In this document: in pieces, positions 1 to 64,000 of the stretch
How positions within the stretch are numbered: position 1 is the first letter of the stretch
How the letters are laid out: each line of letters begins with the position of its first letter
NCBI RefSeq assembly: GCF_900218065.1
Contig: NZ_OBMU01000001.1
Location: forward strand, 272,336-336,335
From: Novosphingobium sp. Chol11
GTDB lineage: Bacteria; Pseudomonadota; Alphaproteobacteria; Sphingomonadales; Sphingomonadaceae
Reading direction: 5' to 3'
DNA: 64,000 bases
Translations under genes and position numbers: made by a program
The notes under the pieces: generated by a model
Told to the model about the DNA's origin: nothing
Seen by the model: only the letters and a program-made list of their open reading frames with translations
The model's database searches: none

Positions 1-82
1 TTACAGACCCTTCTAAGGGATCATATGACGGAACGGTCGTAGCGACGCTGGGGTCTCCGGGCTGATGTTCTACCTGTTGCAT

Positions 83-110
83 GAGATCCCGGCTTTCGCT
101 GGGACGACAG
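83..110. repeat. Short dispersed hairpin repeat
   Basis: The segment reads GAGATCCCGG, CTTTCGCTGG, GACGACAG and folds as a small hairpin (TCCC-GGC over a TTTC loop to GC-TGGGA). It lies just beyond the 3' end of greB. Short elements of this look are scattered between genes in sphingomonad genomes; that part is general knowledge and was not searched. Only one copy is visible here. Confidence 0.45.
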
Positions 111-124
111 GCATTTGGACGTGC

Positions 125-607
125 TCACTCCGGGTAGCTGATCTCCATCACCTCATATTCCTTTTCCCCAGCGGGGAGCATGACGCGGCGCAGGTCGCCT
201 ATCGCCGCGTTGCGCAGGGCGCGGGCGATTGGGGAGTTCCAGCCGATCCGGCCTGCACTGGCGTCGGCTTCGTCATTGCCGACGATGGTGACGGTGCGGT
301 GATTTTCGTCTTCGTCAGCGATCGTGACGGTCGCGCCGAAAAAGACGCGGGTCTTGTCGGGCTGTTGACGCGGGTCGATGACCTTGGCGTCCTTCATCTT
401 CTTGGACAGGCGGCGGAGTTGGCTGTCAATTTCGCGCATGCGCTTGCGGCCGTAGAGATAGTCACCATTTTCGCTGCGATCGCCATTGCCTGCCGCCCAG
501 CTGACGATCTCCACGATGCGGGGCCGCTCCTGCCCAAGCAGCTGATCATATTCGGCGCGCAGCTTCGCGAAGCCTTCGGGCGAGATATAGTTGGGATGAG
601 CGGTCAT
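125..607 (-). CDS. greB: Transcription elongation factor GreB
   Basis: This 160-residue protein is predicted to bind the RNA polymerase secondary channel and stimulate cleavage of backtracked transcripts. The N-terminal half is the coiled-coil finger; its tip carries GNGDRSENGDYLYGRKR (about residues 40-56), the GreB form of the acidic tip rather than the GDLSEN-AEYHAAKE form of GreA. The C-terminal half is the FKBP-like GreA/GreB domain. The length is normal for the family. It lies 86 bp downstream of the lytic transglycosylase gene on the same strand, with a palindromic repeat between them, so it may be transcribed separately. The start codon has only a weak ribosome-binding site. Confidence 0.9.
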   Translation of the reverse strand: MTAHPNYISPEGFAKLRAEYDQLLGQERPRIVEIVSWAAGNGDRSENGDYLYGRKRMREIDSQLRRLSKKMKDAKVIDPRQQPDKTRVFFGATVTIADEDENHRTVTIVGNDEADASAGRIGWNSPIARALRNAAIGDLRRVMLPAGEKEYEVMEISYPE

Positions 608-626
608 GACGGGACATCTCTATCCA

Positions 627-675
627 TTCGGGTCGAGCTTGTCGAAGTCCCTCTGGATACGACAGGCTCAACCCG
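627..675. repeat. REP-like palindrome, degenerate copy
   Basis: The left arm at 627-647 (TTCGGGTCGAGCTTGTCGAAG) nearly equals one arm of the palindrome at 15194-15264. The right arm, about 658-675 (TACGACAGGCTCAACCC), is an imperfect inverted match. It sits in the gap between greB and slt. The two copies in one window indicate a dispersed intergenic repeat family. Confidence 0.6.
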
Positions 676-693
676 GCAGGAGAATGAGAAGCG

Positions 694-2784
694 TCAGCCC
701 GGCGTCTGCTTGCCGAGATATTTGGACAGCGGCGTGTTCGAGCCCCGGAAACGTGCCCGTTCCGGGTTCATCGCTTCATACACCACCGCATTTTCGAGCA
801 CGCGCTGCACATAGTTGCGCGTTTCGAAAATCGGGATCTGCTCGATCCAGCGCAACATGTCGGCACCCGGCAGGCGCGGATCGCCATTGGCCCTGATCCA
901 GCGGTTCACATTGCCGGGCCCTGCATTATAGGCCGCAACCGCCAGCGGATAGCTGCCGCCATAATAGTCGAGCATCCGCTGGAAATAGGATGAGCCCAGC
1001 ATGATGTTGTAGCTGGGATCGTTGAGCGAGCCGGGGTCGTAGCCAAGGCCGAGCTTGCCCGCCTGCTCGCGCGCGGTGCCGGGCATCAGCTGCATGAGGC
1101 CGCGTGCGCCCGCATGGCTGACGATCTGACGGTCGAACTGGCTTTCCTGCCGGGCGATGGCGTGAACCATCGTCCAGTTGGACTGTGCGGTAGACGGCAC
1201 GGGCACTCGGGGAAAAGCGCTCTCGCCATAGCCGGTGAGGCCGCTCGACACCGCGCGGCGGCCGACCATCACGCCCATGTCGGGCCTGCCGATGCTCTTG
1301 GCCAGTTCAGCGGCGAGATAATGGTCGCTGTCGCTGTCGGCATTATTGGCGATCGCGCGGGCGAATTTGCTCTGATCCTCCCAATAGCCCATTTGCCCGA
1401 GCGCCCGCACCGCGCGGACCACGGAGCGATTGTTGAAGGCGGTGCGATCAGCGGCGGAGATTTCCACCGGCCGCTCGACGGCGGCGGGCGCAGGGACCGG
1501 TTTCCCAACGCGTTCCAGGGCGAGCTGACCATAAAACTGGTCGGGGAATACCGACGCCTGGGCAAAATAGCTGTTCGCGGTGCTTTTATCCCCTGCGGCC
1601 AGTGCTGCGCGCCCGGCCCAATAATAGCCCTTGGATTGGGTCTGGGGCGATTTGGCAGCCGTGGCGTAGCTGCGGAACATCACCGCTGCGTCGGATGGAC
1701 GATTGAGATTGTAGAAGGCGGTCGAGCCCGCCAGCCAGGCAAGGCTGGTATAGTCATCACGCTCGCCGATCGGGCGGCTGGAAACGTCGGTGCCGGGCGC
1801 ATAGGCGTCGTCAAGCTTGCTGGCGATGCCATAGGCGAAGCTCCACTGGCTGTCGTTGGCAGCGGCGCGGGCCTGACCCAGCAAGGTCTCATACCATTTT
1901 TCGGCATTGCCCGGACGGAAGGTCAGCTGCGGGCGATTGGCGAGATATTGACGGGCGGCGACCCAATTGCCGGTGTTCATCAGCCATGTGGCCTTGTCCG
2001 CGACGAAGCCTGCGTCGGAGACGCCGATGGCTTCTGCCGCCTGCATCCGGACAGCCGCGTCCGGCGCTTTCCGGCGGAATGCCATGCGTGCTTCATAGAC
2101 CGGCCGCCGCGATGGCGTGACATAGGCGAGCATCCGCTGCGCACCGGCAATGTCATTGCCCCACAGCAGCATGTCGGCGCGCTGGTCATGATCCGCGCTT
2201 GTCCAGCCCGAGCCGAACATCGAAAGCAATCTTGCTTCATCGTCCGGCGAAAGCGTTCCGCCGATCCAGGCGCTGCGGGCGGCGATGCGGGCTTCGGCCG
2301 CCCGGCCCATCTGCATCAGCGCCAGCGCATTGCGGGCATGGCCCGTGGCGGTGCGCGCCGGGAAGCGTGCGAAGAAGGCCGTTACTTGACGCGGATCATA
2401 GCTGTTGGGGTTGATGCCGGTTTCCGCCAGCCGCCGCATCCGGTCCTCCCCCGGCCAGCCGGGATTGGCGAGGATGAAGCTGGCATAGGAGGAGAAGCCC
2501 AGACCATCGCTTTGCTGCAAGGCGCGCCACTGGCCGATCGTCGCGGAGATCGATGGATCGGACGCAACGCCGATTCGGCTGCTGACCTGATTCCAGGGCG
2601 ACGGCTGAGACGAGGGCCGAGTCTGGGCAGGCAGTTGCTGGACTACTGCGCCCGGCGGATAGGGCGATGCTGTTGGAGTTTCGGTCTGGGCGCTGGCGCC
2701 GGCGGTAAAAAGAAGAAGAGCGATCAAGGGCATGCGGACCATTGCTGTTTCGGGGCGGCGAGTTGACAGCCTACTGGACATCAT
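694..2784 (-). CDS. slt: Soluble lytic murein transglycosylase (Slt family)
   Basis: This is a predicted periplasmic enzyme that cleaves the MurNAc-GlcNAc bond of peptidoglycan to give 1,6-anhydromuropeptides. The 696-residue product starts with a signal peptide (hydrophobic core LIALLLFTAGASA). A long alpha-helical superhelix rich in TPR-like repeats follows, then a C-terminal lysozyme-like domain. The catalytic glutamate is about Glu547 in ARQESQF, followed by GARGLMQLMPGTA and AVAAYNAGPGNVNRW, all hallmarks of the Slt domain. The frame stays open much further upstream, but that part would run through dapA. The ATG at 2784 has AAGGA about ten bases upstream and leads directly into the signal peptide, so I chose it. 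Confidence 0.88.
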   Translation of the reverse strand: MMSSRLSTRRPETAMVRMPLIALLLFTAGASAQTETPTASPYPPGAVVQQLPAQTRPSSQPSPWNQVSSRIGVASDPSISATIGQWRALQQSDGLGFSSYASFILANPGWPGEDRMRRLAETGINPNSYDPRQVTAFFARFPARTATGHARNALALMQMGRAAEARIAARSAWIGGTLSPDDEARLLSMFGSGWTSADHDQRADMLLWGNDIAGAQRMLAYVTPSRRPVYEARMAFRRKAPDAAVRMQAAEAIGVSDAGFVADKATWLMNTGNWVAARQYLANRPQLTFRPGNAEKWYETLLGQARAAANDSQWSFAYGIASKLDDAYAPGTDVSSRPIGERDDYTSLAWLAGSTAFYNLNRPSDAAVMFRSYATAAKSPQTQSKGYYWAGRAALAAGDKSTANSYFAQASVFPDQFYGQLALERVGKPVPAPAAVERPVEISAADRTAFNNRSVVRAVRALGQMGYWEDQSKFARAIANNADSDSDHYLAAELAKSIGRPDMGVMVGRRAVSSGLTGYGESAFPRVPVPSTAQSNWTMVHAIARQESQFDRQIVSHAGARGLMQLMPGTAREQAGKLGLGYDPGSLNDPSYNIMLGSSYFQRMLDYYGGSYPLAVAAYNAGPGNVNRWIRANGDPRLPGADMLRWIEQIPIFETRNYVQRVLENAVVYEAMNPERARFRGSNTPLSKYLGKQTPG

Positions 2785-2816
2785 CGCAATTCCATCCTTA
2801 TCAGGCCCTGAATGAC

Positions 2817-2847
2817 GCGCTATAGCGCCCCGTCGCCTTGAGGCGAC
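2817..2847. promoter_or_regulatory. Two adjacent palindromes between slt and dapA
   Basis: In the 103-bp divergent gap, a 12-bp perfect palindrome GCGCTATAGCGC (2817-2828) is followed by a perfect hairpin GTCGCC-TTGA-GGCGAC (2832-2847). They could be an operator and a leader hairpin for either gene. No protein-binding assignment can be made from sequence alone. Confidence 0.35.
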
Positions 2848-2887
2848 AATGTGCCCCGGAATGCCGGTGAATTGAAGGAGTTTGTTG

Positions 2888-3766
2888 ATGTTTTCCGGGT
2901 CGATTCCGGCACTGATCACCCCTTTCCGCGATGGAGCCGTGGATGAGGCGGCTTTTCGCGCGCTGGTGGACTGGCAGATCGAGGAGGGAAGCAGCGCGCT
3001 CGTACCGTGCGGCACCACCGGGGAAAGCGCGACCATGACGGTCGAGGAGCATAATCGCGTCGTCGCCATCTGCGTCGACCAGGCAGCGGGCCGGGTGCCC
3101 GTGATCGCGGGTTGCGGCTCCAACGACACGCGAATCGCGCTGGAGCATATGTTTGCCGCTCAAGCGGCTGGCGCGGACGCCGCGCTGGTGGTCGCACCCT
3201 ATTACAACAAGCCGAACCAGGAAGGCGTCTATCAGCATTTCGCCTATCTTGCCGAACGCTGCCAGCTGCCGATCGTCCTCTATAATGTGCCTAGCCGCAC
3301 GATTACCGATATCGGCGTGCCGGTGATCCACCGCCTGTCCGAAGAATATCAGACGATCGTGGGCATCAAGGACGCTACCGGGAATCTGGGGCGGGTCACC
3401 GCGCAGCGGCTCGCGTGCCGCGATGATTTCTGCCAGCTGTCCGGCAATGACGAAACCGCTTTGGGATTCAACGCCATGGGGGGCAGGGGCTGCATCTCCG
3501 TCACGGCCAATGTCGCGCCGCGCCTGTGCGCGCAGTTCCAGGCTGCGTGCGCGTCAGGCGATTGGGCCGGTGCGCTGGCGCTGCAGGACCGGCTCTACCC
3601 GCTGCATGACGCGCTGTTCAGCGATTCTTCACCTGGGCCAGTCAAATATGCGCTTAATCGGGTGCGGCCCGACATGCCCGGCGAGCTTCGCCTGCCGATC
3701 ACCTGGCCTTCGGAACCGAGCCGAGCCGCCGTCGATCGCGCTTTGGAAATTGCGGGTCTCGTCTGA
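2888..3766 (+). CDS. dapA: 4-hydroxy-tetrahydrodipicolinate synthase
   Basis: It condenses pyruvate with aspartate semialdehyde, the first committed step of the lysine/diaminopimelate pathway, in the cytoplasm. The 292-residue TIM-barrel protein shows the GTTGESAT motif (active-site threonines), YYNKPNQEG, YNVPSRT with the catalytic tyrosine, and GIKDATGN with the Schiff-base lysine. A TTG two codons upstream is possible, but the ATG at 2888 has AAGGAG seven bases before it. Diaminopimelate supplies peptidoglycan, so the divergent pairing with a transglycosylase is thematically consistent, though no co-regulation is shown. smpB follows after 46 bp. Confidence 0.95.
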   Translation: MFSGSIPALITPFRDGAVDEAAFRALVDWQIEEGSSALVPCGTTGESATMTVEEHNRVVAICVDQAAGRVPVIAGCGSNDTRIALEHMFAAQAAGADAALVVAPYYNKPNQEGVYQHFAYLAERCQLPIVLYNVPSRTITDIGVPVIHRLSEEYQTIVGIKDATGNLGRVTAQRLACRDDFCQLSGNDETALGFNAMGGRGCISVTANVAPRLCAQFQAACASGDWAGALALQDRLYPLHDALFSDSSPGPVKYALNRVRPDMPGELRLPITWPSEPSRAAVDRALEIAGLV

Positions 3767-3812
3767 AAGGGGCTGCGGCCCTATATGGTGAAGTGAGTTA
3801 GTTAAGAGAGCC

Positions 3813-4295
3813 ATGGCCCGCCCCCGTCCCGAACTGTTCGACAAGAAGAAGATCGTCGCCGAGAACCGGCGCGCGCGCTTCGAATATTTTCTGGAGGACG
3901 TGTTCGAAGCGGGCATCGCCCTGCAGGGGACAGAGGTGAAGTCGCTTCGCTTCGGCGAGGGCAACATCGCCGAAAGCTATGCCGAGGTGAAGGGCAATCA
4001 GGTGTGGCTGGTCAACAGCAACATCCCCGAATTCAGCCACGGCAACCGCTATAATCATGAACCCAAGCGGCCCCGCAAGCTGTTGCTGCACGAGCGGGAA
4101 ATCGCCCGCATGCATGGTGCGGTGGAGCGCAAGGGGATGACGCTCGTCCCCTTGAGCGTCTATTTCAACAGCCGCGGCAAGGCAAAGGTCGAGCTGGCGC
4201 TCGCCAAGGGCAAGAAAACGCACGACAAGCGCGACACCATCAAGGAACGCGACTGGAAGCGCGATCAGCAGCGCATCCTGAAGGCGCATCGCTGA
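3813..4295 (+). CDS. smpB: SsrA-binding protein SmpB
   Basis: SmpB binds tmRNA and delivers it to stalled ribosomes for trans-translation. The 160-residue protein shows the OB-fold core ([36 protein letters not shown]) and the basic C-terminal tail ([21 protein letters not shown]) that mimics mRNA in the decoding centre. Its stop overlaps the start of the next gene (TGATG), so translation of the pair is probably coupled. The tmRNA gene itself is not in this window. Confidence 0.95.
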
Positions 4296-4903
4296 TGGGG
4301 CCCAAGGCGAGCATGGGCCGTCTGGCCCGCTGGTGGCACGCCAATGCTCCGACCCGGGAGTCGATGGAGGAAAATCGCTTCATCGCGCCAGTCGCGCACC
4401 GGGTGCTGGAACCGTCGCTGTGGCGCTTTACCCGGCGGTCGGTGCCGCGTGGCGTCGCGCTGGGGCTGCTCGTCGGCATCTTTCTGCTGATCCCCGGCGT
4501 GCAGATTGCGGGCGCGGCGCTGCTGGCGCTGCCGTTCCGGGCCAATATCCCGATCGCGGCGGCGATGACATTCCTGTCCAATCCCGCCACCACGCCGCTG
4601 TTCCTGATGGCGTCGGTCTATATCGGTAATTGGCTGCTCGGGCGCAGCGCCGATGCTTCGGGCTTCATGGCGCTGGTCGACAAGCATGCATCGATCCGCG
4701 AATGGTGCGCCTGGCTCTTTTCCGAAGCGGCGCCCGCCATGCTGTTCGGCCTCGCCCTTATTTCCATCGCCTTTGCAGTCGTGGGTTATTTTCTGGCCGA
4801 CTGGTTCTGGCGCCACAGGATGGGCCGGAAATGGCATGCGCGTAAATTGAGGATTGGCAAGGCACCCGAAAGCAGCGCATTGGAAGAAGTCGCCCGCGTC
4901 TGA
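4295..4903 (+). CDS. DUF2062 inner-membrane protein
   Basis: The 202-residue membrane protein has a DUF2062 domain. A polar N-terminus is followed by VPRGVALGLLVGIFLLIPG, a second hydrophobic stretch with FLSNPATTPLFLM (the conserved NP-TTP signature of the family), and a C-terminal membrane helix near residues 145-170. The function of the family is unknown. The gene overlaps smpB by one base and ends 45 bp before cckA on the same strand, so smpB, this gene and perhaps cckA form one unit. Confidence 0.82.
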   Translation: MGPKASMGRLARWWHANAPTRESMEENRFIAPVAHRVLEPSLWRFTRRSVPRGVALGLLVGIFLLIPGVQIAGAALLALPFRANIPIAAAMTFLSNPATTPLFLMASVYIGNWLLGRSADASGFMALVDKHASIREWCAWLFSEAAPAMLFGLALISIAFAVVGYFLADWFWRHRMGRKWHARKLRIGKAPESSALEEVARV

Positions 4904-4948
4904 CGCCGGGTAGAATAGTCCAGGCGTTTTCAGGGGGAAGGCCGGCCG

Positions 4949-7387
4949 ATGGCCTCGCGTATCAAAAGGGATGGGGAAGCGTGGACGGGCGAACGCCCTT
5001 CCCGGCTGGCCCTGCCGCTGCTGATACTGGCTGCGCTGCTGTCCGCGATCCTGATCATTTTCGCGAGCGGCAACGCGGCGGTCGGCGCTGGTTTCGGCGC
5101 AATGATCCTGGCCGCCGCCGCGCTGCTCAGCTGGTATCGCCGCCTCTTTCCCGAAAAAGCCGCTGACCTTGACGCGGTGCCGGACTGGACGGTCGCGCGG
5201 GCCGCAGCGGACGCGTCGAGCATGGCGATCGCGGTCACTGATCGTGCCGGGCGGCTCGTTTGCGCGAGCGACCTGTTTGGCGAATGGTTTCCCGGATTTC
5301 CAACGCCCCCCAACATCACGGCCGAAACGGGGCTGGCCCAAAGCCTTGCCGATGCCGCGCGCGGAGCCTGGCGCGACGGCGAAGCGCGGGTGGAAGGCAT
5401 GGCGCAGGGCGCGCTGCGGCTGGACGTCGATATCAGCCGCACGGGCCGGTCGGAAGATTATCTGCTGTGGCGCTTTACCCCCGTGCGCCAGCCCAACGCG
5501 CTGGATGACGTGCATCGGCTGCTGACGGGCGATGCCGGGCGGCAGATGGGTGAGGCCGGGATCATGGCGGTCATGATCGGGGGGGAAGGGCGCATCCGCT
5601 CGGCCAATGGCGCTTTCCTGCTGCGCGCGGCGGGGCGGATCGACGCCAACATCACCGGGCGCGATTTTGCCGCCCATATGCGGGTCGATGACAAGGGACG
5701 GCTGTTCCTGGCGCGGGAAGAGTCGGGCGGGTTGCCGCTGCGGCTGTTGCAGGTGCCCTTGCGCCGGGCGACGCAGCCGGGCGGCTATCAAGGGAGCGGG
5801 CAGGGCGGAGGGCAGGACGGCCCGATGCTCCTGCTGCTGATCGACGAGCCTGCGGGCAGCGCGGGCGGCACGTCGGCGCTTTCCTATATCGAAACGCTGC
5901 TGTCGCTGCTGCCCTTTGGCCTGGCGATGGCGGATCGCGACGGGCGCATCCTGTTCCTGAACGGCGCCTTTTCCCGTGCCGTGGGGCTGAAGCGGAGCGA
6001 GAAGCCGAGCTATCCGGGCGACCTTGTCGTGCGGGAGGATCAGGCGGCCGTCGCTGATGCCGTGCGCCGCTTTGCCGTGGGGCCGCAAATGTCCGGCGAC
6101 ATCGCGATCAGGCTGCGGAACGAACCGGAGGAGCCCACCGCGTTGAGCCTCGCGGGCGTCCGTGGATTGGGCGAGGCGGCGGTGCTGCTGAGCCTCAAGG
6201 ACAATAGCGAGGAAAGCAAGCTCAAGCGGCAGGTGGCGCAAGCGACGAAGATGCAGGCGATCGGCCAGCTGGCTGGCGGCGTCGCGCATGATTTCAACAA
6301 TATCCTGACCGCCATCATCGGCCATTGCGACCTGATGCTGATGCGCCATACGCCTGGCGACAGCGACTATGACGATATTCAGCAGATCAAGTCGAACAGC
6401 AATCGCGCAGCCGGGCTGACGCGCCAGCTGCTCGCTTTTTCACGGCAACAGACGCTGCGGCCGCAGGTGCTGCAACTGCCCGACATCGTTGCCGATGTCT
6501 CCAACCTTCTGAAGCGCCTGCTGGGCGAGAGCGTCAAGCTGGAGGTCAGCCATGGCCGCAACCTGGGCGCGGTGCGCGCGGACCCGGGCCAGTTGGAGCA
6601 GGTGATCGTGAACCTGGCGGTCAATGCCCGCGACGCCATGCCCGAAGGCGGCATCCTCAATATCCAGACCTATGCGGTTCCGGCGGGCAAGGTGCGCGAG
6701 ATGCGGCAGGAAATATTGCCAGCCGCCGACTATACCGCGCTGCGCGTATCCGACACCGGGCTCGGCATTCCGCCCGACATTCTTTCCAAGATCTTCGAAC
6801 CCTTCTTCACGACCAAGGAATTGGGCAAGGGCACCGGGCTGGGCCTGTCGACGGTCTATGGCATCGTCAAGCAATCGGGCGGCTACATCTTTGCCGAATC
6901 CGAACTCGGGCGGGGCGCGAGCTTCGTCATCTACCTGCCCGTCTATCAGGGCGCGGACATGGAGCAGGCGATCCCCGCAAAGGCGCCGATCAAGCGCAGC
7001 GAGACATGGGGCACCGGCACCGTGCTGCTGGTCGAGGATGAGGACATGGTCCGCGCCGTTGCCGAACGCGCGCTGTCGCGGCAGGGCTACAAGGTGCTGA
7101 CCGCCCATGACGGCGAGCAGGGGCTGGAGGTGCTGGCAGGCGGCGAGCAGATCGACCTGCTGATTTCCGATGTGGTCATGCCCAATATGGACGGCCCGTC
7201 CATGGTTGCGCGCGCGCGGGATACGCATCCTGACCTTCCGGTATTGTTCATGTCGGGCTATGCCGAGGAACAACTGCGCAAGTCGATAGACCTTGCCAAT
7301 GTCGCCTTCCTGCCAAAACCCTTTTCCGTCAGCCAGTTGGCAGAGGCCGCGCGTGATGCCCTGGCGATGCGGCCCACGGCTGAATGA
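4949..7387 (+). CDS. cckA: Hybrid sensor histidine kinase, CckA-like
   Basis: The 812-residue protein is a probable CckA, the kinase/phosphatase that feeds the ChpT-CtrA phosphorelay controlling cell cycle and motility in alphaproteobacteria. Two membrane helices (about residues 20-40 and 44-63) are followed by PAS-like regions, a HisKA domain whose H-box [14 protein letters not shown] places the phospho-histidine at His447, an HATPase domain with N ([14 protein letters not shown]), G1 (DTGLGIP) and G2 ([11 protein letters not shown]) boxes, and a C-terminal receiver with Asp741 in [12 protein letters not shown]. The [10 protein letters not shown]-box and this domain order are typical of CckA. 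The start follows a GGGGGAAGG ribosome-binding site. No chpT or ctrA lies nearby. Confidence 0.85.
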
Positions 7388-7410
7388 ACTTCTTGAACGA
7401 TCAAGCGTTT
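7385..7410 (+). promoter_or_regulatory. Candidate EcfG (general stress sigma) promoter
   Basis: TGAAC (7385-7389), 16 bases, then CGTTT (7406-7410) matches the alphaproteobacterial EcfG consensus GGAAC-N16/17-CGTT except for the first base. It lies about 58 bp upstream of the single-domain regulator, in the short gap after cckA. The match is by eye; transcription start data would be needed to confirm it. Confidence 0.45.
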
Positions 7411-7467
7411 ATACTGGTCCGCGCGTCGATGATAAGATAGCGAGCGTGACGAAATAGGGGATCGCAC

Positions 7468-7824
7468 ATGTCGGACAGCAAGACCATCCTGGTGGTCGAA
7501 GATGAAGCAATGATCGGCATGATGCTGGAAGATTATCTCGAAACATTGGGATATCGCCTGCACGCGGTTGCCGTTTCGGTGGATGAAGCCTGCGATCAGG
7601 CGCGCAGGGGCGGCTTTGACGCGGCGCTGCTCGACTGCAATTTGCAGGGCGAGAAAAGCTGGCCCGTGGCCGACATATTGGCCGAGACGGGAATTCCCTT
7701 CATCTTCGCCACGGGCGGCATGGCTGATGATGTGCCATCAGGTCATGCGGATCGGCCGACGCTGGCGAAACCCTATACGATCGGCGCGGTCGAGCGAGCA
7801 CTGGCGAAGGTGCTTTCCGCCTAA
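7468..7824 (+). CDS. Single-domain response regulator, FAT GUY type
   Basis: The 118-residue cytoplasmic protein is a receiver domain with no output domain. It shows the acidic pocket (VVEDEAMIG), the phospho-acceptor aspartate in ALLDCNLQG (about residue 55), and PFIFATGG followed by AKPY with the conserved lysine. PFxFATGG defines the FAT GUY receivers; characterised members in Sphingomonas and Caulobacter (SdrG, MrrA) act as phosphate shuttles in the general stress response. A candidate EcfG promoter lies upstream. Although it follows cckA by 80 bp, its relatives work with HWE/HisKA2 kinases, so the adjacency need not mean a CckA partner. The recA SOS box begins 14 bp after the stop. Confidence 0.85.
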   Translation: MSDSKTILVVEDEAMIGMMLEDYLETLGYRLHAVAVSVDEACDQARRGGFDAALLDCNLQGEKSWPVADILAETGIPFIFATGGMADDVPSGHADRPTLAKPYTIGAVERALAKVLSA

Positions 7825-7837
7825 ATAGGAAATTTCC

Positions 7838-7852
7838 GTTCCCCTCTTGTTC
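7838..7852 (+). promoter_or_regulatory. LexA (SOS) box of recA
   Basis: GTTC (7838-7841), seven bases, GTTC (7849-7852): an exact match to the direct-repeat LexA operator of alphaproteobacteria. It is 75 bp upstream of the recA start. With the matching box at 9160 it indicates LexA repression of both recA and the mutasome operon. Confidence 0.88.
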
Positions 7853-7926
7853 TTTGAGAACAAAGCGGATACGTAGTGGCCAAGGCGCCACTTAATCGGC
7901 GCTTCCGCTTGACAGGGGATAGGCCG

Positions 7927-9000
<1,074 letters not shown>

Positions 9001-9033
9001 GGCGCGCTTGTAGCTGCGTTTTTTATGAATAGT

Positions 9034-9072
9034 GAAAGGCCCGTCTGCGCATGTCGCGGCGGGCCTTTCTTG
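9034..9072 (+). terminator. Intrinsic terminator of recA
   Basis: GAAAGGCCCG (9034-9043) pairs perfectly with CGGGCCTTTC (9060-9069) around a 16-base loop; TT follows. The T-tract is short but the stem is strong. It separates recA from the SOS-regulated imuA operon. Confidence 0.75.
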
Positions 9073-9159
9073 ATTCTCGCACGTTGGCGCTGAGAGTTCT
9101 GCCCGCTCCCTCAACGGCAATGCATCCCTGATTGACAGGGTTCGTCGGAGGATCGAAAA

Positions 9160-9174
9160 GAACATAAGAAGAAC
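9160..9174 (+). promoter_or_regulatory. LexA (SOS) box of imuA-imuB-dnaE2
   Basis: GAAC (9160-9163), seven bases, GAAC (9171-9174) is the exact reverse complement of GTTC-N7-GTTC. It ends six bases before the imuA start codon, so LexA would cover the transcription start or ribosome-binding region. Confidence 0.85.
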
Positions 9175-9180
9175 ATTCTT

Positions 9181-9996
9181 ATGGTCGAGTCGGTAAAAAC
9201 CCTTGCAGCCCTCAGGCGGCATATCGCATCGCTGGAAGGCATTCCGGCTATGGAGGCTGGTGCGCCGGTGGCGACGGGACATGGTCTGTTCGATCAGGCC
9301 TTGCAAGGCGGTCTGGCACGCGGGCGGCTGCATGAGCTTTTCGGCGGTGACGAGGATGAAGGCGCGGCAGCGGGCCTGTCGTTGATCCTTGCTCATCTGG
9401 CGGCGGGCGATTTGCCGCTCTTCTGGCTGCGGCTTGCCAAGGGGACGGGCGCGCAGCCCTATGGGCCGGGACTTGCGGAACTGGGGATTGATCCGGCGCG
9501 ACTGCTGATCGGGGCAATGAAGGATGAGGCGCTGCTGCTGCGCGCGGCGGTCGATGTACTGCGCTGCCCGACGCTGGGGGCATTGGTGATCGAACTGCGC
9601 GGGCGCGCGCCGCTCATGGACCTGACGGCAAGCCGCCGCCTGGCGCTGGCAGCCGAAACTTCGGGAGTCACGGCCTTCCTATTGCGGATCGGCGGCGATC
9701 CCGTGCCGAGCGCGGCGGAGACGCGGTGGCGGGTGGAGGCCGCGCCTTCCCTGCCTTTGCCGGGCAACGCGCCGGGCATGAGCGCCTTTTCACTCCACCT
9801 GCTGCGCCGCCGGTCGGGGCCGGACGGCATGACATGGCGGATGGTGTGGAATGCCGAGCGGGGAGATTTTGGAGAAGAGTGCGATGAACGCCATGAGCAT
9901 GGATGGGCAAGCGGAGGACGCGCTGAAGAGGCGGCGCTACCTGGCGCTGTGGTTCCCCTTCCTGGCGGTCGATCGGCTGCGCATCGCGCGGCCTGA
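9181..9996 (+). CDS. imuA: SOS mutagenesis protein ImuA
   Basis: The 271-residue RecA/SulA-like accessory protein belongs to the ImuA-ImuB-DnaE2 mutasome, which carries out damage-induced error-prone synthesis. The RecA-like core is visible in GHGLFDQALQGGLARGRLHE (about residues 33-52) and the following hydrophobic strand, but no canonical Walker A lysine motif is present, as is usual for the family. The ATG at 9181 directly follows the SOS box; the next in-frame ATG (residue 24) would still keep the core. The 3' end overlaps imuB by 113 bp, longer than the few-base overlaps elsewhere in this window. Confidence 0.88.
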   Translation: MVESVKTLAALRRHIASLEGIPAMEAGAPVATGHGLFDQALQGGLARGRLHELFGGDEDEGAAAGLSLILAHLAAGDLPLFWLRLAKGTGAQPYGPGLAELGIDPARLLIGAMKDEALLLRAAVDVLRCPTLGALVIELRGRAPLMDLTASRRLALAAETSGVTAFLLRIGGDPVPSAAETRWRVEAAPSLPLPGNAPGMSAFSLHLLRRRSGPDGMTWRMVWNAERGDFGEECDERHEHGWASGGRAEEAALPGAVVPLPGGRSAAHRAA

Positions 9997-11488
9997 TCTG
10001 TGGCAGGCGCAGGCCGGTGCCGGGCCGGTCGCCATCGTCGAGTCCATGCGCGGGGCGATGCGTCTTGTCACGCCGGACGCCGACGCGCTGGCGCTGGGCC
10101 TGAGCGCGGGCATGACGCTGGCTGATGCGCGGGCGCAGGAGCCCGACCTTGTCAGCTTCGAAGCTGATCACCACGCCGATCAGGATTGGCTGGAGCGGCT
10201 GTGCGATGGATGCGCGCGCTATACGCCGGCGGCGGCGATCGATCCGCCGCATGGGCTGATGCTGGACATCACCGGCTGCGCGCATCTGTGGGGCGGGGAG
10301 GAGGCCATGGCGCGTGAGGCGGTGGACCGGTTCGAGCGGCACGGCATGGAGGTGCGTCATGCGATGGCGGGCACGGCGGAGGGAGCCCATGCGCTGTGCC
10401 GCTTTTCCGCAGGACCAGCGCCCGATGAAGAGGCTGCCTTGCGCCGCCTGCCGGTGGAGGCGCTGGAGTTGGAGCAGGAAAGCAGCGTGGCGTTGCGGCG
10501 TGCGGGGCTGCGCACCATCGGCGACCTTGCCGCCAGACCAGCCGCAACCCTGGCGGCGCGTTTTGGCGAGGAGGCGGTGGATGCGCTGCACCGCCTGTTG
10601 GGTCTGGGGCATCGTCCGCTTAGCCCCCGCCGCCCACGCCCTGTGCTGCGGATCGAGCGCCGTTTCGCAGAACCGGTGGGCAGCACCGCCTATGCCCTGC
10701 AACGGGTCGAGGAGATGGCGGCCGAAGCGGGCGAGCGGCTGGCCGAGCGGGGCGAAGGCGGGCGGCGGTTCGAGCTGTTGTTCTTTCGCACCGATGGTCT
10801 CGCTTTTCCGCTGCGGGTGGAAACCGGGCTGCCGGTGCGCGACGCGCCCGCGATCATGCGGCTGGTGCAGGAGCGGATCGACAGTCTGTCCGATCCGCTC
10901 GATCCCGGTTTCGGCTTCGACATGCTGCGCCTTGCCGTGCCGCAGACCGAGCCGATGGCTGCGACCCAACTGGCGCTGGAAGGCGGGGAAGCGCGGCGCG
11001 AGGAAGCTGTCGCGGCGCTCGTCGACCGGCTGTCCGTGCGGGCCGGCCGCAATCGCATCCAGCGCCTGGAGCCGCGCGACAGCCATATTCCCGAGCAGGC
11101 GCAGCTCGCCTTGCCCGCGATCGAAAGCCGCACGCTATCCAGTTGGCCGCGCCAGGGCGAACCGGGCGACCCACCCATGCGCCCCATCCATTTGTTCGAT
11201 CCGCCCCAGCCGATCGAGGTGGTGGCGGAAGTTCCGGATGGCCCACCCCATCATTTCCGTTGGCGGCGCAGCGTGCATGAAGTGACCCGCTATGAAGGGC
11301 CGGAGCGGATCGCGCCCGAATGGTGGAAGGCGAAGGACGGTGCGCTGGCGGGCGAAAGCGCAGGGATGACCCGCGACTATTACCGGATCGAGGATGCGCG
11401 CGGCCGCCGCTACTGGATTTTCCGCCACGGCCTTTACGGCACGGAGGCGCGGCATCCGGGGTGGTATATCCACGGCCTGTTCGCATGA
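9884..11488 (+). CDS. imuB: Mutasome protein ImuB (inactive Y-family polymerase)
   Basis: The 534-residue DinB/UmuC-like protein acts as the adaptor of the mutasome. The Y-family fold is recognisable (YLALWFPFLAVDRLR at the N-terminus; MLDITGCAHLWGG in the palm), but the acidic catalytic residues are largely missing: LWFPF replaces the usual DMDAF, so polymerase activity is not expected. A likely beta-clamp-binding peptide, QLALP, lies near residue 407 (11102-11116). The frame is open from 9851, but the ATG at 9884 has GGAG nine bases upstream. The stop overlaps the dnaE2 start as ATGA. Confidence 0.9.
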   Translation: MNAMSMDGQAEDALKRRRYLALWFPFLAVDRLRIARPDLWQAQAGAGPVAIVESMRGAMRLVTPDADALALGLSAGMTLADARAQEPDLVSFEADHHADQDWLERLCDGCARYTPAAAIDPPHGLMLDITGCAHLWGGEEAMAREAVDRFERHGMEVRHAMAGTAEGAHALCRFSAGPAPDEEAALRRLPVEALELEQESSVALRRAGLRTIGDLAARPAATLAARFGEEAVDALHRLLGLGHRPLSPRRPRPVLRIERRFAEPVGSTAYALQRVEEMAAEAGERLAERGEGGRRFELLFFRTDGLAFPLRVETGLPVRDAPAIMRLVQERIDSLSDPLDPGFGFDMLRLAVPQTEPMAATQLALEGGEARREEAVAALVDRLSVRAGRNRIQRLEPRDSHIPEQAQLALPAIESRTLSSWPRQGEPGDPPMRPIHLFDPPQPIEVVAEVPDGPPHHFRWRRSVHEVTRYEGPERIAPEWWKAKDGALAGESAGMTRDYYRIEDARGRRYWIFRHGLYGTEARHPGWYIHGLFA

Positions 11489-14400
11489 AACGCGGCAAGG
11501 GGCCTGATCCGTCGAAGCCTAAATCGATGGATCGGCGAGAGTTGGATGCGGTCGAAGCGGTCCGGGAAAGAACGCGGATGAAGGAGGCGCGGCCTCCGCC
11601 ACCGCGCAAGGATGGGCCTGCCTTTGCAGAATTGTTGGCCGCCACCAACTTTTCCTTCCTGCGGGGCGCTTCCCATGCCTCGGACATGGTAGGGCAGGCG
11701 ATTGATCTTGGCCTTAAGGGGCTGGGGATCGCCGATCGCAACACGGTGGCGGGCGTGGTGCGGGCCTGGTCTGCGCTCAAGCGCGCGCCCGAAAAGGCGC
11801 GAGCCCGCCTGTTGGAGGCAAAGAAGGAGGCGGGCCAGCCGTTGGAGCTGAATGAGGAAGAAGAACAATCATGCCAAACCGACCTGAAACTCGTTGTCGG
11901 CGCACGTCTGGTCTTTTCCGACGGCACTCCGGACATAGTCGCCTATCCGTCTACGCGGCGTGGCTGGGGGGAACTCACCAAGCTGCTGACGGTGGGCAAT
12001 TTGCGGTCGGTGAAAGGGGACTGCATCCTCAACTATGAGGATCTGACGGCCTATCTTGATGACTTGCTGCTGATCGTCCTGCCGTCCTCCAGCGCCACGG
12101 AGCAGACCGCCCATCGGAAGCCGGTTGAATATGAGTATGACGACAGGCCATCTCAGGAAGCGATCCGGCAGGGACATTTGAGCCTGGTCCCGCCACCGCG
12201 TCCTGCCGATCTTGAATCCTATCTTCGGCGGTTGGCCCGATTGGCGCCAGATCGCGTTTGGCTGGGTGTGGCGTTATGTCGGGACGGGCGGGACGCGCGA
12301 CGGATCTCCCACCTTAAGGGTTTAAGTGCCCGCACAGGCGTTCCTCTGGTCGCGACGATGGATGCGCTTTACGCCACGCCTGAGGAGCGGCCATTGCAGG
12401 ATGTGCTGAGCTGCATCCGCGAAGGCGTGACCATCGGCAAGGCAGGACGCTTGCTGGAGGCCAATGCCGAACGGCACATTCATGCGCCCGATGAGATGGC
12501 GCGGTTGTTCCGCGACTGCCCTGAAGCTCTGGCTGAAAGCATGCGCTTTCTTGGCAGAGTGCATTTCAGGCTGGACCAGTTATCCTATGAATATCCCCAT
12601 GAGCCGGTGCCCGAAGGCTGGACGGCGCAGCAATGGCTGGAGGAATTGACCATATCGGCCGCCCATGCGCGCTATGGTCCGCATATTCCGGCCAAGGTGC
12701 GCAAGCTGCTGGATGACGAGTTCAAGCTGATCCGCGAGCGTAACTATGCTTATTATTTTCTGACCGTTTACGACATTGTCGCCTTTGCCAAAATGAAGGG
12801 CATATTGTGCCAAGGGCGCGGATCGGCGGCCAATTCCATGGTCTGTTTCCTGCTGGGCGTCACCTCGGTCGATCCGGAACGGCATGAACTGCTCTTTTCC
12901 CGCTTCGTGTCGGAAGAAAGGGACGAGCCGCCAGATATCGACGTCGATTTCGAACATGAGCGGCGCGAAGAAGTGATGCAATATATCTACGATCGCTATG
13001 GGCGGCATCGCGCAGGGATCGCAGCGACCATCATTCATTACCGCTCCCGCAGTGCGGTGCGCGAGGCCGCCAAGGTGCTGGGCCTTAGCGAAGATGTGGT
13101 GGCGCGCCTATCGAGCACGGTTTGGGGCAGCTATTCGGACGAATTTCCCGAAGCGCGAATAACCGAGGCAGGCTTCGACCTTCATAATCCTCAGATCGTG
13201 CGGTTGCGGGCAGTGGTGGATCGGCTGCTGGACGCTCCTTTTCCCAGGCATCTGTCGCAGCATGTCGGCGGTTTCGTTCTGACCCAGAACCGGCTGGATG
13301 AAACGGTGCCGCTGCATCATGCTGCCATGGCGGACCGTAGCTTCATCGAATGGGACAAGGATGACATTGATGCGCTGGGATTGATGAAGGTCGACATTCT
13401 GGCGCTGGGCATGTTGACCTGCATCCGCAAGGCTTACGATCTGATGAGGCTCCATAGGCTGGGCGATCATGACCTCAATATCGATCTTAAATCGGACGAT
13501 CCGGCCGTCTATGACATGCTGGAAAAAGGCGACAGCATCGGCGTGTTCCAGGTGGAAAGCCGGGCACAGATCAACATGCTGCCGCGTTTGCGCCCCCAAT
13601 CCATCTATGACCTGACGGTGCAGGTGGCGATCGTGCGACCCGGACCAATCGAAGGGGACATGGTGCACCCCTATTTGCGGCGAAGATGCGGAGAGGAGGC
13701 GGTGGAATTTCCCGCGCCTGATCCTATCCATGGTCCGCACGATGAACTGAAATCCTTGTTGGGCAAGACCTACGGCGTCCCCCTGTTCCAGGAACAGGCG
13801 ATGAAGCTCGCTATTGTCGCGGCGGAATTTACGCCTTCGGAGGCCAATCAGCTGCGGCGGTCGATGGCGACTTTCCGGCAGGTGGGGGGCATGGACAAGT
13901 TCAAGGAGAAGATGATCGGCGGCATGGTGCGGCGTGGGTATGAGCGCGATTTTGCCGAGCGATGCTATAGCCAGATCGAGGGGTTCGGCAGCTATGGCTT
14001 TCCCGAAAGCCATGCCTTGTCCTTTGCCCGGCTGGTCTATGTGTCGGCCTGGATCAAGTGCCACCAGCCTGCCGTTTTCGCCTGCGCGTTGCTGAATTCG
14101 CAGCCCATGGGCTTTTATGCCCCGGCGCAGATCGTCCGGGATGCGCGGGAGCATGGCGTTACCGTGCATGATGTGGATGTGAACATGAGCGGGTGGGACA
14201 ATGCGCTTGAACCCCTGCTTCGATCGCGAAACAGGCGGCGGGGTGAAGGGGAAGGCCGGGCGTTGGCGCTGCGGCTGGGTTTTCGCCAGATCGATGGCTT
14301 TCGCGAGACCTGGGCTGCGCAGATGGTCGAGGCGCGGGCGCAGGGTCTGTTCACCAGCCTTGAGGATCTGGCGCGGCGGGCGGGGTTGCCTGCGCGGGCG

Positions 14401-15099
14401 CTGCGCCTGCTGGCGGATGCGGACGCTTGCCGGTCGTTGGGACAGGACAGGCGGGCGGCGCTGTGGGAAGCGCGACGGACGCCGTCCAATGAATTGCCGC
14501 TGTTCGCCGCTGCCCGCAAACGGGACCAGAAAGCGGCGGGAGAATTGGGGCAGGAACCGGACGCCCTGCTGCCCGCCATGCCGCTCGCCGAACAGGTCGC
14601 GGCCGATTACCAGATGACGCGCCTGTCCCTAAAAGGCCATCCGATGCAGTTCCTGCGTCCGGTCTTTGCGGCCGAGGGCGTGCTGAGTTGCGCGCAGACA
14701 TCGGCGGCAAAGAACGGGACGAAGGTGCGGACTGCAGGCGTGGTGCTGGTGCGGCAGCGGCCGGGCAAGGGCAACGCCGTCTTCATCACGATCGAGGATG
14801 AGACGGGGATCACCAACATTTTGCTGTGGGCGCGACTGTTCGAAATGCAGCGGCGGCCTGTCATGGCGTCGCGGCTGATGATGGTCGAGGGTGAGGTGCA
14901 GCGGAGCAAGGAAGGCGTCGTCCACCTGATGGCGACCCGCGTGCATGATCGCACCGCCGAGATGTCGCGCCTTTCGGATACGCATAAGCCGCATATCGCC
15001 TTGTCGAGGGCGGATGAGTTTTTGCATCCCCAGCACCCGCGCACGTCCAGCCATCCGCGCAATGTGCGCATCTTGCCCAAGTCGCGGGACTTTCATTGA
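11485..15099 (+). CDS. dnaE2: Error-prone DNA polymerase DnaE2
   Basis: The 1204-residue C-family polymerase is the catalytic subunit of the mutasome. The order is an N-terminal PHP domain (FAELLAATNFSFLRGASH), the polymerase palm with PPDIDVDFEHERREEV carrying catalytic aspartates, helix-hairpin-helix repeats, and a C-terminal OB fold (VFITIEDETGITNILLW). ELPLF near 14491-14505 resembles a clamp-binding motif. The protein is longer than the usual 1050-1100 residues: a charged segment near 11768-11878 (KRAPEKARARLLEAKKEAG and an acidic NEEEEQ stretch) and a second near 12085-12180 interrupt the PHP region. The start is fixed by the ATGA overlap with imuB. Confidence 0.93.
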   Translation: MKRGKGPDPSKPKSMDRRELDAVEAVRERTRMKEARPPPPRKDGPAFAELLAATNFSFLRGASHASDMVGQAIDLGLKGLGIADRNTVAGVVRAWSALKRAPEKARARLLEAKKEAGQPLELNEEEEQSCQTDLKLVVGARLVFSDGTPDIVAYPSTRRGWGELTKLLTVGNLRSVKGDCILNYEDLTAYLDDLLLIVLPSSSATEQTAHRKPVEYEYDDRPSQEAIRQGHLSLVPPPRPADLESYLRRLARLAPDRVWLGVALCRDGRDARRISHLKGLSARTGVPLVATMDALYATPEERPLQDVLSCIREGVTIGKAGRLLEANAERHIHAPDEMARLFRDCPEALAESMRFLGRVHFRLDQLSYEYPHEPVPEGWTAQQWLEELTISAAHARYGPHIPAKVRKLLDDEFKLIRERNYAYYFLTVYDIVAFAKMKGILCQGRGSAANSMVCFLLGVTSVDPERHELLFSRFVSEERDEPPDIDVDFEHERREEVMQYIYDRYGRHRAGIAATIIHYRSRSAVREAAKVLGLSEDVVARLSSTVWGSYSDEFPEARITEAGFDLHNPQIVRLRAVVDRLLDAPFPRHLSQHVGGFVLTQNRLDETVPLHHAAMADRSFIEWDKDDIDALGLMKVDILALGMLTCIRKAYDLMRLHRLGDHDLNIDLKSDDPAVYDMLEKGDSIGVFQVESRAQINMLPRLRPQSIYDLTVQVAIVRPGPIEGDMVHPYLRRRCGEEAVEFPAPDPIHGPHDELKSLLGKTYGVPLFQEQAMKLAIVAAEFTPSEANQLRRSMATFRQVGGMDKFKEKMIGGMVRRGYERDFAERCYSQIEGFGSYGFPESHALSFARLVYVSAWIKCHQPAVFACALLNSQPMGFYAPAQIVRDAREHGVTVHDVDVNMSGWDNALEPLLRSRNRRRGEGEGRALALRLGFRQIDGFRETWAAQMVEARAQGLFTSLEDLARRAGLPARALRLLADADACRSLGQDRRAALWEARRTPSNELPLFAAARKRDQKAAGELGQEPDALLPAMPLAEQVAADYQMTRLSLKGHPMQFLRPVFAAEGVLSCAQTSAAKNGTKVRTAGVVLVRQRPGKGNAVFITIEDETGITNILLWARLFEMQRRPVMASRLMMVEGEVQRSKEGVVHLMATRVHDRTAEMSRLSDTHKPHIALSRADEFLHPQHPRTSSHPRNVRILPKSRDFH

Positions 15100-15193
15100 G
15101 GGCGCGCGTGAATACTCCCATCTTGCAATAGGAAGGATCAATTACGTCCGCTCTAGAGTTTCGCGCTTTAAATCAGCGCCACCTCTTAGCACC

Positions 15194-15264
15194 GTTCGCC
15201 CTGAGCTTGTCGAAGGGCTCTACCTTCTTAGGAAGGAGAGGGCTTCGACAAGCTCAGCCCGAAC
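15194..15264. repeat. REP-like palindrome
   Basis: The arms 15194-15215 and 15243-15264 are inverted copies (GTTCG-n2-CTGAGCTTGTCGAAG) matching at 20 of 22 positions, separated by 27 bases. It occupies the middle of the 215-bp gap between dnaE2 and the GFA gene; the rest of that gap holds nothing I recognise. A degenerate copy lies at 627-675. The consensus resembles a palindrome widely dispersed in sphingomonads. Confidence 0.75.
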
Positions 15265-15314
15265 GAGCTACGTGATACAGAGTAAACGCATTCCGCTTTA
15301 ACAGGAGAAGCCTC

Positions 15315-15776
15315 ATGCCTATCCCCGATTTCCCCATCGATGGCGGTTGCCGGTGCGGCCGGGTGCGTTTCCAGTTGAGCGAAGCGCCATGGGGTGAGGC
15401 GGCGTGCCATTGCACCGGGTGCCAGAAGATGACGGGTAGCGCTTTTTCCACCACGATCATTATGCCGTCGAGCGGCTTTGCACTGATCGCGGGTGATACC
15501 GTGATCGGCGGGATGCATGGCGAGGATGTGCACCATCATCATTGCGGCTGGTGCAAGAGCTGGGTCTTCACCAGGCCTGCCGCCGACATGGGCTTCGTCA
15601 ATGTCCGCGCGACGATGCTGGACGATGCCAGCTGGTTCGCGCCATGGATGGAAACGCAGACAGCGGAGAAGCTGGCCTGGGCGCAAACCAGGGCGGCGGT
15701 CAGCTTTGAGCGCTTCCCCGGCATGGATGAATATGAGGGGCTGATCGCCCGCTACCGCGCGGAGCGGCTTCAATAA
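15315..15776 (+). CDS. GFA/CENP-V family zinc protein
   Basis: The 153-residue protein has the beta-tent fold of the glutathione-dependent formaldehyde-activating enzyme family. The zinc ligands are visible as CRCG (about residues 12-15), CHCTGC (about 32-37) and CGWC (about 76-79). Many family members have no proven formaldehyde activity, so the substrate is unknown. The start follows AGGAG at the usual spacing. The 3' end overlaps that of convergent tamB by seven bases, leaving no room for a dedicated terminator. Confidence 0.82.
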   Translation: MPIPDFPIDGGCRCGRVRFQLSEAPWGEAACHCTGCQKMTGSAFSTTIIMPSSGFALIAGDTVIGGMHGEDVHHHHCGWCKSWVFTRPAADMGFVNVRATMLDDASWFAPWMETQTAEKLAWAQTRAAVSFERFPGMDEYEGLIARYRAERLQ

Positions 15777-18700
15777 TCCTTCGAATAGCGCAGATTTGCC
15801 GATGATCCGGCGTTGGTGCCGGTCTTCGACAGCAGGCTCAGCGTCTTTGACAACGAGATTTCCAGCTGCGTGGCGGTGAAGCCCTTGGGGTCGGTGATCA
15901 CCTCCACATAGATATTGTTGGAGATGCGCTGCCCGACTGCCAGCGACGTGCCGCGCCCGGTGGCATCGTCCCCGCCGACGATGCCGATGCGGTCGACGCC
16001 CGACGCGTTCTGCAGCTTGCCCATCGGATTGAGGCCGCCACCGCCACCGCGCAGCCCGTTGAGCGCGGCGGCAAGCTGGATCGCCTGCGTGGCGGACAGG
16101 TTCGCGACATTGTCGCCGAACAGGATGCGCGCCAATATCTCGTCCTGCGGCAGGGTGGGCGTCGAGATGAAGCTGATGTCGGGCCGCTGCGCCGTGCCGC
16201 CGACTGCAATGCCTGCGGTCACCGTGTTGATCCGGGTTTCGGCGCGGATCGCCAGCACCGGGTTCATCATCGGCCCGTTGAAGGTAATGATTCCCTGTTC
16301 AAGGTCGAACTGATGCCCTGAGAAGCTGTAGCGGCCACGTATCACCTCGATCTTGCCGACGACGCGCGGGGCCTTTGTTGTGCCCGTGACCCGCATGTTG
16401 GTCTTCCATTCGGAATCGAGCCCCATGCCGGTCAAGTAGATCTCATTGTCGGCACGCACGCGGATGTCGAGCTTCCAGTCGGCGGGCTTCGCCGCCGCTT
16501 GGCGGGACGCGACGCGCTGGTCGAGCAGGTCGGTGCCTTCACCCTTCCGACGGACGCCCTGAAGCTGGCGGATTTCCGCGCCGCCCTGCCAGGCGATGCG
16601 GTAACGGGTTTCGGGGAGCCACAGGTCGCCCTTGATCAACCCGCCATTCGCCGCGCTATTCGTGACGTTGATGTTGCCGGTCACGACGCTGGTGATGGCT
16701 TCGCTCCGCGCGATGCGGGCGCGGTCCAGCTTGACGGCGATGTTCATGGGATAGCCGCTTTCGGCGGCGAGCCCCACCGAGCCGCTTGCCTGCACGGTGC
16801 CGTCGCCCGCCCGACCGGAAAAGTCGCGTATCTCCAGCCGATCGTTAGTAAAGCGGCCATCAAGGCGCATCTGCGTCAGGCGCGTGCCGAACGTCTCATT
16901 TTCATAGGTCAGCGCGTTGGCGCGGACGAGGCCGTTGAGCCGCGGCGCGGTTAGGCGGCCGCTGAAGTCCGCGGCGACGGCGATCGGGCCGGTCAGCTGC
17001 TGGTCCGCGAGCCCGGCGAAGGAGAAGAGCACATCGGCCGGGCCGGCGTAGCTGATGCCGCCACCGAGCGGCGCCGATTGGAGTTGCTGCGTCCAGCTGG
17101 CTCCGGGGCCAGGAGGCGCGAGCGTGGCGATGAAGCGACCGAGCGGCGCATTGCCGCGCCGGATGAGGCCGCGCAAATCGCCGCCGCGCCCTGACAGGCG
17201 GCCCTCGATCGCCATGGATACGGGATCGGACACGGCGGACAGGCTTGAGCGGCGGAAATCATTGATCGCGATGCGGGTGGTGGCGGTGGGGAAGGCGTTG
17301 CCGCTCTGGTTGAAATCGATCGCGCCCGTCGCCTTGCCACTGATGCCGAGGCCGGGGCTGGCGATGTTCATGATGGCGAGGTCGAAATCCTTGAACCGGG
17401 CCTGAAGGGCGGTCTGTCCGCCGAACCGTCCGGCAAGATCAACCCTTCCTTGCGGCAAGACAAGCGTCGCGGGTTCGAGCCGGTAGCCCTGCGGTTCGAC
17501 GCGGATGATCGCGGGTTGGGCGAAGCGGAAGGGGATGTTGCTGGCCTTGCCTTCCAGGGCGACGGCGTAGAGATTGGGGCGAAGCGCCGCATTCATGGCG
17601 ACGGAGAAGGGCACGCCCGTCGATCCATCCGCAACAAGCTGCGCGCGTCCGCGCCCGCCCTGATAATTGATGCGCGCCCGCCCCTTGCGCACGACATAGT
17701 CGCCATAGGCCGCGTTCGCCATCTGCACATCGGCGGTGATGCGCGGCTGGTCGGCGAACACGATGTCCGCAGCCACTATGGCGCGGCCGATCACCACATC
17801 GGCTTCGCCGGGAAGGCGAGCGTTGCTGGCGGTGGCGTTCACCGCGATGCCCTGTGCCTTGCCCACGGCCGCGAGCCGCGCCATGCCGTTGATCCCCGAG
17901 CCGTTCATGGCCAGCCGTCCGGCGAAAGGTCCGGCGGCGGTCTGCTGAAGGCGGCCATTCATGTCTACGCCCGCGAAACGTGCGCGCGTGATGTCGATCG
18001 TAAGCGGCCCACGCCCCGTGCGGATCAGCACATTTGCGAAGAAGGGGCCATAGGCGGAGCCGCCAGTCGCTTCCAGCCGATAGCCGCCTGCTTCGCCATT
18101 GAGCTTTGCAACGACGTCGGACAGCTGCACGCCGACATTGGGCCGGGCCGCGCGCAGGATAGCTTGCGGCCGTTCCATCGTGCCGCGAACAGTGAGCGCA
18201 AGCGGGCCATATTGGTTGGACGTCGCGGACGCGTCAAAAGTGACCGCGCCATTGGTGTCGTAGCTGCCTGACCCGGAATGAATGCGGAAATTGGGTGCCG
18301 CGCCTCTGAGGCCGGCAAGGGTGAACTTGCCTTCCGGCGTCATGCCGATGCGGCCCGACATGACGGCATTGCCGCCAAGGAAATCGCGCACCGACGCATT
18401 TTCCCAGCGCGCGGTGCGGACGCCGAACTTGCCCGCAAGGCCCCAGCCGCCCTTGGGGCCCGGCACCAACTCCACATCGGTGTTGAGGTTGACAATGCCG
18501 ACGCCGTCGATCTTGTAATCGTTCACCCGGCCCTTGAGCGCGCCTCGGTAAATGGCGTTGTCGAGGTCGGCAAGGACGATGGCGGTGGCGTCCACCCGAT
18601 CGCTGTCGATCTTCAGATTGTCGCTGATCAGCTTGCCTGCGGAATAAGCGAAGTCGCCCTTTACCCGCAGATTCTGGAGCAACCCGCCTGCTGCTGCATT

Positions 18701-19984
18701 GAGGCCGGTGACGCGCCGCGCGGTCGCGTTTACCGGGATGCCGATGCGATCGGTATCGATCACTGCCCGGCCGCTGGCCTTCAGCCCTTCGATGCCGGTC
18801 TGGTCGAAGGCGAGCATCGCGGCGGTCAGATCATAGTTTATGAAGGGCGTCGCCATGGGGCCGTCGAGGATGATCGAAGCGCGCACATCCCTGCCGCGCA
18901 CCTTTTCCATGATCGCGCCGGGCGTCAGCAGTGCGGCGTCGATCTTGAGCCCGCTGAACTGGCTTTTGCCGAGGTCGATGAGGCCCTGCGCCGTCGCGGC
19001 GAGCGCGTTTGAGCGGAGTGATCCTTTAAGGTTCACGCGCCGCTCGTTAAGCCCGGCGAAGAGATCGACATCGAGGGCTGGAGCGGTCAGCCGGTCAACG
19101 GTTCCGGCAAAGACGAGGCCGGGGCGTACCGGACCCTTGGCCGTGAAATTACCGTCGCGCGCGGCGAGGGCAATGTTCGCAAGCTCGCCCTTGGGCGAGT
19201 TGGCGACGATCCGGCCGTTCCACGCCTGCCAGGTACCACGCCCGTCCAGCGTCGCGGTGAGGCCATCGGTGAGCCCACTCATCTTTGCGATCACGCCGCC
19301 CTTGGGCGCGGTCAGCGTGCCCTTCATGGCCAGGCGGTTCTGTTCGGGCACCGCGTCGAGCCATGCCTGGAGCCGATCGCCGCTATCGACCACGGCATTG
19401 GCGCTAAGCTGCGCGCGTCCATCGGCAATGTGGGTGACGCCGTCAATGGCGATCTCGCGCTTCTGGCCGATCACCGGCTTCGCCAGCACGAATTTGGCGA
19501 TCTTCAGCCGATCGACGTCAATGTCGAGGTCGGGAAGGATCGGGGCGTTTGGATCGCTTTGCGTGACGTTGAACTGTGGGCTGCGGGCCAGCACGACAAG
19601 CGGGCTTTCCAGCACGCGGACGGAGATATGGTTGTTGAGATAGCGGAAGGGGCTCCAAACGACATGAACGCGTGGCGATACGGCGAATGGCCCCTTGGGA
19701 TCACGCAGGACGAGGTCGTGGATGACCATGTCGCTATAGACCGATCCTTCGATGCGGCCGACCTCGATAGCCATGCCGGATTCCAGCTTCAGCGCCGCGA
19801 TCTGGCGGATCAGGAATTTCTTGCCCGGCTGCGTGTTGAGGAAGAGCAGCAACCCGGCGGCGAGGACGACCAGGCCAAGGATCAGACCGGCAATGCCGAG
19901 CACGATCTTCTGCCACAACGGCCGACCTTCCCGGATGATCACGGTTTGGCTTTCGGGAGCGGGTGGAGGCGTATCTTCGGCCAT
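15770..19984 (-). CDS. tamB: Translocation and assembly module subunit TamB
   Basis: The 1404-residue inner-membrane-anchored periplasm-spanning protein works with TamA and in lipid transport to the outer membrane. A cytoplasmic N-terminus is followed by one membrane helix (about residues 26-50, KIVLGIAGLILGLVVLAAGL), then a long beta-taco repeat region and the C-terminal DUF490/TamB domain (RGRYSFSGHQFDLEQGIITF, with FISTPTLPQDEILARILFG further on). The length is in the usual 1200-1500 range. Its ATG overlaps the tamA stop (TGATG), so the two are translationally coupled. Confidence 0.92.
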   Translation of the reverse strand: MAEDTPPPAPESQTVIIREGRPLWQKIVLGIAGLILGLVVLAAGLLLFLNTQPGKKFLIRQIAALKLESGMAIEVGRIEGSVYSDMVIHDLVLRDPKGPFAVSPRVHVVWSPFRYLNNHISVRVLESPLVVLARSPQFNVTQSDPNAPILPDLDIDVDRLKIAKFVLAKPVIGQKREIAIDGVTHIADGRAQLSANAVVDSGDRLQAWLDAVPEQNRLAMKGTLTAPKGGVIAKMSGLTDGLTATLDGRGTWQAWNGRIVANSPKGELANIALAARDGNFTAKGPVRPGLVFAGTVDRLTAPALDVDLFAGLNERRVNLKGSLRSNALAATAQGLIDLGKSQFSGLKIDAALLTPGAIMEKVRGRDVRASIILDGPMATPFINYDLTAAMLAFDQTGIEGLKASGRAVIDTDRIGIPVNATARRVTGLNAAAGGLLQNLRVKGDFAYSAGKLISDNLKIDSDRVDATAIVLADLDNAIYRGALKGRVNDYKIDGVGIVNLNTDVELVPGPKGGWGLAGKFGVRTARWENASVRDFLGGNAVMSGRIGMTPEGKFTLAGLRGAAPNFRIHSGSGSYDTNGAVTFDASATSNQYGPLALTVRGTMERPQAILRAARPNVGVQLSDVVAKLNGEAGGYRLEATGGSAYGPFFANVLIRTGRGPLTIDITRARFAGVDMNGRLQQTAAGPFAGRLAMNGSGINGMARLAAVGKAQGIAVNATASNARLPGEADVVIGRAIVAADIVFADQPRITADVQMANAAYGDYVVRKGRARINYQGGRGRAQLVADGSTGVPFSVAMNAALRPNLYAVALEGKASNIPFRFAQPAIIRVEPQGYRLEPATLVLPQGRVDLAGRFGGQTALQARFKDFDLAIMNIASPGLGISGKATGAIDFNQSGNAFPTATTRIAINDFRRSSLSAVSDPVSMAIEGRLSGRGGDLRGLIRRGNAPLGRFIATLAPPGPGASWTQQLQSAPLGGGISYAGPADVLFSFAGLADQQLTGPIAVAADFSGRLTAPRLNGLVRANALTYENETFGTRLTQMRLDGRFTNDRLEIRDFSGRAGDGTVQASGSVGLAAESGYPMNIAVKLDRARIARSEAITSVVTGNINVTNSAANGGLIKGDLWLPETRYRIAWQGGAEIRQLQGVRRKGEGTDLLDQRVASRQAAAKPADWKLDIRVRADNEIYLTGMGLDSEWKTNMRVTGTTKAPRVVGKIEVIRGRYSFSGHQFDLEQGIITFNGPMMNPVLAIRAETRINTVTAGIAVGGTAQRPDISFISTPTLPQDEILARILFGDNVANLSATQAIQLAAALNGLRGGGGGLNPMGKLQNASGVDRIGIVGGDDATGRGTSLAVGQRISNNIYVEVITDPKGFTATQLEISLSKTLSLLSKTGTNAGSSANLRYSKDY

Positions 19985-22098
19985 CAGAAAGCCTGTCCAA
20001 TGCCGATATAGAGAGTGAATTTGGATTCGCCGGGCTGCCGATTGATCGGCATGGCTATGTCCGCCCGGAACGGGCCGAAGTCGGTATAGAAGCGGCCGCC
20101 CAAGCCTACGCCATAGCGAATGTCCGAGAATTTCGGGATGGCGCTTTCATAGACCTGGCCCGCGTCAACGAAGGCGACGACGCCATAATTGCCGAAGCGA
20201 TAGCGGCCCTCGACGGCGAACTCGTTGACGGACCGCCCGCCGATCGGGTCGTCATTGACGTCTTTGGGGCCCAATTCCTGATAGCCAAAGCCGCGCACCG
20301 ACCCGCCCCCACCAGCATAGATCCGGCGCGAGGGCGCAATCTGGTCGCGGGCAGCGCCGCTGATCGTGCCGAGCCGCGTCCGCGCCGCGATCACCAGCGC
20401 ATCGGAAACGGGATAATAGCCGCTAAGGTCGAAGGTGCCGCGCACATAGGGCGACACATTACCCTGCAATGATGCCTCGGGCGAAAGGCGCAGATTGGCG
20501 CGAAAGCCCTTGGTCGGATTGAGCAGGTCATTTGAGCGGTCATAGCCGACCTGCAGCGGCAGCGAGCCGATGAAATAGGTCAGTCGCCGCTTTTCCGCCG
20601 TTGCCGGATCGATCGTCGTCTGTTCGTTGGACAGCAGGATTTCCGCGCCATAGGTATAGGTCCAGCGCTTCTGGAAAATCGGCGTCGATTGGCGCGACCA
20701 GCTGATGTTGAGGCCCGCGGTGAAGGCTTCGTAGGCATCGTAATTTTGATGGTTGAGCAGGGCGCCAGCCTGGAAGGTCTTGTCCCGCTTGCCCGCGTTC
20801 GAGCGGCGGAAGGTGCCCGAGACGCCCTGTTCCTGCGTGCCCGCGATGACCTTCGCGATCAGCGCGCCTTCCGGTGGGAAGAGGTTGCGATGCGTCCATG
20901 TGCCCTCGGCGCGGAAGCCCTGTCCCGTGCCATAGCCAAGCTCGCCCGCCAGGGTGCGCGGCGGTCCTGCTTCCTGATCGACATGCAGATCGACATATTC
21001 GGTGCCGTCGGGGCCGGGCTCGCTCGTGCGCACCGGATCGACCGCGATGCTGGAGAAAAGGCCTGTCGCGACGAGGGCGCGGCGCAGGTCGTCGACCTTG
21101 CGGCTGTCATATAGCTCGCCGGGTTTGAAGCGGCTGATGACCTTCATATGGTCGGCGCCAAAGGCTTGCTTGGCGCCGGAGGTGGTGATGCCCCGGAACG
21201 ACCCGCGCGGGCCGACATCGACGGGCAGCGTATAGTCGCCCGTGATCGTCGCCGGATCGAGCAATATGTCCCGTTCGCCGACCTTGGCGAAGGGATAGCC
21301 ATTTTCGGGGAGCCTCACGCCGACATTGGCTTCCGCGCTTTCCACATCGGCGGCAACGATATAGTCGCCGGTCTTGAGCGGCAGGCTGTCGCGGACGAGC
21401 CCGGGCGGCACCGTAGGCCCGGCGTTGATCACGATGTCACCGATCTTGTACCGCTTGCCCGGCGTGACGGACAAGACTGCCTTCAGCGTGCCATTGCCGG
21501 TCTGGTCGAGCGAGGCCAGGGCGGTCGCGTCATAATAGCCTTCCGAATAGAGCAGCCGCACGGCGAGGGCTTCATCCTCATGCGCGCGGGCCTGCACCAT
21601 GGCGGCTGTGTCGGCGCGTCCCTTCCCATCGATCAGCGCTGACTCGCCCCGGAACTCATCTTCAAGGCCGGTCCTGCCGAAGCCGTCAATCTCGACAGCA
21701 TAGCGGATTTCCGGCGTTTTCTCATTGGGGCTATCGCTTGCCACCTGGGCAGGCACGGTGACGCTGTCGAGCGGGGGGAGGGGCTGTGCGAGCTCTGCTT
21801 CCGCTGCGGGTTCAGTAGCCGGGGGAAGTTCGACGGGCGCGCTGGCCTGCGGCATTTGCTGGTCGATCCAGCTGTCGATCGACGGGAGCGGAGCGGAGGG
21901 GTTCGCCGTGTCACTCTCACCAGCCTTGGGGAGGCGCGCCTCGAATTCCTCGTCGGGCAGGATCGGCGGCTCCTGTTCCGGCGCAACCGTGCCGGTGGAA
22001 GCGCCGCTGGAAGTCTGGGCCTGTAGCGGAAGAGGTGACGCCGCAATCATCAAAACGCCCAAGGCATGCCGGACGCGTTTCGCCTGCCCTGAACTCAT
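19984..22098 (-). CDS. tamA: Outer-membrane assembly protein TamA (Omp85 family)
   Basis: The 704-residue precursor has a signal peptide (HALGVLMIAASPLPLQAQ), a proline-rich low-complexity segment, POTRA domains (DIVINAGPTVPPG, DLRRALVATGLFSSIAV) and a C-terminal 16-stranded surface-antigen barrel (RIYAGGGGSVRGFGYQELGP, the conserved VRGF/Y motif). It ends in phenylalanine, the usual barrel-recognition residue. The open frame extends beyond 22098 but would enter recJ on the other strand; the ATG at 22098 leads straight into the signal peptide. It is the first gene of a tamA-tamB operon, divergent from recJ across 132 bp. Confidence 0.9.
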   Translation of the reverse strand: MSSGQAKRVRHALGVLMIAASPLPLQAQTSSGASTGTVAPEQEPPILPDEEFEARLPKAGESDTANPSAPLPSIDSWIDQQMPQASAPVELPPATEPAAEAELAQPLPPLDSVTVPAQVASDSPNEKTPEIRYAVEIDGFGRTGLEDEFRGESALIDGKGRADTAAMVQARAHEDEALAVRLLYSEGYYDATALASLDQTGNGTLKAVLSVTPGKRYKIGDIVINAGPTVPPGLVRDSLPLKTGDYIVAADVESAEANVGVRLPENGYPFAKVGERDILLDPATITGDYTLPVDVGPRGSFRGITTSGAKQAFGADHMKVISRFKPGELYDSRKVDDLRRALVATGLFSSIAVDPVRTSEPGPDGTEYVDLHVDQEAGPPRTLAGELGYGTGQGFRAEGTWTHRNLFPPEGALIAKVIAGTQEQGVSGTFRRSNAGKRDKTFQAGALLNHQNYDAYEAFTAGLNISWSRQSTPIFQKRWTYTYGAEILLSNEQTTIDPATAEKRRLTYFIGSLPLQVGYDRSNDLLNPTKGFRANLRLSPEASLQGNVSPYVRGTFDLSGYYPVSDALVIAARTRLGTISGAARDQIAPSRRIYAGGGGSVRGFGYQELGPKDVNDDPIGGRSVNEFAVEGRYRFGNYGVVAFVDAGQVYESAIPKFSDIRYGVGLGGRFYTDFGPFRADIAMPINRQPGESKFTLYIGIGQAF

Positions 22099-22230
22099 GT
22101 AAACTTCGCCGCCCCTTTCGATCCGCCGCACCCGCGCGCGGCTTGGGAATACGCGCAGGACATCGATTCGGTTCCGCCGCTGTCCGCGAACCGCTTCCCT
22201 CAAGGGCTTGGCCGGTTTAGGGACTGATAA

Positions 22231-23997
22231 ATGACTGTCGCGCTGAATGTATCCCGCTCCATCCTTGGACAACCGTGGCGCTGGCGGGGTGCGGGCGCGG
22301 ATGCTCGCGAGCCCGGCTATCTGCCCGACGACCTCGTCACACAGCTGTTGCTCGCCCGAGGCTGTCCGCGCGAGGCGGTGGATGCGCATCGCAATCCCAC
22401 CATCCGTCATTTCATGCCTGACCCCAGCCTGTTCCGCGACATGGACAGCGCGGCCGAGCGGCTGGCGGATGCGGTGCAGAGCGGCGAACATGTGCGGATT
22501 TTCGGTGACTATGACGTGGATGGCGCGACCAGCGCGGCCTTGCTGATCCGGCTGCTGCGCGATCTTGGCCTGTCCGCGCGGCCTTACATCCCGGATCGGT
22601 TGATGGAAGGCTATGGCCCGTCTGGCGAGGCGCTGGTGCGGCTGGCCGGGGAAGGGGCGACGTTGATCGTCACCGTCGATTGCGGCGCTCAGGCGTTCGA
22701 GGCGCTCGCCATGGCGAAGGCGGTCGGCGTCGATGTCGTGGTGGTGGATCACCATAAATGCGCCGCAGCGCTTCCCGAAGCGTTCGCGCTGGTGAACCCG
22801 AACCGGCTTGACGAGGTCGAGGAAGCGGCGGCTCATGGTCATTTGGCGGCGGTCGGCGTCGCCTTCCTCCTCGGCGCGGCGCTGATCCGCGTGCTGCGGC
22901 GGCGCGGCTGGTTCGCGCAGCGGGCCGAGCCTGCGCTGATGGAGTTGCTCGATATCGTGGCGCTTGGCACCGTCGCGGACGTGGCGCAGCTCAAGGGGCT
23001 GAACCGCGCCTTTGTCGCGCAGGGCCTCAAGATCATGGCCAAGCGCCGCAACATCGGCATCTCGGCACTGATCGACGCCAGCCGCCTCAGCCGGGCCCCG
23101 CTATGTCATGATCTTGGCTTCGCGCTCGGCCCGCGCATCAATGCCGGCGGCCGGGTCGGCAAAGCCGACCTTGGCGTGCGGCTGCTGACAACCGAAGACC
23201 CGTTGGAAGCAGCGAGCATCGCGGCCGAGCTCGACCAGTTCAATGAAGAGCGGCGCGCGATCGAAGCGGCGGTGCAGGCCGAGGCCGAGGAATTGCTCGC
23301 CGCGCAGGGCAACCGAGCGGTTGCGGTGATCGCGGGGCCAGGTTGGCACCCCGGCGTGATCGGCATCGTTGCCGGACGCATCAAGGAAAAGGCCGGGCGG
23401 CCTGCGATCGTGGTTGCGATCGACGACGCGGGTACCGGCAAGGGATCCGGGCGGTCCATATCGGGCGTGGACCTGGGGGCGGCCGTGCTGGCAGCGAAGG
23501 ACAGCGGGTTGCTGGTCGCCGGGGGCGGCCATGCCATGGCGGCGGGATTGACGGTCGCTTCGGACAAGGTGGACGCGCTGGCCGACTTCCTGGACGAAAG
23601 GCTTGGACCTGCCGTGGCCCGTGCGCGCGATGACCGCGCATTGCTCATAGATGCTGTGCTCGCGCCTGCGGGGGTCAATCCCGACTTTGTGGCCGCGATC
23701 GAGGCGGGTGGGCCCTATGGCGCTGGCTGGCCTGCCCCGCTGGTGGCGGCGGGGCCGATGCGGGTCATCAAGGCGGATGTGGTCGGCAACGGGCATTTGC
23801 GCGCCGTGATGGCTGGCGATGATGGCCGTTCGATCAAGACCATCGCGTTCCGCCAGGCCGAAAGCGAGCTGGGCCAAGCGATCCTGGGCGCACCGCGCGA
23901 TCGCCGCCTGTGGGTCGCAGGGCGCGCCAAGATCGACGATTGGGGTAGCCGCCCGGCAGCCGAGCTGCATCTGGAAGACGCCGCCTGGGCCGATTGA
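22231..23997 (+). CDS. recJ: Single-stranded-DNA-specific exonuclease RecJ
   Basis: The 588-residue 5'-3' exonuclease acts in RecF-pathway recombination, mismatch repair and base excision. DHH-family metal motifs are in order: FGDYDVDGATSAALL (about residues 91-105), VTVDCG, and VVVVDHHKC with the DHH triad. The DHHA1 domain is marked by GGGHAMAAGLTV, and an OB fold closes the C-terminus. The length is standard. There are 132 bp to divergent tamA and about 100 bp to the tRNA gene downstream. Confidence 0.94.
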   Translation: MTVALNVSRSILGQPWRWRGAGADAREPGYLPDDLVTQLLLARGCPREAVDAHRNPTIRHFMPDPSLFRDMDSAAERLADAVQSGEHVRIFGDYDVDGATSAALLIRLLRDLGLSARPYIPDRLMEGYGPSGEALVRLAGEGATLIVTVDCGAQAFEALAMAKAVGVDVVVVDHHKCAAALPEAFALVNPNRLDEVEEAAAHGHLAAVGVAFLLGAALIRVLRRRGWFAQRAEPALMELLDIVALGTVADVAQLKGLNRAFVAQGLKIMAKRRNIGISALIDASRLSRAPLCHDLGFALGPRINAGGRVGKADLGVRLLTTEDPLEAASIAAELDQFNEERRAIEAAVQAEAEELLAAQGNRAVAVIAGPGWHPGVIGIVAGRIKEKAGRPAIVVAIDDAGTGKGSGRSISGVDLGAAVLAAKDSGLLVAGGGHAMAAGLTVASDKVDALADFLDERLGPAVARARDDRALLIDAVLAPAGVNPDFVAAIEAGGPYGAGWPAPLVAAGPMRVIKADVVGNGHLRAVMAGDDGRSIKTIAFRQAESELGQAILGAPRDRRLWVAGRAKIDDWGSRPAAELHLEDAAWAD

Positions 23998-24028
23998 AGA
24001 AGAGATGATTTTCTAGGCCCAAAGGGGG

Positions 24029-24057
24029 TTGACCGGCGCAAGCTCCCCCCCTAAAGC
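24029..24057 (+). promoter_or_regulatory. Candidate promoter of tRNA-Glu
   Basis: TTGACC (24029-24034), a 17-base spacer and TAAAGC (24052-24057) resemble a sigma-70-type promoter with strong -35 and weak -10. Transcription would start about 35 bases before the mature tRNA end. Spacing and position support it; no other candidate is better in the 101-bp gap. Confidence 0.45.
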
Positions 24058-24098
24058 CGCCCTCGCTTCGCAGCACTGCCAGAGCGGTTCTGCAGTGT

Positions 24099-24173
24099 GG
24101 CCCCTTCGTCTAGCGGTTAGGACGCGGCCCTTTCACGGCTGAAACACGGGTTCGATTCCCGTAGGGGTCACCA
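24099..24173 (+). tRNA. tRNA-Glu (UUC)
   Basis: The 75-base cloverleaf has acceptor arms GGCCCCT / AGGGGTC, D-arm TCTAGCGGTTAGGA, anticodon stem-loop CGGCC-CTTTCAC-GGCTG with anticodon TTC, T-arm CGGGTTCGATTCCCG, discriminator A and encoded CCA (24171-24173). It is followed at once by a terminator. No integrase or duplicated 3' end suggests use as an attachment site here. Confidence 0.96.
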
Positions 24174-24196
24174 CCCAGCATCTGCTGGGTTTTTTC
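24174..24196 (+). terminator. Intrinsic terminator of tRNA-Glu
   Basis: CCCAGCA (24174-24180) and TGCTGGG (24183-24189) form a perfect 7-bp stem (minimum loop TC), followed by seven T residues. It begins directly after CCA. Confidence 0.88.
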
Positions 24197-24297
24197 ATCT
24201 CCACCGAGATAAGTTCCCCTGAAGCTGGGGATCAGTTTCCCCATCATCCTTTTGCGCGAAAGCTGCTAAGGCATTTCGGGTCTGCGCAGGAGGGATC

Positions 24298-24657
24298 ATG
24301 GCGAAGCATCGCATCTACTCGGTCAGCGTTGCGAGCGTCTACCCCCTCTACGTCAGCAAGGTCGAGAAGAAGGGCCGCACCAGAAGCGAGGTCGATCAGA
24401 TCTTCCGTTGGTTGACCGGACACAGCCAAGAAACGCTTGAGGAGCAGCTGGCGGCCAATGTCAGTTTCGAACGCTTCTTTGCCGAGGCGCCCAAACTGAA
24501 CCCCGCGCGGCGGCTTATAACCGGCGTGGTCTGCGGCGTCCGCGTCGAAGAGGTCGATGAGCCCCTCATGCAAGAAATCCGCTATCTGGACAAATTGATC
24601 GACGAACTCGCCAAGGGCAAGCCGATGGAGAAGATCCTGCGCGCCGATGCCAGCTGA
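24298..24657 (+). CDS. DUF2200 family protein
   Basis: The 119-residue cytoplasmic protein matches the DUF2200 family, which has no assigned function. The N-terminus ([17 protein letters not shown]) and the [18 protein letters not shown] segment are characteristic. The C-terminal half is charged and helical. The start has GGAGG six bases upstream. It converges on a methyltransferase gene 24 bp away. Confidence 0.8.
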
Positions 24658-24681
24658 GCGGCTTCGGCCAGTTCCTGCCCT

Positions 24682-25746
24682 TCAACGCGCTTGAAGCACC
24701 ATGTTGAATGGCCCTTCCGCGACTCTTTCGACCGACTGGAAGCCGCCGGTGGCGATGACTGCCGCCAGACGAGCTTCGCCTGCTTGCGCGCCCAGGCCTT
24801 CGCCGACCTCCTGGTCGAGCGACGTGGGCACGCAGATCATGGTGGACGCGTTGTAGTAGAGCCGCCCAACGGGATTGAGATTGTCTTCCGGCCTGTCGCC
24901 TGCAATCGGCTCGACGATCATCCAGCTGCCGCCCGGTGTCAGGATGCGGCGCATGTGTGCCGCGCATCCCTTGGGGTCGCCCATATCGTGCAGACAGTCA
25001 TACATGGTGATGAAGTCGAAGTCCTTCTCGGCAATGTCCTTGGCCGCTGCTACTTCGAACCGCACCCGATCGCTGAGGCCATGTTCTTGCGCATGACGCC
25101 GTGCGTCCTCGATCGATGGTTCGTGGAAATCATAGCCGGTGAAGTGACTTTCGGGATAGGCCTGCGCCATCAGCAAGGTGGAGAAGCCGACGCCGCAGCC
25201 GACATCGGCGACCTTCGCGCCGGACCGCAGCTTTGCCTCCATGCCGTCCATCGCGGGTATCCAGCTCTGCACGATGTTGTTGACATAGCCGGGCCGGAAG
25301 AATGCGCCGGTCGCGCAGAACAGGCAGCCCGCATGGTCTCCCCATCTGACGCCCTTGCCGTTGCGGAAACATTCTTCGACCTTGGGCTCCGCCTCTATCA
25401 TGGCGGCGACCATTTCGAAGGCGCCAGCCAGATAGACGGGGCTGTCGGGGTTCACGAAAACCATCGCCTGCTCTGGCGAGACGCTGAACATGCCTGAGCC
25501 AGGATCGAAGTCGATGAAGCCATTGGCGGCCTGGGCCATTGCCCATTCCCGCACATAACGCTCATGCAGGCCGCCTGCTCGTTGTGCGAGGTCCGCCGAT
25601 GTCGCTGCGCCCTGCGCGAGCGCGTCAAACAGGCCTAGCCTGAAGCCGACGCGCACCGTCGGCACGCTGATCGCGCCGCCAAGGTCGTTCAGCATTTTTC
25701 CGACAAAATTGTGAAGTTTCGCTTCGTCGATTGACGTCTGCATCAT
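24682..25746 (-). CDS. Class I SAM-dependent methyltransferase
   Basis: The 354-residue two-domain methyltransferase has an N-terminal winged-helix/dimerisation region (LGGAISVPTVRVGFRLGLFDA, in two parts: LGGAISVPTVRV and GFRLGLFDA) and a Rossmann domain with motif I VADVGCGVGFSTL near residues 178-190, acidic ribose contact GYDFHEPS, and FITMYDCLHDMGDP. It resembles small-molecule methyltransferases found beside varied catabolic genes; the substrate cannot be told. A good GGAGG precedes the double ATG at 25746. It stands alone, divergent from the CreD-like gene. Confidence 0.8.
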   Translation of the reverse strand: MMQTSIDEAKLHNFVGKMLNDLGGAISVPTVRVGFRLGLFDALAQGAATSADLAQRAGGLHERYVREWAMAQAANGFIDFDPGSGMFSVSPEQAMVFVNPDSPVYLAGAFEMVAAMIEAEPKVEECFRNGKGVRWGDHAGCLFCATGAFFRPGYVNNIVQSWIPAMDGMEAKLRSGAKVADVGCGVGFSTLLMAQAYPESHFTGYDFHEPSIEDARRHAQEHGLSDRVRFEVAAAKDIAEKDFDFITMYDCLHDMGDPKGCAAHMRRILTPGGSWMIVEPIAGDRPEDNLNPVGRLYYNASTMICVPTSLDQEVGEGLGAQAGEARLAAVIATGGFQSVERVAEGPFNMVLQAR

Positions 25747-25909
25747 GCCCTCCTCGAAACAGTTCGACTCTCGGCATTTCTCGTGGGCGACCTTATCAGA
25801 TTAACGGACACGCGGCACGTGATGATTGACGCTGCCGTCGCGAGGAATAGACAGTAAGCAGGACAATATTCGACAGGAGCGGCGGTTGGTTACAGGCTCG
25901 GCTGAAGAC

Positions 25910-27334
25910 ATGCGGCCAACGCGGTCGCCCGGCATGAAGCTGCTGTTCGCGGCGCTGGTAGCGCTGTCCCTCATCGTGCCGCTGATGCTGATCTATGCTC
26001 TGGTATGGGACCGGCAGAGCCAATCGCAGACGGCGCAGGACGCCATCAATGCTGGTTGGGGCGGGCCACAGATCATTGCGGGACCTGTCATTGTCGTTCC
26101 GTTCCGTACCACTCAGGTGCAGGAAGAGCAGGTTGACGGCCAGCGGGTGTCGCGCACTGTCGAGACCGAAAAGCTGCTCTATATTTCGCCGGTCGAGAAT
26201 ATAGTCACGACCACCGTCCGTCCGGAAGAGCGGCGCAAGTCGATCTACCGCAGTGTGCTCTACGACGCACGTATAAAGGGAACCGCGCAATTTGCTTTGC
26301 CGCAAGACCTGCCACGTTTCGGCATCACCGCCGATCGCCTTTTATGGGAGCGGGCGGAATTGCGGATGGGCGCATCGGATGCGCGGGGATTGACCAGCGG
26401 TGGGTCGCTGTCTGCCGGTGGCAAGGCTTTGGCCGTTCAGCCCGGCAAAGGTCCCGGCGCTACCGGAGGGCAGGGTTTCTTCGCCTTTCTCCCCTGGGCG
26501 GGCGAGGGCAGACTGACCGTGGCATATGATTTCGGCCTGCGCGGCAGCCGGTCGCTGAGCCTGGTGCCAAGGGGCGGCAAGACCTTCTGGCAGATCTCTT
26601 CGACATGGCCGAGCCCGAGCTTTGGAGGCGCCTTCCTGCCCGAGAAGCGGGAGATTTCGGATGGCGGCTTTTCGGCCCGTTACCAGATCGACAAGCTGGC
26701 GCTGGGCCAGCCTCCCGTCGCGATGCAGGAATTGGGGCCTCCGCTGCTGGATGGCAGCGCGGGCTATGCCATGGTGGCGGCTGCCGACACTACGGTTGCG
26801 GCGAGGCCAGCCGAAGTCATCGGCGGCAATTCCCGCGCGGTGACGGTCGGCCTGATCGAACCGGTCGATCTTTATTCCAAGGTGGACAGGTCGGTCAAAT
26901 ATGGCTTCCTGTTCATAGGCTTCACTTTCCTCGCCTTCCTGCTGTTCGACATTGTCGGCGGCGCGCGCGTGGCTGCGGCGGAATATCTGCTGACGGGGGC
27001 GGCGCTGGTGCTCTTCTTCGCCCTGTTGCTTGCCTTTGCAGAGGTCATCGGCTTCACCGCAGCCTATATTCTGGGGGCGGCGGCGATCATTGGCCTGTTG
27101 TCCGCCTATAGCGCCGCCGTGCTGGGAAGCTGGCGGCGCGGCCGGTTCATCGGGGCGCTGCTGGTGGGGCTCTATGCCTTGCTGTTCGTGCTGCTCAACC
27201 TGGAGGCATGGTCGCTGCTCATCGGTTCGGTGCTGCTGCTGATCGCGCTGGCAAGCGTCATGTACGCCACGCGCAATGTTGAATGGAGCAATGTCGGGCA
27301 GCGGAAATCCGGGGAAGCGCAATCCCGCGCGTAG
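25910..27334 (+). CDS. creD: CreD-like inner-membrane protein
   Basis: The 474-residue protein belongs to the CreD/CreD-like family (cell envelope integrity). It has one N-terminal membrane helix (KLLFAALVALSLIVPLMLIY), a large periplasmic domain beginning with VPFRTTQV, and a C-terminal cluster of about five helices from YGFLFIGFTFLAFLLFDI onward. In enterobacteria creD is controlled by the CreBC two-component system; no creBC or beta-lactamase gene is nearby. The start is uncertain: TTG codons at 25826 and 25886 (the latter behind AGGAG) are alternatives to the ATG chosen here. Confidence 0.8.
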   Translation: MRPTRSPGMKLLFAALVALSLIVPLMLIYALVWDRQSQSQTAQDAINAGWGGPQIIAGPVIVVPFRTTQVQEEQVDGQRVSRTVETEKLLYISPVENIVTTTVRPEERRKSIYRSVLYDARIKGTAQFALPQDLPRFGITADRLLWERAELRMGASDARGLTSGGSLSAGGKALAVQPGKGPGATGGQGFFAFLPWAGEGRLTVAYDFGLRGSRSLSLVPRGGKTFWQISSTWPSPSFGGAFLPEKREISDGGFSARYQIDKLALGQPPVAMQELGPPLLDGSAGYAMVAAADTTVAARPAEVIGGNSRAVTVGLIEPVDLYSKVDRSVKYGFLFIGFTFLAFLLFDIVGGARVAAAEYLLTGAALVLFFALLLAFAEVIGFTAAYILGAAAIIGLLSAYSAAVLGSWRRGRFIGALLVGLYALLFVLLNLEAWSLLIGSVLLLIALASVMYATRNVEWSNVGQRKSGEAQSRA

Positions 27335-27466
27335 ACCGGGTGGATGGGGCATGGCTGCTTCAGGGTTGGCTCGCCATGCCTCCCTCGCGCGCCTGCGTCG
27401 GGATCAAAGCCTTGGCGCGACCGTTCTTCATGCCTCAGCAACGCGGCATGAAAGGCAGGGACATCC

Positions 27467-28234
27467 GTGGCGTCACTTCATTGGCCAAGCCAGCTCATCA
27501 TCGTTCGTCATGGCCAGAGCGCCGGAAATGTCGCGCGCGATGAGGCGACGGAAGCGCAATCCGATCGCATAGCCTTGTCGGTGCGCGACGCGGATGTCCC
27601 CTTAAGTGAGTTGGGCCGTGAACAGGCGCAGGCGTTGGGCCACTGGTTTGCAAGCGAGGCGGAGGATCATCGGCCGGAGGTTCTGCTATCCTCTCCCTAT
27701 CTGCGTGCATTTCAGACTGCGCAGGTCTTTCGTGAAGCAGGCGGAGCGCGGGCGGACGAGCCGATCTGCTTCGACGAGCGGCTGCGGGAAAAGGAATTCG
27801 GAATATTGGACGGGCTGACGACGTCTGGCATCCGTAACCTTGAGGCGGAGCAATATGAGTTTCGCCGGATGCTCGGGAAATTCTACCATCGGCCACCCGG
27901 CGGGGAAAGTTGGTGCGACGTGATCCTGCGCCTACGGTCGGTGATGGATACCATATCGTTGCACTATGCCGGGCGCCGGGTGATGATCTTCACGCATCAG
28001 GTCGTCGTGCTGTGCCTGCGCTACATCATCGAAGGCCTTGATGAAGCGGAGATTTTGGCGATCGATCAGGCGGGAGACGTCGCCAATTGTGCGATCAGCG
28101 ACTATGTCTATGACCCCTCGCATGGCCGCAATGGCGGGCTGGTGCTTCGCCGTTATAATGTGACCGCGCCGATGGAAGAAGAAGCGACACCGGTCACGCG
28201 CGAACCCGATGCCATTGCAGGAGCGCGGGGATGA
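27467..28234 (+). CDS. Histidine phosphatase family protein
   Basis: The 255-residue cytoplasmic protein has the phosphoglycerate-mutase-like fold. The catalytic RHG motif is in IIVRHGQSAGN (about residues 11-21); a second arginine in SSPYLRAFQTAQ, a glutamate in KEFGILDG and the second histidine in VMIFTHQVVVLCLRY complete the pocket. The physiological substrate is unknown. The GTG start has GGCAGGGA upstream. It overlaps the next gene by four bases, suggesting one unit with the NAD(P)HX dehydratase and possibly a metabolite-repair role. Confidence 0.82.
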   Translation: MASLHWPSQLIIVRHGQSAGNVARDEATEAQSDRIALSVRDADVPLSELGREQAQALGHWFASEAEDHRPEVLLSSPYLRAFQTAQVFREAGGARADEPICFDERLREKEFGILDGLTTSGIRNLEAEQYEFRRMLGKFYHRPPGGESWCDVILRLRSVMDTISLHYAGRRVMIFTHQVVVLCLRYIIEGLDEAEILAIDQAGDVANCAISDYVYDPSHGRNGGLVLRRYNVTAPMEEEATPVTREPDAIAGARG

Positions 28235-29121
28235 TGCCGGAGACCCTGGATACCGCCTGGCTGAAGGCGAACCCGTTGCCGGTTGTGGACAGCGATTCAG
28301 ACAAGAATGAGCGCGGCCGTGTGCTGGTGGTCGGTGGGGCGGAGTTCGTGCCTGGCGCCCTTCGGCTGACGGGCGAAGCCGCGCTCCGGGCGGGGGCAGG
28401 CAAGCTGCAGATGGCGACGGTCCGGTCGGCCGCCATGTCACTGGGCGTGCTGGTTCCCGAAGCGGCGGTGATCGCCCTTCCCGCGCAGGAGGATGGTGAG
28501 ATCGCCGTCGGCGCGGCCGCCGTGCTGAAGCCGCAGCTTGCCCGCTGCGATTCGCTGGTCCTGGGACCAGGTATGAATGTGAGTGCCGGGACGGATCAGT
28601 TGGTCGCCGATATTCTGGCTGCGACGGAGCCACCCGTGACCATCGTCCTCGATGCGGCGGCAATGACATCGGCGCGCGATTTACGGTCCACGATCGCAGC
28701 GCATGAGGGGCATATCATCCTGACGCCGCATCATGGGGAGATGGCGATCCTGACGGACGAGAGCGCTGAAGCCATCACAGCCGACCCGGTTGGGATCGCG
28801 TCGCAGGTTGCGCAGGATTTTCAGGCCGTGGTGATCCTGAAAGGGGACCGCAGCGTGATTGCGGCTCCGGATGGCGCCTGCCTGCTGCATGAGGGCGGTT
28901 GCGTCGGACTTGCCACAGGAGGATCGGGTGACGTGCTCGCGGGCATTGCTGGTGGTCTGGCAGCGCGTGGAGCCAACCCTTTCCGCGCCGCTGCCTGGGC
29001 AAGCTGGCTTCATGGGCGGGCAGGGCGCGAGCTGGCCGGCACGATGGGACCGATCGGCTTCCTCGCCCGCGAACTGTTGCCCTTGATCCCCCGTTTGCTG
29101 GAGGAACCCGGCAGCAGCTAG
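28231..29121 (+). CDS. nnrD: ADP-dependent (S)-NAD(P)H-hydrate dehydratase
   Basis: The 296-residue ribokinase-like enzyme restores NAD(P)H from its hydrated, damaged form. Visible motifs are RVLVVGGAEFVPGAL near the N-terminus, LVLGPGM, ILTPHHGEM and the ATP/catalytic loop ATGGSGDVLAGI. Most bacteria fuse this domain to the NnrE epimerase; here it stands alone, and no epimerase gene is in the window. It overlaps the preceding histidine phosphatase gene by four bases. Confidence 0.88.
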   Translation: MMPETLDTAWLKANPLPVVDSDSDKNERGRVLVVGGAEFVPGALRLTGEAALRAGAGKLQMATVRSAAMSLGVLVPEAAVIALPAQEDGEIAVGAAAVLKPQLARCDSLVLGPGMNVSAGTDQLVADILAATEPPVTIVLDAAAMTSARDLRSTIAAHEGHIILTPHHGEMAILTDESAEAITADPVGIASQVAQDFQAVVILKGDRSVIAAPDGACLLHEGGCVGLATGGSGDVLAGIAGGLAARGANPFRAAAWASWLHGRAGRELAGTMGPIGFLARELLPLIPRLLEEPGSS

Positions 29122-29146
29122 CGATGTTCGTTGCGCATCCGAATTC

Positions 29147-29635
29147 ATGTTCGTGCGTTTAGTCGAAATGAGAGACACATTTTCGGTCCTGCCGCATCTG
29201 GTTCCGATCGTGATTGCCTATTGTCTGGCGCTTCCGATCGGCTGGAACCGGGAGCGGGCGGAACGCAGCGCCGGGTTGCGGACCTTCCCGCTAGTGGCCG
29301 TCGCCAGCTGTGGCTTGGTCCAGACGGTCGAGGGCTTAATGGCGCAGGAAGTGGAGGCGCTTGCCCGCGTGTTGGAAGGCGTGATCGCAGGCATCGGATT
29401 CCTGGGTGGCGGCGCGATCCTGCAGCAAAGGCATGCCGTGAAGGGCACCGCAACTGCCGCAAGCCTGTGGATCACAGGCGCGATCGGCGTTGCGGCGGGG
29501 CTTGGCACCTATGATGTGGCGGTGGTCCTCACGGGCTTCACTCTGCTGACCTTCTGGGTCATGGCGCCGTTGAAGCCCGATGAGAATGAACGGGACGCGG
29601 AAGAGACCATCAGCGAGCCCAGCCCGCCGCGCTGA
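29147..29635 (+). CDS. MgtC/SapB family membrane protein
   Basis: The 162-residue inner-membrane protein has four to five hydrophobic segments and the family core: IGWNRERAERSAGLRTFPLV, GIGFLGGGAILQ and VKGTATAASLWITGAIG. Pathogen MgtC acts in low-magnesium adaptation and ATP-synthase control, but the function of environmental homologues is unsettled. The N-terminus could start at 29147 or at the ATG at 29168. It converges on rlmN with nine bases between stops. Confidence 0.82.
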   Translation: MFVRLVEMRDTFSVLPHLVPIVIAYCLALPIGWNRERAERSAGLRTFPLVAVASCGLVQTVEGLMAQEVEALARVLEGVIAGIGFLGGGAILQQRHAVKGTATAASLWITGAIGVAAGLGTYDVAVVLTGFTLLTFWVMAPLKPDENERDAEETISEPSPPR

Positions 29636-29644
29636 GGCGAGGGC

Positions 29645-30904
29645 TCAACCGAGCGCCGCTTGCTTTTCGGCCGCTAACCTATCGAGCTCAGCGCGGCTCT
29701 TCTTCTCGCTGGCGGATTTCAGCTGCCCGCAGGCGGCCATGATGTCCCGGCCCCGCGGCGTGCGCACCGGAGCGGAGATGCCGCCTTCGAACACGATGTC
29801 GGAAAAGCGCTTGATCCGCTCGGGCGTCGAACATTCATAGTCCGTGCCCGGCCAGGGATTGAACGGGATCAGGTTGACCTTGGCTGGGAGCTTGTAGTGA
29901 CGCAGCAGCCGCACCAGTTCGCGCGCATCCTCGTCGCTGTCATTCTTGTCCTTGATCATCACATATTCGAAGGTGATGCGGCGGGCATTGTTGGCGCTGG
30001 GATAGTCGGCACAGGCCTGAAGCAGCTGTTCGATGCCGAACTTCTTGTTGAGCGGCACCAGTTCGTCGCGCACATCCTTGGTCACGGCGTGGAGCGACAC
30101 GGCGAGGTTGACGCCGATCTCTTCACCAGCGCGCGCCATCATCGGCACCACGCCGGAGGTCGAGAGGGTGATGCGGCGCTTCGACAGCGCCAGGCCATCG
30201 CCGTCCATGACGACCTTTAGCGCGTCGCGGACATGGTCGAAATTGTAGAGCGGCTCGCCCATTCCCATCATCACGATGTTGGTCAGCATGCGGCCATCGG
30301 TCGTATATTGCGACGCGTCGTCGGCTTCGTCGTCATTGGCCGACGCCATGCTGCCCTTTGGCCATTCGCCCAGCGCGTCGCGGGCCAGCATCACCTGCCC
30401 GACGATTTCGCCCGGCGTCAGATTGCGCACCAGCCGCATCGTGCCGGTATGGCAGAAACGGCAGTTGAGCGTGCAGCCCACCTGGCTGGAGACGCAGAGC
30501 GTTCCCCGATCGGCGTCGGGGATGAACACCATTTCATAATCCTGGCCATCGTCCGACCGGAGCAGCCATTTGCGGGTGCCGTCGCTCGACACCTGGGCTT
30601 CCACCACCTGAGGGCGGCCAACGACGAAGCGCTCGGCCATCCAGCCGCGCATGGGCTTGGCAAGATCGGTCATGGCGTCGAAATCGGTCTCGCCGCGATG
30701 ATAGAGCCAGTGGAACAGCTGCTTGGAGCGGAGCTTCGCCTGCTTGGCGTCGAGCCCTGCTTCCTCCAGCGCGCCTTTGATCTGCGGGCGCGACAGGCCC
30801 ATGAGGTCAGTGCGTCCATCTTCACGCGGCGTCACCGCGCGCGGCACGGGCACAGGGTCAATAGCGCCGGGAATCGGCATCAGGGGGCTGGCGGATGAAT
30901 GCAT
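29645..30904 (-). CDS. rlmN: 23S rRNA/tRNA adenine-C2 methyltransferase RlmN
   Basis: This 419-residue dual-specificity radical SAM enzyme methylates A2503 of 23S rRNA and A37 of some tRNAs. It has the N-terminal helical RNA-binding region ([16 protein letters not shown]), the cluster motif [12 protein letters not shown] (CxxxCxxC), GMGEPLYNF, and a C-terminal methyl-carrying cysteine in MAACGQL. The ATGs at 30916 and 30904 are both possible; neither has a clear ribosome-binding site, and the longer open frame upstream runs into the next gene. The position 47 bp downstream of an exported-protein gene suggests possible cotranscription. Confidence 0.93.
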
Positions 30905-30951
30905 GGCAGCGCCCATAGCGGATTTTTGCGTATTTATAAAGGGAGCGTCTA

Positions 30952-31443
30952 TCAGCGCAGCCGGGCGCACCCCAATGCCGCCGCGTCGATCGCCGTGGCA
31001 GCGCCGCGCAGCGTGTAGGTGTCGGCAAAGGCTCGCCCATTCGCGCCTTGGGTCTGCACGCTCATGCTGCCTGCCGAGCGCATGGCCGCAATGATGGCGG
31101 CGTCGGAGCGGGGATCGGGCGCCCACGCGTCAGCCTGGCCCGCGACCAGCGGGAAGCGCCGCTCACCGACATTCAGGATGACGGAAGCGCCATCGGCCCG
31201 CACCCGGCTCAGCCGGAAATGCACCTGTCCGCGCACGCGTTGGCGGGGCCAGTTGCCGACCGCTGCAAACCCGCTGCCTGCGCGGCTCACTGGTTTGGCT
31301 ATGGCGTAGCAGCGCGGCGCTGCCGGATCGCGGAATGCCCCCCAGGCTTCGAACATTCCCAGAGAATCCCGCGCAGCCGCAGGCGTCGAGATCAGCAACG
31401 GGAGGAGCCAGAGGCGCTTCATGAAGCTGGCAAAGCCCATCAT
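30952..31443 (-). CDS. Small exported protein, possibly IalB-like
   Basis: The 163-residue precursor has a signal peptide ([18 protein letters not shown], cleavage near AAARDS). The mature part shows alternating strands, two cysteines (CYAIA and a C-terminal GCARL) and a closing [17 protein letters not shown] that recalls the invasion-associated locus B family; this resemblance is weak and by eye. The start at 31443 (double ATG) has AAGGG a few bases upstream. The function is unknown. Confidence 0.6.
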
Positions 31444-31590
31444 GTACCCTTTTGCAACCCTTGCCGTCACGAAACGATCAGCAGGCGCTTGCCGCCGCCG
31501 CAACAGTGGTTATGAAGGATCATCCATCATTGTCGCCCGGATTCGACCGCATTCGGGCTTTGCGCAGAAAAGAAACGGACAAACAGGGAC

Positions 31591-32703
31591 ATGAAGGCCA
31601 CAATCGAACGCGCCACGCTCCTCAAGAGCCTCAGCCACGTCCAGTCGGTGGTTGAACGGCGCAATACGATTCCGATCCTGTCCAACGTGCTGATCGAAGC
31701 GTCCGCCGACGGCGCGATCAAGCTGATGGCGACCGACCTCGATCTCCAGATCGTCGAGAGCGTTTCCGCGCAGGTGGAGCAGCCCGGCGCGACCACCATC
31801 AGCGCCCACACATTGTTCGACATCGCCCGCAAGCTGCCGGAAGGCAGCCAGGTTTCGCTGCACGCGGCCGAGGGCAAGATGCTGATCCAGGCGGGCCGAG
31901 CCCGTTTCAACCTGTCGACCCTGCCGCGCGACGACTTCCCCGTGATCGCGGAAGGCGATCTGCCCACCAGCTTCGAGCTGCCCGCAGAGACGTTGAAGCA
32001 GATCATCGACAAGACGCGCTTCGCTATCTCGACCGAAGAAACGCGCTATTATCTGAACGGAATTTATTTCCATGTGTCGGACGAAGGCCAGCCGGTTCTG
32101 AAGGCCGCTGCGACCGACGGCCATCGCCTTGCCCGCGTCACCGTGCCCCGTCCCGACGGCGCCGATGGGATGCCGGGCATCATCATCCCCCGCAAGTGCA
32201 TCGGCGAACTGCGCAAGCTTCTGGATGAGGTGGAAGGGTCGGTCCAGATCACCCTGTCCGCAAGCAAGATCCGCTTCGGCCTGGGCAGCGCGATCCTCAC
32301 CAGCAAGCTGATCGACGGGACCTTCCCGGATTATAGCCGCGTCATCCCGACCGCCAATGACAAGCTGCTCAAGATCGATCCCCGCAGCTTCGAGGAAGGC
32401 GTGGACCGCGTCGCGACGATCGCGACGGAAAAGACCCGTGCAGTCAAGATGACGCTTGATCGGGACAAGATCACCCTGTCAGTGACCAGCCCGGAAAACG
32501 GCACGGCGGCGGAAGAAGTGCCGGGCGCATTCCAAGGCGAGGGTTTCGATATCGGTTTCAACGCCCGCTACCTGCTGGACATTCTGGGCCAGATCGACAG
32601 CGAGACGGTCGAGCTGCACCTGGCGGACGCGGCAGCCCCGACGCTCATCCGTGAAAATGACCGGAGCCCGGCGCTCTACGTGCTGATGCCCATGCGCGTC
32701 TGA
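31591..32703 (+). CDS. dnaN: DNA polymerase III beta subunit (sliding clamp)
   Basis: The 370-residue protein forms the dimeric ring that tethers DNA polymerases, and is the docking platform for the mutasome encoded at 9-15 kb. Three clamp domains are evident; conserved pieces include VERRNTIPILSNVLIE, KTRFAISTEETRYYLNG, TDGHRLA and the C-terminal YVLMPMRV. The gene is not beside dnaA or recF, as is common in alphaproteobacteria. A strong terminator follows. Confidence 0.96.
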   Translation: MKATIERATLLKSLSHVQSVVERRNTIPILSNVLIEASADGAIKLMATDLDLQIVESVSAQVEQPGATTISAHTLFDIARKLPEGSQVSLHAAEGKMLIQAGRARFNLSTLPRDDFPVIAEGDLPTSFELPAETLKQIIDKTRFAISTEETRYYLNGIYFHVSDEGQPVLKAAATDGHRLARVTVPRPDGADGMPGIIIPRKCIGELRKLLDEVEGSVQITLSASKIRFGLGSAILTSKLIDGTFPDYSRVIPTANDKLLKIDPRSFEEGVDRVATIATEKTRAVKMTLDRDKITLSVTSPENGTAAEEVPGAFQGEGFDIGFNARYLLDILGQIDSETVELHLADAAAPTLIRENDRSPALYVLMPMRV

Positions 32704-32739
32704 ACGTAGGCTCGGCTGAGTATAATGATCAGGGTTTGG

Positions 32740-32775
32740 AAAGATGCTGGCGATGTTCAGCATCTTTCTTTTTTC
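32740..32775 (+). terminator. Intrinsic terminator of dnaN
   Basis: AAAGATGCTG (32740-32749) pairs perfectly with CAGCATCTTT (32758-32767), followed by a T-rich tract. It isolates dnaN from the GGDEF-EAL gene. Confidence 0.88.
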
Positions 32776-32873
32776 CGCTCCCATCGCTGGTTTTCTGTAC
32801 CCGCACCGAGCCATTATGCCTTTTGGCATAACCGGGTAAGTTTCTTTCAACATCTGTGCGTTACGCACGGCCC

Positions 32874-35474
32874 ATGGCCCCTTCGCGCATCAGGCTGAAT
32901 GATTCCCTGTCCCGGCCCGCTGATCTTGCGGTGGCGCTGGGCCTTGCCGAGGGCGGGACCGAGGCGTCGGCTTTCTGGATATCCGGCGCCTTTTCCCACA
33001 TCGCGCGGCTTTGGCCGCTGATCCTGCTGGGCAAGCTGTGCACCGTCGCGCTGCTGCATGTGCCGCTTGGCAGCATCTACTCCATCCTGACATTGCTGTT
33101 CATGCTGCTGATCGACGGCGTGCTGATCGTCGGGCCGCGCGCCGAGCGGTTTCACAACCAAAGACCGCATGTGCAGAAATGGTTGATGCTGCCCGCCGTC
33201 CTGTTGTCGAGCGTGACATTCAGCATGTTGCTGGGACCGGCGCGTTTTGCCGGACCCTTGTCATTTTCCCTCGCGGCCGAAGTCGCGATGGCGCTGATCG
33301 CCATATCCGTGTTCGGCGACCGGCGGTTATTGGGCGTCAGTTATTTTCTTGGAACGCTGATCGTGTCAGCCGTTCAAGGCGCAGGCTTTGCCCAGATCGG
33401 CCTGTTGCTGAGCTGCATTGCCGTCATGCTGATCGCTGCTGTCCGCCAGGCGACCGTTGACCTTGAGCGCGCCGTTACCCGGCATCAGCAGGATCTGCGT
33501 GCCCAACGATCCGACCGGCTGTTGCAGGAATATGAGCAATCGGGGCAGGGCTGGTTCTGGGAAACGGATCGGCAGGGCTGCCTGACCTATCTTTCACAAC
33601 CCTTGGCCCGGACGCTCAATGTTCCCGAGGATGACCTTGTCGGGCGGCCGATCACCGACATCGTATCGGCTGGTGATCATCAAAATGGCGGGGGTGAACG
33701 CACCCTGGGGTTCCATCTTTCAGCGCGGACCGGGTTTTCGGACGTTCATGTGCGGGCGGCGGCAACGCGCGACGAGCGCTGGTGGTCGATCTCCGGCCAG
33801 CCGGTCTTCAATGAATATGGCCAGTTCCATGGCTTCCGGGGAAGCGGGACCGACCTTACGGAAATGCGCCGGAGCCAGGCCGAGGTGCAGCGGCTCGCCC
33901 AGTTCGATTCGCTCACCGGGCTCGCCAATCGCGTGCAGATGCTGCAGTCGTTGGAAGATGCCGTCGCTGGCGCGCGCGGACAACCGGGCGATTGCGCATT
34001 GCTCATGCTGGATCTGGATCGATTCAAGACGGTAAATGATACGCTTGGCCATCCAGCCGGTGACGCACTGCTGCGGCAGGTCAGCCAGAGGCTCCAGCGC
34101 GTGGTCGGTAATCGCGGGCTCGTCGGGCGGCAGGGGGGCGACGAGTTCAAGGTGCTGCTGCCGGGCGGACAGGATCGCGCGCTTCTGTCCCAACTTGCCA
34201 AGACGATCATCAGCACGCTTTCGCAGCCCTACACGATCGAAGGCAAAGTCGTCGTCATCGGGGTGTCCGTCGGCATTTCCTGCTGTCCGCAGGATGGCGA
34301 GACGGCCGATGCGCTGATCCGCAATGCCGACCTGGCGCTCTATGCCGCCAAGGGTGACGGGCGGGGCGTTCATCGCTTCTATTCATCGGAAATGCATGCC
34401 GATGCAGAAGGACGGCGGCAACTGGAGGAGGATCTGCGTCACGCCCTCGCTTCGGACGGGCTGCACCTTGTCTATCAACCCGTCGTGTCCTCCAAGACGG
34501 AGCGGGTTACCGGCTACGAGGCATTGCTGCGCTGGATCCATCCGGTGCGCGGGGAGATATCCCCGTCCATTTTCGTGCCGATCGCGGAAGATACCGGCCT
34601 TATTGGATCGCTGGGCGAGTGGGTGCTCCGCACCGCCTGCCATGATGCAGCCCAGTGGGAAGAGGATATTCGCGTCGCGGTCAATGTCTCGCCCATCCAG
34701 TTCGCCAATCCCGGCCTGCCTGCGACCGTCATGAACGCACTTGCCGCCGCGCAACTCGCGCCCCAGCGGCTGGAGTTGGAGATCACCGAAAGCGTCTTCC
34801 TGAACGATGATGAAGGCACCGATGCGATGTTTTCCCGGCTCAAAGGGATCGGCATCAGGCTGGCGCTGGATGACTTCGGGACCGGCTACTCCTCGCTCGG
34901 CTATCTGAAGAAAGCGCCGTTCGACAAGATCAAGATCGACCAGAGCTTCGTTCGCGGGGCGGTGATGACCGGCAGCCGGAACAGCGCAATCATCAAGGCC
35001 ATCGTCAGCCTGGCGGAGGCGCTGGGCATGGACACGACTGCCGAGGGAGCGGAAACGCAGGACGAACTCGCGCTCATCCGCAATCTGGGCTGTAGCCATA
35101 TACAAGGCTATGTCTATGGCCGCCCGCTCGGCGCCAGCGATGTGCTGGCCCGGCACCGCGTTCATGGCACGGTCGCGCTGGTGGAAGGGTTCCAGTCCAG
35201 CCGTCCTGAGCGCAAGACCATGCTGCGCACGGTTGCGGTACATGCCGACGGCCATGCCTATACCGGGCGCATCCGCAATATTTCGGCCACTGGCGCGATG
35301 ATCGAAGGTCTTTGGAACGTGCCTTCAGGCATGGACCTGACTGTCGAGTTCAGCGACGTGCACAGCGTCCATGCGGTCGTCCGCTGGTCCCGCGACGATC
35401 GAATGGGCGTGGAGTTCGCCAGCGCCATCGATATCGCCGCTGCGTGCGCCCTGCCTCGATCACTGGCATCCTGA
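32874..35474 (+). CDS. Membrane PAS-GGDEF-EAL-PilZ cyclic-di-GMP protein
   Basis: The 866-residue inner-membrane signalling protein has an N-terminal bundle of about five or six helices (residues 40-190), a PAS domain (WFWETDRQGCLTYLS), GGDEF (residues 421-425 in RQGGDEF), EAL (549-551 in YEALLRW) and a C-terminal PilZ-like domain (from about 775; RKTMLR and NISATGAMIEG). The GGDEF motif is intact, but the RxxD inhibitory site is absent (VGNRG stands in its place). EAL catalytic elements NVSPIQF, ELEITES, LDDFGTGYSS, KIDQSF and QGYVYGRP are present, so phosphodiesterase activity is plausible. The start is uncertain; a GTG lies 18 bp upstream and neither has a clear ribosome-binding site. Confidence 0.88.
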   Translation: MAPSRIRLNDSLSRPADLAVALGLAEGGTEASAFWISGAFSHIARLWPLILLGKLCTVALLHVPLGSIYSILTLLFMLLIDGVLIVGPRAERFHNQRPHVQKWLMLPAVLLSSVTFSMLLGPARFAGPLSFSLAAEVAMALIAISVFGDRRLLGVSYFLGTLIVSAVQGAGFAQIGLLLSCIAVMLIAAVRQATVDLERAVTRHQQDLRAQRSDRLLQEYEQSGQGWFWETDRQGCLTYLSQPLARTLNVPEDDLVGRPITDIVSAGDHQNGGGERTLGFHLSARTGFSDVHVRAAATRDERWWSISGQPVFNEYGQFHGFRGSGTDLTEMRRSQAEVQRLAQFDSLTGLANRVQMLQSLEDAVAGARGQPGDCALLMLDLDRFKTVNDTLGHPAGDALLRQVSQRLQRVVGNRGLVGRQGGDEFKVLLPGGQDRALLSQLAKTIISTLSQPYTIEGKVVVIGVSVGISCCPQDGETADALIRNADLALYAAKGDGRGVHRFYSSEMHADAEGRRQLEEDLRHALASDGLHLVYQPVVSSKTERVTGYEALLRWIHPVRGEISPSIFVPIAEDTGLIGSLGEWVLRTACHDAAQWEEDIRVAVNVSPIQFANPGLPATVMNALAAAQLAPQRLELEITESVFLNDDEGTDAMFSRLKGIGIRLALDDFGTGYSSLGYLKKAPFDKIKIDQSFVRGAVMTGSRNSAIIKAIVSLAEALGMDTTAEGAETQDELALIRNLGCSHIQGYVYGRPLGASDVLARHRVHGTVALVEGFQSSRPERKTMLRTVAVHADGHAYTGRIRNISATGAMIEGLWNVPSGMDLTVEFSDVHSVHAVVRWSRDDRMGVEFASAIDIAAACALPRSLAS

Positions 35475-35500
35475 TCCCGCACAGCTTTGCGACCGCGCAC

Positions 35501-35528
35501 AAAAAAGGAGCCGGCGATCGCGGCTCCC
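35501..35528 (-). terminator. Intrinsic terminator of the CheB-like receiver gene
   Basis: Read on the minus strand, GGAGCC (35527-35522) and GGCTCC (35512-35507) form a GC-rich hairpin followed by six T residues (35506-35501). It lies between two convergent genes and serves the minus-strand one. Confidence 0.8.
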
Positions 35529-35552
35529 ATATTGTGCTGAACTGATAACTGT

Positions 35553-35972
35553 TCAGGCGGCGATCGCTGTCCGCTCCGCCTGAACCATGCCGCGGGCCAC
35601 GTCCCTGATCAGGGTGATGAACCGCCCGGCCTCGCGAGCGATCATGGCCTTGTTGAAGCAGGCGGCAGCGCCCCGGTCGAGCGCTTCGGCCATGATCGGC
35701 GCTCCGTCACGCATCAGGCTGGAGAGCATGATGACGGGGCAGGGATCGATCTCCATGATCTCATCGAGGATGCTGAGGCCATCCCGGCCCGGCATGGCGA
35801 CATCCAGCGTCACCACGTCGGGCTTTTCCATGCGGATAAGGTCGATCGCTTCTTCGCCATTGCGGGCGACGCCTACGACATCGAACCGGCAATCGCGCTC
35901 CAGCAGCGTTTCGATCATTGCGCGGATGGTGAGCGAATCGTCGACCACCATGATCCGTATCGGCTTTGCCAT
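35553..35972 (-). CDS. CheB-like receiver-only response regulator
   Basis: The 139-residue protein has one receiver domain and no methylesterase domain. VVDDSLTIRAMIETLL, the phospho-acceptor in VTLDVAMPGRDGLSIL (Asp about residue 57) and MLSSLMRDGA resemble the receiver of CheB/CheY; the conserved lysine is in CFNKAM. A short basic/helical tail follows. No chemotaxis operon is nearby. A GGAGG ribosome-binding site precedes the start. The cyclic-di-GMP gene next door is convergent, so co-regulation is not implied. Confidence 0.82.
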   Translation of the reverse strand: MAKPIRIMVVDDSLTIRAMIETLLERDCRFDVVGVARNGEEAIDLIRMEKPDVVTLDVAMPGRDGLSILDEIMEIDPCPVIMLSSLMRDGAPIMAEALDRGAAACFNKAMIAREAGRFITLIRDVARGMVQAERTAIAA

Positions 35973-36037
35973 ATATTCCTCCGACCCATGTTTTCATGGA
36001 TCATAACGGACGGAGAATGGAGTCATTTAGGCTAGGG

Positions 36038-38536
36038 TCAGAAGAAGAGCTTCCGGAAGGAAATGCTGATCGTCCGGCCCAGCGGATCAAGATAGCCCGG
36101 CTGGTAGCGCAGCGGCGTTCCTCCTGTGGCGTTGGTCACGTCGCGGCGCGTGTTGAAGACATTGTCGATGCCGATCGACACCCGCGATCCGCGTAGAAAC
36201 GGGTGGTTCTTCACCAGCGAAGGCATTTGCCCGAGATTGGCGAACAGCCGCAGGTTCGCCGTCGCGAGGCTGCCGAAATCAAGCCGCGACGTGCCGCCCA
36301 ACGCACCATCGACATGGGTGCCGCTTTCCCAATCGACGCTCAGCCGCGCGCCAAGCCCGTTGTTCGTGTAACCGACGCGGGCCTCCACCTCATGCCTTGG
36401 CTGGCCGCCCGATGATCCTGTCGCGTCGCCGTTCAACAGGTCGAGTTCCGGCACGCCCGGCGCGATCAGGATGCTCTCGGTAAAATGCCATGTGTGATAG
36501 AGGCTGAAGCTCAGCCGTCCGCCTCCACCACCGCGTCCGCCACCCGGCCCGCCAAAACCGCCGCCTGGACGTCCGCCGCCGCCGGGGCCGCCAAAACTGC
36601 CTTGACTACGGGGGTGATCGCTGTCGTTTGGCGCAGGCGGAGGGGGTGCGCCATCCTGGCCTCTCTGCGCTCCGCGCCCGCCACGGTTGCCGAACAGCGC
36701 GCGCATGTCCTGCAATTCCTTCGGCCGGTCCTCCGGCTTCGCGCCAGCCGCGCGCCAGGCTTCGACCAGCTTCTGGATGCGGGACTTGAGCGGGAAGGAT
36801 AGATCGAAACCCCAACGCAGCTGCTCGCTTTGCGACCGTAGATAGTTGATCGGCCGCGCATCGATTTCGGTGAGCGCGCCGTTCACGCGAGTGAAGCGAC
36901 CATCGAAGGCGTCCTCAATGGCCGGGGTCGGTTCGGGGAACGCCGCGATAGGATTGCTCGTCCGGCTGTTGAGGTAGGTCGCGGTCAAAGTCAGGTTGGG
37001 CTTGTCGAACGGCTTCACCGTCGCGCTCAGCCGGAACTGATCCCGCACGCTTTCCTTCAATTGCGCGTTGCCCCCGGTCACCCGCGTCACGAAGACGGTC
37101 TGGCCGCTTTGATAGTCGAAGACCGGAATATTCTCCGTTCTAATGACAGGATCGCTGAGCTGGTTGCCCGTAGGTGCTGCCCGGTCCTGGTTGGCGGAAA
37201 CCAGCAGTTGGACCGCTGGTATCGGCCGCCACCGCACGCCATAGCCTAATGTGGAGAGCGTGCCGAAATCCGAAAGCTCCTGCGCAGCCGCATTCACATT
37301 GATGCCGATGTCGCCAACCGCGCCGAGGACGCCCCTCGCCTTGCTGGTGATGGGCAAGTCGAGCGTTACCTGTCCGCTGGCGATCTGCCGGTCATAGTCA
37401 TTGCTGCGCTCGGTTCCGTTGCGGATCGACCAGGCTTCGAAGCCGTTGGCCGATGCGCCCACCCGGACCGAGCTTGTCACGGCGCCTGCGGGTAGGTCGA
37501 CCACGGGGCCCGACAGTAGCAGGTCGCCCGTCACGGCCCGCGACCGCGCGCTCGCCCGGTCGGTTGAACTCGATCGGTCGGTTCGCGTGCGTGTGTCCGA
37601 CACATCGCCATTGCCGGTGAAGGACCATTGCCAGCCTTTGCCGAGCAGCCCGTTGAACGTCAGCCCCAGATGGCCGGTCGTTCCGCGAATCTGCTGATCG
37701 AGCCGGTTGTCGCGCAGGAATTCGGCATAGCGCGGTCCATCGCCGATCGGCGCGGCGAGTGCTGCCGCCGAAAGCCCTTGCAGCGTGTCATTGTCCGAAA
37801 GCTCGACGCGACTATTGACGGTCATCGACACGCCGCCGAGCGCGCGGGCATAGGTGGCGTTCGCGGATATGCTTTCGGTCGCGGGGCTGAGAGTGCGAAA
37901 GCGGGTGACGTCGATCAGCGCCGGGTTACTCACCGTTCGTTCGATCCCGCGCTGGCTCTCCAGCAAGGAAGCGGCTGCATTATATTTGACGTTCAACGTG
38001 AAGCGATTGTCGCCCCGGATACGCAGCAGGCCCGCCTCGGCCGATCCGCTTTCCCGTCCACCATCGGTGGTCGTAGCCGCCCGCAGATCGGCAAGCTCTG
38101 CACGGAAGCGCTGGCGAAGCACGATGTTCGCCACCTTCTGTGTCGGGGCATAGCCATAGGACAGGGCGACCTGTTCGGGCAGGATATCGACCCGGGCCAC
38201 GGCCTCCGACGGGATGTCCTGAATCTCGGAAAAGCTGGATATGCGCTTGCCGTTCAGCAGAACAACCGGCGTTCCGTTGGTCTGTGCCGACAACTCGGTG
38301 ATCATTTCCGAAATGGATGTCACGCCCAAAGCGCGGATATCGGCGGAGGAAAGCTGCTGTTCGGGCTTGATATTGCCCAGCACAGCGCCACGCTGGGGCT
38401 GGCCGGTGACGACGATCTCTTCCCCTTCGTCGATCTGCACCGGCGGCTCCTGGGATGCAGTCTGCGCCATCAGCGCAGCGGGCGACGCGCCCAATAGGAA
38501 AAACAGCATCAGCGAAGCCGGTCGGCGCACGAACAT
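36038..38536 (-). CDS. TonB-dependent outer-membrane receptor
   Basis: The 832-residue precursor has a signal peptide (SLMLFFLLGASPAALMAQ), a TonB box-like EGEEIVVTGQ, a plug domain (SISEMITELSAQ, VVLLNGKRISSFSEIQDIP) and a C-terminal 22-strand barrel ending in phenylalanine. The barrel is interrupted by a glycine/proline-rich segment encoded near 36515-36690, with runs such as GGPGGGGRPGG and GGRGGGGG. The substrate is unknown; no siderophore or polysaccharide genes are adjacent. The ATG at 38536 is chosen over the in-frame start 39 bp upstream because AAAGGGG precedes it and it begins the signal peptide. Confidence 0.85.
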   Translation of the reverse strand: MFVRRPASLMLFFLLGASPAALMAQTASQEPPVQIDEGEEIVVTGQPQRGAVLGNIKPEQQLSSADIRALGVTSISEMITELSAQTNGTPVVLLNGKRISSFSEIQDIPSEAVARVDILPEQVALSYGYAPTQKVANIVLRQRFRAELADLRAATTTDGGRESGSAEAGLLRIRGDNRFTLNVKYNAAASLLESQRGIERTVSNPALIDVTRFRTLSPATESISANATYARALGGVSMTVNSRVELSDNDTLQGLSAAALAAPIGDGPRYAEFLRDNRLDQQIRGTTGHLGLTFNGLLGKGWQWSFTGNGDVSDTRTRTDRSSSTDRASARSRAVTGDLLLSGPVVDLPAGAVTSSVRVGASANGFEAWSIRNGTERSNDYDRQIASGQVTLDLPITSKARGVLGAVGDIGINVNAAAQELSDFGTLSTLGYGVRWRPIPAVQLLVSANQDRAAPTGNQLSDPVIRTENIPVFDYQSGQTVFVTRVTGGNAQLKESVRDQFRLSATVKPFDKPNLTLTATYLNSRTSNPIAAFPEPTPAIEDAFDGRFTRVNGALTEIDARPINYLRSQSEQLRWGFDLSFPLKSRIQKLVEAWRAAGAKPEDRPKELQDMRALFGNRGGRGAQRGQDGAPPPPAPNDSDHPRSQGSFGGPGGGGRPGGGFGGPGGGRGGGGGRLSFSLYHTWHFTESILIAPGVPELDLLNGDATGSSGGQPRHEVEARVGYTNNGLGARLSVDWESGTHVDGALGGTSRLDFGSLATANLRLFANLGQMPSLVKNHPFLRGSRVSIGIDNVFNTRRDVTNATGGTPLRYQPGYLDPLGRTISISFRKLFF

Positions 38537-38615
38537 ACCCCTTTTGGAAAAAGCGAACCCTTGATGGTCCGTCACTAGGGGCGAACTGTCTCAAAATCTT
38601 GGCAAGGCCAAGGCT

Positions 38616-38630
38616 AATTTGTCGCAAATT
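38616..38630. promoter_or_regulatory. Palindrome upstream of the TonB receptor
   Basis: AATTTG-TCG-CAAATT is a perfect 6-bp inverted repeat, AT-rich against the GC-rich background, in the 189-bp divergent gap between the receptor and the iminopeptidase. It lies 80 bp upstream of the receptor start, a plausible operator position. Confidence 0.35.
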
Positions 38631-38716
38631 GTAGCAGTTGCCGTCGCGCGCTGCGGAACATCTGTATGGACAGGCTTATCCTGCCGCCTGTTCCCTTCGC
38701 CGATCGGCTCGCCTAG

Positions 38717-39667
<951 letters not shown>

Positions 39668-39720
39668 GGCCCTTCCAGTGCGCAGGGAGAGCAGCCGTGG
39701 CGCGGCCGAGGACAAGAGCC

Positions 39721-40116
39721 TCAAGGTTCGCCGTTGGACTCCTGCATCCGCCGTTCCGCAAACCATTGCTCCAGCATCTTGGCGGTGCAGCCGGTGAAGC
39801 CGTTGCTGCCGATGGCCGAGCAACTGCTGGGCAGATTCTGCCGCTGAACCTGCTCCATCGTCGCCACCTGACTGCCCCAGCCCGGCCCACCCGACGGCGC
39901 TGGCTTTTCGCGCAACTTCTTGGGGATGCGGTAGCGTTCGGACTCGGGTTTGCGCGCGCAGACGATGATCTCGTCGCCCTCGCCCTTGGGGCAGGGGTCG
40001 TCCCCATAGACGATGAGGTTGAACACGCGCTGAGGGGGGTCTGCGCTGGCTGGCGTGAGCGACAGGAAGGGCGCCAGCGCCGCTAAGCCAAGCAAGGCAT
40101 GTACAGGAAAGCGCAT
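39721..40116 (-). CDS. Exported four-cysteine protein, paralogue 1
   Basis: The 131-residue precursor has a signal peptide (HALLGLAALAPFLSLTPASA) and no family I recognise. It shares with its upstream neighbour the block LIVYGDDPCP...EIIVCARK, then ERYRIPKKLR and CSAIGSNGFTGC, so all four cysteines are conserved between the two. It is probably periplasmic, with two disulphides. It is the last gene of a minus-strand run dsbB-coq7-paralogue 2-paralogue 1. A GGAGG lies ten bases before the start. Confidence 0.7.
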   Translation of the reverse strand: MRFPVHALLGLAALAPFLSLTPASADPPQRVFNLIVYGDDPCPKGEGDEIIVCARKPESERYRIPKKLREKPAPSGGPGWGSQVATMEQVQRQNLPSSCSAIGSNGFTGCTAKMLEQWFAERRMQESNGEP

Positions 40117-40202
40117 TGGTGAATATCCTCCATTCGCCCCTGTCCACCGGCGGACTGCCCAAATCCGCCCATTTATTCAGACGCCGAGCGTCGCGCGCAC
40201 CG

Positions 40203-40784
40203 TCAGGGTTGCGGGGGCGTGCCCGGCTGGGGAGCAGTCTGCTGCGGTTGTCCGGCTTGCGCCTTTTCCTCCGCCACGGCTCGCGCTTCGATCGCCTTGC
40301 TATCCTCATCGATCGTGGAAAGCCGCCGTGCCCGTTCCGCTTCGACCAGGTCCTTCCAGCTGGCATTGTCCGCCGCCTGCCGTTCTGCCTTGGCAAGCCG
40401 GGCCAACTGGTTGAAGCAGCCGGTGAACCCGCCGGGGCCGGTGGCCGAGCAGCTTTCCGTGCCGGTGCGGCCGACATATTCCATGGATCGCACGCGCTCA
40501 CCCCATGCCTGATTGCTCGGCTTGTTCGGATCGCCGCGCAGCGGCTCGGGGATGCGATAGCGTTCTTCCTCGCCCTTGCGCGCGCAGACGACGATGTCGC
40601 TGCCAGCGCTTTGCGGGCAGGGGTCCTCGCCATAGACGATGACGAGGTTCACTCGCTCCGATCCCGTCGTTCCGGCAGCGGCGGTGGGCGCCTGTTCCTG
40701 CACGGGTCCGGTCTGCTGCTGCGCCATGGCAGGCAAAACGCTCGCAGCCATCAGCAGCATGGCGGCTGTCGCGGTCTTCATCAT
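40203..40784 (-). CDS. Exported four-cysteine protein, paralogue 2
   Basis: The 193-residue precursor has a signal peptide (TAAMLLMAASVLPAMAQ), the same core as paralogue 1 (VIVYGEDPCP, DIVVCARKGEEERYRIPEPLR, CSATGPGGFTGC) and an added C-terminal charged helical tail ending in a Q/P-rich stretch. The function is unknown. The ribosome-binding site GAGGAG overlaps the coq7 stop region, 13 bp from coq7, so it belongs to the dsbB-coq7 operon. Confidence 0.72.
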   Translation of the reverse strand: MMKTATAAMLLMAASVLPAMAQQQTGPVQEQAPTAAAGTTGSERVNLVIVYGEDPCPQSAGSDIVVCARKGEEERYRIPEPLRGDPNKPSNQAWGERVRSMEYVGRTGTESCSATGPGGFTGCFNQLARLAKAERQAADNASWKDLVEAERARRLSTIDEDSKAIEARAVAEEKAQAGQPQQTAPQPGTPPQP

Positions 40785-40797
40785 CGTCCTTATCTCC

Positions 40798-41352
40798 TCA
40801 GATCCGCTTCGACAGCGCGATTGCAGCCCGGCACCCCAGGCGAATGACACCCGAAAGCAGCGGATAGGCGGGCGCCTGTTCCGCTCCACGGGCGATCGCG
40901 GTTTCGCGATGCTCGACCTCTTCCGCCTGAAAATCCGTGATGGTGGCGGCAAGTTCCGCATCTTCATTCGCCAGCTCCGCCAGTTGCTCGGCATAATGGC
41001 GGTCAATCTCCGTCTCGACAGCGGCGGTGCAGGCCATGGCGGCGCGGGGGCCAATCGCAGCAGTGACTGCGCCCAGCGCGAAACCCGCGACGTTCCAGAT
41101 CGGCTGCAATGCGGTCGGACGCACGCCGCGCCGCGCGATCATTGCGTCAAATATCTTGCGGTGCCGCTCCTCCTGCGCCGCCATGCCCGCGATGATGCGG
41201 GCGTCGGGGTGCCGATCGCCAAGGACTGCAAGCTGCCCGGCATAGATGCGCGTCGCGCCGAACTCGCCAGCCTGATCCACGCGCAACATCCGCGCGCGAT
41301 CATCTGCCGTCACCCGCCGGCCGGGGCGGGGGAAATCCCTGGTCGCGCTCAT
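40798..41352 (-). CDS. coq7: Demethoxyubiquinone hydroxylase Coq7
   Basis: The 184-residue diiron monooxygenase catalyses the penultimate hydroxylation in ubiquinone biosynthesis. The ferritin-like ligands are visible: RVDQAGEFGATRIYAGQ, QEERHRKIFD and, in the second half, ETEIDRHY and EEVEHRE. The ATG overlaps the dsbB stop (ATGA), fixing the start. The product, ubiquinone, is the electron acceptor of DsbB, so the pairing is functionally coherent. Confidence 0.92.
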   Translation of the reverse strand: MSATRDFPRPGRRVTADDRARMLRVDQAGEFGATRIYAGQLAVLGDRHPDARIIAGMAAQEERHRKIFDAMIARRGVRPTALQPIWNVAGFALGAVTAAIGPRAAMACTAAVETEIDRHYAEQLAELANEDAELAATITDFQAEEVEHRETAIARGAEQAPAYPLLSGVIRLGCRAAIALSKRI

Positions 41353-41834
41353 GCCTCTTTCCTCGACTTGATCAGCAGGGCAAAGATGGCGAGGGCGCTT
41401 GCTCCCGACAAGAGCCCATTGAAACCCGCCAGCGAAATGCCCAGCAAAGTCCAAGGCGCGACGTCGCAGCGCGTGATCGGGGTTGCCATGATCTGGTTCA
41501 ATATGTCGGCCGGATTGCCCGCCGTTGGAGAGGTGGAGCAGGCCGTCAGCCCCTGCCACCAGCCATATTCGACACCCGCATGGAAAAGGCCGATTGCGCC
41601 ACTGATCCCGATCGCCAGCGCCGCCAGCCCTGCGAACAACGCGCTGACGCAGGGGCGCCTTGTCGTGCCATAAGCGATCAAGGCCAACGGGACCGCCCCC
41701 ATATGCGGATAGCGTTGCCACCAACACATTTCGCATGGGTGCAGGCTGCCCAAATATTGCGAGGCGTAAGCGCCACCCAGCAGCAGCAGTGGCACAACAA
41801 GGGCAAGGAAGCGGGCGAGGGGCAAGCTCTTCAT
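41349..41834 (-). CDS. dsbB: Disulphide bond formation protein DsbB
   Basis: The 161-residue inner-membrane protein reoxidises DsbA by passing electrons to quinone. Four membrane helices are evident. The first periplasmic loop has the redox pair in HPCEMCWWQRYPH, with the quinone-side arginine; the second has cysteines in LTACSTSP and ITRCDVAP. It is the first gene of an operon with coq7 and two exported cysteine-containing proteins that could be its indirect substrates. The dsbA gene is not in the window. Confidence 0.9.
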   Translation of the reverse strand: MKSLPLARFLALVVPLLLLGGAYASQYLGSLHPCEMCWWQRYPHMGAVPLALIAYGTTRRPCVSALFAGLAALAIGISGAIGLFHAGVEYGWWQGLTACSTSPTAGNPADILNQIMATPITRCDVAPWTLLGISLAGFNGLLSGASALAIFALLIKSRKEA

Positions 41835-41881
41835 TGTGCCCGCTTAAACGGCCTTGAACCTTTCGTCATGCTGAACTTGCG

Positions 41882-44065
<2,184 letters not shown>

Positions 44066-44141
44066 GCGGGCCAATATGGGCATGGTCCCGCACCACAGCA
44101 ATGTGGGGCAGGCATCCCACGCAACGATAGCGGAGGACTCG

Positions 44142-44963
44142 ATGCGCAAGGCCATTTTTCTGTTCACCTCGATGGCCATGTTGCAGGCATGCGCGACGAC
44201 CACGGCCGGGACGGGATCGACGCAGACGCCGCCATCGGTGATGCAGGGAACGAAGTCGCGCACCGCCAGCTATCTGGGTGGCGGCGCGCTGCCCGACGGC
44301 CTCCAGTTGTCGCCGCCGCCTCCAGCGGCTGGATCAGCGGCTGAAGCGCGCGATAAGGAAGGGGCAGCCGCCGCTCTCGCCATGCGCGGCAGCGCGCGTT
44401 GGGATCTCGCCAAGGCGGATGCGGATCTGCGCCCAGCCCACGCCGCTGCCGCATTTTCCTGCTCGGCCGGCATTCTCATCGATCAGGCGCATACACCTGC
44501 GCTTGTCCGCCTTCTGTCACGGGCCATGGGCGATCTCGGCGGCTCTACCGGCGAGGTGAAGAAGCGGTACATGCGGCAGCGTCCCTTCATGGTGAATGGG
44601 CAGCCGATGTGTACCCCGGACTGGGACAAGGTTCTGCGCCGTGACGGCTCCTATCCTTCCGGCCACAGCGCGATCGGCTATGGCTTTGGCCTTATCCTGG
44701 CCGAAGTCATGCCGGATAGGGCGGCAAAGCTGGTCGCGCGTGGCCGGGCGATGGGGGACAGCCGCCGCATCTGCAATGTGCACTGGTTGAGCGATATCGA
44801 GGAGGGACGCGTCATTGCTTCGGCCACGGTGATGCGCCTCAATGCCGATCCCGCCTTTGCCGCCGATCTCGCCGCCGCCCGCAAGGAGGTCGCGGCGCAG
44901 CGGAGCAAATCCGCCGAAGCCGCGCCCGATTGCGCGCAGGAGGCGGCGGCGCTCAGTCAATAG
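44142..44963 (+). CDS. Class A acid phosphatase lipoprotein (PAP2 family)
   Basis: The 273-residue precursor has a lipoprotein signal ([10 protein letters not shown], Cys acylated) and a PAP2 domain with the three catalytic motifs [17 protein letters not shown] and [12 protein letters not shown]. These mark the PhoN-like class A non-specific acid phosphatases, here anchored to a membrane. It probably dephosphorylates organic phosphate esters in the periplasm. GGAGG precedes the ATG at 44142. The C-terminus has an added alanine-rich tail with one cysteine. Confidence 0.88.
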
Positions 44964-45050
44964 CCGCAGGATCATTTTCCATCCCTCGTCTGTCCTGATA
45001 TGCTGCCGAACAGAGAGGCCGGGCCATTCCGGCATCAACGGGGGAATATC

Positions 45051-45587
45051 ATGTTGAAAGCCTTGGCCGTCATTGTTCCTGCGGCGCTGTTGCTTGGCGG
45101 CTGCGGGGACAAGCCTTCGGGCGAACCGCAGAGCCGCGAGGAAGTGAGGGCAGAGGTGCAGAAGGTGCAGTTGAAGCCCGGCCAGTGGGAAGGAGCCTAT
45201 ACGCTCGAGGATATCGAGATGCCAAACGTGCAGGGCGGCGGCGATCAGATGAAAGAGCAGATGAAGAAGATGATGAGCCGCAGCTCGATCAAATATTGCG
45301 TTTCGCCTGAAGAAGCGGCGAACCCGAGCGGCAAGATGTTCTCTGGCCAGGAGAGCAAGGATTGCACCTACAAGGGCTTTGACGTCAGCGGCGGGTCGGT
45401 GAAGGGCGAAATCGCCTGCAAGTCGGAACATGGCACCATGAATGCCGTCATGTCCGGCAGCTACGCGCCCGAAAGCTATGAAATGCACATGGACATGAAG
45501 ATGAGCGGTGCTCCGGGCGGCATGAACATGAGCATGAAGGCAAAGACGACCGGCAAGTGGGTCGGCGCGGACTGCGTCGCATCCTGA
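45051..45587 (+). CDS. DUF3617 lipoprotein, copy 1
   Basis: The 178-residue lipoprotein precursor has lipobox LLLGGC and a DUF3617 domain: LKPGQWEGAYTLEDIEMP, KYCVSPEEA, KDCTYKGFDVSGGSVKGEIAC (in parts KDCTYKGF and KGEIAC), then SGSYAPESYEMHMDMKMSG. The domain is common in sphingomonads and has no known function. Cysteine spacing (C, C, C, C) matches the second copy at 45948. A low-complexity M/K/G stretch ends the protein. Confidence 0.8.
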   Translation: MLKALAVIVPAALLLGGCGDKPSGEPQSREEVRAEVQKVQLKPGQWEGAYTLEDIEMPNVQGGGDQMKEQMKKMMSRSSIKYCVSPEEAANPSGKMFSGQESKDCTYKGFDVSGGSVKGEIACKSEHGTMNAVMSGSYAPESYEMHMDMKMSGAPGGMNMSMKAKTTGKWVGADCVAS

Positions 45588-45591
45588 TCTA

Positions 45592-45870
45592 ATGGAAGGC
45601 GCGGAGGGCAGTTGCTGGCTTTGCGCGCGCCCGCTCGGAAAGCGTGTGGAATGGCATCATCCGGTGCCGAAGAGCCGGGGCGGGCGCGAGACGGTGCCCG
45701 TGCACCCGATCTGTCATCGCGCGATCCATGCGCAATTGAGCAATGTCGAGCTGGCCCGCACGCAAGGTGACGGCGCCGTTCTGCGCACGCATCCTGGGAT
45801 CGCCCGCTTCCTTGGCTGGGTCGCGAACAAACCGCCGGACTTTCACGCGCCCACCTACAGGAAGCGCTAG
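45592..45870 (+). CDS. HNH-type nuclease-like protein
   Basis: The 92-residue protein has an HNH/treble-clef core: CWLCARPLGKRVEWHHPVPK, then SRGGRETVPVHPICHRAIHA. The CxxC pair, the HH and the C-terminal CHRAIH match the zinc-binding HNH pattern. Whether it cuts DNA is not known. It starts four bases after the DUF3617 gene without a clear ribosome-binding site, implying translational coupling. It could be a stand-alone housekeeping HNH protein rather than a mobile endonuclease; no intron or phage gene is near. Confidence 0.72.
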   Translation: MEGAEGSCWLCARPLGKRVEWHHPVPKSRGGRETVPVHPICHRAIHAQLSNVELARTQGDGAVLRTHPGIARFLGWVANKPPDFHAPTYRKR

Positions 45871-45947
45871 TGCCGCTTTTTCCCTTGCGCTTCGACGCGC
45901 GCCGAGCGAGCCTCTGACTGTTCCGCAAGAGAACAGGGGAAGAGGAT

Positions 45948-46448
45948 ATGCGAAGGATGATGATGGCCGCGCTGCCGCTCGCGATGACGCTTGGCTTGGC
46001 CGGATGCGGCAATGAGGCACCCAAAACGGAAGCGGTCGAGGCGCCGATCTTCATGAAGGCGGGTGAATGGACGATCACCCGCAAAACGACAGGCTACAAC
46101 ACTCCAACCGTGACGCCCGCCCAATATCAGGCGGCGCTCAAACAGGTTGATGAGGAAAAGCTGTGTATCGCCGTCGATGCAAAGGGAACGCCCGATGCGA
46201 ATGCCCTGGCTGGGGATGAGGGCCAGGATTGCACCTACAAGGACAAGCTGCTGCGCAAGGGAAGGTTGATCGCTACCCTGTCCTGCAAGTCCGGCGCGGC
46301 CACCTCGGAAATCGCGCTGGAGGGCAATTACACTGCCGACACTCTGACGCTGGGCAGCACCATGACGAAGACGGCCGGGGGCAGCCCGGTCCTGCGCACG
46401 ACCCATGACGTAACCGGCAAACGCACCGGCGAATGCAGCAAGGCCTGA
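45948..46448 (+). CDS. DUF3617 lipoprotein, copy 2
   Basis: The 166-residue lipoprotein precursor (LTLGLAGCG-type lipobox, MTLGLAGC) has a DUF3617 domain: FMKAGEWTITRKTTGY, KLCIAVDAKG, QDCTYKDKLLRKGRLIATLSC (parts QDCTYKDK and IATLSC), EIALEGNYTADTL. It is a diverged paralogue of the gene at 45051, with the HNH gene between them. GGGGAAGAGGAT precedes the start. Confidence 0.8.
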   Translation: MRRMMMAALPLAMTLGLAGCGNEAPKTEAVEAPIFMKAGEWTITRKTTGYNTPTVTPAQYQAALKQVDEEKLCIAVDAKGTPDANALAGDEGQDCTYKDKLLRKGRLIATLSCKSGAATSEIALEGNYTADTLTLGSTMTKTAGGSPVLRTTHDVTGKRTGECSKA

Positions 46449-46466
46449 AGCGGCCGTGATGAAAGG

Positions 46467-46491
46467 TCCTCCGCCGCCGCTCGGCGGAGGA
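46467..46491 (+). terminator. Hairpin, probable terminator
   Basis: TCCTCCGCCG (46467-46476) and CGGCGGAGGA (46482-46491) form a perfect 10-bp stem with a 5-base loop, 18 bp after the DUF3617 stop. There is no T-tract, so termination efficiency is uncertain. Confidence 0.55.
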
Positions 46492-46577
46492 TCACCTGTC
46501 CGAAATCGCCAATGCCGAGAGCGGGCTTCTGTGCCATGTTCGCCCCGGCATTCATCGGAATGGCGGAGGGTTAAGAC

Positions 46578-47051
46578 ATGCTCTTTCATCTTTCGATCGC
46601 CGCGCATGATCCCAAGCATGTTGCAGAAGTCATCGCGGAAATGTGGCGCGGCGAGGCCTTTTACTTCCCGCCAGTCACGCCTGGTAGCTGGATCGCCTTT
46701 GCGGGCGACGACCGGGGCACCGCGATAGAGGTTTATCCGATCGATACGGTCCTGCGGGAGGAAGAAGGCGACGCCGATAGTTTTGGAGAGCGGACTGGTG
46801 AAAGCCGCTACACCGCCACCCATGCCGCGCTGGCCACCCCGCTATCCCGCGAAGAGATCATGGGGATCGCGCGGCGGGAAGGGTGGCCCGCCAAATATCG
46901 CAAGCGCGGCGGCGCCTTCGGTGTGATCGAACTGTGGATCGAAGGGCGGCAGATGATGGAGATGCTGACTGCCGAGATGCAGTCCGAATATCTGGCCGCG
47001 ATGACGACGGACAATTGGCGCGCCATGTTGAAAGCAGGCGCGCCCGCCTGA
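46578..47051 (+). CDS. Conserved protein of unknown function
   Basis: The 157-residue cytoplasmic protein starts with LFHLSIAAHDPKHVAEVIAE, reminiscent of a vicinal-oxygen-chelate (glyoxalase-like) strand-helix unit, and continues with AIEVYPIDTVL. Metal ligands of a VOC enzyme are not clearly conserved, so no function is given. GGAGGG lies before the start. It converges on the metallohydrolase gene with one base between stops. Confidence 0.68.
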   Translation: MLFHLSIAAHDPKHVAEVIAEMWRGEAFYFPPVTPGSWIAFAGDDRGTAIEVYPIDTVLREEEGDADSFGERTGESRYTATHAALATPLSREEIMGIARREGWPAKYRKRGGAFGVIELWIEGRQMMEMLTAEMQSEYLAAMTTDNWRAMLKAGAPA

Positions 47052-47052
47052 C

Positions 47053-48273
47053 CTATTGCAGCGCCCGGATGGCGCGCTGGTCGCATTTTTTCGGCCCTTG
47101 GCGCGCGGCCGTGTAGGCGGGGACCTGAATCGATTGGCCGATGCGCAGCGGCGCAAAGCGTTGGCGCCCTATGCCTTCGCATTTGAGGAACAGGTCCAGC
47201 ATGCGGGGCGGCGTGTCCCATTTTTCATAAGATAGCCGGAATGTGCCCCAATGAATGGGGATGGCAGTCGATGCCTTTAGCTTTTCGAACACCTCGACCG
47301 CGCGCTGCGGCCCGATGTGCGAGTCCGCTTCCATCTGCCCCGGCCAGAAACGAAAGGCGCCGATAGGGATCATCGCGAGGCGGATCGGGCCTAGTCGCGC
47401 GGCTTCTACCGGCCATGCCATGTCGCCAGCGCCCGTGTCTCCCGCGAAGAAGATGTTGCCCGCACGGGTTTCGATCAGGAAGCTGGACCATAAAGCGCGG
47501 TTTCTGTCCGTGCCCCACCGGCTGCTCCAGTGATGATTGCGCAGCACATGGACACGATAGTCGGGACAATGTTCGTAATTTTCGCACTGGATGACTGTTT
47601 GCGTCCCCAGATTGTTCAGGGCGGCGCCGGACACGGACTGGCCCCAATCAAGCGCGATTGCGGGAATGCCCTTGTCTTTAAGGATGCGCTCATTCCCCAA
47701 GCTGACGATGATCTTGGGCCGGTCACGCTCCCATAATCTCCTGAGCGTGGGGATATCCATATGGTCGTAATGATTATGGCTGACGATGATGAGGTCGATT
47801 TTCGGCAGATCATCGAACCTGATGCCCGGCTGCGCAACGCGCTTCGGGCCCAGTGGCGGAAAAGGGCTCGCATAGTCGGACCAGATGGGGTCGGTAAGAA
47901 TGTTGAGGCCCGCCGCCTGCACCAGCACTGTGGCGTGGCCGACCCAGGTCGCCCGCATGCCGCGCGGCGCTGCGAATGCCGGGGGGCGTGTGGGTTCTAC
48001 AGCGACCGCCGTGGGCCATTCGGGGCGTTCATCCTGGCCCGTCAGCCAGCGGAGAAGAAATCCGCGCCGGTTCTTTCCCGGAGGACTGGAAAATTGGATT
48101 TCGCCATCAGGATTGAAGAAATGCTCGCCATCATAATGACGGCTGACTGGCCCGTCATAATAGATGCGGTCGAGGAAGGGCGGGATGATCGTGATCGCGA
48201 GACAAAGCGCGATGACGAGGAACAGCAGCGCGACGCCCGCTCCGCGAAAGATTTTCCCGATGATGCGGCCCAT
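47053..48273 (-). CDS. NAPE-PLD-like metallo-beta-lactamase-fold hydrolase
   Basis: The 406-residue protein is membrane-anchored by an N-terminal helix (GVALLFLVIALCLAITIIPP). The MBL-fold motif SHNHYDHMD (HxHxDH) is followed by HHWSSRWG, FFAGDTGAGD and a late histidine in PIHWGTF. The WVGHATVLVQ start of the fold and overall layout match the NAPE-phospholipase D/UlaG-like branch, so a phospholipid or related phosphodiester is a guess. AGGAGACGGC precedes the ATG at 48273. Confidence 0.82.
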   Translation of the reverse strand: MGRIIGKIFRGAGVALLFLVIALCLAITIIPPFLDRIYYDGPVSRHYDGEHFFNPDGEIQFSSPPGKNRRGFLLRWLTGQDERPEWPTAVAVEPTRPPAFAAPRGMRATWVGHATVLVQAAGLNILTDPIWSDYASPFPPLGPKRVAQPGIRFDDLPKIDLIIVSHNHYDHMDIPTLRRLWERDRPKIIVSLGNERILKDKGIPAIALDWGQSVSGAALNNLGTQTVIQCENYEHCPDYRVHVLRNHHWSSRWGTDRNRALWSSFLIETRAGNIFFAGDTGAGDMAWPVEAARLGPIRLAMIPIGAFRFWPGQMEADSHIGPQRAVEVFEKLKASTAIPIHWGTFRLSYEKWDTPPRMLDLFLKCEGIGRQRFAPLRIGQSIQVPAYTAARQGPKKCDQRAIRALQ

Positions 48274-48352
48274 GCCGTCTCCTGCACTGTTCACGATGCA
48301 GGGTCATAGCCTTGATAGGGCGCGCGGCAAGAGCCGCTTCCGGCGTTCGGCC

Positions 48353-48664
48353 TCAATGACGCATGTGCCGCAGCCAGGGCAGCAATCGCTGTTGAAGGTC
48401 CTGCGCCCCGCTGTCCTCGCCTTCCAGGAAGGGAATGGCATAGGCTTCCAGATCGTCTTTCAACAGACTTTCGCTCCGGCTGTGGCGATGCAGGTCCACC
48501 ACCGCGCCATCAGGCATATGCATGGCCAGAGCAGCCATGCCATCGCTGACGCTGGTATAAGGCCCATCGACCTCATAATCCTCCGCCAGCAGCAGATCGA
48601 CCATCATGCCGGCAAGTTTAGGATCGTCTTCGACGACCAGAATACGACCGTTTGAGTCCGGCAT
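48353..48664 (-). CDS. Degenerate single-domain receiver
   Basis: The 103-residue protein begins as a receiver (ILVVEDDPKLAGMMVDLLL) and keeps an aspartate at the acceptor position (AVVDLHRHS). IPFLEGE stands where FAT GUY receivers have PFxFATGG, and the beta-5 lysine (KP) is missing, so normal phospho-signalling is doubtful. It starts five bases after the stop of the diiron-protein gene, so the two form an operon. Confidence 0.72.
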   Translation of the reverse strand: MPDSNGRILVVEDDPKLAGMMVDLLLAEDYEVDGPYTSVSDGMAALAMHMPDGAVVDLHRHSRSESLLKDDLEAYAIPFLEGEDSGAQDLQQRLLPWLRHMRH

Positions 48665-48669
48665 CTCCC

Positions 48670-49560
48670 TTACTCCAGGCCGAAACGGCTGCGGTAGCGA
48701 TTGAAGCAGCGTTCGCCGCAGCTCAGGCGGATCAACGCGCCCTCTGCTATGGCGGTGGCGCGGCGGGGGTCTTCCGCGACCAGCGGCTTGATCGCCAGTT
48801 CGTTCCAGTCCCGGCTATGCTTGACGTCCAGCACCGCATGCAGATCGAAATATCGTCGCTCTGACTGGCTGAGCCCAATTCGTCGCAATGCGCGAGCGGT
48901 GTGCGCCGATCGACCGGGCGCGGTTAGTTCGATCGCGCCCAGCGCGCCGACGCTGTGCCAGGCGTAGCATCGCTGCGTCGCCATCGCGGTCATCGCGTTG
49001 GCGAGCGCCAGGCTTTCCCAGACCGTGGTCTCGATCGTCGGTGTAAGTTCGAGTGTCGTGACCAGCTGTGCAAGCATGGGGCCATGCATGCCCTTTTCCT
49101 GGCCGCGCCCCATTTCATCCCAATAATTGCGCGCGAGTTCCAACTTGGCGGAGTCTGGCAGCTTGACTTGCGTCAATGCGACGAGATCGTCAAAGCCAGC
49201 CTCGCCCGCCGCCTCCTGGGTCAGGAACCAGCGGATTTCGTCCCGGGACGCGTAGTCGGCGAGCCATGGGAACAGCGCATCATGCTGACCGGGGCCGGTT
49301 TGTTCGAGCGCTTCGAACCATTGGATGAAGCCTTCTGGATCAGTCGGGGCTTGTGCAGCACGATCACGGACCATGGCGCGTAGCTCTTCCATGAATCCAT
49401 GTTCCAGGCGGAGCATGGCTTCGTCCTGGCGGAACCGGCTTTCCCAATCCTCCGGATATGACGGCGCAAGCCGTTGCCGATTCCAATGACTGAGGCGCTG
49501 CTGAAAACTTTGTTGAAGAAATTGCGACTCGCACTCGGGTGCGATGAAACGGGTAGCCAC
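48670..49560 (-). CDS. Iron-containing redox enzyme family protein (haem-oxygenase-like fold)
   Basis: The 296-residue all-helical protein resembles the haem-oxygenase-like diiron oxidases/oxygenases. Candidate metal-binding helices include EHGFMEELRAMV, WFLTQEAAGEAGFDDLV, ARNYWDEMGRGQEKGMHG and ERRYFDLHAVLDVKHSRDW, which offer the expected E/H/D ligands. The substrate is unknown. The GTG at 49560 has AGGAG ten bases upstream and is preferred over the long open extension that would cross the divergent promoter. It is cotranscribed with the degenerate receiver and divergent from an MpaB-family oxygenase. Confidence 0.75.
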   Translation of the reverse strand: MATRFIAPECESQFLQQSFQQRLSHWNRQRLAPSYPEDWESRFRQDEAMLRLEHGFMEELRAMVRDRAAQAPTDPEGFIQWFEALEQTGPGQHDALFPWLADYASRDEIRWFLTQEAAGEAGFDDLVALTQVKLPDSAKLELARNYWDEMGRGQEKGMHGPMLAQLVTTLELTPTIETTVWESLALANAMTAMATQRCYAWHSVGALGAIELTAPGRSAHTARALRRIGLSQSERRYFDLHAVLDVKHSRDWNELAIKPLVAEDPRRATAIAEGALIRLSCGERCFNRYRSRFGLE

Positions 49561-49582
49561 GGAAAATGCTCTCCTGATTGTA

Positions 49583-49601
49583 CCCCTGTTCAATTCAGGG
49601 G
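49583..49601. promoter_or_regulatory. Inverted repeat in the diiron/MpaB divergent promoter region
   Basis: CCCCTG (49583-49588), seven bases, CAGGGG (49596-49601): a perfect 6-bp inverted repeat close to the start of the minus-strand gene, within the 154-bp shared intergenic region. It may be an operator or a leader hairpin. Confidence 0.35.
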
Positions 49602-49714
49602 AAGGCGTGACGTTCCCTTTAAAATGCCTAATCGGGATCAGTATCCTGGCGTTTGCCCAATCAAATTGGCATCGACTCGCCGATTTGCGCGTTTGTCGCG
49701 GCAGGAGGATTTTC

Positions 49715-50593
49715 ATGCTGCTGCTACCTCATCGCGCGCTACGGCAGATGGTCCAGCACAATGTCGCCAAGGTCTTCGGGTCTGGGGGAGAAAGGATCAA
49801 CCTCGACACGCCCCTTGGTGATCAGGGGCTGTTCGGGCAGCAATCCATGGCGTGGCGCGTGCATCAGGATTTCACGAGCATGATGACCGGCGGCATCGCC
49901 GCGCTCCTGCTTCAGATGCTTCATCCTGCTGCGCTTGCTGGAATATGGGACCATAGCCGCTTTCGAGAGGATCGTAGCGGGCGGTTGCGGCGGACGGCTC
50001 AGTTCATCGCGGGCACAACCTATGGCGCGACCGCCGAAGCCGAACGCCTGATCGCGCATGTCCGCGCCGTGCATGATCGGGTGGAGGGGGAACTGCCGGA
50101 TGGAACCCATTATCGCGCGAGCGATCCGCAGCTGTTGCGCTGGGTCCATGTCGCAGAGGTCTATTGCTTCCTGACGGCCTATCGCCGCTACCGGGCGCCT
50201 ATTCTAAGCCTGCGGGAGCAGAACCGCTATTATGGGGAAATGGCCGGTCTTGCCGAACGGCTGGGTGCTGCGCCCGTCCCTCGCACCGTTGTGCAAGTGC
50301 GGGAATATCTATCCGCCATGCGGCCGCAGCTTCGCAGCGATGAGCGGACGAGGGAGATCGTGTCCCTCCTGGCCGAACCCACGCCGGGCTTGCTCAACGC
50401 GCCCTTCAGCAAGGTTGCGATCGACGCGGCGATCGATCTGCTGCCGCCCTGGGCAGCGCGCATGCATGGCTTTGAGCTGGGGCCTGGCCGCCATGTGACA
50501 CGGGCGCAGCTGGCGGGGATGGGGCTTCTTATGCGCTGGGCGCTGGATGGCGGGGCTGCGAGCCGGGCTGAGCGGCGGGTCAGTCAAGCCTAA
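49715..50593 (+). CDS. Oxygenase MpaB family (DUF2236) protein
   Basis: The 292-residue protein has the DUF2236/MpaB domain: MLHPAALAGIWDHSRFREDRS (split: MLHPAALAGIWDHS, RFREDRS), RLRRTAQFIAGTTYGATAEA, WVHVAEVYCFLTAYRRY and REQNRYYGEMAGLAERLG. Members such as MpaB and the latex-clearing protein Lcp share this all-helical b-type haem fold and cleave C=C bonds, but most are uncharacterised. GCAGGAGG precedes the ATG at 49715. The 3' end overlaps the convergent ligase gene by 14 bp. Confidence 0.82.
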   Translation: MLLLPHRALRQMVQHNVAKVFGSGGERINLDTPLGDQGLFGQQSMAWRVHQDFTSMMTGGIAALLLQMLHPAALAGIWDHSRFREDRSGRLRRTAQFIAGTTYGATAEAERLIAHVRAVHDRVEGELPDGTHYRASDPQLLRWVHVAEVYCFLTAYRRYRAPILSLREQNRYYGEMAGLAERLGAAPVPRTVVQVREYLSAMRPQLRSDERTREIVSLLAEPTPGLLNAPFSKVAIDAAIDLLPPWAARMHGFELGPGRHVTRAQLAGMGLLMRWALDGGAASRAERRVSQA

Positions 50594-51623
50594 GCAGCTG
50601 ATTGATCTCGGCCGGGCGCAGTTCCGCTTGCAACTGGTCGCATGTGCATTGGCGCGGCGCTTTGTCGGGACGCCAGCGCAGGAAGCGGGTGCCGTGGCGA
50701 AAGCGCCCGCCGGTCACCTGATCGTAGATGACCTCCACCACCAATTCGGGACTCAGCGGCTCCCAGGCGCTCTCCTCGCCTTTGTTCCAGCGGCTCGGGC
50801 CACCCGGCGCCTTGCCGGTGAAGCCGGAGCCACCGGCAAGCGGCTCAAGGCGTTTTAGCAGATGGGCGCGCTCATCAGCCTTGAACGCGGAGGTGAAGCC
50901 GACATGGTTGAGTTTGCCTGCTTCATCATAGAGCCCCAGCAGCAGGGATGCAGCGCCGCCACCATCAGCCGTGCGGCGGAATCCGCCGACCACGCAATCG
51001 GCGCTGCGATAATTTTTCATCTTCATCATGGCGCGTTCGCCGGAGCGATAGGGCGCATCTAATGGCTTGGCGATAATGCCATCCAGCGCGCCGCCGCTTC
51101 CTTCCAGCCAGCGGTCGGCATCCTCGATCCGTTTACTTGCGGGCGACAGGAGCAGCGTTTTTGTCCTATTCTTTGCGTGAAAACGCTCCAAGGCCGCGCG
51201 GCGTTCGTGCAAGGGAGAGTCCATCAGGTCGCTCCGCCCCAGCGACAGGCAATCGAACAGCATCAGCTGCGCCGGAGTTTCGCGGGACAGGCGCATAATT
51301 CTGCTTTCCGCTGGGTGCAGCCTTTGCTGCAAAGCATCGAAGGAAAGAACGCCTTCCACGGGCAGGATCAACTCGCCGTCCAGCGCATAGCGGCTCTCGG
51401 CCGTTGCAAGCAGGGCATCAATGATCTCCGGAAAGAAGCGTGCCAGCGACTTGCCGGATTTTGACCGTATGTCGGCTTGCCCGCCGTCACGGCCGACGAC
51501 AGCGCGGAAGCCGTCCCATTTGGGTTCATATTGCCATCCCGGAGGCGTCGGCAGTTCGGATACGAGCCGCGACTCCATCGGCAGCGGCAAGGCAAGCTCC
51601 ATCGGGTCTTCCGCTCCGGTCAT
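50580..51623 (-). CDS. ATP-dependent DNA ligase (LigC/LigD ligase-domain type)
   Basis: The 347-residue stand-alone ligase has the adenylation domain with motif I EPKWDGFRA (Lys34 region, AMP acceptor), LDGELIL (motif III), LDGIIAKPLD (motif IV) and MMKMKNY (motif V), then an OB fold (VVEVIYDQVTGGRFRHGTRF). No polymerase or phosphoesterase domains are attached and no ku gene is adjacent, so it is not an obvious full NHEJ system. The start overlaps the xthA stop (ATGA), so ligase and abasic-site nuclease are co-produced, pointing to base excision repair. Confidence 0.9.
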   Translation of the reverse strand: MTGAEDPMELALPLPMESRLVSELPTPPGWQYEPKWDGFRAVVGRDGGQADIRSKSGKSLARFFPEIIDALLATAESRYALDGELILPVEGVLSFDALQQRLHPAESRIMRLSRETPAQLMLFDCLSLGRSDLMDSPLHERRAALERFHAKNRTKTLLLSPASKRIEDADRWLEGSGGALDGIIAKPLDAPYRSGERAMMKMKNYRSADCVVGGFRRTADGGGAASLLLGLYDEAGKLNHVGFTSAFKADERAHLLKRLEPLAGGSGFTGKAPGGPSRWNKGEESAWEPLSPELVVEVIYDQVTGGRFRHGTRFLRWRPDKAPRQCTCDQLQAELRPAEINQLLRLD

Positions 51624-52408
51624 GGCTCCTCTCCGCTCATATCCAGCGTGATCACCACGGGCGCATGGTCGCTCGTCTTTTCCCAGGCGCGAGGCCGGGT
51701 GTCGACTTCGGCGGCGACCAGCTTGGCTGACGCCACCGGGTTCAGCAGTGCGTGATCGATCCGCAGACCGGCATTGCGCTCGAAGGAGCCACGCCAATAT
51801 TTCCAGAAACTGTAGATCACCTCATCCGGATGCAGTTGCCGTATCGCATCGCTCCATCCCTGATCGAGGAGTCGTTGGTAGGCAGCGCGCACCTCCGGGG
51901 CGAACAGGGCATCGTCGCGCCACCGATCGGGAACATAAACGTCAAGGTCAGTCGGCATCACATTATAATCGCCAGCGATGACCACCGGCGCGTCGACATC
52001 GATGAGCGAAGCCATATGGCTGTGCAGCCGATCGAACCAGCGCAGCTTGAAATCGAATTTGGGGCCAGGGCGAGGATTGCCGTTCGGAAGGTAGAGGCAG
52101 GCAATGAGGACCCCATTCACCGCTGCTTCGATGTAGCGGCTCTGCACATCATTCGGGTCGCCCGGCAATCCGCGCCGCGTTTCATGAATCGCGCCAACAC
52201 GGCTGAGGATCGCGACGCCGTTCCACCGGCTCTGCCCGTGCCATATTGCATCATATCCCGCATCGCGGATCGCCCGCTCGGGAAAATTCTCCTGCGGAGC
52301 CTTCAGCTCCTGCAAGCACACAATGTCTGGCTCGGCCTGCTCCAGCCATCGCAGCAGCACGGGAAGACGTCCATTGACGCCGTTCACATTGTAAGTCGCG
52401 ATCTTCAT
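51620..52408 (-). CDS. xthA: Exodeoxyribonuclease III / AP endonuclease
   Basis: The 262-residue Mg-dependent nuclease of the exonuclease/endonuclease/phosphatase fold incises abasic sites and removes 3' blocks. Motifs in order: ATYNVNGV, CLQELKAP (metal-binding Glu), LYLPNGN, AGDYNVMPTDLDV (catalytic Asp/Asn), RIDHALL and the terminal SDHAPV. The length is standard. It is the first gene of a two-gene operon with the ATP-dependent ligase. Confidence 0.92.
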   Translation of the reverse strand: MKIATYNVNGVNGRLPVLLRWLEQAEPDIVCLQELKAPQENFPERAIRDAGYDAIWHGQSRWNGVAILSRVGAIHETRRGLPGDPNDVQSRYIEAAVNGVLIACLYLPNGNPRPGPKFDFKLRWFDRLHSHMASLIDVDAPVVIAGDYNVMPTDLDVYVPDRWRDDALFAPEVRAAYQRLLDQGWSDAIRQLHPDEVIYSFWKYWRGSFERNAGLRIDHALLNPVASAKLVAAEVDTRPRAWEKTSDHAPVVITLDMSGEEP

Positions 52409-52511
52409 GTCTTTTCAGCAAGACGCTCCGCGGCTCGATTGGTTCGACGAGGGCAGGAACGACGCCGTCGCCAGCCCGTTCTTTCGCCAAGGCATCCAAG
52501 GAGCGAATGAC

Positions 52512-52700
52512 GTGGACCACGACCAGAACAAATGCCCGACCAACGAAACCGAGATCGTCAAGAAGGCATCGCCCAAGCCGCAGCCGCCAACCGAGAAGGA
52601 GCGGAAGCAGATTGCCGACGCTCAAGAGAAGGCGCAGAAGGATCAGGAAGAACTGCGCTCGGCAGGATTTGGCGACCACAAGGGGACGGATGGCTTCTGA
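52512..52700 (+). CDS. Small charged protein of unknown function
   Basis: The 62-residue product starts DHDQNKCPTNETEI and continues as a lysine/glutamate/glutamine-rich helix (TEKERKQIADAQEKAQKDQEE is the core; key part ERKQIADAQEKAQKDQ), ending in HKGTDGF. The GTG at 52512 has a perfect AAGGAG eight bases upstream and is preferred over the ATG at 52407, which would overlap xthA. A terminator follows. No family is recognised. Confidence 0.62.
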   Translation: MDHDQNKCPTNETEIVKKASPKPQPPTEKERKQIADAQEKAQKDQEELRSAGFGDHKGTDGF

Positions 52701-52715
52701 TAGCCGCCCAAATCA

Positions 52716-52747
52716 AAAGGCCGCCCGGTTGGTTCCGGACGGCCTTT
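52716..52747. terminator. Bidirectional intrinsic terminator
   Basis: AAAGGCCG-C-CCGG (52716-52728) pairs with CCGG-A-CGGCCTTT (52735-52747) around TTGGTT. T residues flank on both strands, so it can end the 62-residue gene (plus) and the short reading frame or alkB unit (minus). Confidence 0.82.
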
Positions 52748-52771
52748 CCATTGTCAGCCGATTGGACGCGC

Positions 52772-52846
52772 TCAGAAGAGGCGGACCCCCGCGGCGGAGG
52801 TCAGGCTCTTCATTTCTGCCGTGATCGGCATAAGACAATGAGACAT
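52772..52846 (-). CDS. 24-codon reading frame with perfect Shine-Dalgarno
   Basis: An ATG at 52846 is preceded at seven bases by AAGGAGG (52860-52854), an exact complement of the 16S rRNA tail and stronger than the sites of almost all genes here. The frame runs 24 codons to TGA, encoding MSHCLMPITAEM and then KSLTSAAGVRLF. It lies 67 bp downstream of the alkB stop on the same strand and 24 bp before an intrinsic terminator. It has one cysteine, no membrane helix and no recognised family. It could be a genuine small protein at the end of the alkB unit or a free-standing unit. Confidence 0.5.
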   Translation of the reverse strand: MSHCLMPITAEMKSLTSAAGVRLF

Positions 52847-52913
52847 CAGACCACCTCCTTTCCGTTGTTGACGATGACCGCGATATGGGTGCCCGAACGG
52901 CGAGAACAAGGGG

Positions 52914-53498
52914 TCAGTTGCGTGCCATTACCGCGGCCTTCGGGGAGAGCGACCGGAAGGTGATCGACCAGCGGCGCGTGTCCATGCCCGCGATGCTATG
53001 CTCCCACGCATGCCGTGCTTCGCCTGAGAGATGATATATGGATCTGCGTGACACCGGTAGCGAGATGCGATCGAAGCCTTTTGCCGTCCGCCTGCGGAAG
53101 CGCAATGTGGTGGCTCTGCCCAAGGAAATGCCAACAACATGTTCGAAGACCGGACGGTCCCGGTGCCAGCCTATACCAGCGCCCGGATCGTAGCGGATCA
53201 ACAAAGCCTGGACGAGGTCGGCATCCGCCAGCCCTGCGAAGGATGCGGCCCGCGCCTTGATCGGCCGGAGCCAGGGCGGGATCGGCTCGCTCGGGCCAAA
53301 TCGGCCATTGTCGAAGTCATAGGTCCAGCCAAGCGACAGCGTCAGCCTTTTGCCGGTCCATCCCTGAAAGCGGAAGGGCGTCAGGGGCAGTTCATCGATC
53401 TTTGTGATGAGCATCGACTCTTCGTCAGGGTCCAGCATGTCGTCCCGGTAATCGAGCCCGGGAATGAGAGGCGTTTCGAACAGGTTGGTCTGCGTCAT
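52914..53498 (-). CDS. alkB: AlkB-like 2-oxoglutarate/Fe(II) dioxygenase
   Basis: The 194-residue dioxygenase is predicted to reverse alkylation damage (1-methyladenine, 3-methylcytosine) by oxidative demethylation. The Fe(II) triad is in GWHRDRP (HxD) and HAWEHSI, and the 2-oxoglutarate arginines are in DTRRWSITFR. GKRLTLSLGWTYDF and LLIRYDPGAGI match bacterial AlkB of the ALKBH2/3-like branch. No adjacent ada gene is seen and there is no LexA box. The start overlaps the stop of the small upstream gene (ATGA). Confidence 0.87.
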   Translation of the reverse strand: MTQTNLFETPLIPGLDYRDDMLDPDEESMLITKIDELPLTPFRFQGWTGKRLTLSLGWTYDFDNGRFGPSEPIPPWLRPIKARAASFAGLADADLVQALLIRYDPGAGIGWHRDRPVFEHVVGISLGRATTLRFRRRTAKGFDRISLPVSRRSIYHLSGEARHAWEHSIAGMDTRRWSITFRSLSPKAAVMARN

Positions 53499-53785
53499 TT
53501 TCTACGCCGGGAGAGCCGCCGTTGATTGCGGGCCACCGCCCTGCGGTAATGGGCGATGGAGTTGCGCATGGCTGCGTCAGGATTAGTGCCAAGAGTGCCG
53601 GTGAGCGCTTTCCACTGCAGCGCGCCGACCGCTTCTATCTTCTCGGCAACCATAAGATGGGCCTCCCGCGCTGCAGCGGAATTGCCCGCTAGCAGCTTGG
53701 GTATTCGCAGGGCGATCACCATCCATGCCTCTACCCCCAGCTGCCAGCTGTCGATCATGAGGCTGAATGGATTGGCCTTCACCAT
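53495..53785 (-). CDS. Small protein, weakly phasin-like
   Basis: The 96-residue helical protein starts NPFSLMIDSWQLGVEAWMV and contains AREAHLMVAEKIEAVGALQW, with a basic C-terminus (RRAVARNQRRLSRRRK). The amphipathic helices recall phasins that coat polyhydroxyalkanoate granules, but the similarity is only by eye. It overlaps alkB by ATGA, so the two are coupled. Confidence 0.6.
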   Translation of the reverse strand: MVKANPFSLMIDSWQLGVEAWMVIALRIPKLLAGNSAAAREAHLMVAEKIEAVGALQWKALTGTLGTNPDAAMRNSIAHYRRAVARNQRRLSRRRK

Positions 53786-53800
53786 AGTGGGTAAAGTCGT

Positions 53801-53829
53801 GCCCCGGCCGTGAGTTCCACGTCCGGGGC
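53801..53829 (-). terminator. Hairpin after the alpha/beta hydrolase gene
   Basis: GCCCCGG (53801-53807) and CCGGGGC (53823-53829) form a 7-bp stem that extends past an internal mismatch with CGTG/CACG. It lies eight bases beyond the hydrolase stop. A T-tract is lacking. Confidence 0.55.
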
Positions 53830-53837
53830 AAGGCTGT

Positions 53838-54656
53838 TCAAAGGGCGAGGAAGTCCAGCAGATCGGCGTTCAGCCGGTCCGGCGCGGTCGCGAACAGGCC
53901 ATGTGGTTCGCCATCATATTCGATAAGTTGCGCACCCCGAATGGCAGCCGCCGCTGCTCGTCCGGTGGGATCGATCGGCACCGTCTTGTCGCTGGTCCCG
54001 TGGATAACGAGCGTCGGAATGTCGAACGCGGGAAGGTCCGGCCGGAAGTCGGTGCGGCCGAAGGCGTTGATGCAATCGACCGTCGCCTTGGGGCTCGCCA
54101 TGATCGCGAGGGCAAAAGTCCAGTCGAGCAGCCCGTTGCTGACTGGCTTGGATACCAGGCCGATGCCGTAGAATGTCTTGGCGAAGCTTTGCAGGAAAGC
54201 GAAACGGTCCTCCCGCACCTGTGCCTGCAATTGGTCGAACACGGAATCATCGACGCCGTCGGGGTTGCTGTCATCCTTCAGCATGTAGGGAACGACCGAA
54301 CCGACCAGCGCGACCCTGTCCACTTTCGCCGATCCATAGCGCGAAAGATAGCGAGCGATTTCGCCACCGCCCATGGAAAAGCCGACGAGCGACACCTTGG
54401 GGGCGCTCACTTTGTCGATGACGGCCGCAAGATCGGCGGCAAACACATCATAATTATAGCCGTCCGCAGGATGCCCCGACTGGCCGAAACCGCGACGGTC
54501 GTAGGTAATCACCCGATAGCCCGCTTCGAGCAGCGCCAACGTCTGATATTCCCACATGTCGCCGGTCAGCGGCCAGCCGTGGATCAGGATCACCGGGTGG
54601 CCCGAACCCATGTCCTTCACATGGATGACATGACCTTCGGAGGTTTCGATATGCAT
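53838..54656 (-). CDS. Alpha/beta hydrolase (non-haem haloperoxidase-like)
   Basis: The 272-residue hydrolase has HGWPLTGDMWEYQ (oxyanion loop), YDRRGFGQSGHP, the nucleophile elbow GFSMGGGEIARY, the acid in GTSDKTVPID and the histidine in GEPHGLF. This pattern matches the cofactor-free chloroperoxidase/esterase group; many members are in practice esterases or peracid-forming enzymes. AAGGAG lies before the ATG at 54656. It is probably monocistronic, with a hairpin after it. Confidence 0.85.
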   Translation of the reverse strand: MHIETSEGHVIHVKDMGSGHPVILIHGWPLTGDMWEYQTLALLEAGYRVITYDRRGFGQSGHPADGYNYDVFAADLAAVIDKVSAPKVSLVGFSMGGGEIARYLSRYGSAKVDRVALVGSVVPYMLKDDSNPDGVDDSVFDQLQAQVREDRFAFLQSFAKTFYGIGLVSKPVSNGLLDWTFALAIMASPKATVDCINAFGRTDFRPDLPAFDIPTLVIHGTSDKTVPIDPTGRAAAAAIRGAQLIEYDGEPHGLFATAPDRLNADLLDFLAL

Positions 54657-54829
54657 GGAGCCACTCCTTCTACTAGGAAGTGACCGCAACCGGTGGCGCC
54701 GCGTATCGTTCCGTACGCTCCATCGATCCGCGCTGCGCGCCTTTGGGGAACCATGGCCCTTCATCCCGGTTGAACAGCATAGAGCGGCGGGCGCCATAAT
54801 CGGCCTAACACACAGGCCAAGGAGATGTC

Positions 54830-55447
54830 ATGGTGACGCTCACTCCGCTGGAAATCGGCTTGGGACTGGTCGTCCTTGTCCTGCTGGCCGGAATAGCCGT
54901 GTTGATCATGCGCAACAGGCAGCGCGCCAATCTGCGGTCGAAATTCGGGTCTGAATATGCGCGCACCGTCGAGGAAACGGGAAGCTCACGCAGAGCCGAA
55001 GCAGAATTGCAGGAGAGGGAAAAGCGCGTTGCGAGCTTTTCGCTGCGCCGTCTTCCGCCGCAGCAGATCGACATGTTCAACGATGGCTGGATGAAGGTGC
55101 AGAACCAGTTCGTCGATGATCCGCAGGGCGCGGTTTCGCGCGCCGACGTGCTGCTGACGGAAGTCATGGAAGCGCGCGGCTATCCGATTGCCGACTTCGA
55201 CCGGCGCTCGGCCGACCTGTCGGTCGATCATCCCGAAGTGGTGCAGAATTATCGTTCGGCGCACGACATCGCGATCCGTCACGCGCGTGGCGAGGCCGAT
55301 ACCGAAGATCTGCGCCAGGCGATGATCCATTATCGCGCCCTGTTTGAAGAGCTTGTGCACGAGCCTGGAGAGCCCAACGGCATGTCGCACATGACACGGC
55401 CCAGCCGGTTCGGCGAGCCCGACTATGGCCGCCGCGATCTTCATTGA
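54830..55447 (+). CDS. Membrane-anchored protein of unknown function
   Basis: The 205-residue protein has one N-terminal membrane helix (IGLGLVVLVLLAGIAVLIM) followed by a basic region and a soluble alpha-helical domain (AEAELQEREKRVASFSLRRL, DMFNDGWMKVQNQFVDDPQG, ADVLLTEVMEARGYPI). I do not recognise a named family, although the sequence looks like a conserved protein. GGAAC-N16-GGTTG at 54747-54772 may be a weak EcfG-type promoter. It converges on katG with a large hairpin between. Confidence 0.7.
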   Translation: MVTLTPLEIGLGLVVLVLLAGIAVLIMRNRQRANLRSKFGSEYARTVEETGSSRRAEAELQEREKRVASFSLRRLPPQQIDMFNDGWMKVQNQFVDDPQGAVSRADVLLTEVMEARGYPIADFDRRSADLSVDHPEVVQNYRSAHDIAIRHARGEADTEDLRQAMIHYRALFEELVHEPGEPNGMSHMTRPSRFGEPDYGRRDLH

Positions 55448-55461
55448 TCTGACGGCAAGTT

Positions 55462-55496
55462 GCCGCCGCAGTTCCCCTTGGGAAGACTGCGGCGGC
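55462..55496. terminator. Hairpin between convergent genes
   Basis: GCCGCCGCAGT (55462-55472) pairs perfectly with ACTGCGGCGGC (55486-55496), an 11-bp stem, in the 56-bp gap between the gene at 54830 and katG. There is no clear T-tract on either strand. Confidence 0.6.
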
Positions 55497-55503
55497 TTCA
55501 TGC

Positions 55504-58066
<2,563 letters not shown>

Positions 58067-58867
58067 ATGGCGATCACGCATTCGGCTGATGTTCCACGCG
58101 GCCGGGAAGATCATGAAATTCGCAAGATCGGCTTTGACGACCTGCGGATCGCGCTGCGGCAGGGCTGGGAAGATTTTCAGGCCAAGCGCGGCGACCTCAT
58201 CTTCATTGGGCTGATCTATCCTGTGGTCGTGCTGTTCGCCATCCTGATCGCCAGCCGTGTGTCGATATTGCCCTTGCTGTTCCCGCTTCTAGCCGGGTCC
58301 GTCCTGTTCAGTCCTGCTTTGGCCAGCGGCTTCTATGAGCTTGCCCGGCGCAGGGAACATGGCCTCGACTCGCGCTGGCGGCATTTCCTGGACGTCGTGC
58401 GCGGACCGTCCGCGCCGTCGTTGTTCGACCTTACCAGCATCACCGCCCTGTTGTTCCTCGCATGGCTCGCCGCGGCGTGGTTCATCTATAATTCGACGGT
58501 GGGCAAGTTCGGTCCTGAGGCGATTTCATCGCTTGGCGCGTTCGTGAGCGCGGTGTTCGGGACGGCCGAAGGTTGGCAGATGATCATCATCGGCAATCTC
58601 GTGGGCCTGGCCTTTGCGATGGTGACGCTGGCGGTCAGCGTCGTGTCCTTTCCGATGATCGTCGATAGACAAGTCAGCTGGGGCAACGCGTTGCGCACAT
58701 CTGTGCGCGTCACCAGGGAAAATCCCGTCACCGTCGCGACATGGGGACTGATAGTCGTAGCGTTGCTGATCCTGGGTGCGCTGCCGGGACTTGTCGGGCT
58801 TGCCGTCGTGCTGCCGGTGCTCGGATACGCTACCTGGCATCTCTATACCCGCGCGGTCGTCCGGTAA
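58067..58867 (+). CDS. DUF2189 inner-membrane protein
   Basis: The 266-residue protein of the DUF2189 family starts with an N-terminal cytoplasmic segment (IRKIGFDDLRIALRQGWEDF) and has about six membrane helices beginning with LIFIGLIYPVVVLFAILIA. The family is often found near cytochrome c oxidase genes in alphaproteobacteria and has no established function. The ATG at 58067 has GGGAGAG upstream; 58040 is the alternative. It converges on the oxidase operon with nine bases between stops. Confidence 0.82.
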   Translation: MAITHSADVPRGREDHEIRKIGFDDLRIALRQGWEDFQAKRGDLIFIGLIYPVVVLFAILIASRVSILPLLFPLLAGSVLFSPALASGFYELARRREHGLDSRWRHFLDVVRGPSAPSLFDLTSITALLFLAWLAAAWFIYNSTVGKFGPEAISSLGAFVSAVFGTAEGWQMIIIGNLVGLAFAMVTLAVSVVSFPMIVDRQVSWGNALRTSVRVTRENPVTVATWGLIVVALLILGALPGLVGLAVVLPVLGYATWHLYTRAVVR

Positions 58868-58876
58868 GGCGGCCCC

Positions 58877-59551
58877 TCACTGCCCGGCTTGCGGGGACGG
58901 CGCTGGCAGCGGGGGCCCTCCATTCCCGAGGCTGGCAAGATATTTGATGACGGCGGCGCGATCTTCGGGGCGGCGCAGGCCTGCAAAGCTCATCTTGGTT
59001 CCCGGAATGTCGCGCGCGGGGGAGGCGAGGAACTCGAACAGCTTGTCGTAGGTCCAGCTTCCCCCATGGGCCTTCATCGCCGGAGAATAGGCAAAGCCTG
59101 CATGGCTTGCGACCGGCCGCCCCACCACGCCCCAGAGATTGGGTCCGATCCGGTTTGGGCCGCCTTGGCTGAAAGCATGGCAACTGGCGCAAAGCTGCAT
59201 CTTCGCCTTGCCCGCATTGGCGTCGGCACTCGCCAGCAAGGTGCCAAGATCCAAGGGTGCCGGGGCGGGCGCACCGCCAACGCTGGAGGCGGGCGCGGGC
59301 GCCTTACCGCGCATGTCGCGATGATAGGCGATCAGTCGCTTGCCTTCGCCTGGATCGCCCAGGCTCGCGGGCCAGTCGCGCTGGACCGACGCCATGTCGA
59401 CGCGGGGCGGCATGTCCTCGCCCGGCTTGTAGGCGAGGGTGCCCGCATCGCCATTGGGATATAGCTGTCCCGCGAACCAGTTGAGGCTCCAGAGCGCGCC
59501 TGCCGCGCCTGCGACACACAGTCCCGTCACCAGCCAGCGCACGCGGTTCAT
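58877..59551 (-). CDS. Membrane-anchored c-type cytochrome
   Basis: The 224-residue protein is anchored by an N-terminal helix (WLVTGLCVAGAAGALWSL). After a proline/alanine-rich linker, a class I cytochrome c domain has haem motif CASCHAF (about residues 122-128) and axial methionine in GTKMSFAGL. The domain resembles cytochrome c552/c2 electron donors to aa3 oxidases. It is the last gene of the oxidase operon, four bases after the subunit IV gene, and is the likely electron donor to this oxidase. Confidence 0.87.
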   Translation of the reverse strand: MNRVRWLVTGLCVAGAAGALWSLNWFAGQLYPNGDAGTLAYKPGEDMPPRVDMASVQRDWPASLGDPGEGKRLIAYHRDMRGKAPAPASSVGGAPAPAPLDLGTLLASADANAGKAKMQLCASCHAFSQGGPNRIGPNLWGVVGRPVASHAGFAYSPAMKAHGGSWTYDKLFEFLASPARDIPGTKMSFAGLRRPEDRAAVIKYLASLGNGGPPLPAPSPQAGQ

Positions 59552-59555
59552 GGCT

Positions 59556-59909
59556 TCATCCTCCCCCGCCCATGAAGATCGCCCGCGTCCAAAAGGCGTA
59601 GTCGGCTTCGATCGTCATGATCCGCACCAGCACCAGCAATACCAGCGGCGGCACCAGGATTGCGTAGATGAGCGACAGCCTTTCCCAGGCGAGATGCATG
59701 AAGATCGACAGGATCAGCCCTGCCTTCAGCAGCATGAACAGGATGATGAGCGTCCAGCGGACGATCCCCTGCACATGCATATAGTCCACCATGTAGGACA
59801 TGGCGCTCAGCACGAACAGATAGCCCCAGACCTTCAGGTAAAGGCTGATGGGGTGATGTTGCCCTTCATGGACTAGCGAGGCTTCGCTGCCTGGTATCTC
59901 ATGTTTCAT
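59556..59909 (-). CDS. Cytochrome c oxidase subunit IV-like protein
   Basis: The 117-residue protein has three membrane helices (YLKVWGYLFVLSAMSYMV, TLIILFMLLKAGLILSIFM, LIYAILVPPLVLLVLVRIM) in the pattern of the CyoD/CtaF-type subunit IV. The conserved FMHLAWE follows the second helix. It lies between the subunit III-like gene and the cytochrome c gene with gaps of five and four bases. The start at 59909 is chosen because the preceding gene ends at 59915. Confidence 0.82.
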   Translation of the reverse strand: MKHEIPGSEASLVHEGQHHPISLYLKVWGYLFVLSAMSYMVDYMHVQGIVRWTLIILFMLLKAGLILSIFMHLAWERLSLIYAILVPPLVLLVLVRIMTIEADYAFWTRAIFMGGGG

Positions 59910-59914
59910 GGGCG

Positions 59915-60607
59915 TCACCACAGGTAGAAGAAGGCGAAGATGAAGACCCACACGAGGTCGACGAAGTGCCAGTAGAGCCCCGCTATCTCCACCGCGCTAT
60001 AGTCACCGGCACGGTCATAATGGCCGCGCGCGACCTTGGACGCGATGATCAGCAGCAGAATGACGCCGCAGGTCACGTGCAGGCCGTGAAAGCCGGTGAT
60101 CATGAAGAAGCTCGCCCCGAATTGCGGCGCGCCCATGGGGTTGCTCCACGGGCGCACGCCTTCGTGGATCAGCTTGGTCCATTCAAAAGCCTGCATGCCG
60201 ACGAAGGCCGCGCCGAACAAAGCGGTGAGCAGCATCAATATGGCTGTTTTGCGCTTGTCTTTGCGATAACCGAAATTGACCGCCATCGCCATCGTGCCGC
60301 TGGAACTGATGAGGACAAAGGTCATGATCGCGATGAGGATGAGCGGAATGTCCTGACCACCGATCGTCAGGGCGAATACTTCGGCGGTATTGGGCCATGG
60401 CTCCGCCGCTGACGCGCGCATCGTCATGTAGCCTGTGAGGAAGCAGGAGAAGATGAAGGTATCCGACAGAAGGAATATCCACATCATCGCCTTGCCCCAA
60501 TGGGTATGGCGAAAGACTTCCTGATCGGCCGACCAATCCGCGACGATTTCCCGCAGCGCGGGCGTGATGATCTCCCTGTCTCTTCCGTCGGATACTGTGT
60601 GAGCCAT
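59915..60607 (-). CDS. Cytochrome c oxidase subunit III, paralogue A
   Basis: The 230-residue protein is a heme-copper oxidase subunit III: KAMMWIFLLSDTFIFSCFL, then TMAMAVNFG, FEWTKLIHEG, FFMITGFHGLHVTCGVILL and a final YWHFVDLVWVFIFAFFYLW. The GFHGLHV and YWHFVDxVW motifs are diagnostic. The five-helix size (about 200-230 residues) resembles quinol-oxidase-type subunit III rather than the seven-helix mitochondrial form. It follows a second subunit III gene by nine bases. Confidence 0.88.
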   Translation of the reverse strand: MAHTVSDGRDREIITPALREIVADWSADQEVFRHTHWGKAMMWIFLLSDTFIFSCFLTGYMTMRASAAEPWPNTAEVFALTIGGQDIPLILIAIMTFVLISSSGTMAMAVNFGYRKDKRKTAILMLLTALFGAAFVGMQAFEWTKLIHEGVRPWSNPMGAPQFGASFFMITGFHGLHVTCGVILLLIIASKVARGHYDRAGDYSAVEIAGLYWHFVDLVWVFIFAFFYLW

Positions 60608-60616
60608 GGATGGACC

Positions 60617-61216
60617 TCATGTGGAGACGAGCAGGGCGGCGATCAAAATCCAGATGAAGAGGAGGAAATGCCAATAGATGGCGCACAGCCGGACATTGAG
60701 CAGATTGTGCGCCGCAAGTACCCAGGCGGCCGCGACGAGCCCGCCCAGAATGTGCAGGCCATGGAGCGCCGTCAGCAGATAGAAGAAGGCGTTGGCGGGG
60801 TTGGACGAGAGATAATGGCCCTGCGCCAGATAATGACGCCACAGCAGCCATTGGCCAATCAGGAAGGCAAGGCCGAGTGCCGTGCCCGTAGCGGCTGCGC
60901 GCACTGTCCTTCCGTTGTCGAAGGAGCGGCGCGCGATCTCCCAGGCGATGCTGCTCGCGGCCAATATCCCGCTGTTGATCCAGAGCAGTGGCGGATCGGG
61001 CACGGCGACCCAATCGTCCGCATGGCCCATGGACGCATGCAGGCCCATGCGCATGACATAGGCCGCGCCGAGCAAGGAGAACATGACGAGAGCAACGGCG
61101 AAATAGACGCCGAGGCCTATCCCTCCGGCGGACGGGCGGGGGCCGGACGATGCGGCAGGGTCCCGATCGCTGGCCGGTTCCCAGCTCTTTTCCGCAAGGC
61201 GCGCAAGGATGGTCAT
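60617..61216 (-). CDS. Cytochrome c oxidase subunit III, paralogue B
   Basis: The 199-residue five-helix protein belongs to the subunit III family: GLGVYFAVALVMFSLLGAAY, FYLLTALHGLHILGGLVAA and a closing IYWHFLLFIWILIAALLVST (core YWHFLLFIW). It is more diverged than its neighbour: the acidic residue in YWHFVD is replaced by leucine (YWHFLL). Two subunit III genes in tandem recall the coxO/coxP pair of the Bradyrhizobium coxMNOP cluster. Its start overlaps the stop of the subunit I gene (ATGA). Confidence 0.85.
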   Translation of the reverse strand: MTILARLAEKSWEPASDRDPAASSGPRPSAGGIGLGVYFAVALVMFSLLGAAYVMRMGLHASMGHADDWVAVPDPPLLWINSGILAASSIAWEIARRSFDNGRTVRAAATGTALGLAFLIGQWLLWRHYLAQGHYLSSNPANAFFYLLTALHGLHILGGLVAAAWVLAAHNLLNVRLCAIYWHFLLFIWILIAALLVST

Positions 61217-62934
61217 GTGCGCGGTTCCGTCTGAGGAATGAAGTCGCGCGGCGCGCCCGGCACGCTGTAATCATAGGGCCAGCGATAGACGGTCGGCAGG
61301 GTTGGCCCCCAATTGCCATGCGCCGGCGGCGTCTGCGGCGTCTGCCATTCGAGGCTTGCTGCACCCCAGGGGTTCGGATCAGCGCGCGGTCCCCGGAAAA
61401 GGCTCCAGATCATGTTGAAGAAGAACAGGCCTTGTGCAGCGAAGACGATCAGTGCGGCGATGCTGATCCATTCATTGGCCAGATGGACCGAGGGCGGGAT
61501 GAAGCCTGTTTCGCCCAAGGCATAATAGCGGCGCGGCACGCCGAGGATGCCGAGATAGTGCATCGGCAAGAAGATCGCATAGACGCCGAGGAAGGTGATC
61601 CAGAAGTGGAGCTTGCCCAATGTCTCGTTCCACATCCGCCCGAAGATCTTGGGATACCAGTGATAGATGGCGCCGAAGATCACCAGTACAGGCGACACGC
61701 CCATCACCATGTGAAAATGTGCGACGACGAAGAAGGTATCGGACAGCGGAACGTCGACGCTGACATTGCCAAGGAACAATCCCGACAGCCCGCCGTGGAT
61801 GAAGGTGAAGATGAAGGCGATGGCGAACAGCATCGGCACGCGCAGATGGATGTCGCCGCGCCAAAGCGTCAGCAGCCAGTTATACACCTTGATCGCCGTA
61901 GGGATCGCGATGATCAGCGTCGATGTCGCGAAGAAGAACCCGAAATAGGGGTTCATGCCGCTGACATACATATGATGTGCCCACACGACGAAGCTGAGTG
62001 CGCCGATAATGGTGATCGCCCACACCATCATGCGGTAGCCGAAGATATTGCGGCGCGCATGGACGCTGATCAGGTCCGACACGATGCCAAAGGCAGGCAG
62101 CGCCACGATATAGACTTCGGGATGGCCGAAGAACCAGAAGAGATGCTGGAAGAGGAGGGGGCTTCCGCCTTCCGTCGGGGTGATCGCACCCATTGACTGC
62201 ATGGTCGGCATGAAGAAGCTGGTGCCCGCGAAATGGTCGAACAACATCATGATCGCCGCGACGAACAGCGCGGGAAAGGCAAGCAGGCCCATGATGGATG
62301 CGGTGAAAATGCCCCAGACCGACAGCGGCATCCGCATCAGGGTCATGCCTTTGGTCCGCGCCTGAAGCACTGTCGTCACATAGTTGAGCCCGCCCATGGT
62401 GAAGGCGGCAACGAAGATGGCAAGGCTCACCAGCATGGTGGCAATGCCCCATTGGTGGCCTGGCGTCCCTTCGCTGATCGCCTGCGGCGGGTAAAGCGTC
62501 CAGCCCGCCCCCGTAGGCCCGCCTGGAACGAAAAAACCCGCGACCAGGACGATGACCGACAACAGGTAGAGCCAGTAGCTCAGCATGTTGACGAAGGGGA
62601 AGACCATGTCCCGCGCGCCGATCATCAGCGGAATAAGATAATTGCCAAAGCCGCCCAGCAGCAAAGCCGTCAGCAGATAGACGACCATGATCATGCCGTG
62701 CATCGACACGAACTGGAGGTAATTGTCCGGCTGGATGGCGGGGAAGACACCGGGGAAGCCAAGTTGCAGCCGCATCAGCGCGGACAGGACCAGCGCTACC
62801 AGTCCGATCGCGATGGCCGTGACGCTATATTGGATGGCGATGACCTTGTGATCCTGGCTCCAGACATATCTGGTGACCCAACTATGAGGATGATGCATCG
62901 GCCTCAGGTCGTCGGCCAGGGTGGTAGCCATCAA
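61213..62934 (-). CDS. ctaD: Cytochrome c oxidase subunit I (aa3 type)
   Basis: The 573-residue catalytic subunit has 12 membrane helices and holds haem a, haem a3 and CuB. Ligands and channels are visible: MHGMIMVVY (haem a His), NYLIPLMIGARDM (D-channel Asp), FFGHPEVYIVALP (CuB His and the proton-gating Glu, cross-linked Tyr), WAHHMYVSG (CuB His pair), IIAIPTAIKVYNW (K-channel Lys) and HFHMVMG (haem a3/a ligands). These place it in the A1 (A-type) group with both proton channels. It overlaps subunits II and III by ATGA at both ends. Confidence 0.95.
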   Translation of the reverse strand: MMATTLADDLRPMHHPHSWVTRYVWSQDHKVIAIQYSVTAIAIGLVALVLSALMRLQLGFPGVFPAIQPDNYLQFVSMHGMIMVVYLLTALLLGGFGNYLIPLMIGARDMVFPFVNMLSYWLYLLSVIVLVAGFFVPGGPTGAGWTLYPPQAISEGTPGHQWGIATMLVSLAIFVAAFTMGGLNYVTTVLQARTKGMTLMRMPLSVWGIFTASIMGLLAFPALFVAAIMMLFDHFAGTSFFMPTMQSMGAITPTEGGSPLLFQHLFWFFGHPEVYIVALPAFGIVSDLISVHARRNIFGYRMMVWAITIIGALSFVVWAHHMYVSGMNPYFGFFFATSTLIIAIPTAIKVYNWLLTLWRGDIHLRVPMLFAIAFIFTFIHGGLSGLFLGNVSVDVPLSDTFFVVAHFHMVMGVSPVLVIFGAIYHWYPKIFGRMWNETLGKLHFWITFLGVYAIFLPMHYLGILGVPRRYYALGETGFIPPSVHLANEWISIAALIVFAAQGLFFFNMIWSLFRGPRADPNPWGAASLEWQTPQTPPAHGNWGPTLPTVYRWPYDYSVPGAPRDFIPQTEPRT

Positions 62935-63800
62935 CTCTTGCTCCAGGAAGCGGGAACTATGCAGGCATTTGCCTTGATCAGCAGGATCGACATGGCGGCA
63001 GGCGGCGTTTCGGCGAGGATCTGGCCAAAGCTTGTCTGCTGCGCCTGCCAGGCGGCGAAAGCCTTGGGCGGCTCCACCACCACGCGTCCGCGCATTTCAT
63101 GATGGCCCGTGCCGCACAGTTCAGCGCAGAGAATATCGAACGTGCCCGCCTTGGTCGGGGTCATCCAGAAATAGGTGACGATGCCGGGGACGAGATCCAT
63201 CTTCGCCCGGAATTCGGGCACGTAGAAATCGTGCAGCACGTCCTTGGAGCGCAGCACGATCTTCACCGGCCTATCCAGGGGAAGATGAAGGTCGCCCGCC
63301 TCCACCAGCAGATCGTCGCGGCCGAACGGGTCCAGCGGATCGAGGCCCAGCGAATTGTCGGGCGTCACATATTTGACCGCTGCCGCGCCCAGCACGCCAT
63401 CGGGTCCGGGATAGCGGAAGGACCATTGCCACTGCTGGCCAACCGCCTCGATGATCGTCGCGTCCTGGGGCACGGAAACATAGCGGCCCCACGCGGCGAG
63501 GCCTGGAGCCAGCATTCCGGCGATGCCGATCGCTGTCCAGATTGTCAGCCTTTTCTCCAAAGAGGCGTTTTCCGGCTCATAATGCGCCCGGTGCCCGGCG
63601 CGGTGACGGTAACGCACCAGGACCCAGGCCATGAACAGGTTGAGGAGGATGAAGGCGGCCGCGCAAATCCAGAGGGTTACGTCCAGCGCGGAGTCGATGG
63701 AGCCCCAATTGGACGCGATCGGCGTACGCCACCAGGGACTGAACAGATGAAACAGGACCGAACCAAGCACCAGCATGGCGATGGCGACCGCAATCGGCAC
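62931..63800 (-). CDS. ctaC: Cytochrome c oxidase subunit II
   Basis: The 289-residue protein has two N-terminal membrane helices (VAIAMLVLGSVLFHLF region may be signal or helix; LDVTLWICAAAFILLNLFMA; LTIWTAIGIAGMLAPGLAAW) and a periplasmic CuA domain: GQQWQWSFRYPG, DVLHDFYVPEFR, and CAELCGTGHHEMRG with both bridging cysteines, His and Met. There is no fused haem c domain; a separate cytochrome c ends the operon. The GTG start has GGGAGAGGG upstream. It is the first gene of a six-gene minus-strand operon. Confidence 0.92.
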   Translation of the reverse strand: MPIAVAIAMLVLGSVLFHLFSPWWRTPIASNWGSIDSALDVTLWICAAAFILLNLFMAWVLVRYRHRAGHRAHYEPENASLEKRLTIWTAIGIAGMLAPGLAAWGRYVSVPQDATIIEAVGQQWQWSFRYPGPDGVLGAAAVKYVTPDNSLGLDPLDPFGRDDLLVEAGDLHLPLDRPVKIVLRSKDVLHDFYVPEFRAKMDLVPGIVTYFWMTPTKAGTFDILCAELCGTGHHEMRGRVVVEPPKAFAAWQAQQTSFGQILAETPPAAMSILLIKANACIVPASWSKS

Positions 63801-64000
63801 AGGCCCTCTCCCACCAATGCGGGCGCCTCATAGCCTTCGACCCGGCTTTTCTTGAGTCGCTTCGGAAAATAACCGCATTGGTAACTTATATAAAAAATGC
63901 GCGCTTTGGAAGTGGTTGGCCGTGGAGCGGCCTTTCGACGGGGGCAGTGCGGCTTGGGACTGCGCGCAAGCGGCGCGTTGCTGCGCCGCTTGCGTCACGC
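63801..64000. other. Upstream region of the oxidase operon with a strong hairpin
   Basis: No gene is supported in these last 200 bases. An AT-rich patch at about 63869-63898 (ACTTATATAAAAAA within it) is the likely promoter area of the oxidase operon. CGCAAGCGGCGC (63965-63976) and GCGCCGCTTGCG (63983-63994) form a perfect 12-bp stem with a 6-base loop; it may terminate a gene lying beyond the window or be a repeat. Confidence 0.5.

Follow-up and report, generated by a model that had tools for sequence, protein, structure and literature searches.

Which protein is encoded by the small response regulator gene lying between cckA and recA in Novosphingobium sp. Chol11, and is this gene itself transcribed as part of the EcfG-controlled stress response? 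A first-pass annotation of the window (the whole stretch of 64,000 nucleotides that was analysed) had placed a FAT GUY regulator directly between these two genes, and that order holds, with all three genes on one strand (Table 1). The regulator gene begins 80 bases past the cckA stop codon, and recA comes next. We consider, with a probability of roughly 80%, that the gene is an sdrG orthologue with a likely housekeeping-type promoter and possible read-through from cckA, and that it probably does not belong to the EcfG regulon by way of the site proposed for it.

Table 1. Features of the cckA-sdrG-recA region, in positions of the window
Feature	Position	Strand	Basis or remark
cckA, hybrid histidine kinase (PAS, HisKA, HATPase, receiver)	4949..7387	+	Pfam
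TGAAC-N16-CGTTT, put forward as an EcfG promoter, most likely a chance match	7385..7410	+	Overlaps cckA stop codon
Region aligned to the bipartite element, CTGGTC-N18-TAGCGA (relatives CTGGGC-N18-TAGCGA)	7414..7443	+	Alignment, de novo motif
sdrG orthologue, single-domain FAT GUY response regulator	7468..7824	+	ORF of 118 aa, PDB match, tree, cckA linkage
Predicted phosphoacceptor Asp56 codon (LLDCNL)	7633..7635	+	Translation, residue check
FAT GUY motif PFIFATGG, residues 77-84	7696..7719	+	Translation
SOS-type box GTTC-N7-GTTC upstream of recA	7838..7852	+	Kept in relatives
recA	7927..9000	+	Pfam RecA, E 1.5e-147

Identity of the regulator

The 118-aa product is a receiver alone, with no output domain. 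Its single Pfam match, Response_reg, scores 28.3 bits, slightly below the cut-off of 30.2, and no NCBIfam model reached its cut-off; a search of Rfam matched nothing in 7000-8200. The FAT GUY motif is described as PFXFATG(G/Y) (PMC5964349) and is present as PFIFATGG, as the first-pass annotation had read it. The receiver match is far above chance, with SdrG of Sphingomonas melonis Fr1 (5ieb/5iej, E 2.3e-27) as the best solved match in a PDB search, followed by Sma0114 of Sinorhizobium meliloti (2lpm/2m98, E 2.4e-27). The window protein is 52% identical to SdrG over 111 aa and carries a complete active-site set (E11, D12, D56, T82, and K101), of which E11, D12, and D56 were checked directly and T82 and K101 were read from the motif and AKP positions. 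The mutated aspartate of SdrG is D56 (PMC5898713). Unlike SdrG, the window protein has a loop that is one residue shorter (QGEKS versus RGGEKS), so that the motif threonine is residue 82 here and residue 83 in SdrG, and the SdrG numbers 83 and 102 land on G and P.

To place the protein among its relatives, a maximum-likelihood tree was built from 100 receivers (77 linked to cckA or recA, 21 unlinked, five of them from the genome of the window, and SdrG and Sma0114), which has few alignment columns and a midpoint root. One fork (99/90) of 79 rows comprises all 77 linked proteins, SdrG, and a single unlinked copy, while the other 20 unlinked paralogues and Sma0114 lie outside it. The motif ends in GG in 74 of the 77 linked proteins (39 FATGG, 19 LATGG, 7 LSSGG, and others) and in GY in 18 of the 21 unlinked ones. 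Sma0114, although a FAT GUY receiver as well, thus differs from the window protein both in its FATGY ending and in its place in the tree. Five receivers from the same genome were considered as the true SdrG (L002, L003, L004 with VPFAFLTGY, L005, which is PhyR, and L006) and rejected, as all are outside the SdrG fork.

A search with the SdrG sequence returned at least 441 relatives among at least 598 matched stretches, the best 80 of which were taken as SdrG-like loci. Both the locus of SdrG itself (L042, 100% identity) and that of S. melonis AS2.3 (L044, 94%) have cckA directly upstream, as does the window gene. Based on the tree fork shared with SdrG and the common gene order, the window gene is an sdrG orthologue, which sharpens the family assignment made earlier. 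It further shares with SdrG the single receiver, the PFxFATGG motif, and Asp56. MrrA of Caulobacter crescentus, reported as the best bidirectional hit of SdrG, is of the same FAT GUY kind according to its published description (PMC5964349).

Several other receivers are worth recording. In one branch of the genus (L195-L200, L203, and L208), the linked regulator is kept while LSSGG replaces FATGG (seven rows; L208 has FASGD); judged from these sequences, the motif drifts while the gene position stays. The unlinked second copy within the SdrG fork (L349, G156:C5:218651-218986) reads IPFVLATGG, and a relative of the window gene with 85% identity is present in the same genome. In the genome of the window, two HWE/HisKA2 kinase frames (L002 and L003, 857 and 620 aa) also have a FAT GUY-related receiver, reading FVTGY in L003. 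The single receiver of locus L004 (1459-1830 of that locus, minus strand) overlaps both of its neighbours by a few bases, a 200-aa ORF on its upstream side and, on the downstream side, a gene that looks Crp/Fnr-like by eye.

A conserved bipartite element in the cckA-sdrG spacer

How the gene is transcribed was approached through the spacer between cckA and sdrG, using 162 of 189 intergenic regions, dereplicated to 106; the other 27 were left out because cckA was not usably matched or because the gap was shorter than 33 or longer than 160 bases. Expectation-maximisation for two hexamers with a variable gap yielded TTGGC[AG]-N14/15-[GC]GCTA[AGT] with a log-likelihood of 267.9, a value somewhat inflated by the shared ancestry of the sequences. 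A second run, with as many seeds for the real as for the shuffled set, reached 274.6 in a shifted register; the 12 dinucleotide shuffles gave 86.9-102.7. Restricted to the genus (40 regions), the search gave CTGGGC and TAGCGA (239.9 versus 62.2-75.0 shuffled), and Sphingomonas alone (46 regions) gave TTGGCG and CTAAGG (236.3 versus 67.5-77.2), while the motif was weak in other genera of the family (20 regions; 63.3 versus 38.3-45.7). The motif resembles the RpoD boxes of Caulobacter, TTGNCNS and GCTANAWC (PMC8144410).

When the spacers of the genus are aligned, TAGCGA is their most strongly conserved part. In the window, the -35-like half, CTGGTC, is a poor match, with the search putting its best site elsewhere (posterior 0.35). 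The aligned region in the window is a probable promoter by analogy with its relatives. A scan for an E. coli-type sigma-70 promoter found none. TATRCT occurs upstream of the gene in 35 of 80 same-genus loci and was set aside in favour of the bipartite element, as no -35 was seen at 16-18 bases from it.

The most serious alternative, although we consider it rather unlikely, is that a promoter of its own is irrelevant and that sdrG is made at the level of cckA as the second gene of a cckA-sdrG operon. This would fit the single strand, the 80-base gap, and the closeness of cckA (within 350 bp) in 181 of 189 loci; a terminator search over 7150-8050 found no candidate site, against a chance expectation of 0.9. 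The conserved bipartite element would then need some other reason, however, and in 8 of the 189 loci cckA was not found within 350 bp. Under the favoured reading, sdrG would be transcribed from a housekeeping-type promoter just past the end of cckA, possibly with read-through, and the relay protein would therefore already be there before stress.

The proposed EcfG promoter

The first-pass annotation had proposed an EcfG promoter, one base off, upstream of the gene. The letters are as described, TGAAC spanning 7385-7389 and, after a spacer of 16 bases, CGTTT spanning 7406-7410, and the spacing and CGTT agree with EcfG-dependent promoters of S. melonis, but the interpretation as a promoter is not supported. 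The published S. melonis form is GGAAC-N17-20-GTT, and the 50 sites tabulated in that study (Table 1) all start with G or C and never with T (PMC6599016), while in Sphingopyxis the two boxes seen most often are GGAAC and GCAAC (PMC7083833). The site in the window starts with T, and the stop codon of cckA supplies its TGA.

Counts of the pattern are close to those expected by chance. GAAC-N16/17-CGTT occurs five times in the 64-kb window compared with 2.60 (sd 1.76) in shuffles, and TGAAC-N16/17-CGTT has 40 matches in the genome compared with 33 for the reversed pattern. The strict GGAAC-N16/17-CGTT shows no enrichment (37 matches versus 107 reversed), although true EcfG sites should still be among the 37. 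Upstream of the probable ecfG of this genome, GGAAC-N16-CGTT is present. The only strict match within the window lies at 52456-52480, between genes for exodeoxyribonuclease III and an ATP-dependent DNA ligase (50580-52408 on the minus strand) and either within or ahead of a small plus-strand ORF; it is a better EcfG candidate than 7385-7410, even though the pattern is unenriched genome-wide.

Conservation points in the same direction. Within 130 bases before the gene, NGAAC-N15-18-CGTT was found in 4 of 80 same-genus loci and was absent in 76; three of the four are the window and its two nearest relatives (L001, L122, and L123), and the fourth (L197) has a different site. Among the SdrG-like loci of other sphingomonads (best 80 of at least 441), this pattern was absent from all 80 over the 160 bases upstream of the aligned protein. 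The looser NGAAC-N17-20-GTT occurs before the gene in 6 of 80 same-genus loci and in 2 of 80 SdrG-like loci (L096 and L100; best 80 of at least 441), there at other positions. As a positive control, GGAAC-N17-20-GTT was found before nepR in 27 of 30 same-genus loci (from 41 genomes searched), 26 of which share a common site and one of which (L232) is unrelated; this pattern was loosened, following the published S. melonis form (PMC6599016), after the stricter one requiring CGTT had given 1 of 30, the unrelated site in L232. EcfG-type sites are thus visible as conserved in the genus (26 of 30 loci at nepR), and the site in front of sdrG (3 of 80, or 4 counting the different site in L197) does not look like one. 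With a wrong first base, a chance frequency, and no conservation, it was rejected as an EcfG promoter and is most likely a chance match.

A weak EcfG promoter that was gained recently, giving positive feedback on the stress relay in this species and its closest relatives, appears quite improbable to us. Such a promoter would be consistent with TGAAC-N16-CGTT occurring at one position in the three closest loci with fitting spacing, with TGAAC-N17-GTT being kept in two further loci, and with CGTTT beginning 62 bases ahead of the start codon. Moreover, a CGTT -10 gave the most transcript for every promoter tested in Sphingopyxis (PMC7083833), and SigT controls lovK and lovR in the stress pathway of Caulobacter (PMC5964349). 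Nonetheless, several relatives with 83-89% protein identity retain TGAAC but show CGATT, GGATT, or GTGTT in place of the -10, and this comes in addition to the first base T, not seen in any of the 50 tabulated sites, the overlapping stop codon, the chance-level genome count, and the absence from the SdrG-like loci.

Gene neighbourhood and its history

The kinase upstream is named with some support from NCBIfam, where its top two models are CckA models, each below the whole-protein cut-off. The recA frame is open from GTG 7876, with ATG 7927 the likelier start. Across searches of the family (149 genomes, 104 with a match) and of the genus (94 genomes), as well as the SdrG-like set (best 80 of at least 441), cckA has the same orientation and lies within 350 bp upstream in 25 of 29 loci from elsewhere in the family, 76 of 80 loci of the genus, and 80 of 80 SdrG-like loci, fractions that are not population estimates because the loci are the best-scoring of their searches. 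Downstream, recA is similarly close (within 350 bp) in 23 of 29 loci of the family set and 76 of 80 of the genus set but in only 8 of the 80 SdrG-like loci (best 80 of at least 441), a further difference between the window gene and SdrG of S. melonis.

In 27 loci from other alphaproteobacterial families, no SdrG relative was found downstream of cckA (tblastn, E 0.01, about 1.5 kb), and in 13 of them recA comes after cckA with no such gene in between, lying within 250 bases in 12 cases. These are the top-scoring loci from a search that matched CckA in 101 of 153 genomes of the class, three of them within the family. We further selected 26 relatives that lack a good match; CckA was matched in 24, of which two have a divergent regulator beside cckA (L203 and L208) and eight have recA within 200 bases after cckA. 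Because recA follows cckA without sdrG both in other families and in some relatives, the cckA-recA order appears, from these loci, to be the older one, and sdrG would have entered it in sphingomonads and disappeared again from some lineages.

An SOS-type box, GTTC-N7-GTTC, which we take to be a LexA site, lies between the regulator and recA in 52 of the 54 loci that have both genes (59 examined), and recA is probably under separate control by this box of its own. The grouping of cell-cycle, stress, and DNA damage genes within 5 kb thus appears to be inherited in part: recA also comes after cckA where sdrG is absent, and it has its own SOS-type box. On the far side of recA, a GAAC-N7-GAAC SOS-type box at 9160 stands ahead of an imuA-like gene (9181-9996; NCBIfam ImuA model at 42 bits, below the 150 cut-off), followed by an imuB-like gene of the Y family (9851-11488, matched weakly) and a gene for a DnaE2-like, error-prone polymerase (11320-15099, above cut-off). 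This stretch (9160-15099) is apparently a mutagenesis cassette adjoining recA.

The sdrG gene is accordingly a frequent neighbour of cckA in sphingomonads. No text on this neighbourhood was found in the literature searched, mostly without subscription papers, and sdrG and the pak genes have been described as scattered in the genome (PMC5898713).

Stress relay partners and a possible link to CckA-ChpT-CtrA

All kinds of partner known from the S. melonis relay are present in the genome of the window: HWE/HisKA2 kinases, PhyT, PhyR, NepR, and EcfG, with PhyT and EcfG assigned as probable from position and domains. Pfam identifies nepR and a divergent phyR (PhyR_sigma2, PhyR_sigma-like, and Response_reg), and the HWE_HK and HisKA_2 models match one common set of seven kinase loci. 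One of these, a HisKA_2 kinase with an HRVKNN motif adjoining nepR, is probably phyT, named by position and motif; a two-domain sigma-70-type gene after phyR is probably ecfG, named by position and Pfam domains. The relay order in S. melonis runs from the Paks through SdrG, PhyT, PhyR, and NepR to EcfG (PMC5898713), and we infer a like order in Chol11. By analogy with S. melonis, HWE/HisKA2 kinases would phosphorylate Asp56, the phosphoryl group would pass via the PhyT histidine to PhyR, and phosphorylated PhyR would remove NepR from EcfG and so turn on the stress regulon.

The linkage to cckA raises a second, more speculative point. The CcsA/CckA-ChpT-CtrA pathway reportedly controls motility and biofilm formation (so the title of Francez-Charlot 2015). 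In S. melonis, sdrG and pak mutants show many motility and biofilm genes upregulated after stress compared with the wild type and phyR and ecfG mutants (PMC6599016). Moreover, FATGUY-like motifs are present in the receiver of CckA and in CpdR, and the authors describing them relate these motifs to ChpT contact (PMC9981736). Given these motifs and the cckA linkage in 80 of 80 SdrG-like loci (best 80 of at least 441), direct exchange between the two relays is a reasonable hypothesis to raise: cckA-sdrG may form a functional unit in which SdrG exchanges phosphate with CckA-ChpT-CtrA, such that stress would reach motility and biofilm genes without PhyR and EcfG. We regard this as a long shot. In the literature passages covered, the EcfG-bypassing effect of SdrG on motility and biofilm genes was nowhere linked to the regulation of motility and biofilm through CckA-ChpT-CtrA. 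That the FAT GUY receiver has departed from the stress relay altogether and is mainly a partner of CckA or ChpT in cell-cycle and motility control would draw on the same linkage and motifs but is very improbable, since the cckA linkage is equally present for S. melonis SdrG, a stress-response protein (PMC5898713), and the stress partners are present in this genome.

A gene left vague by family models is thus given a fixed identity as sdrG, and a tempting claim of an EcfG promoter is removed. The gene order points to a link between SdrG and CckA that is testable in S. melonis and that, if true, would explain why motility and biofilm genes are misregulated in sdrG and pak mutants of that species but not in phyR and ecfG mutants.
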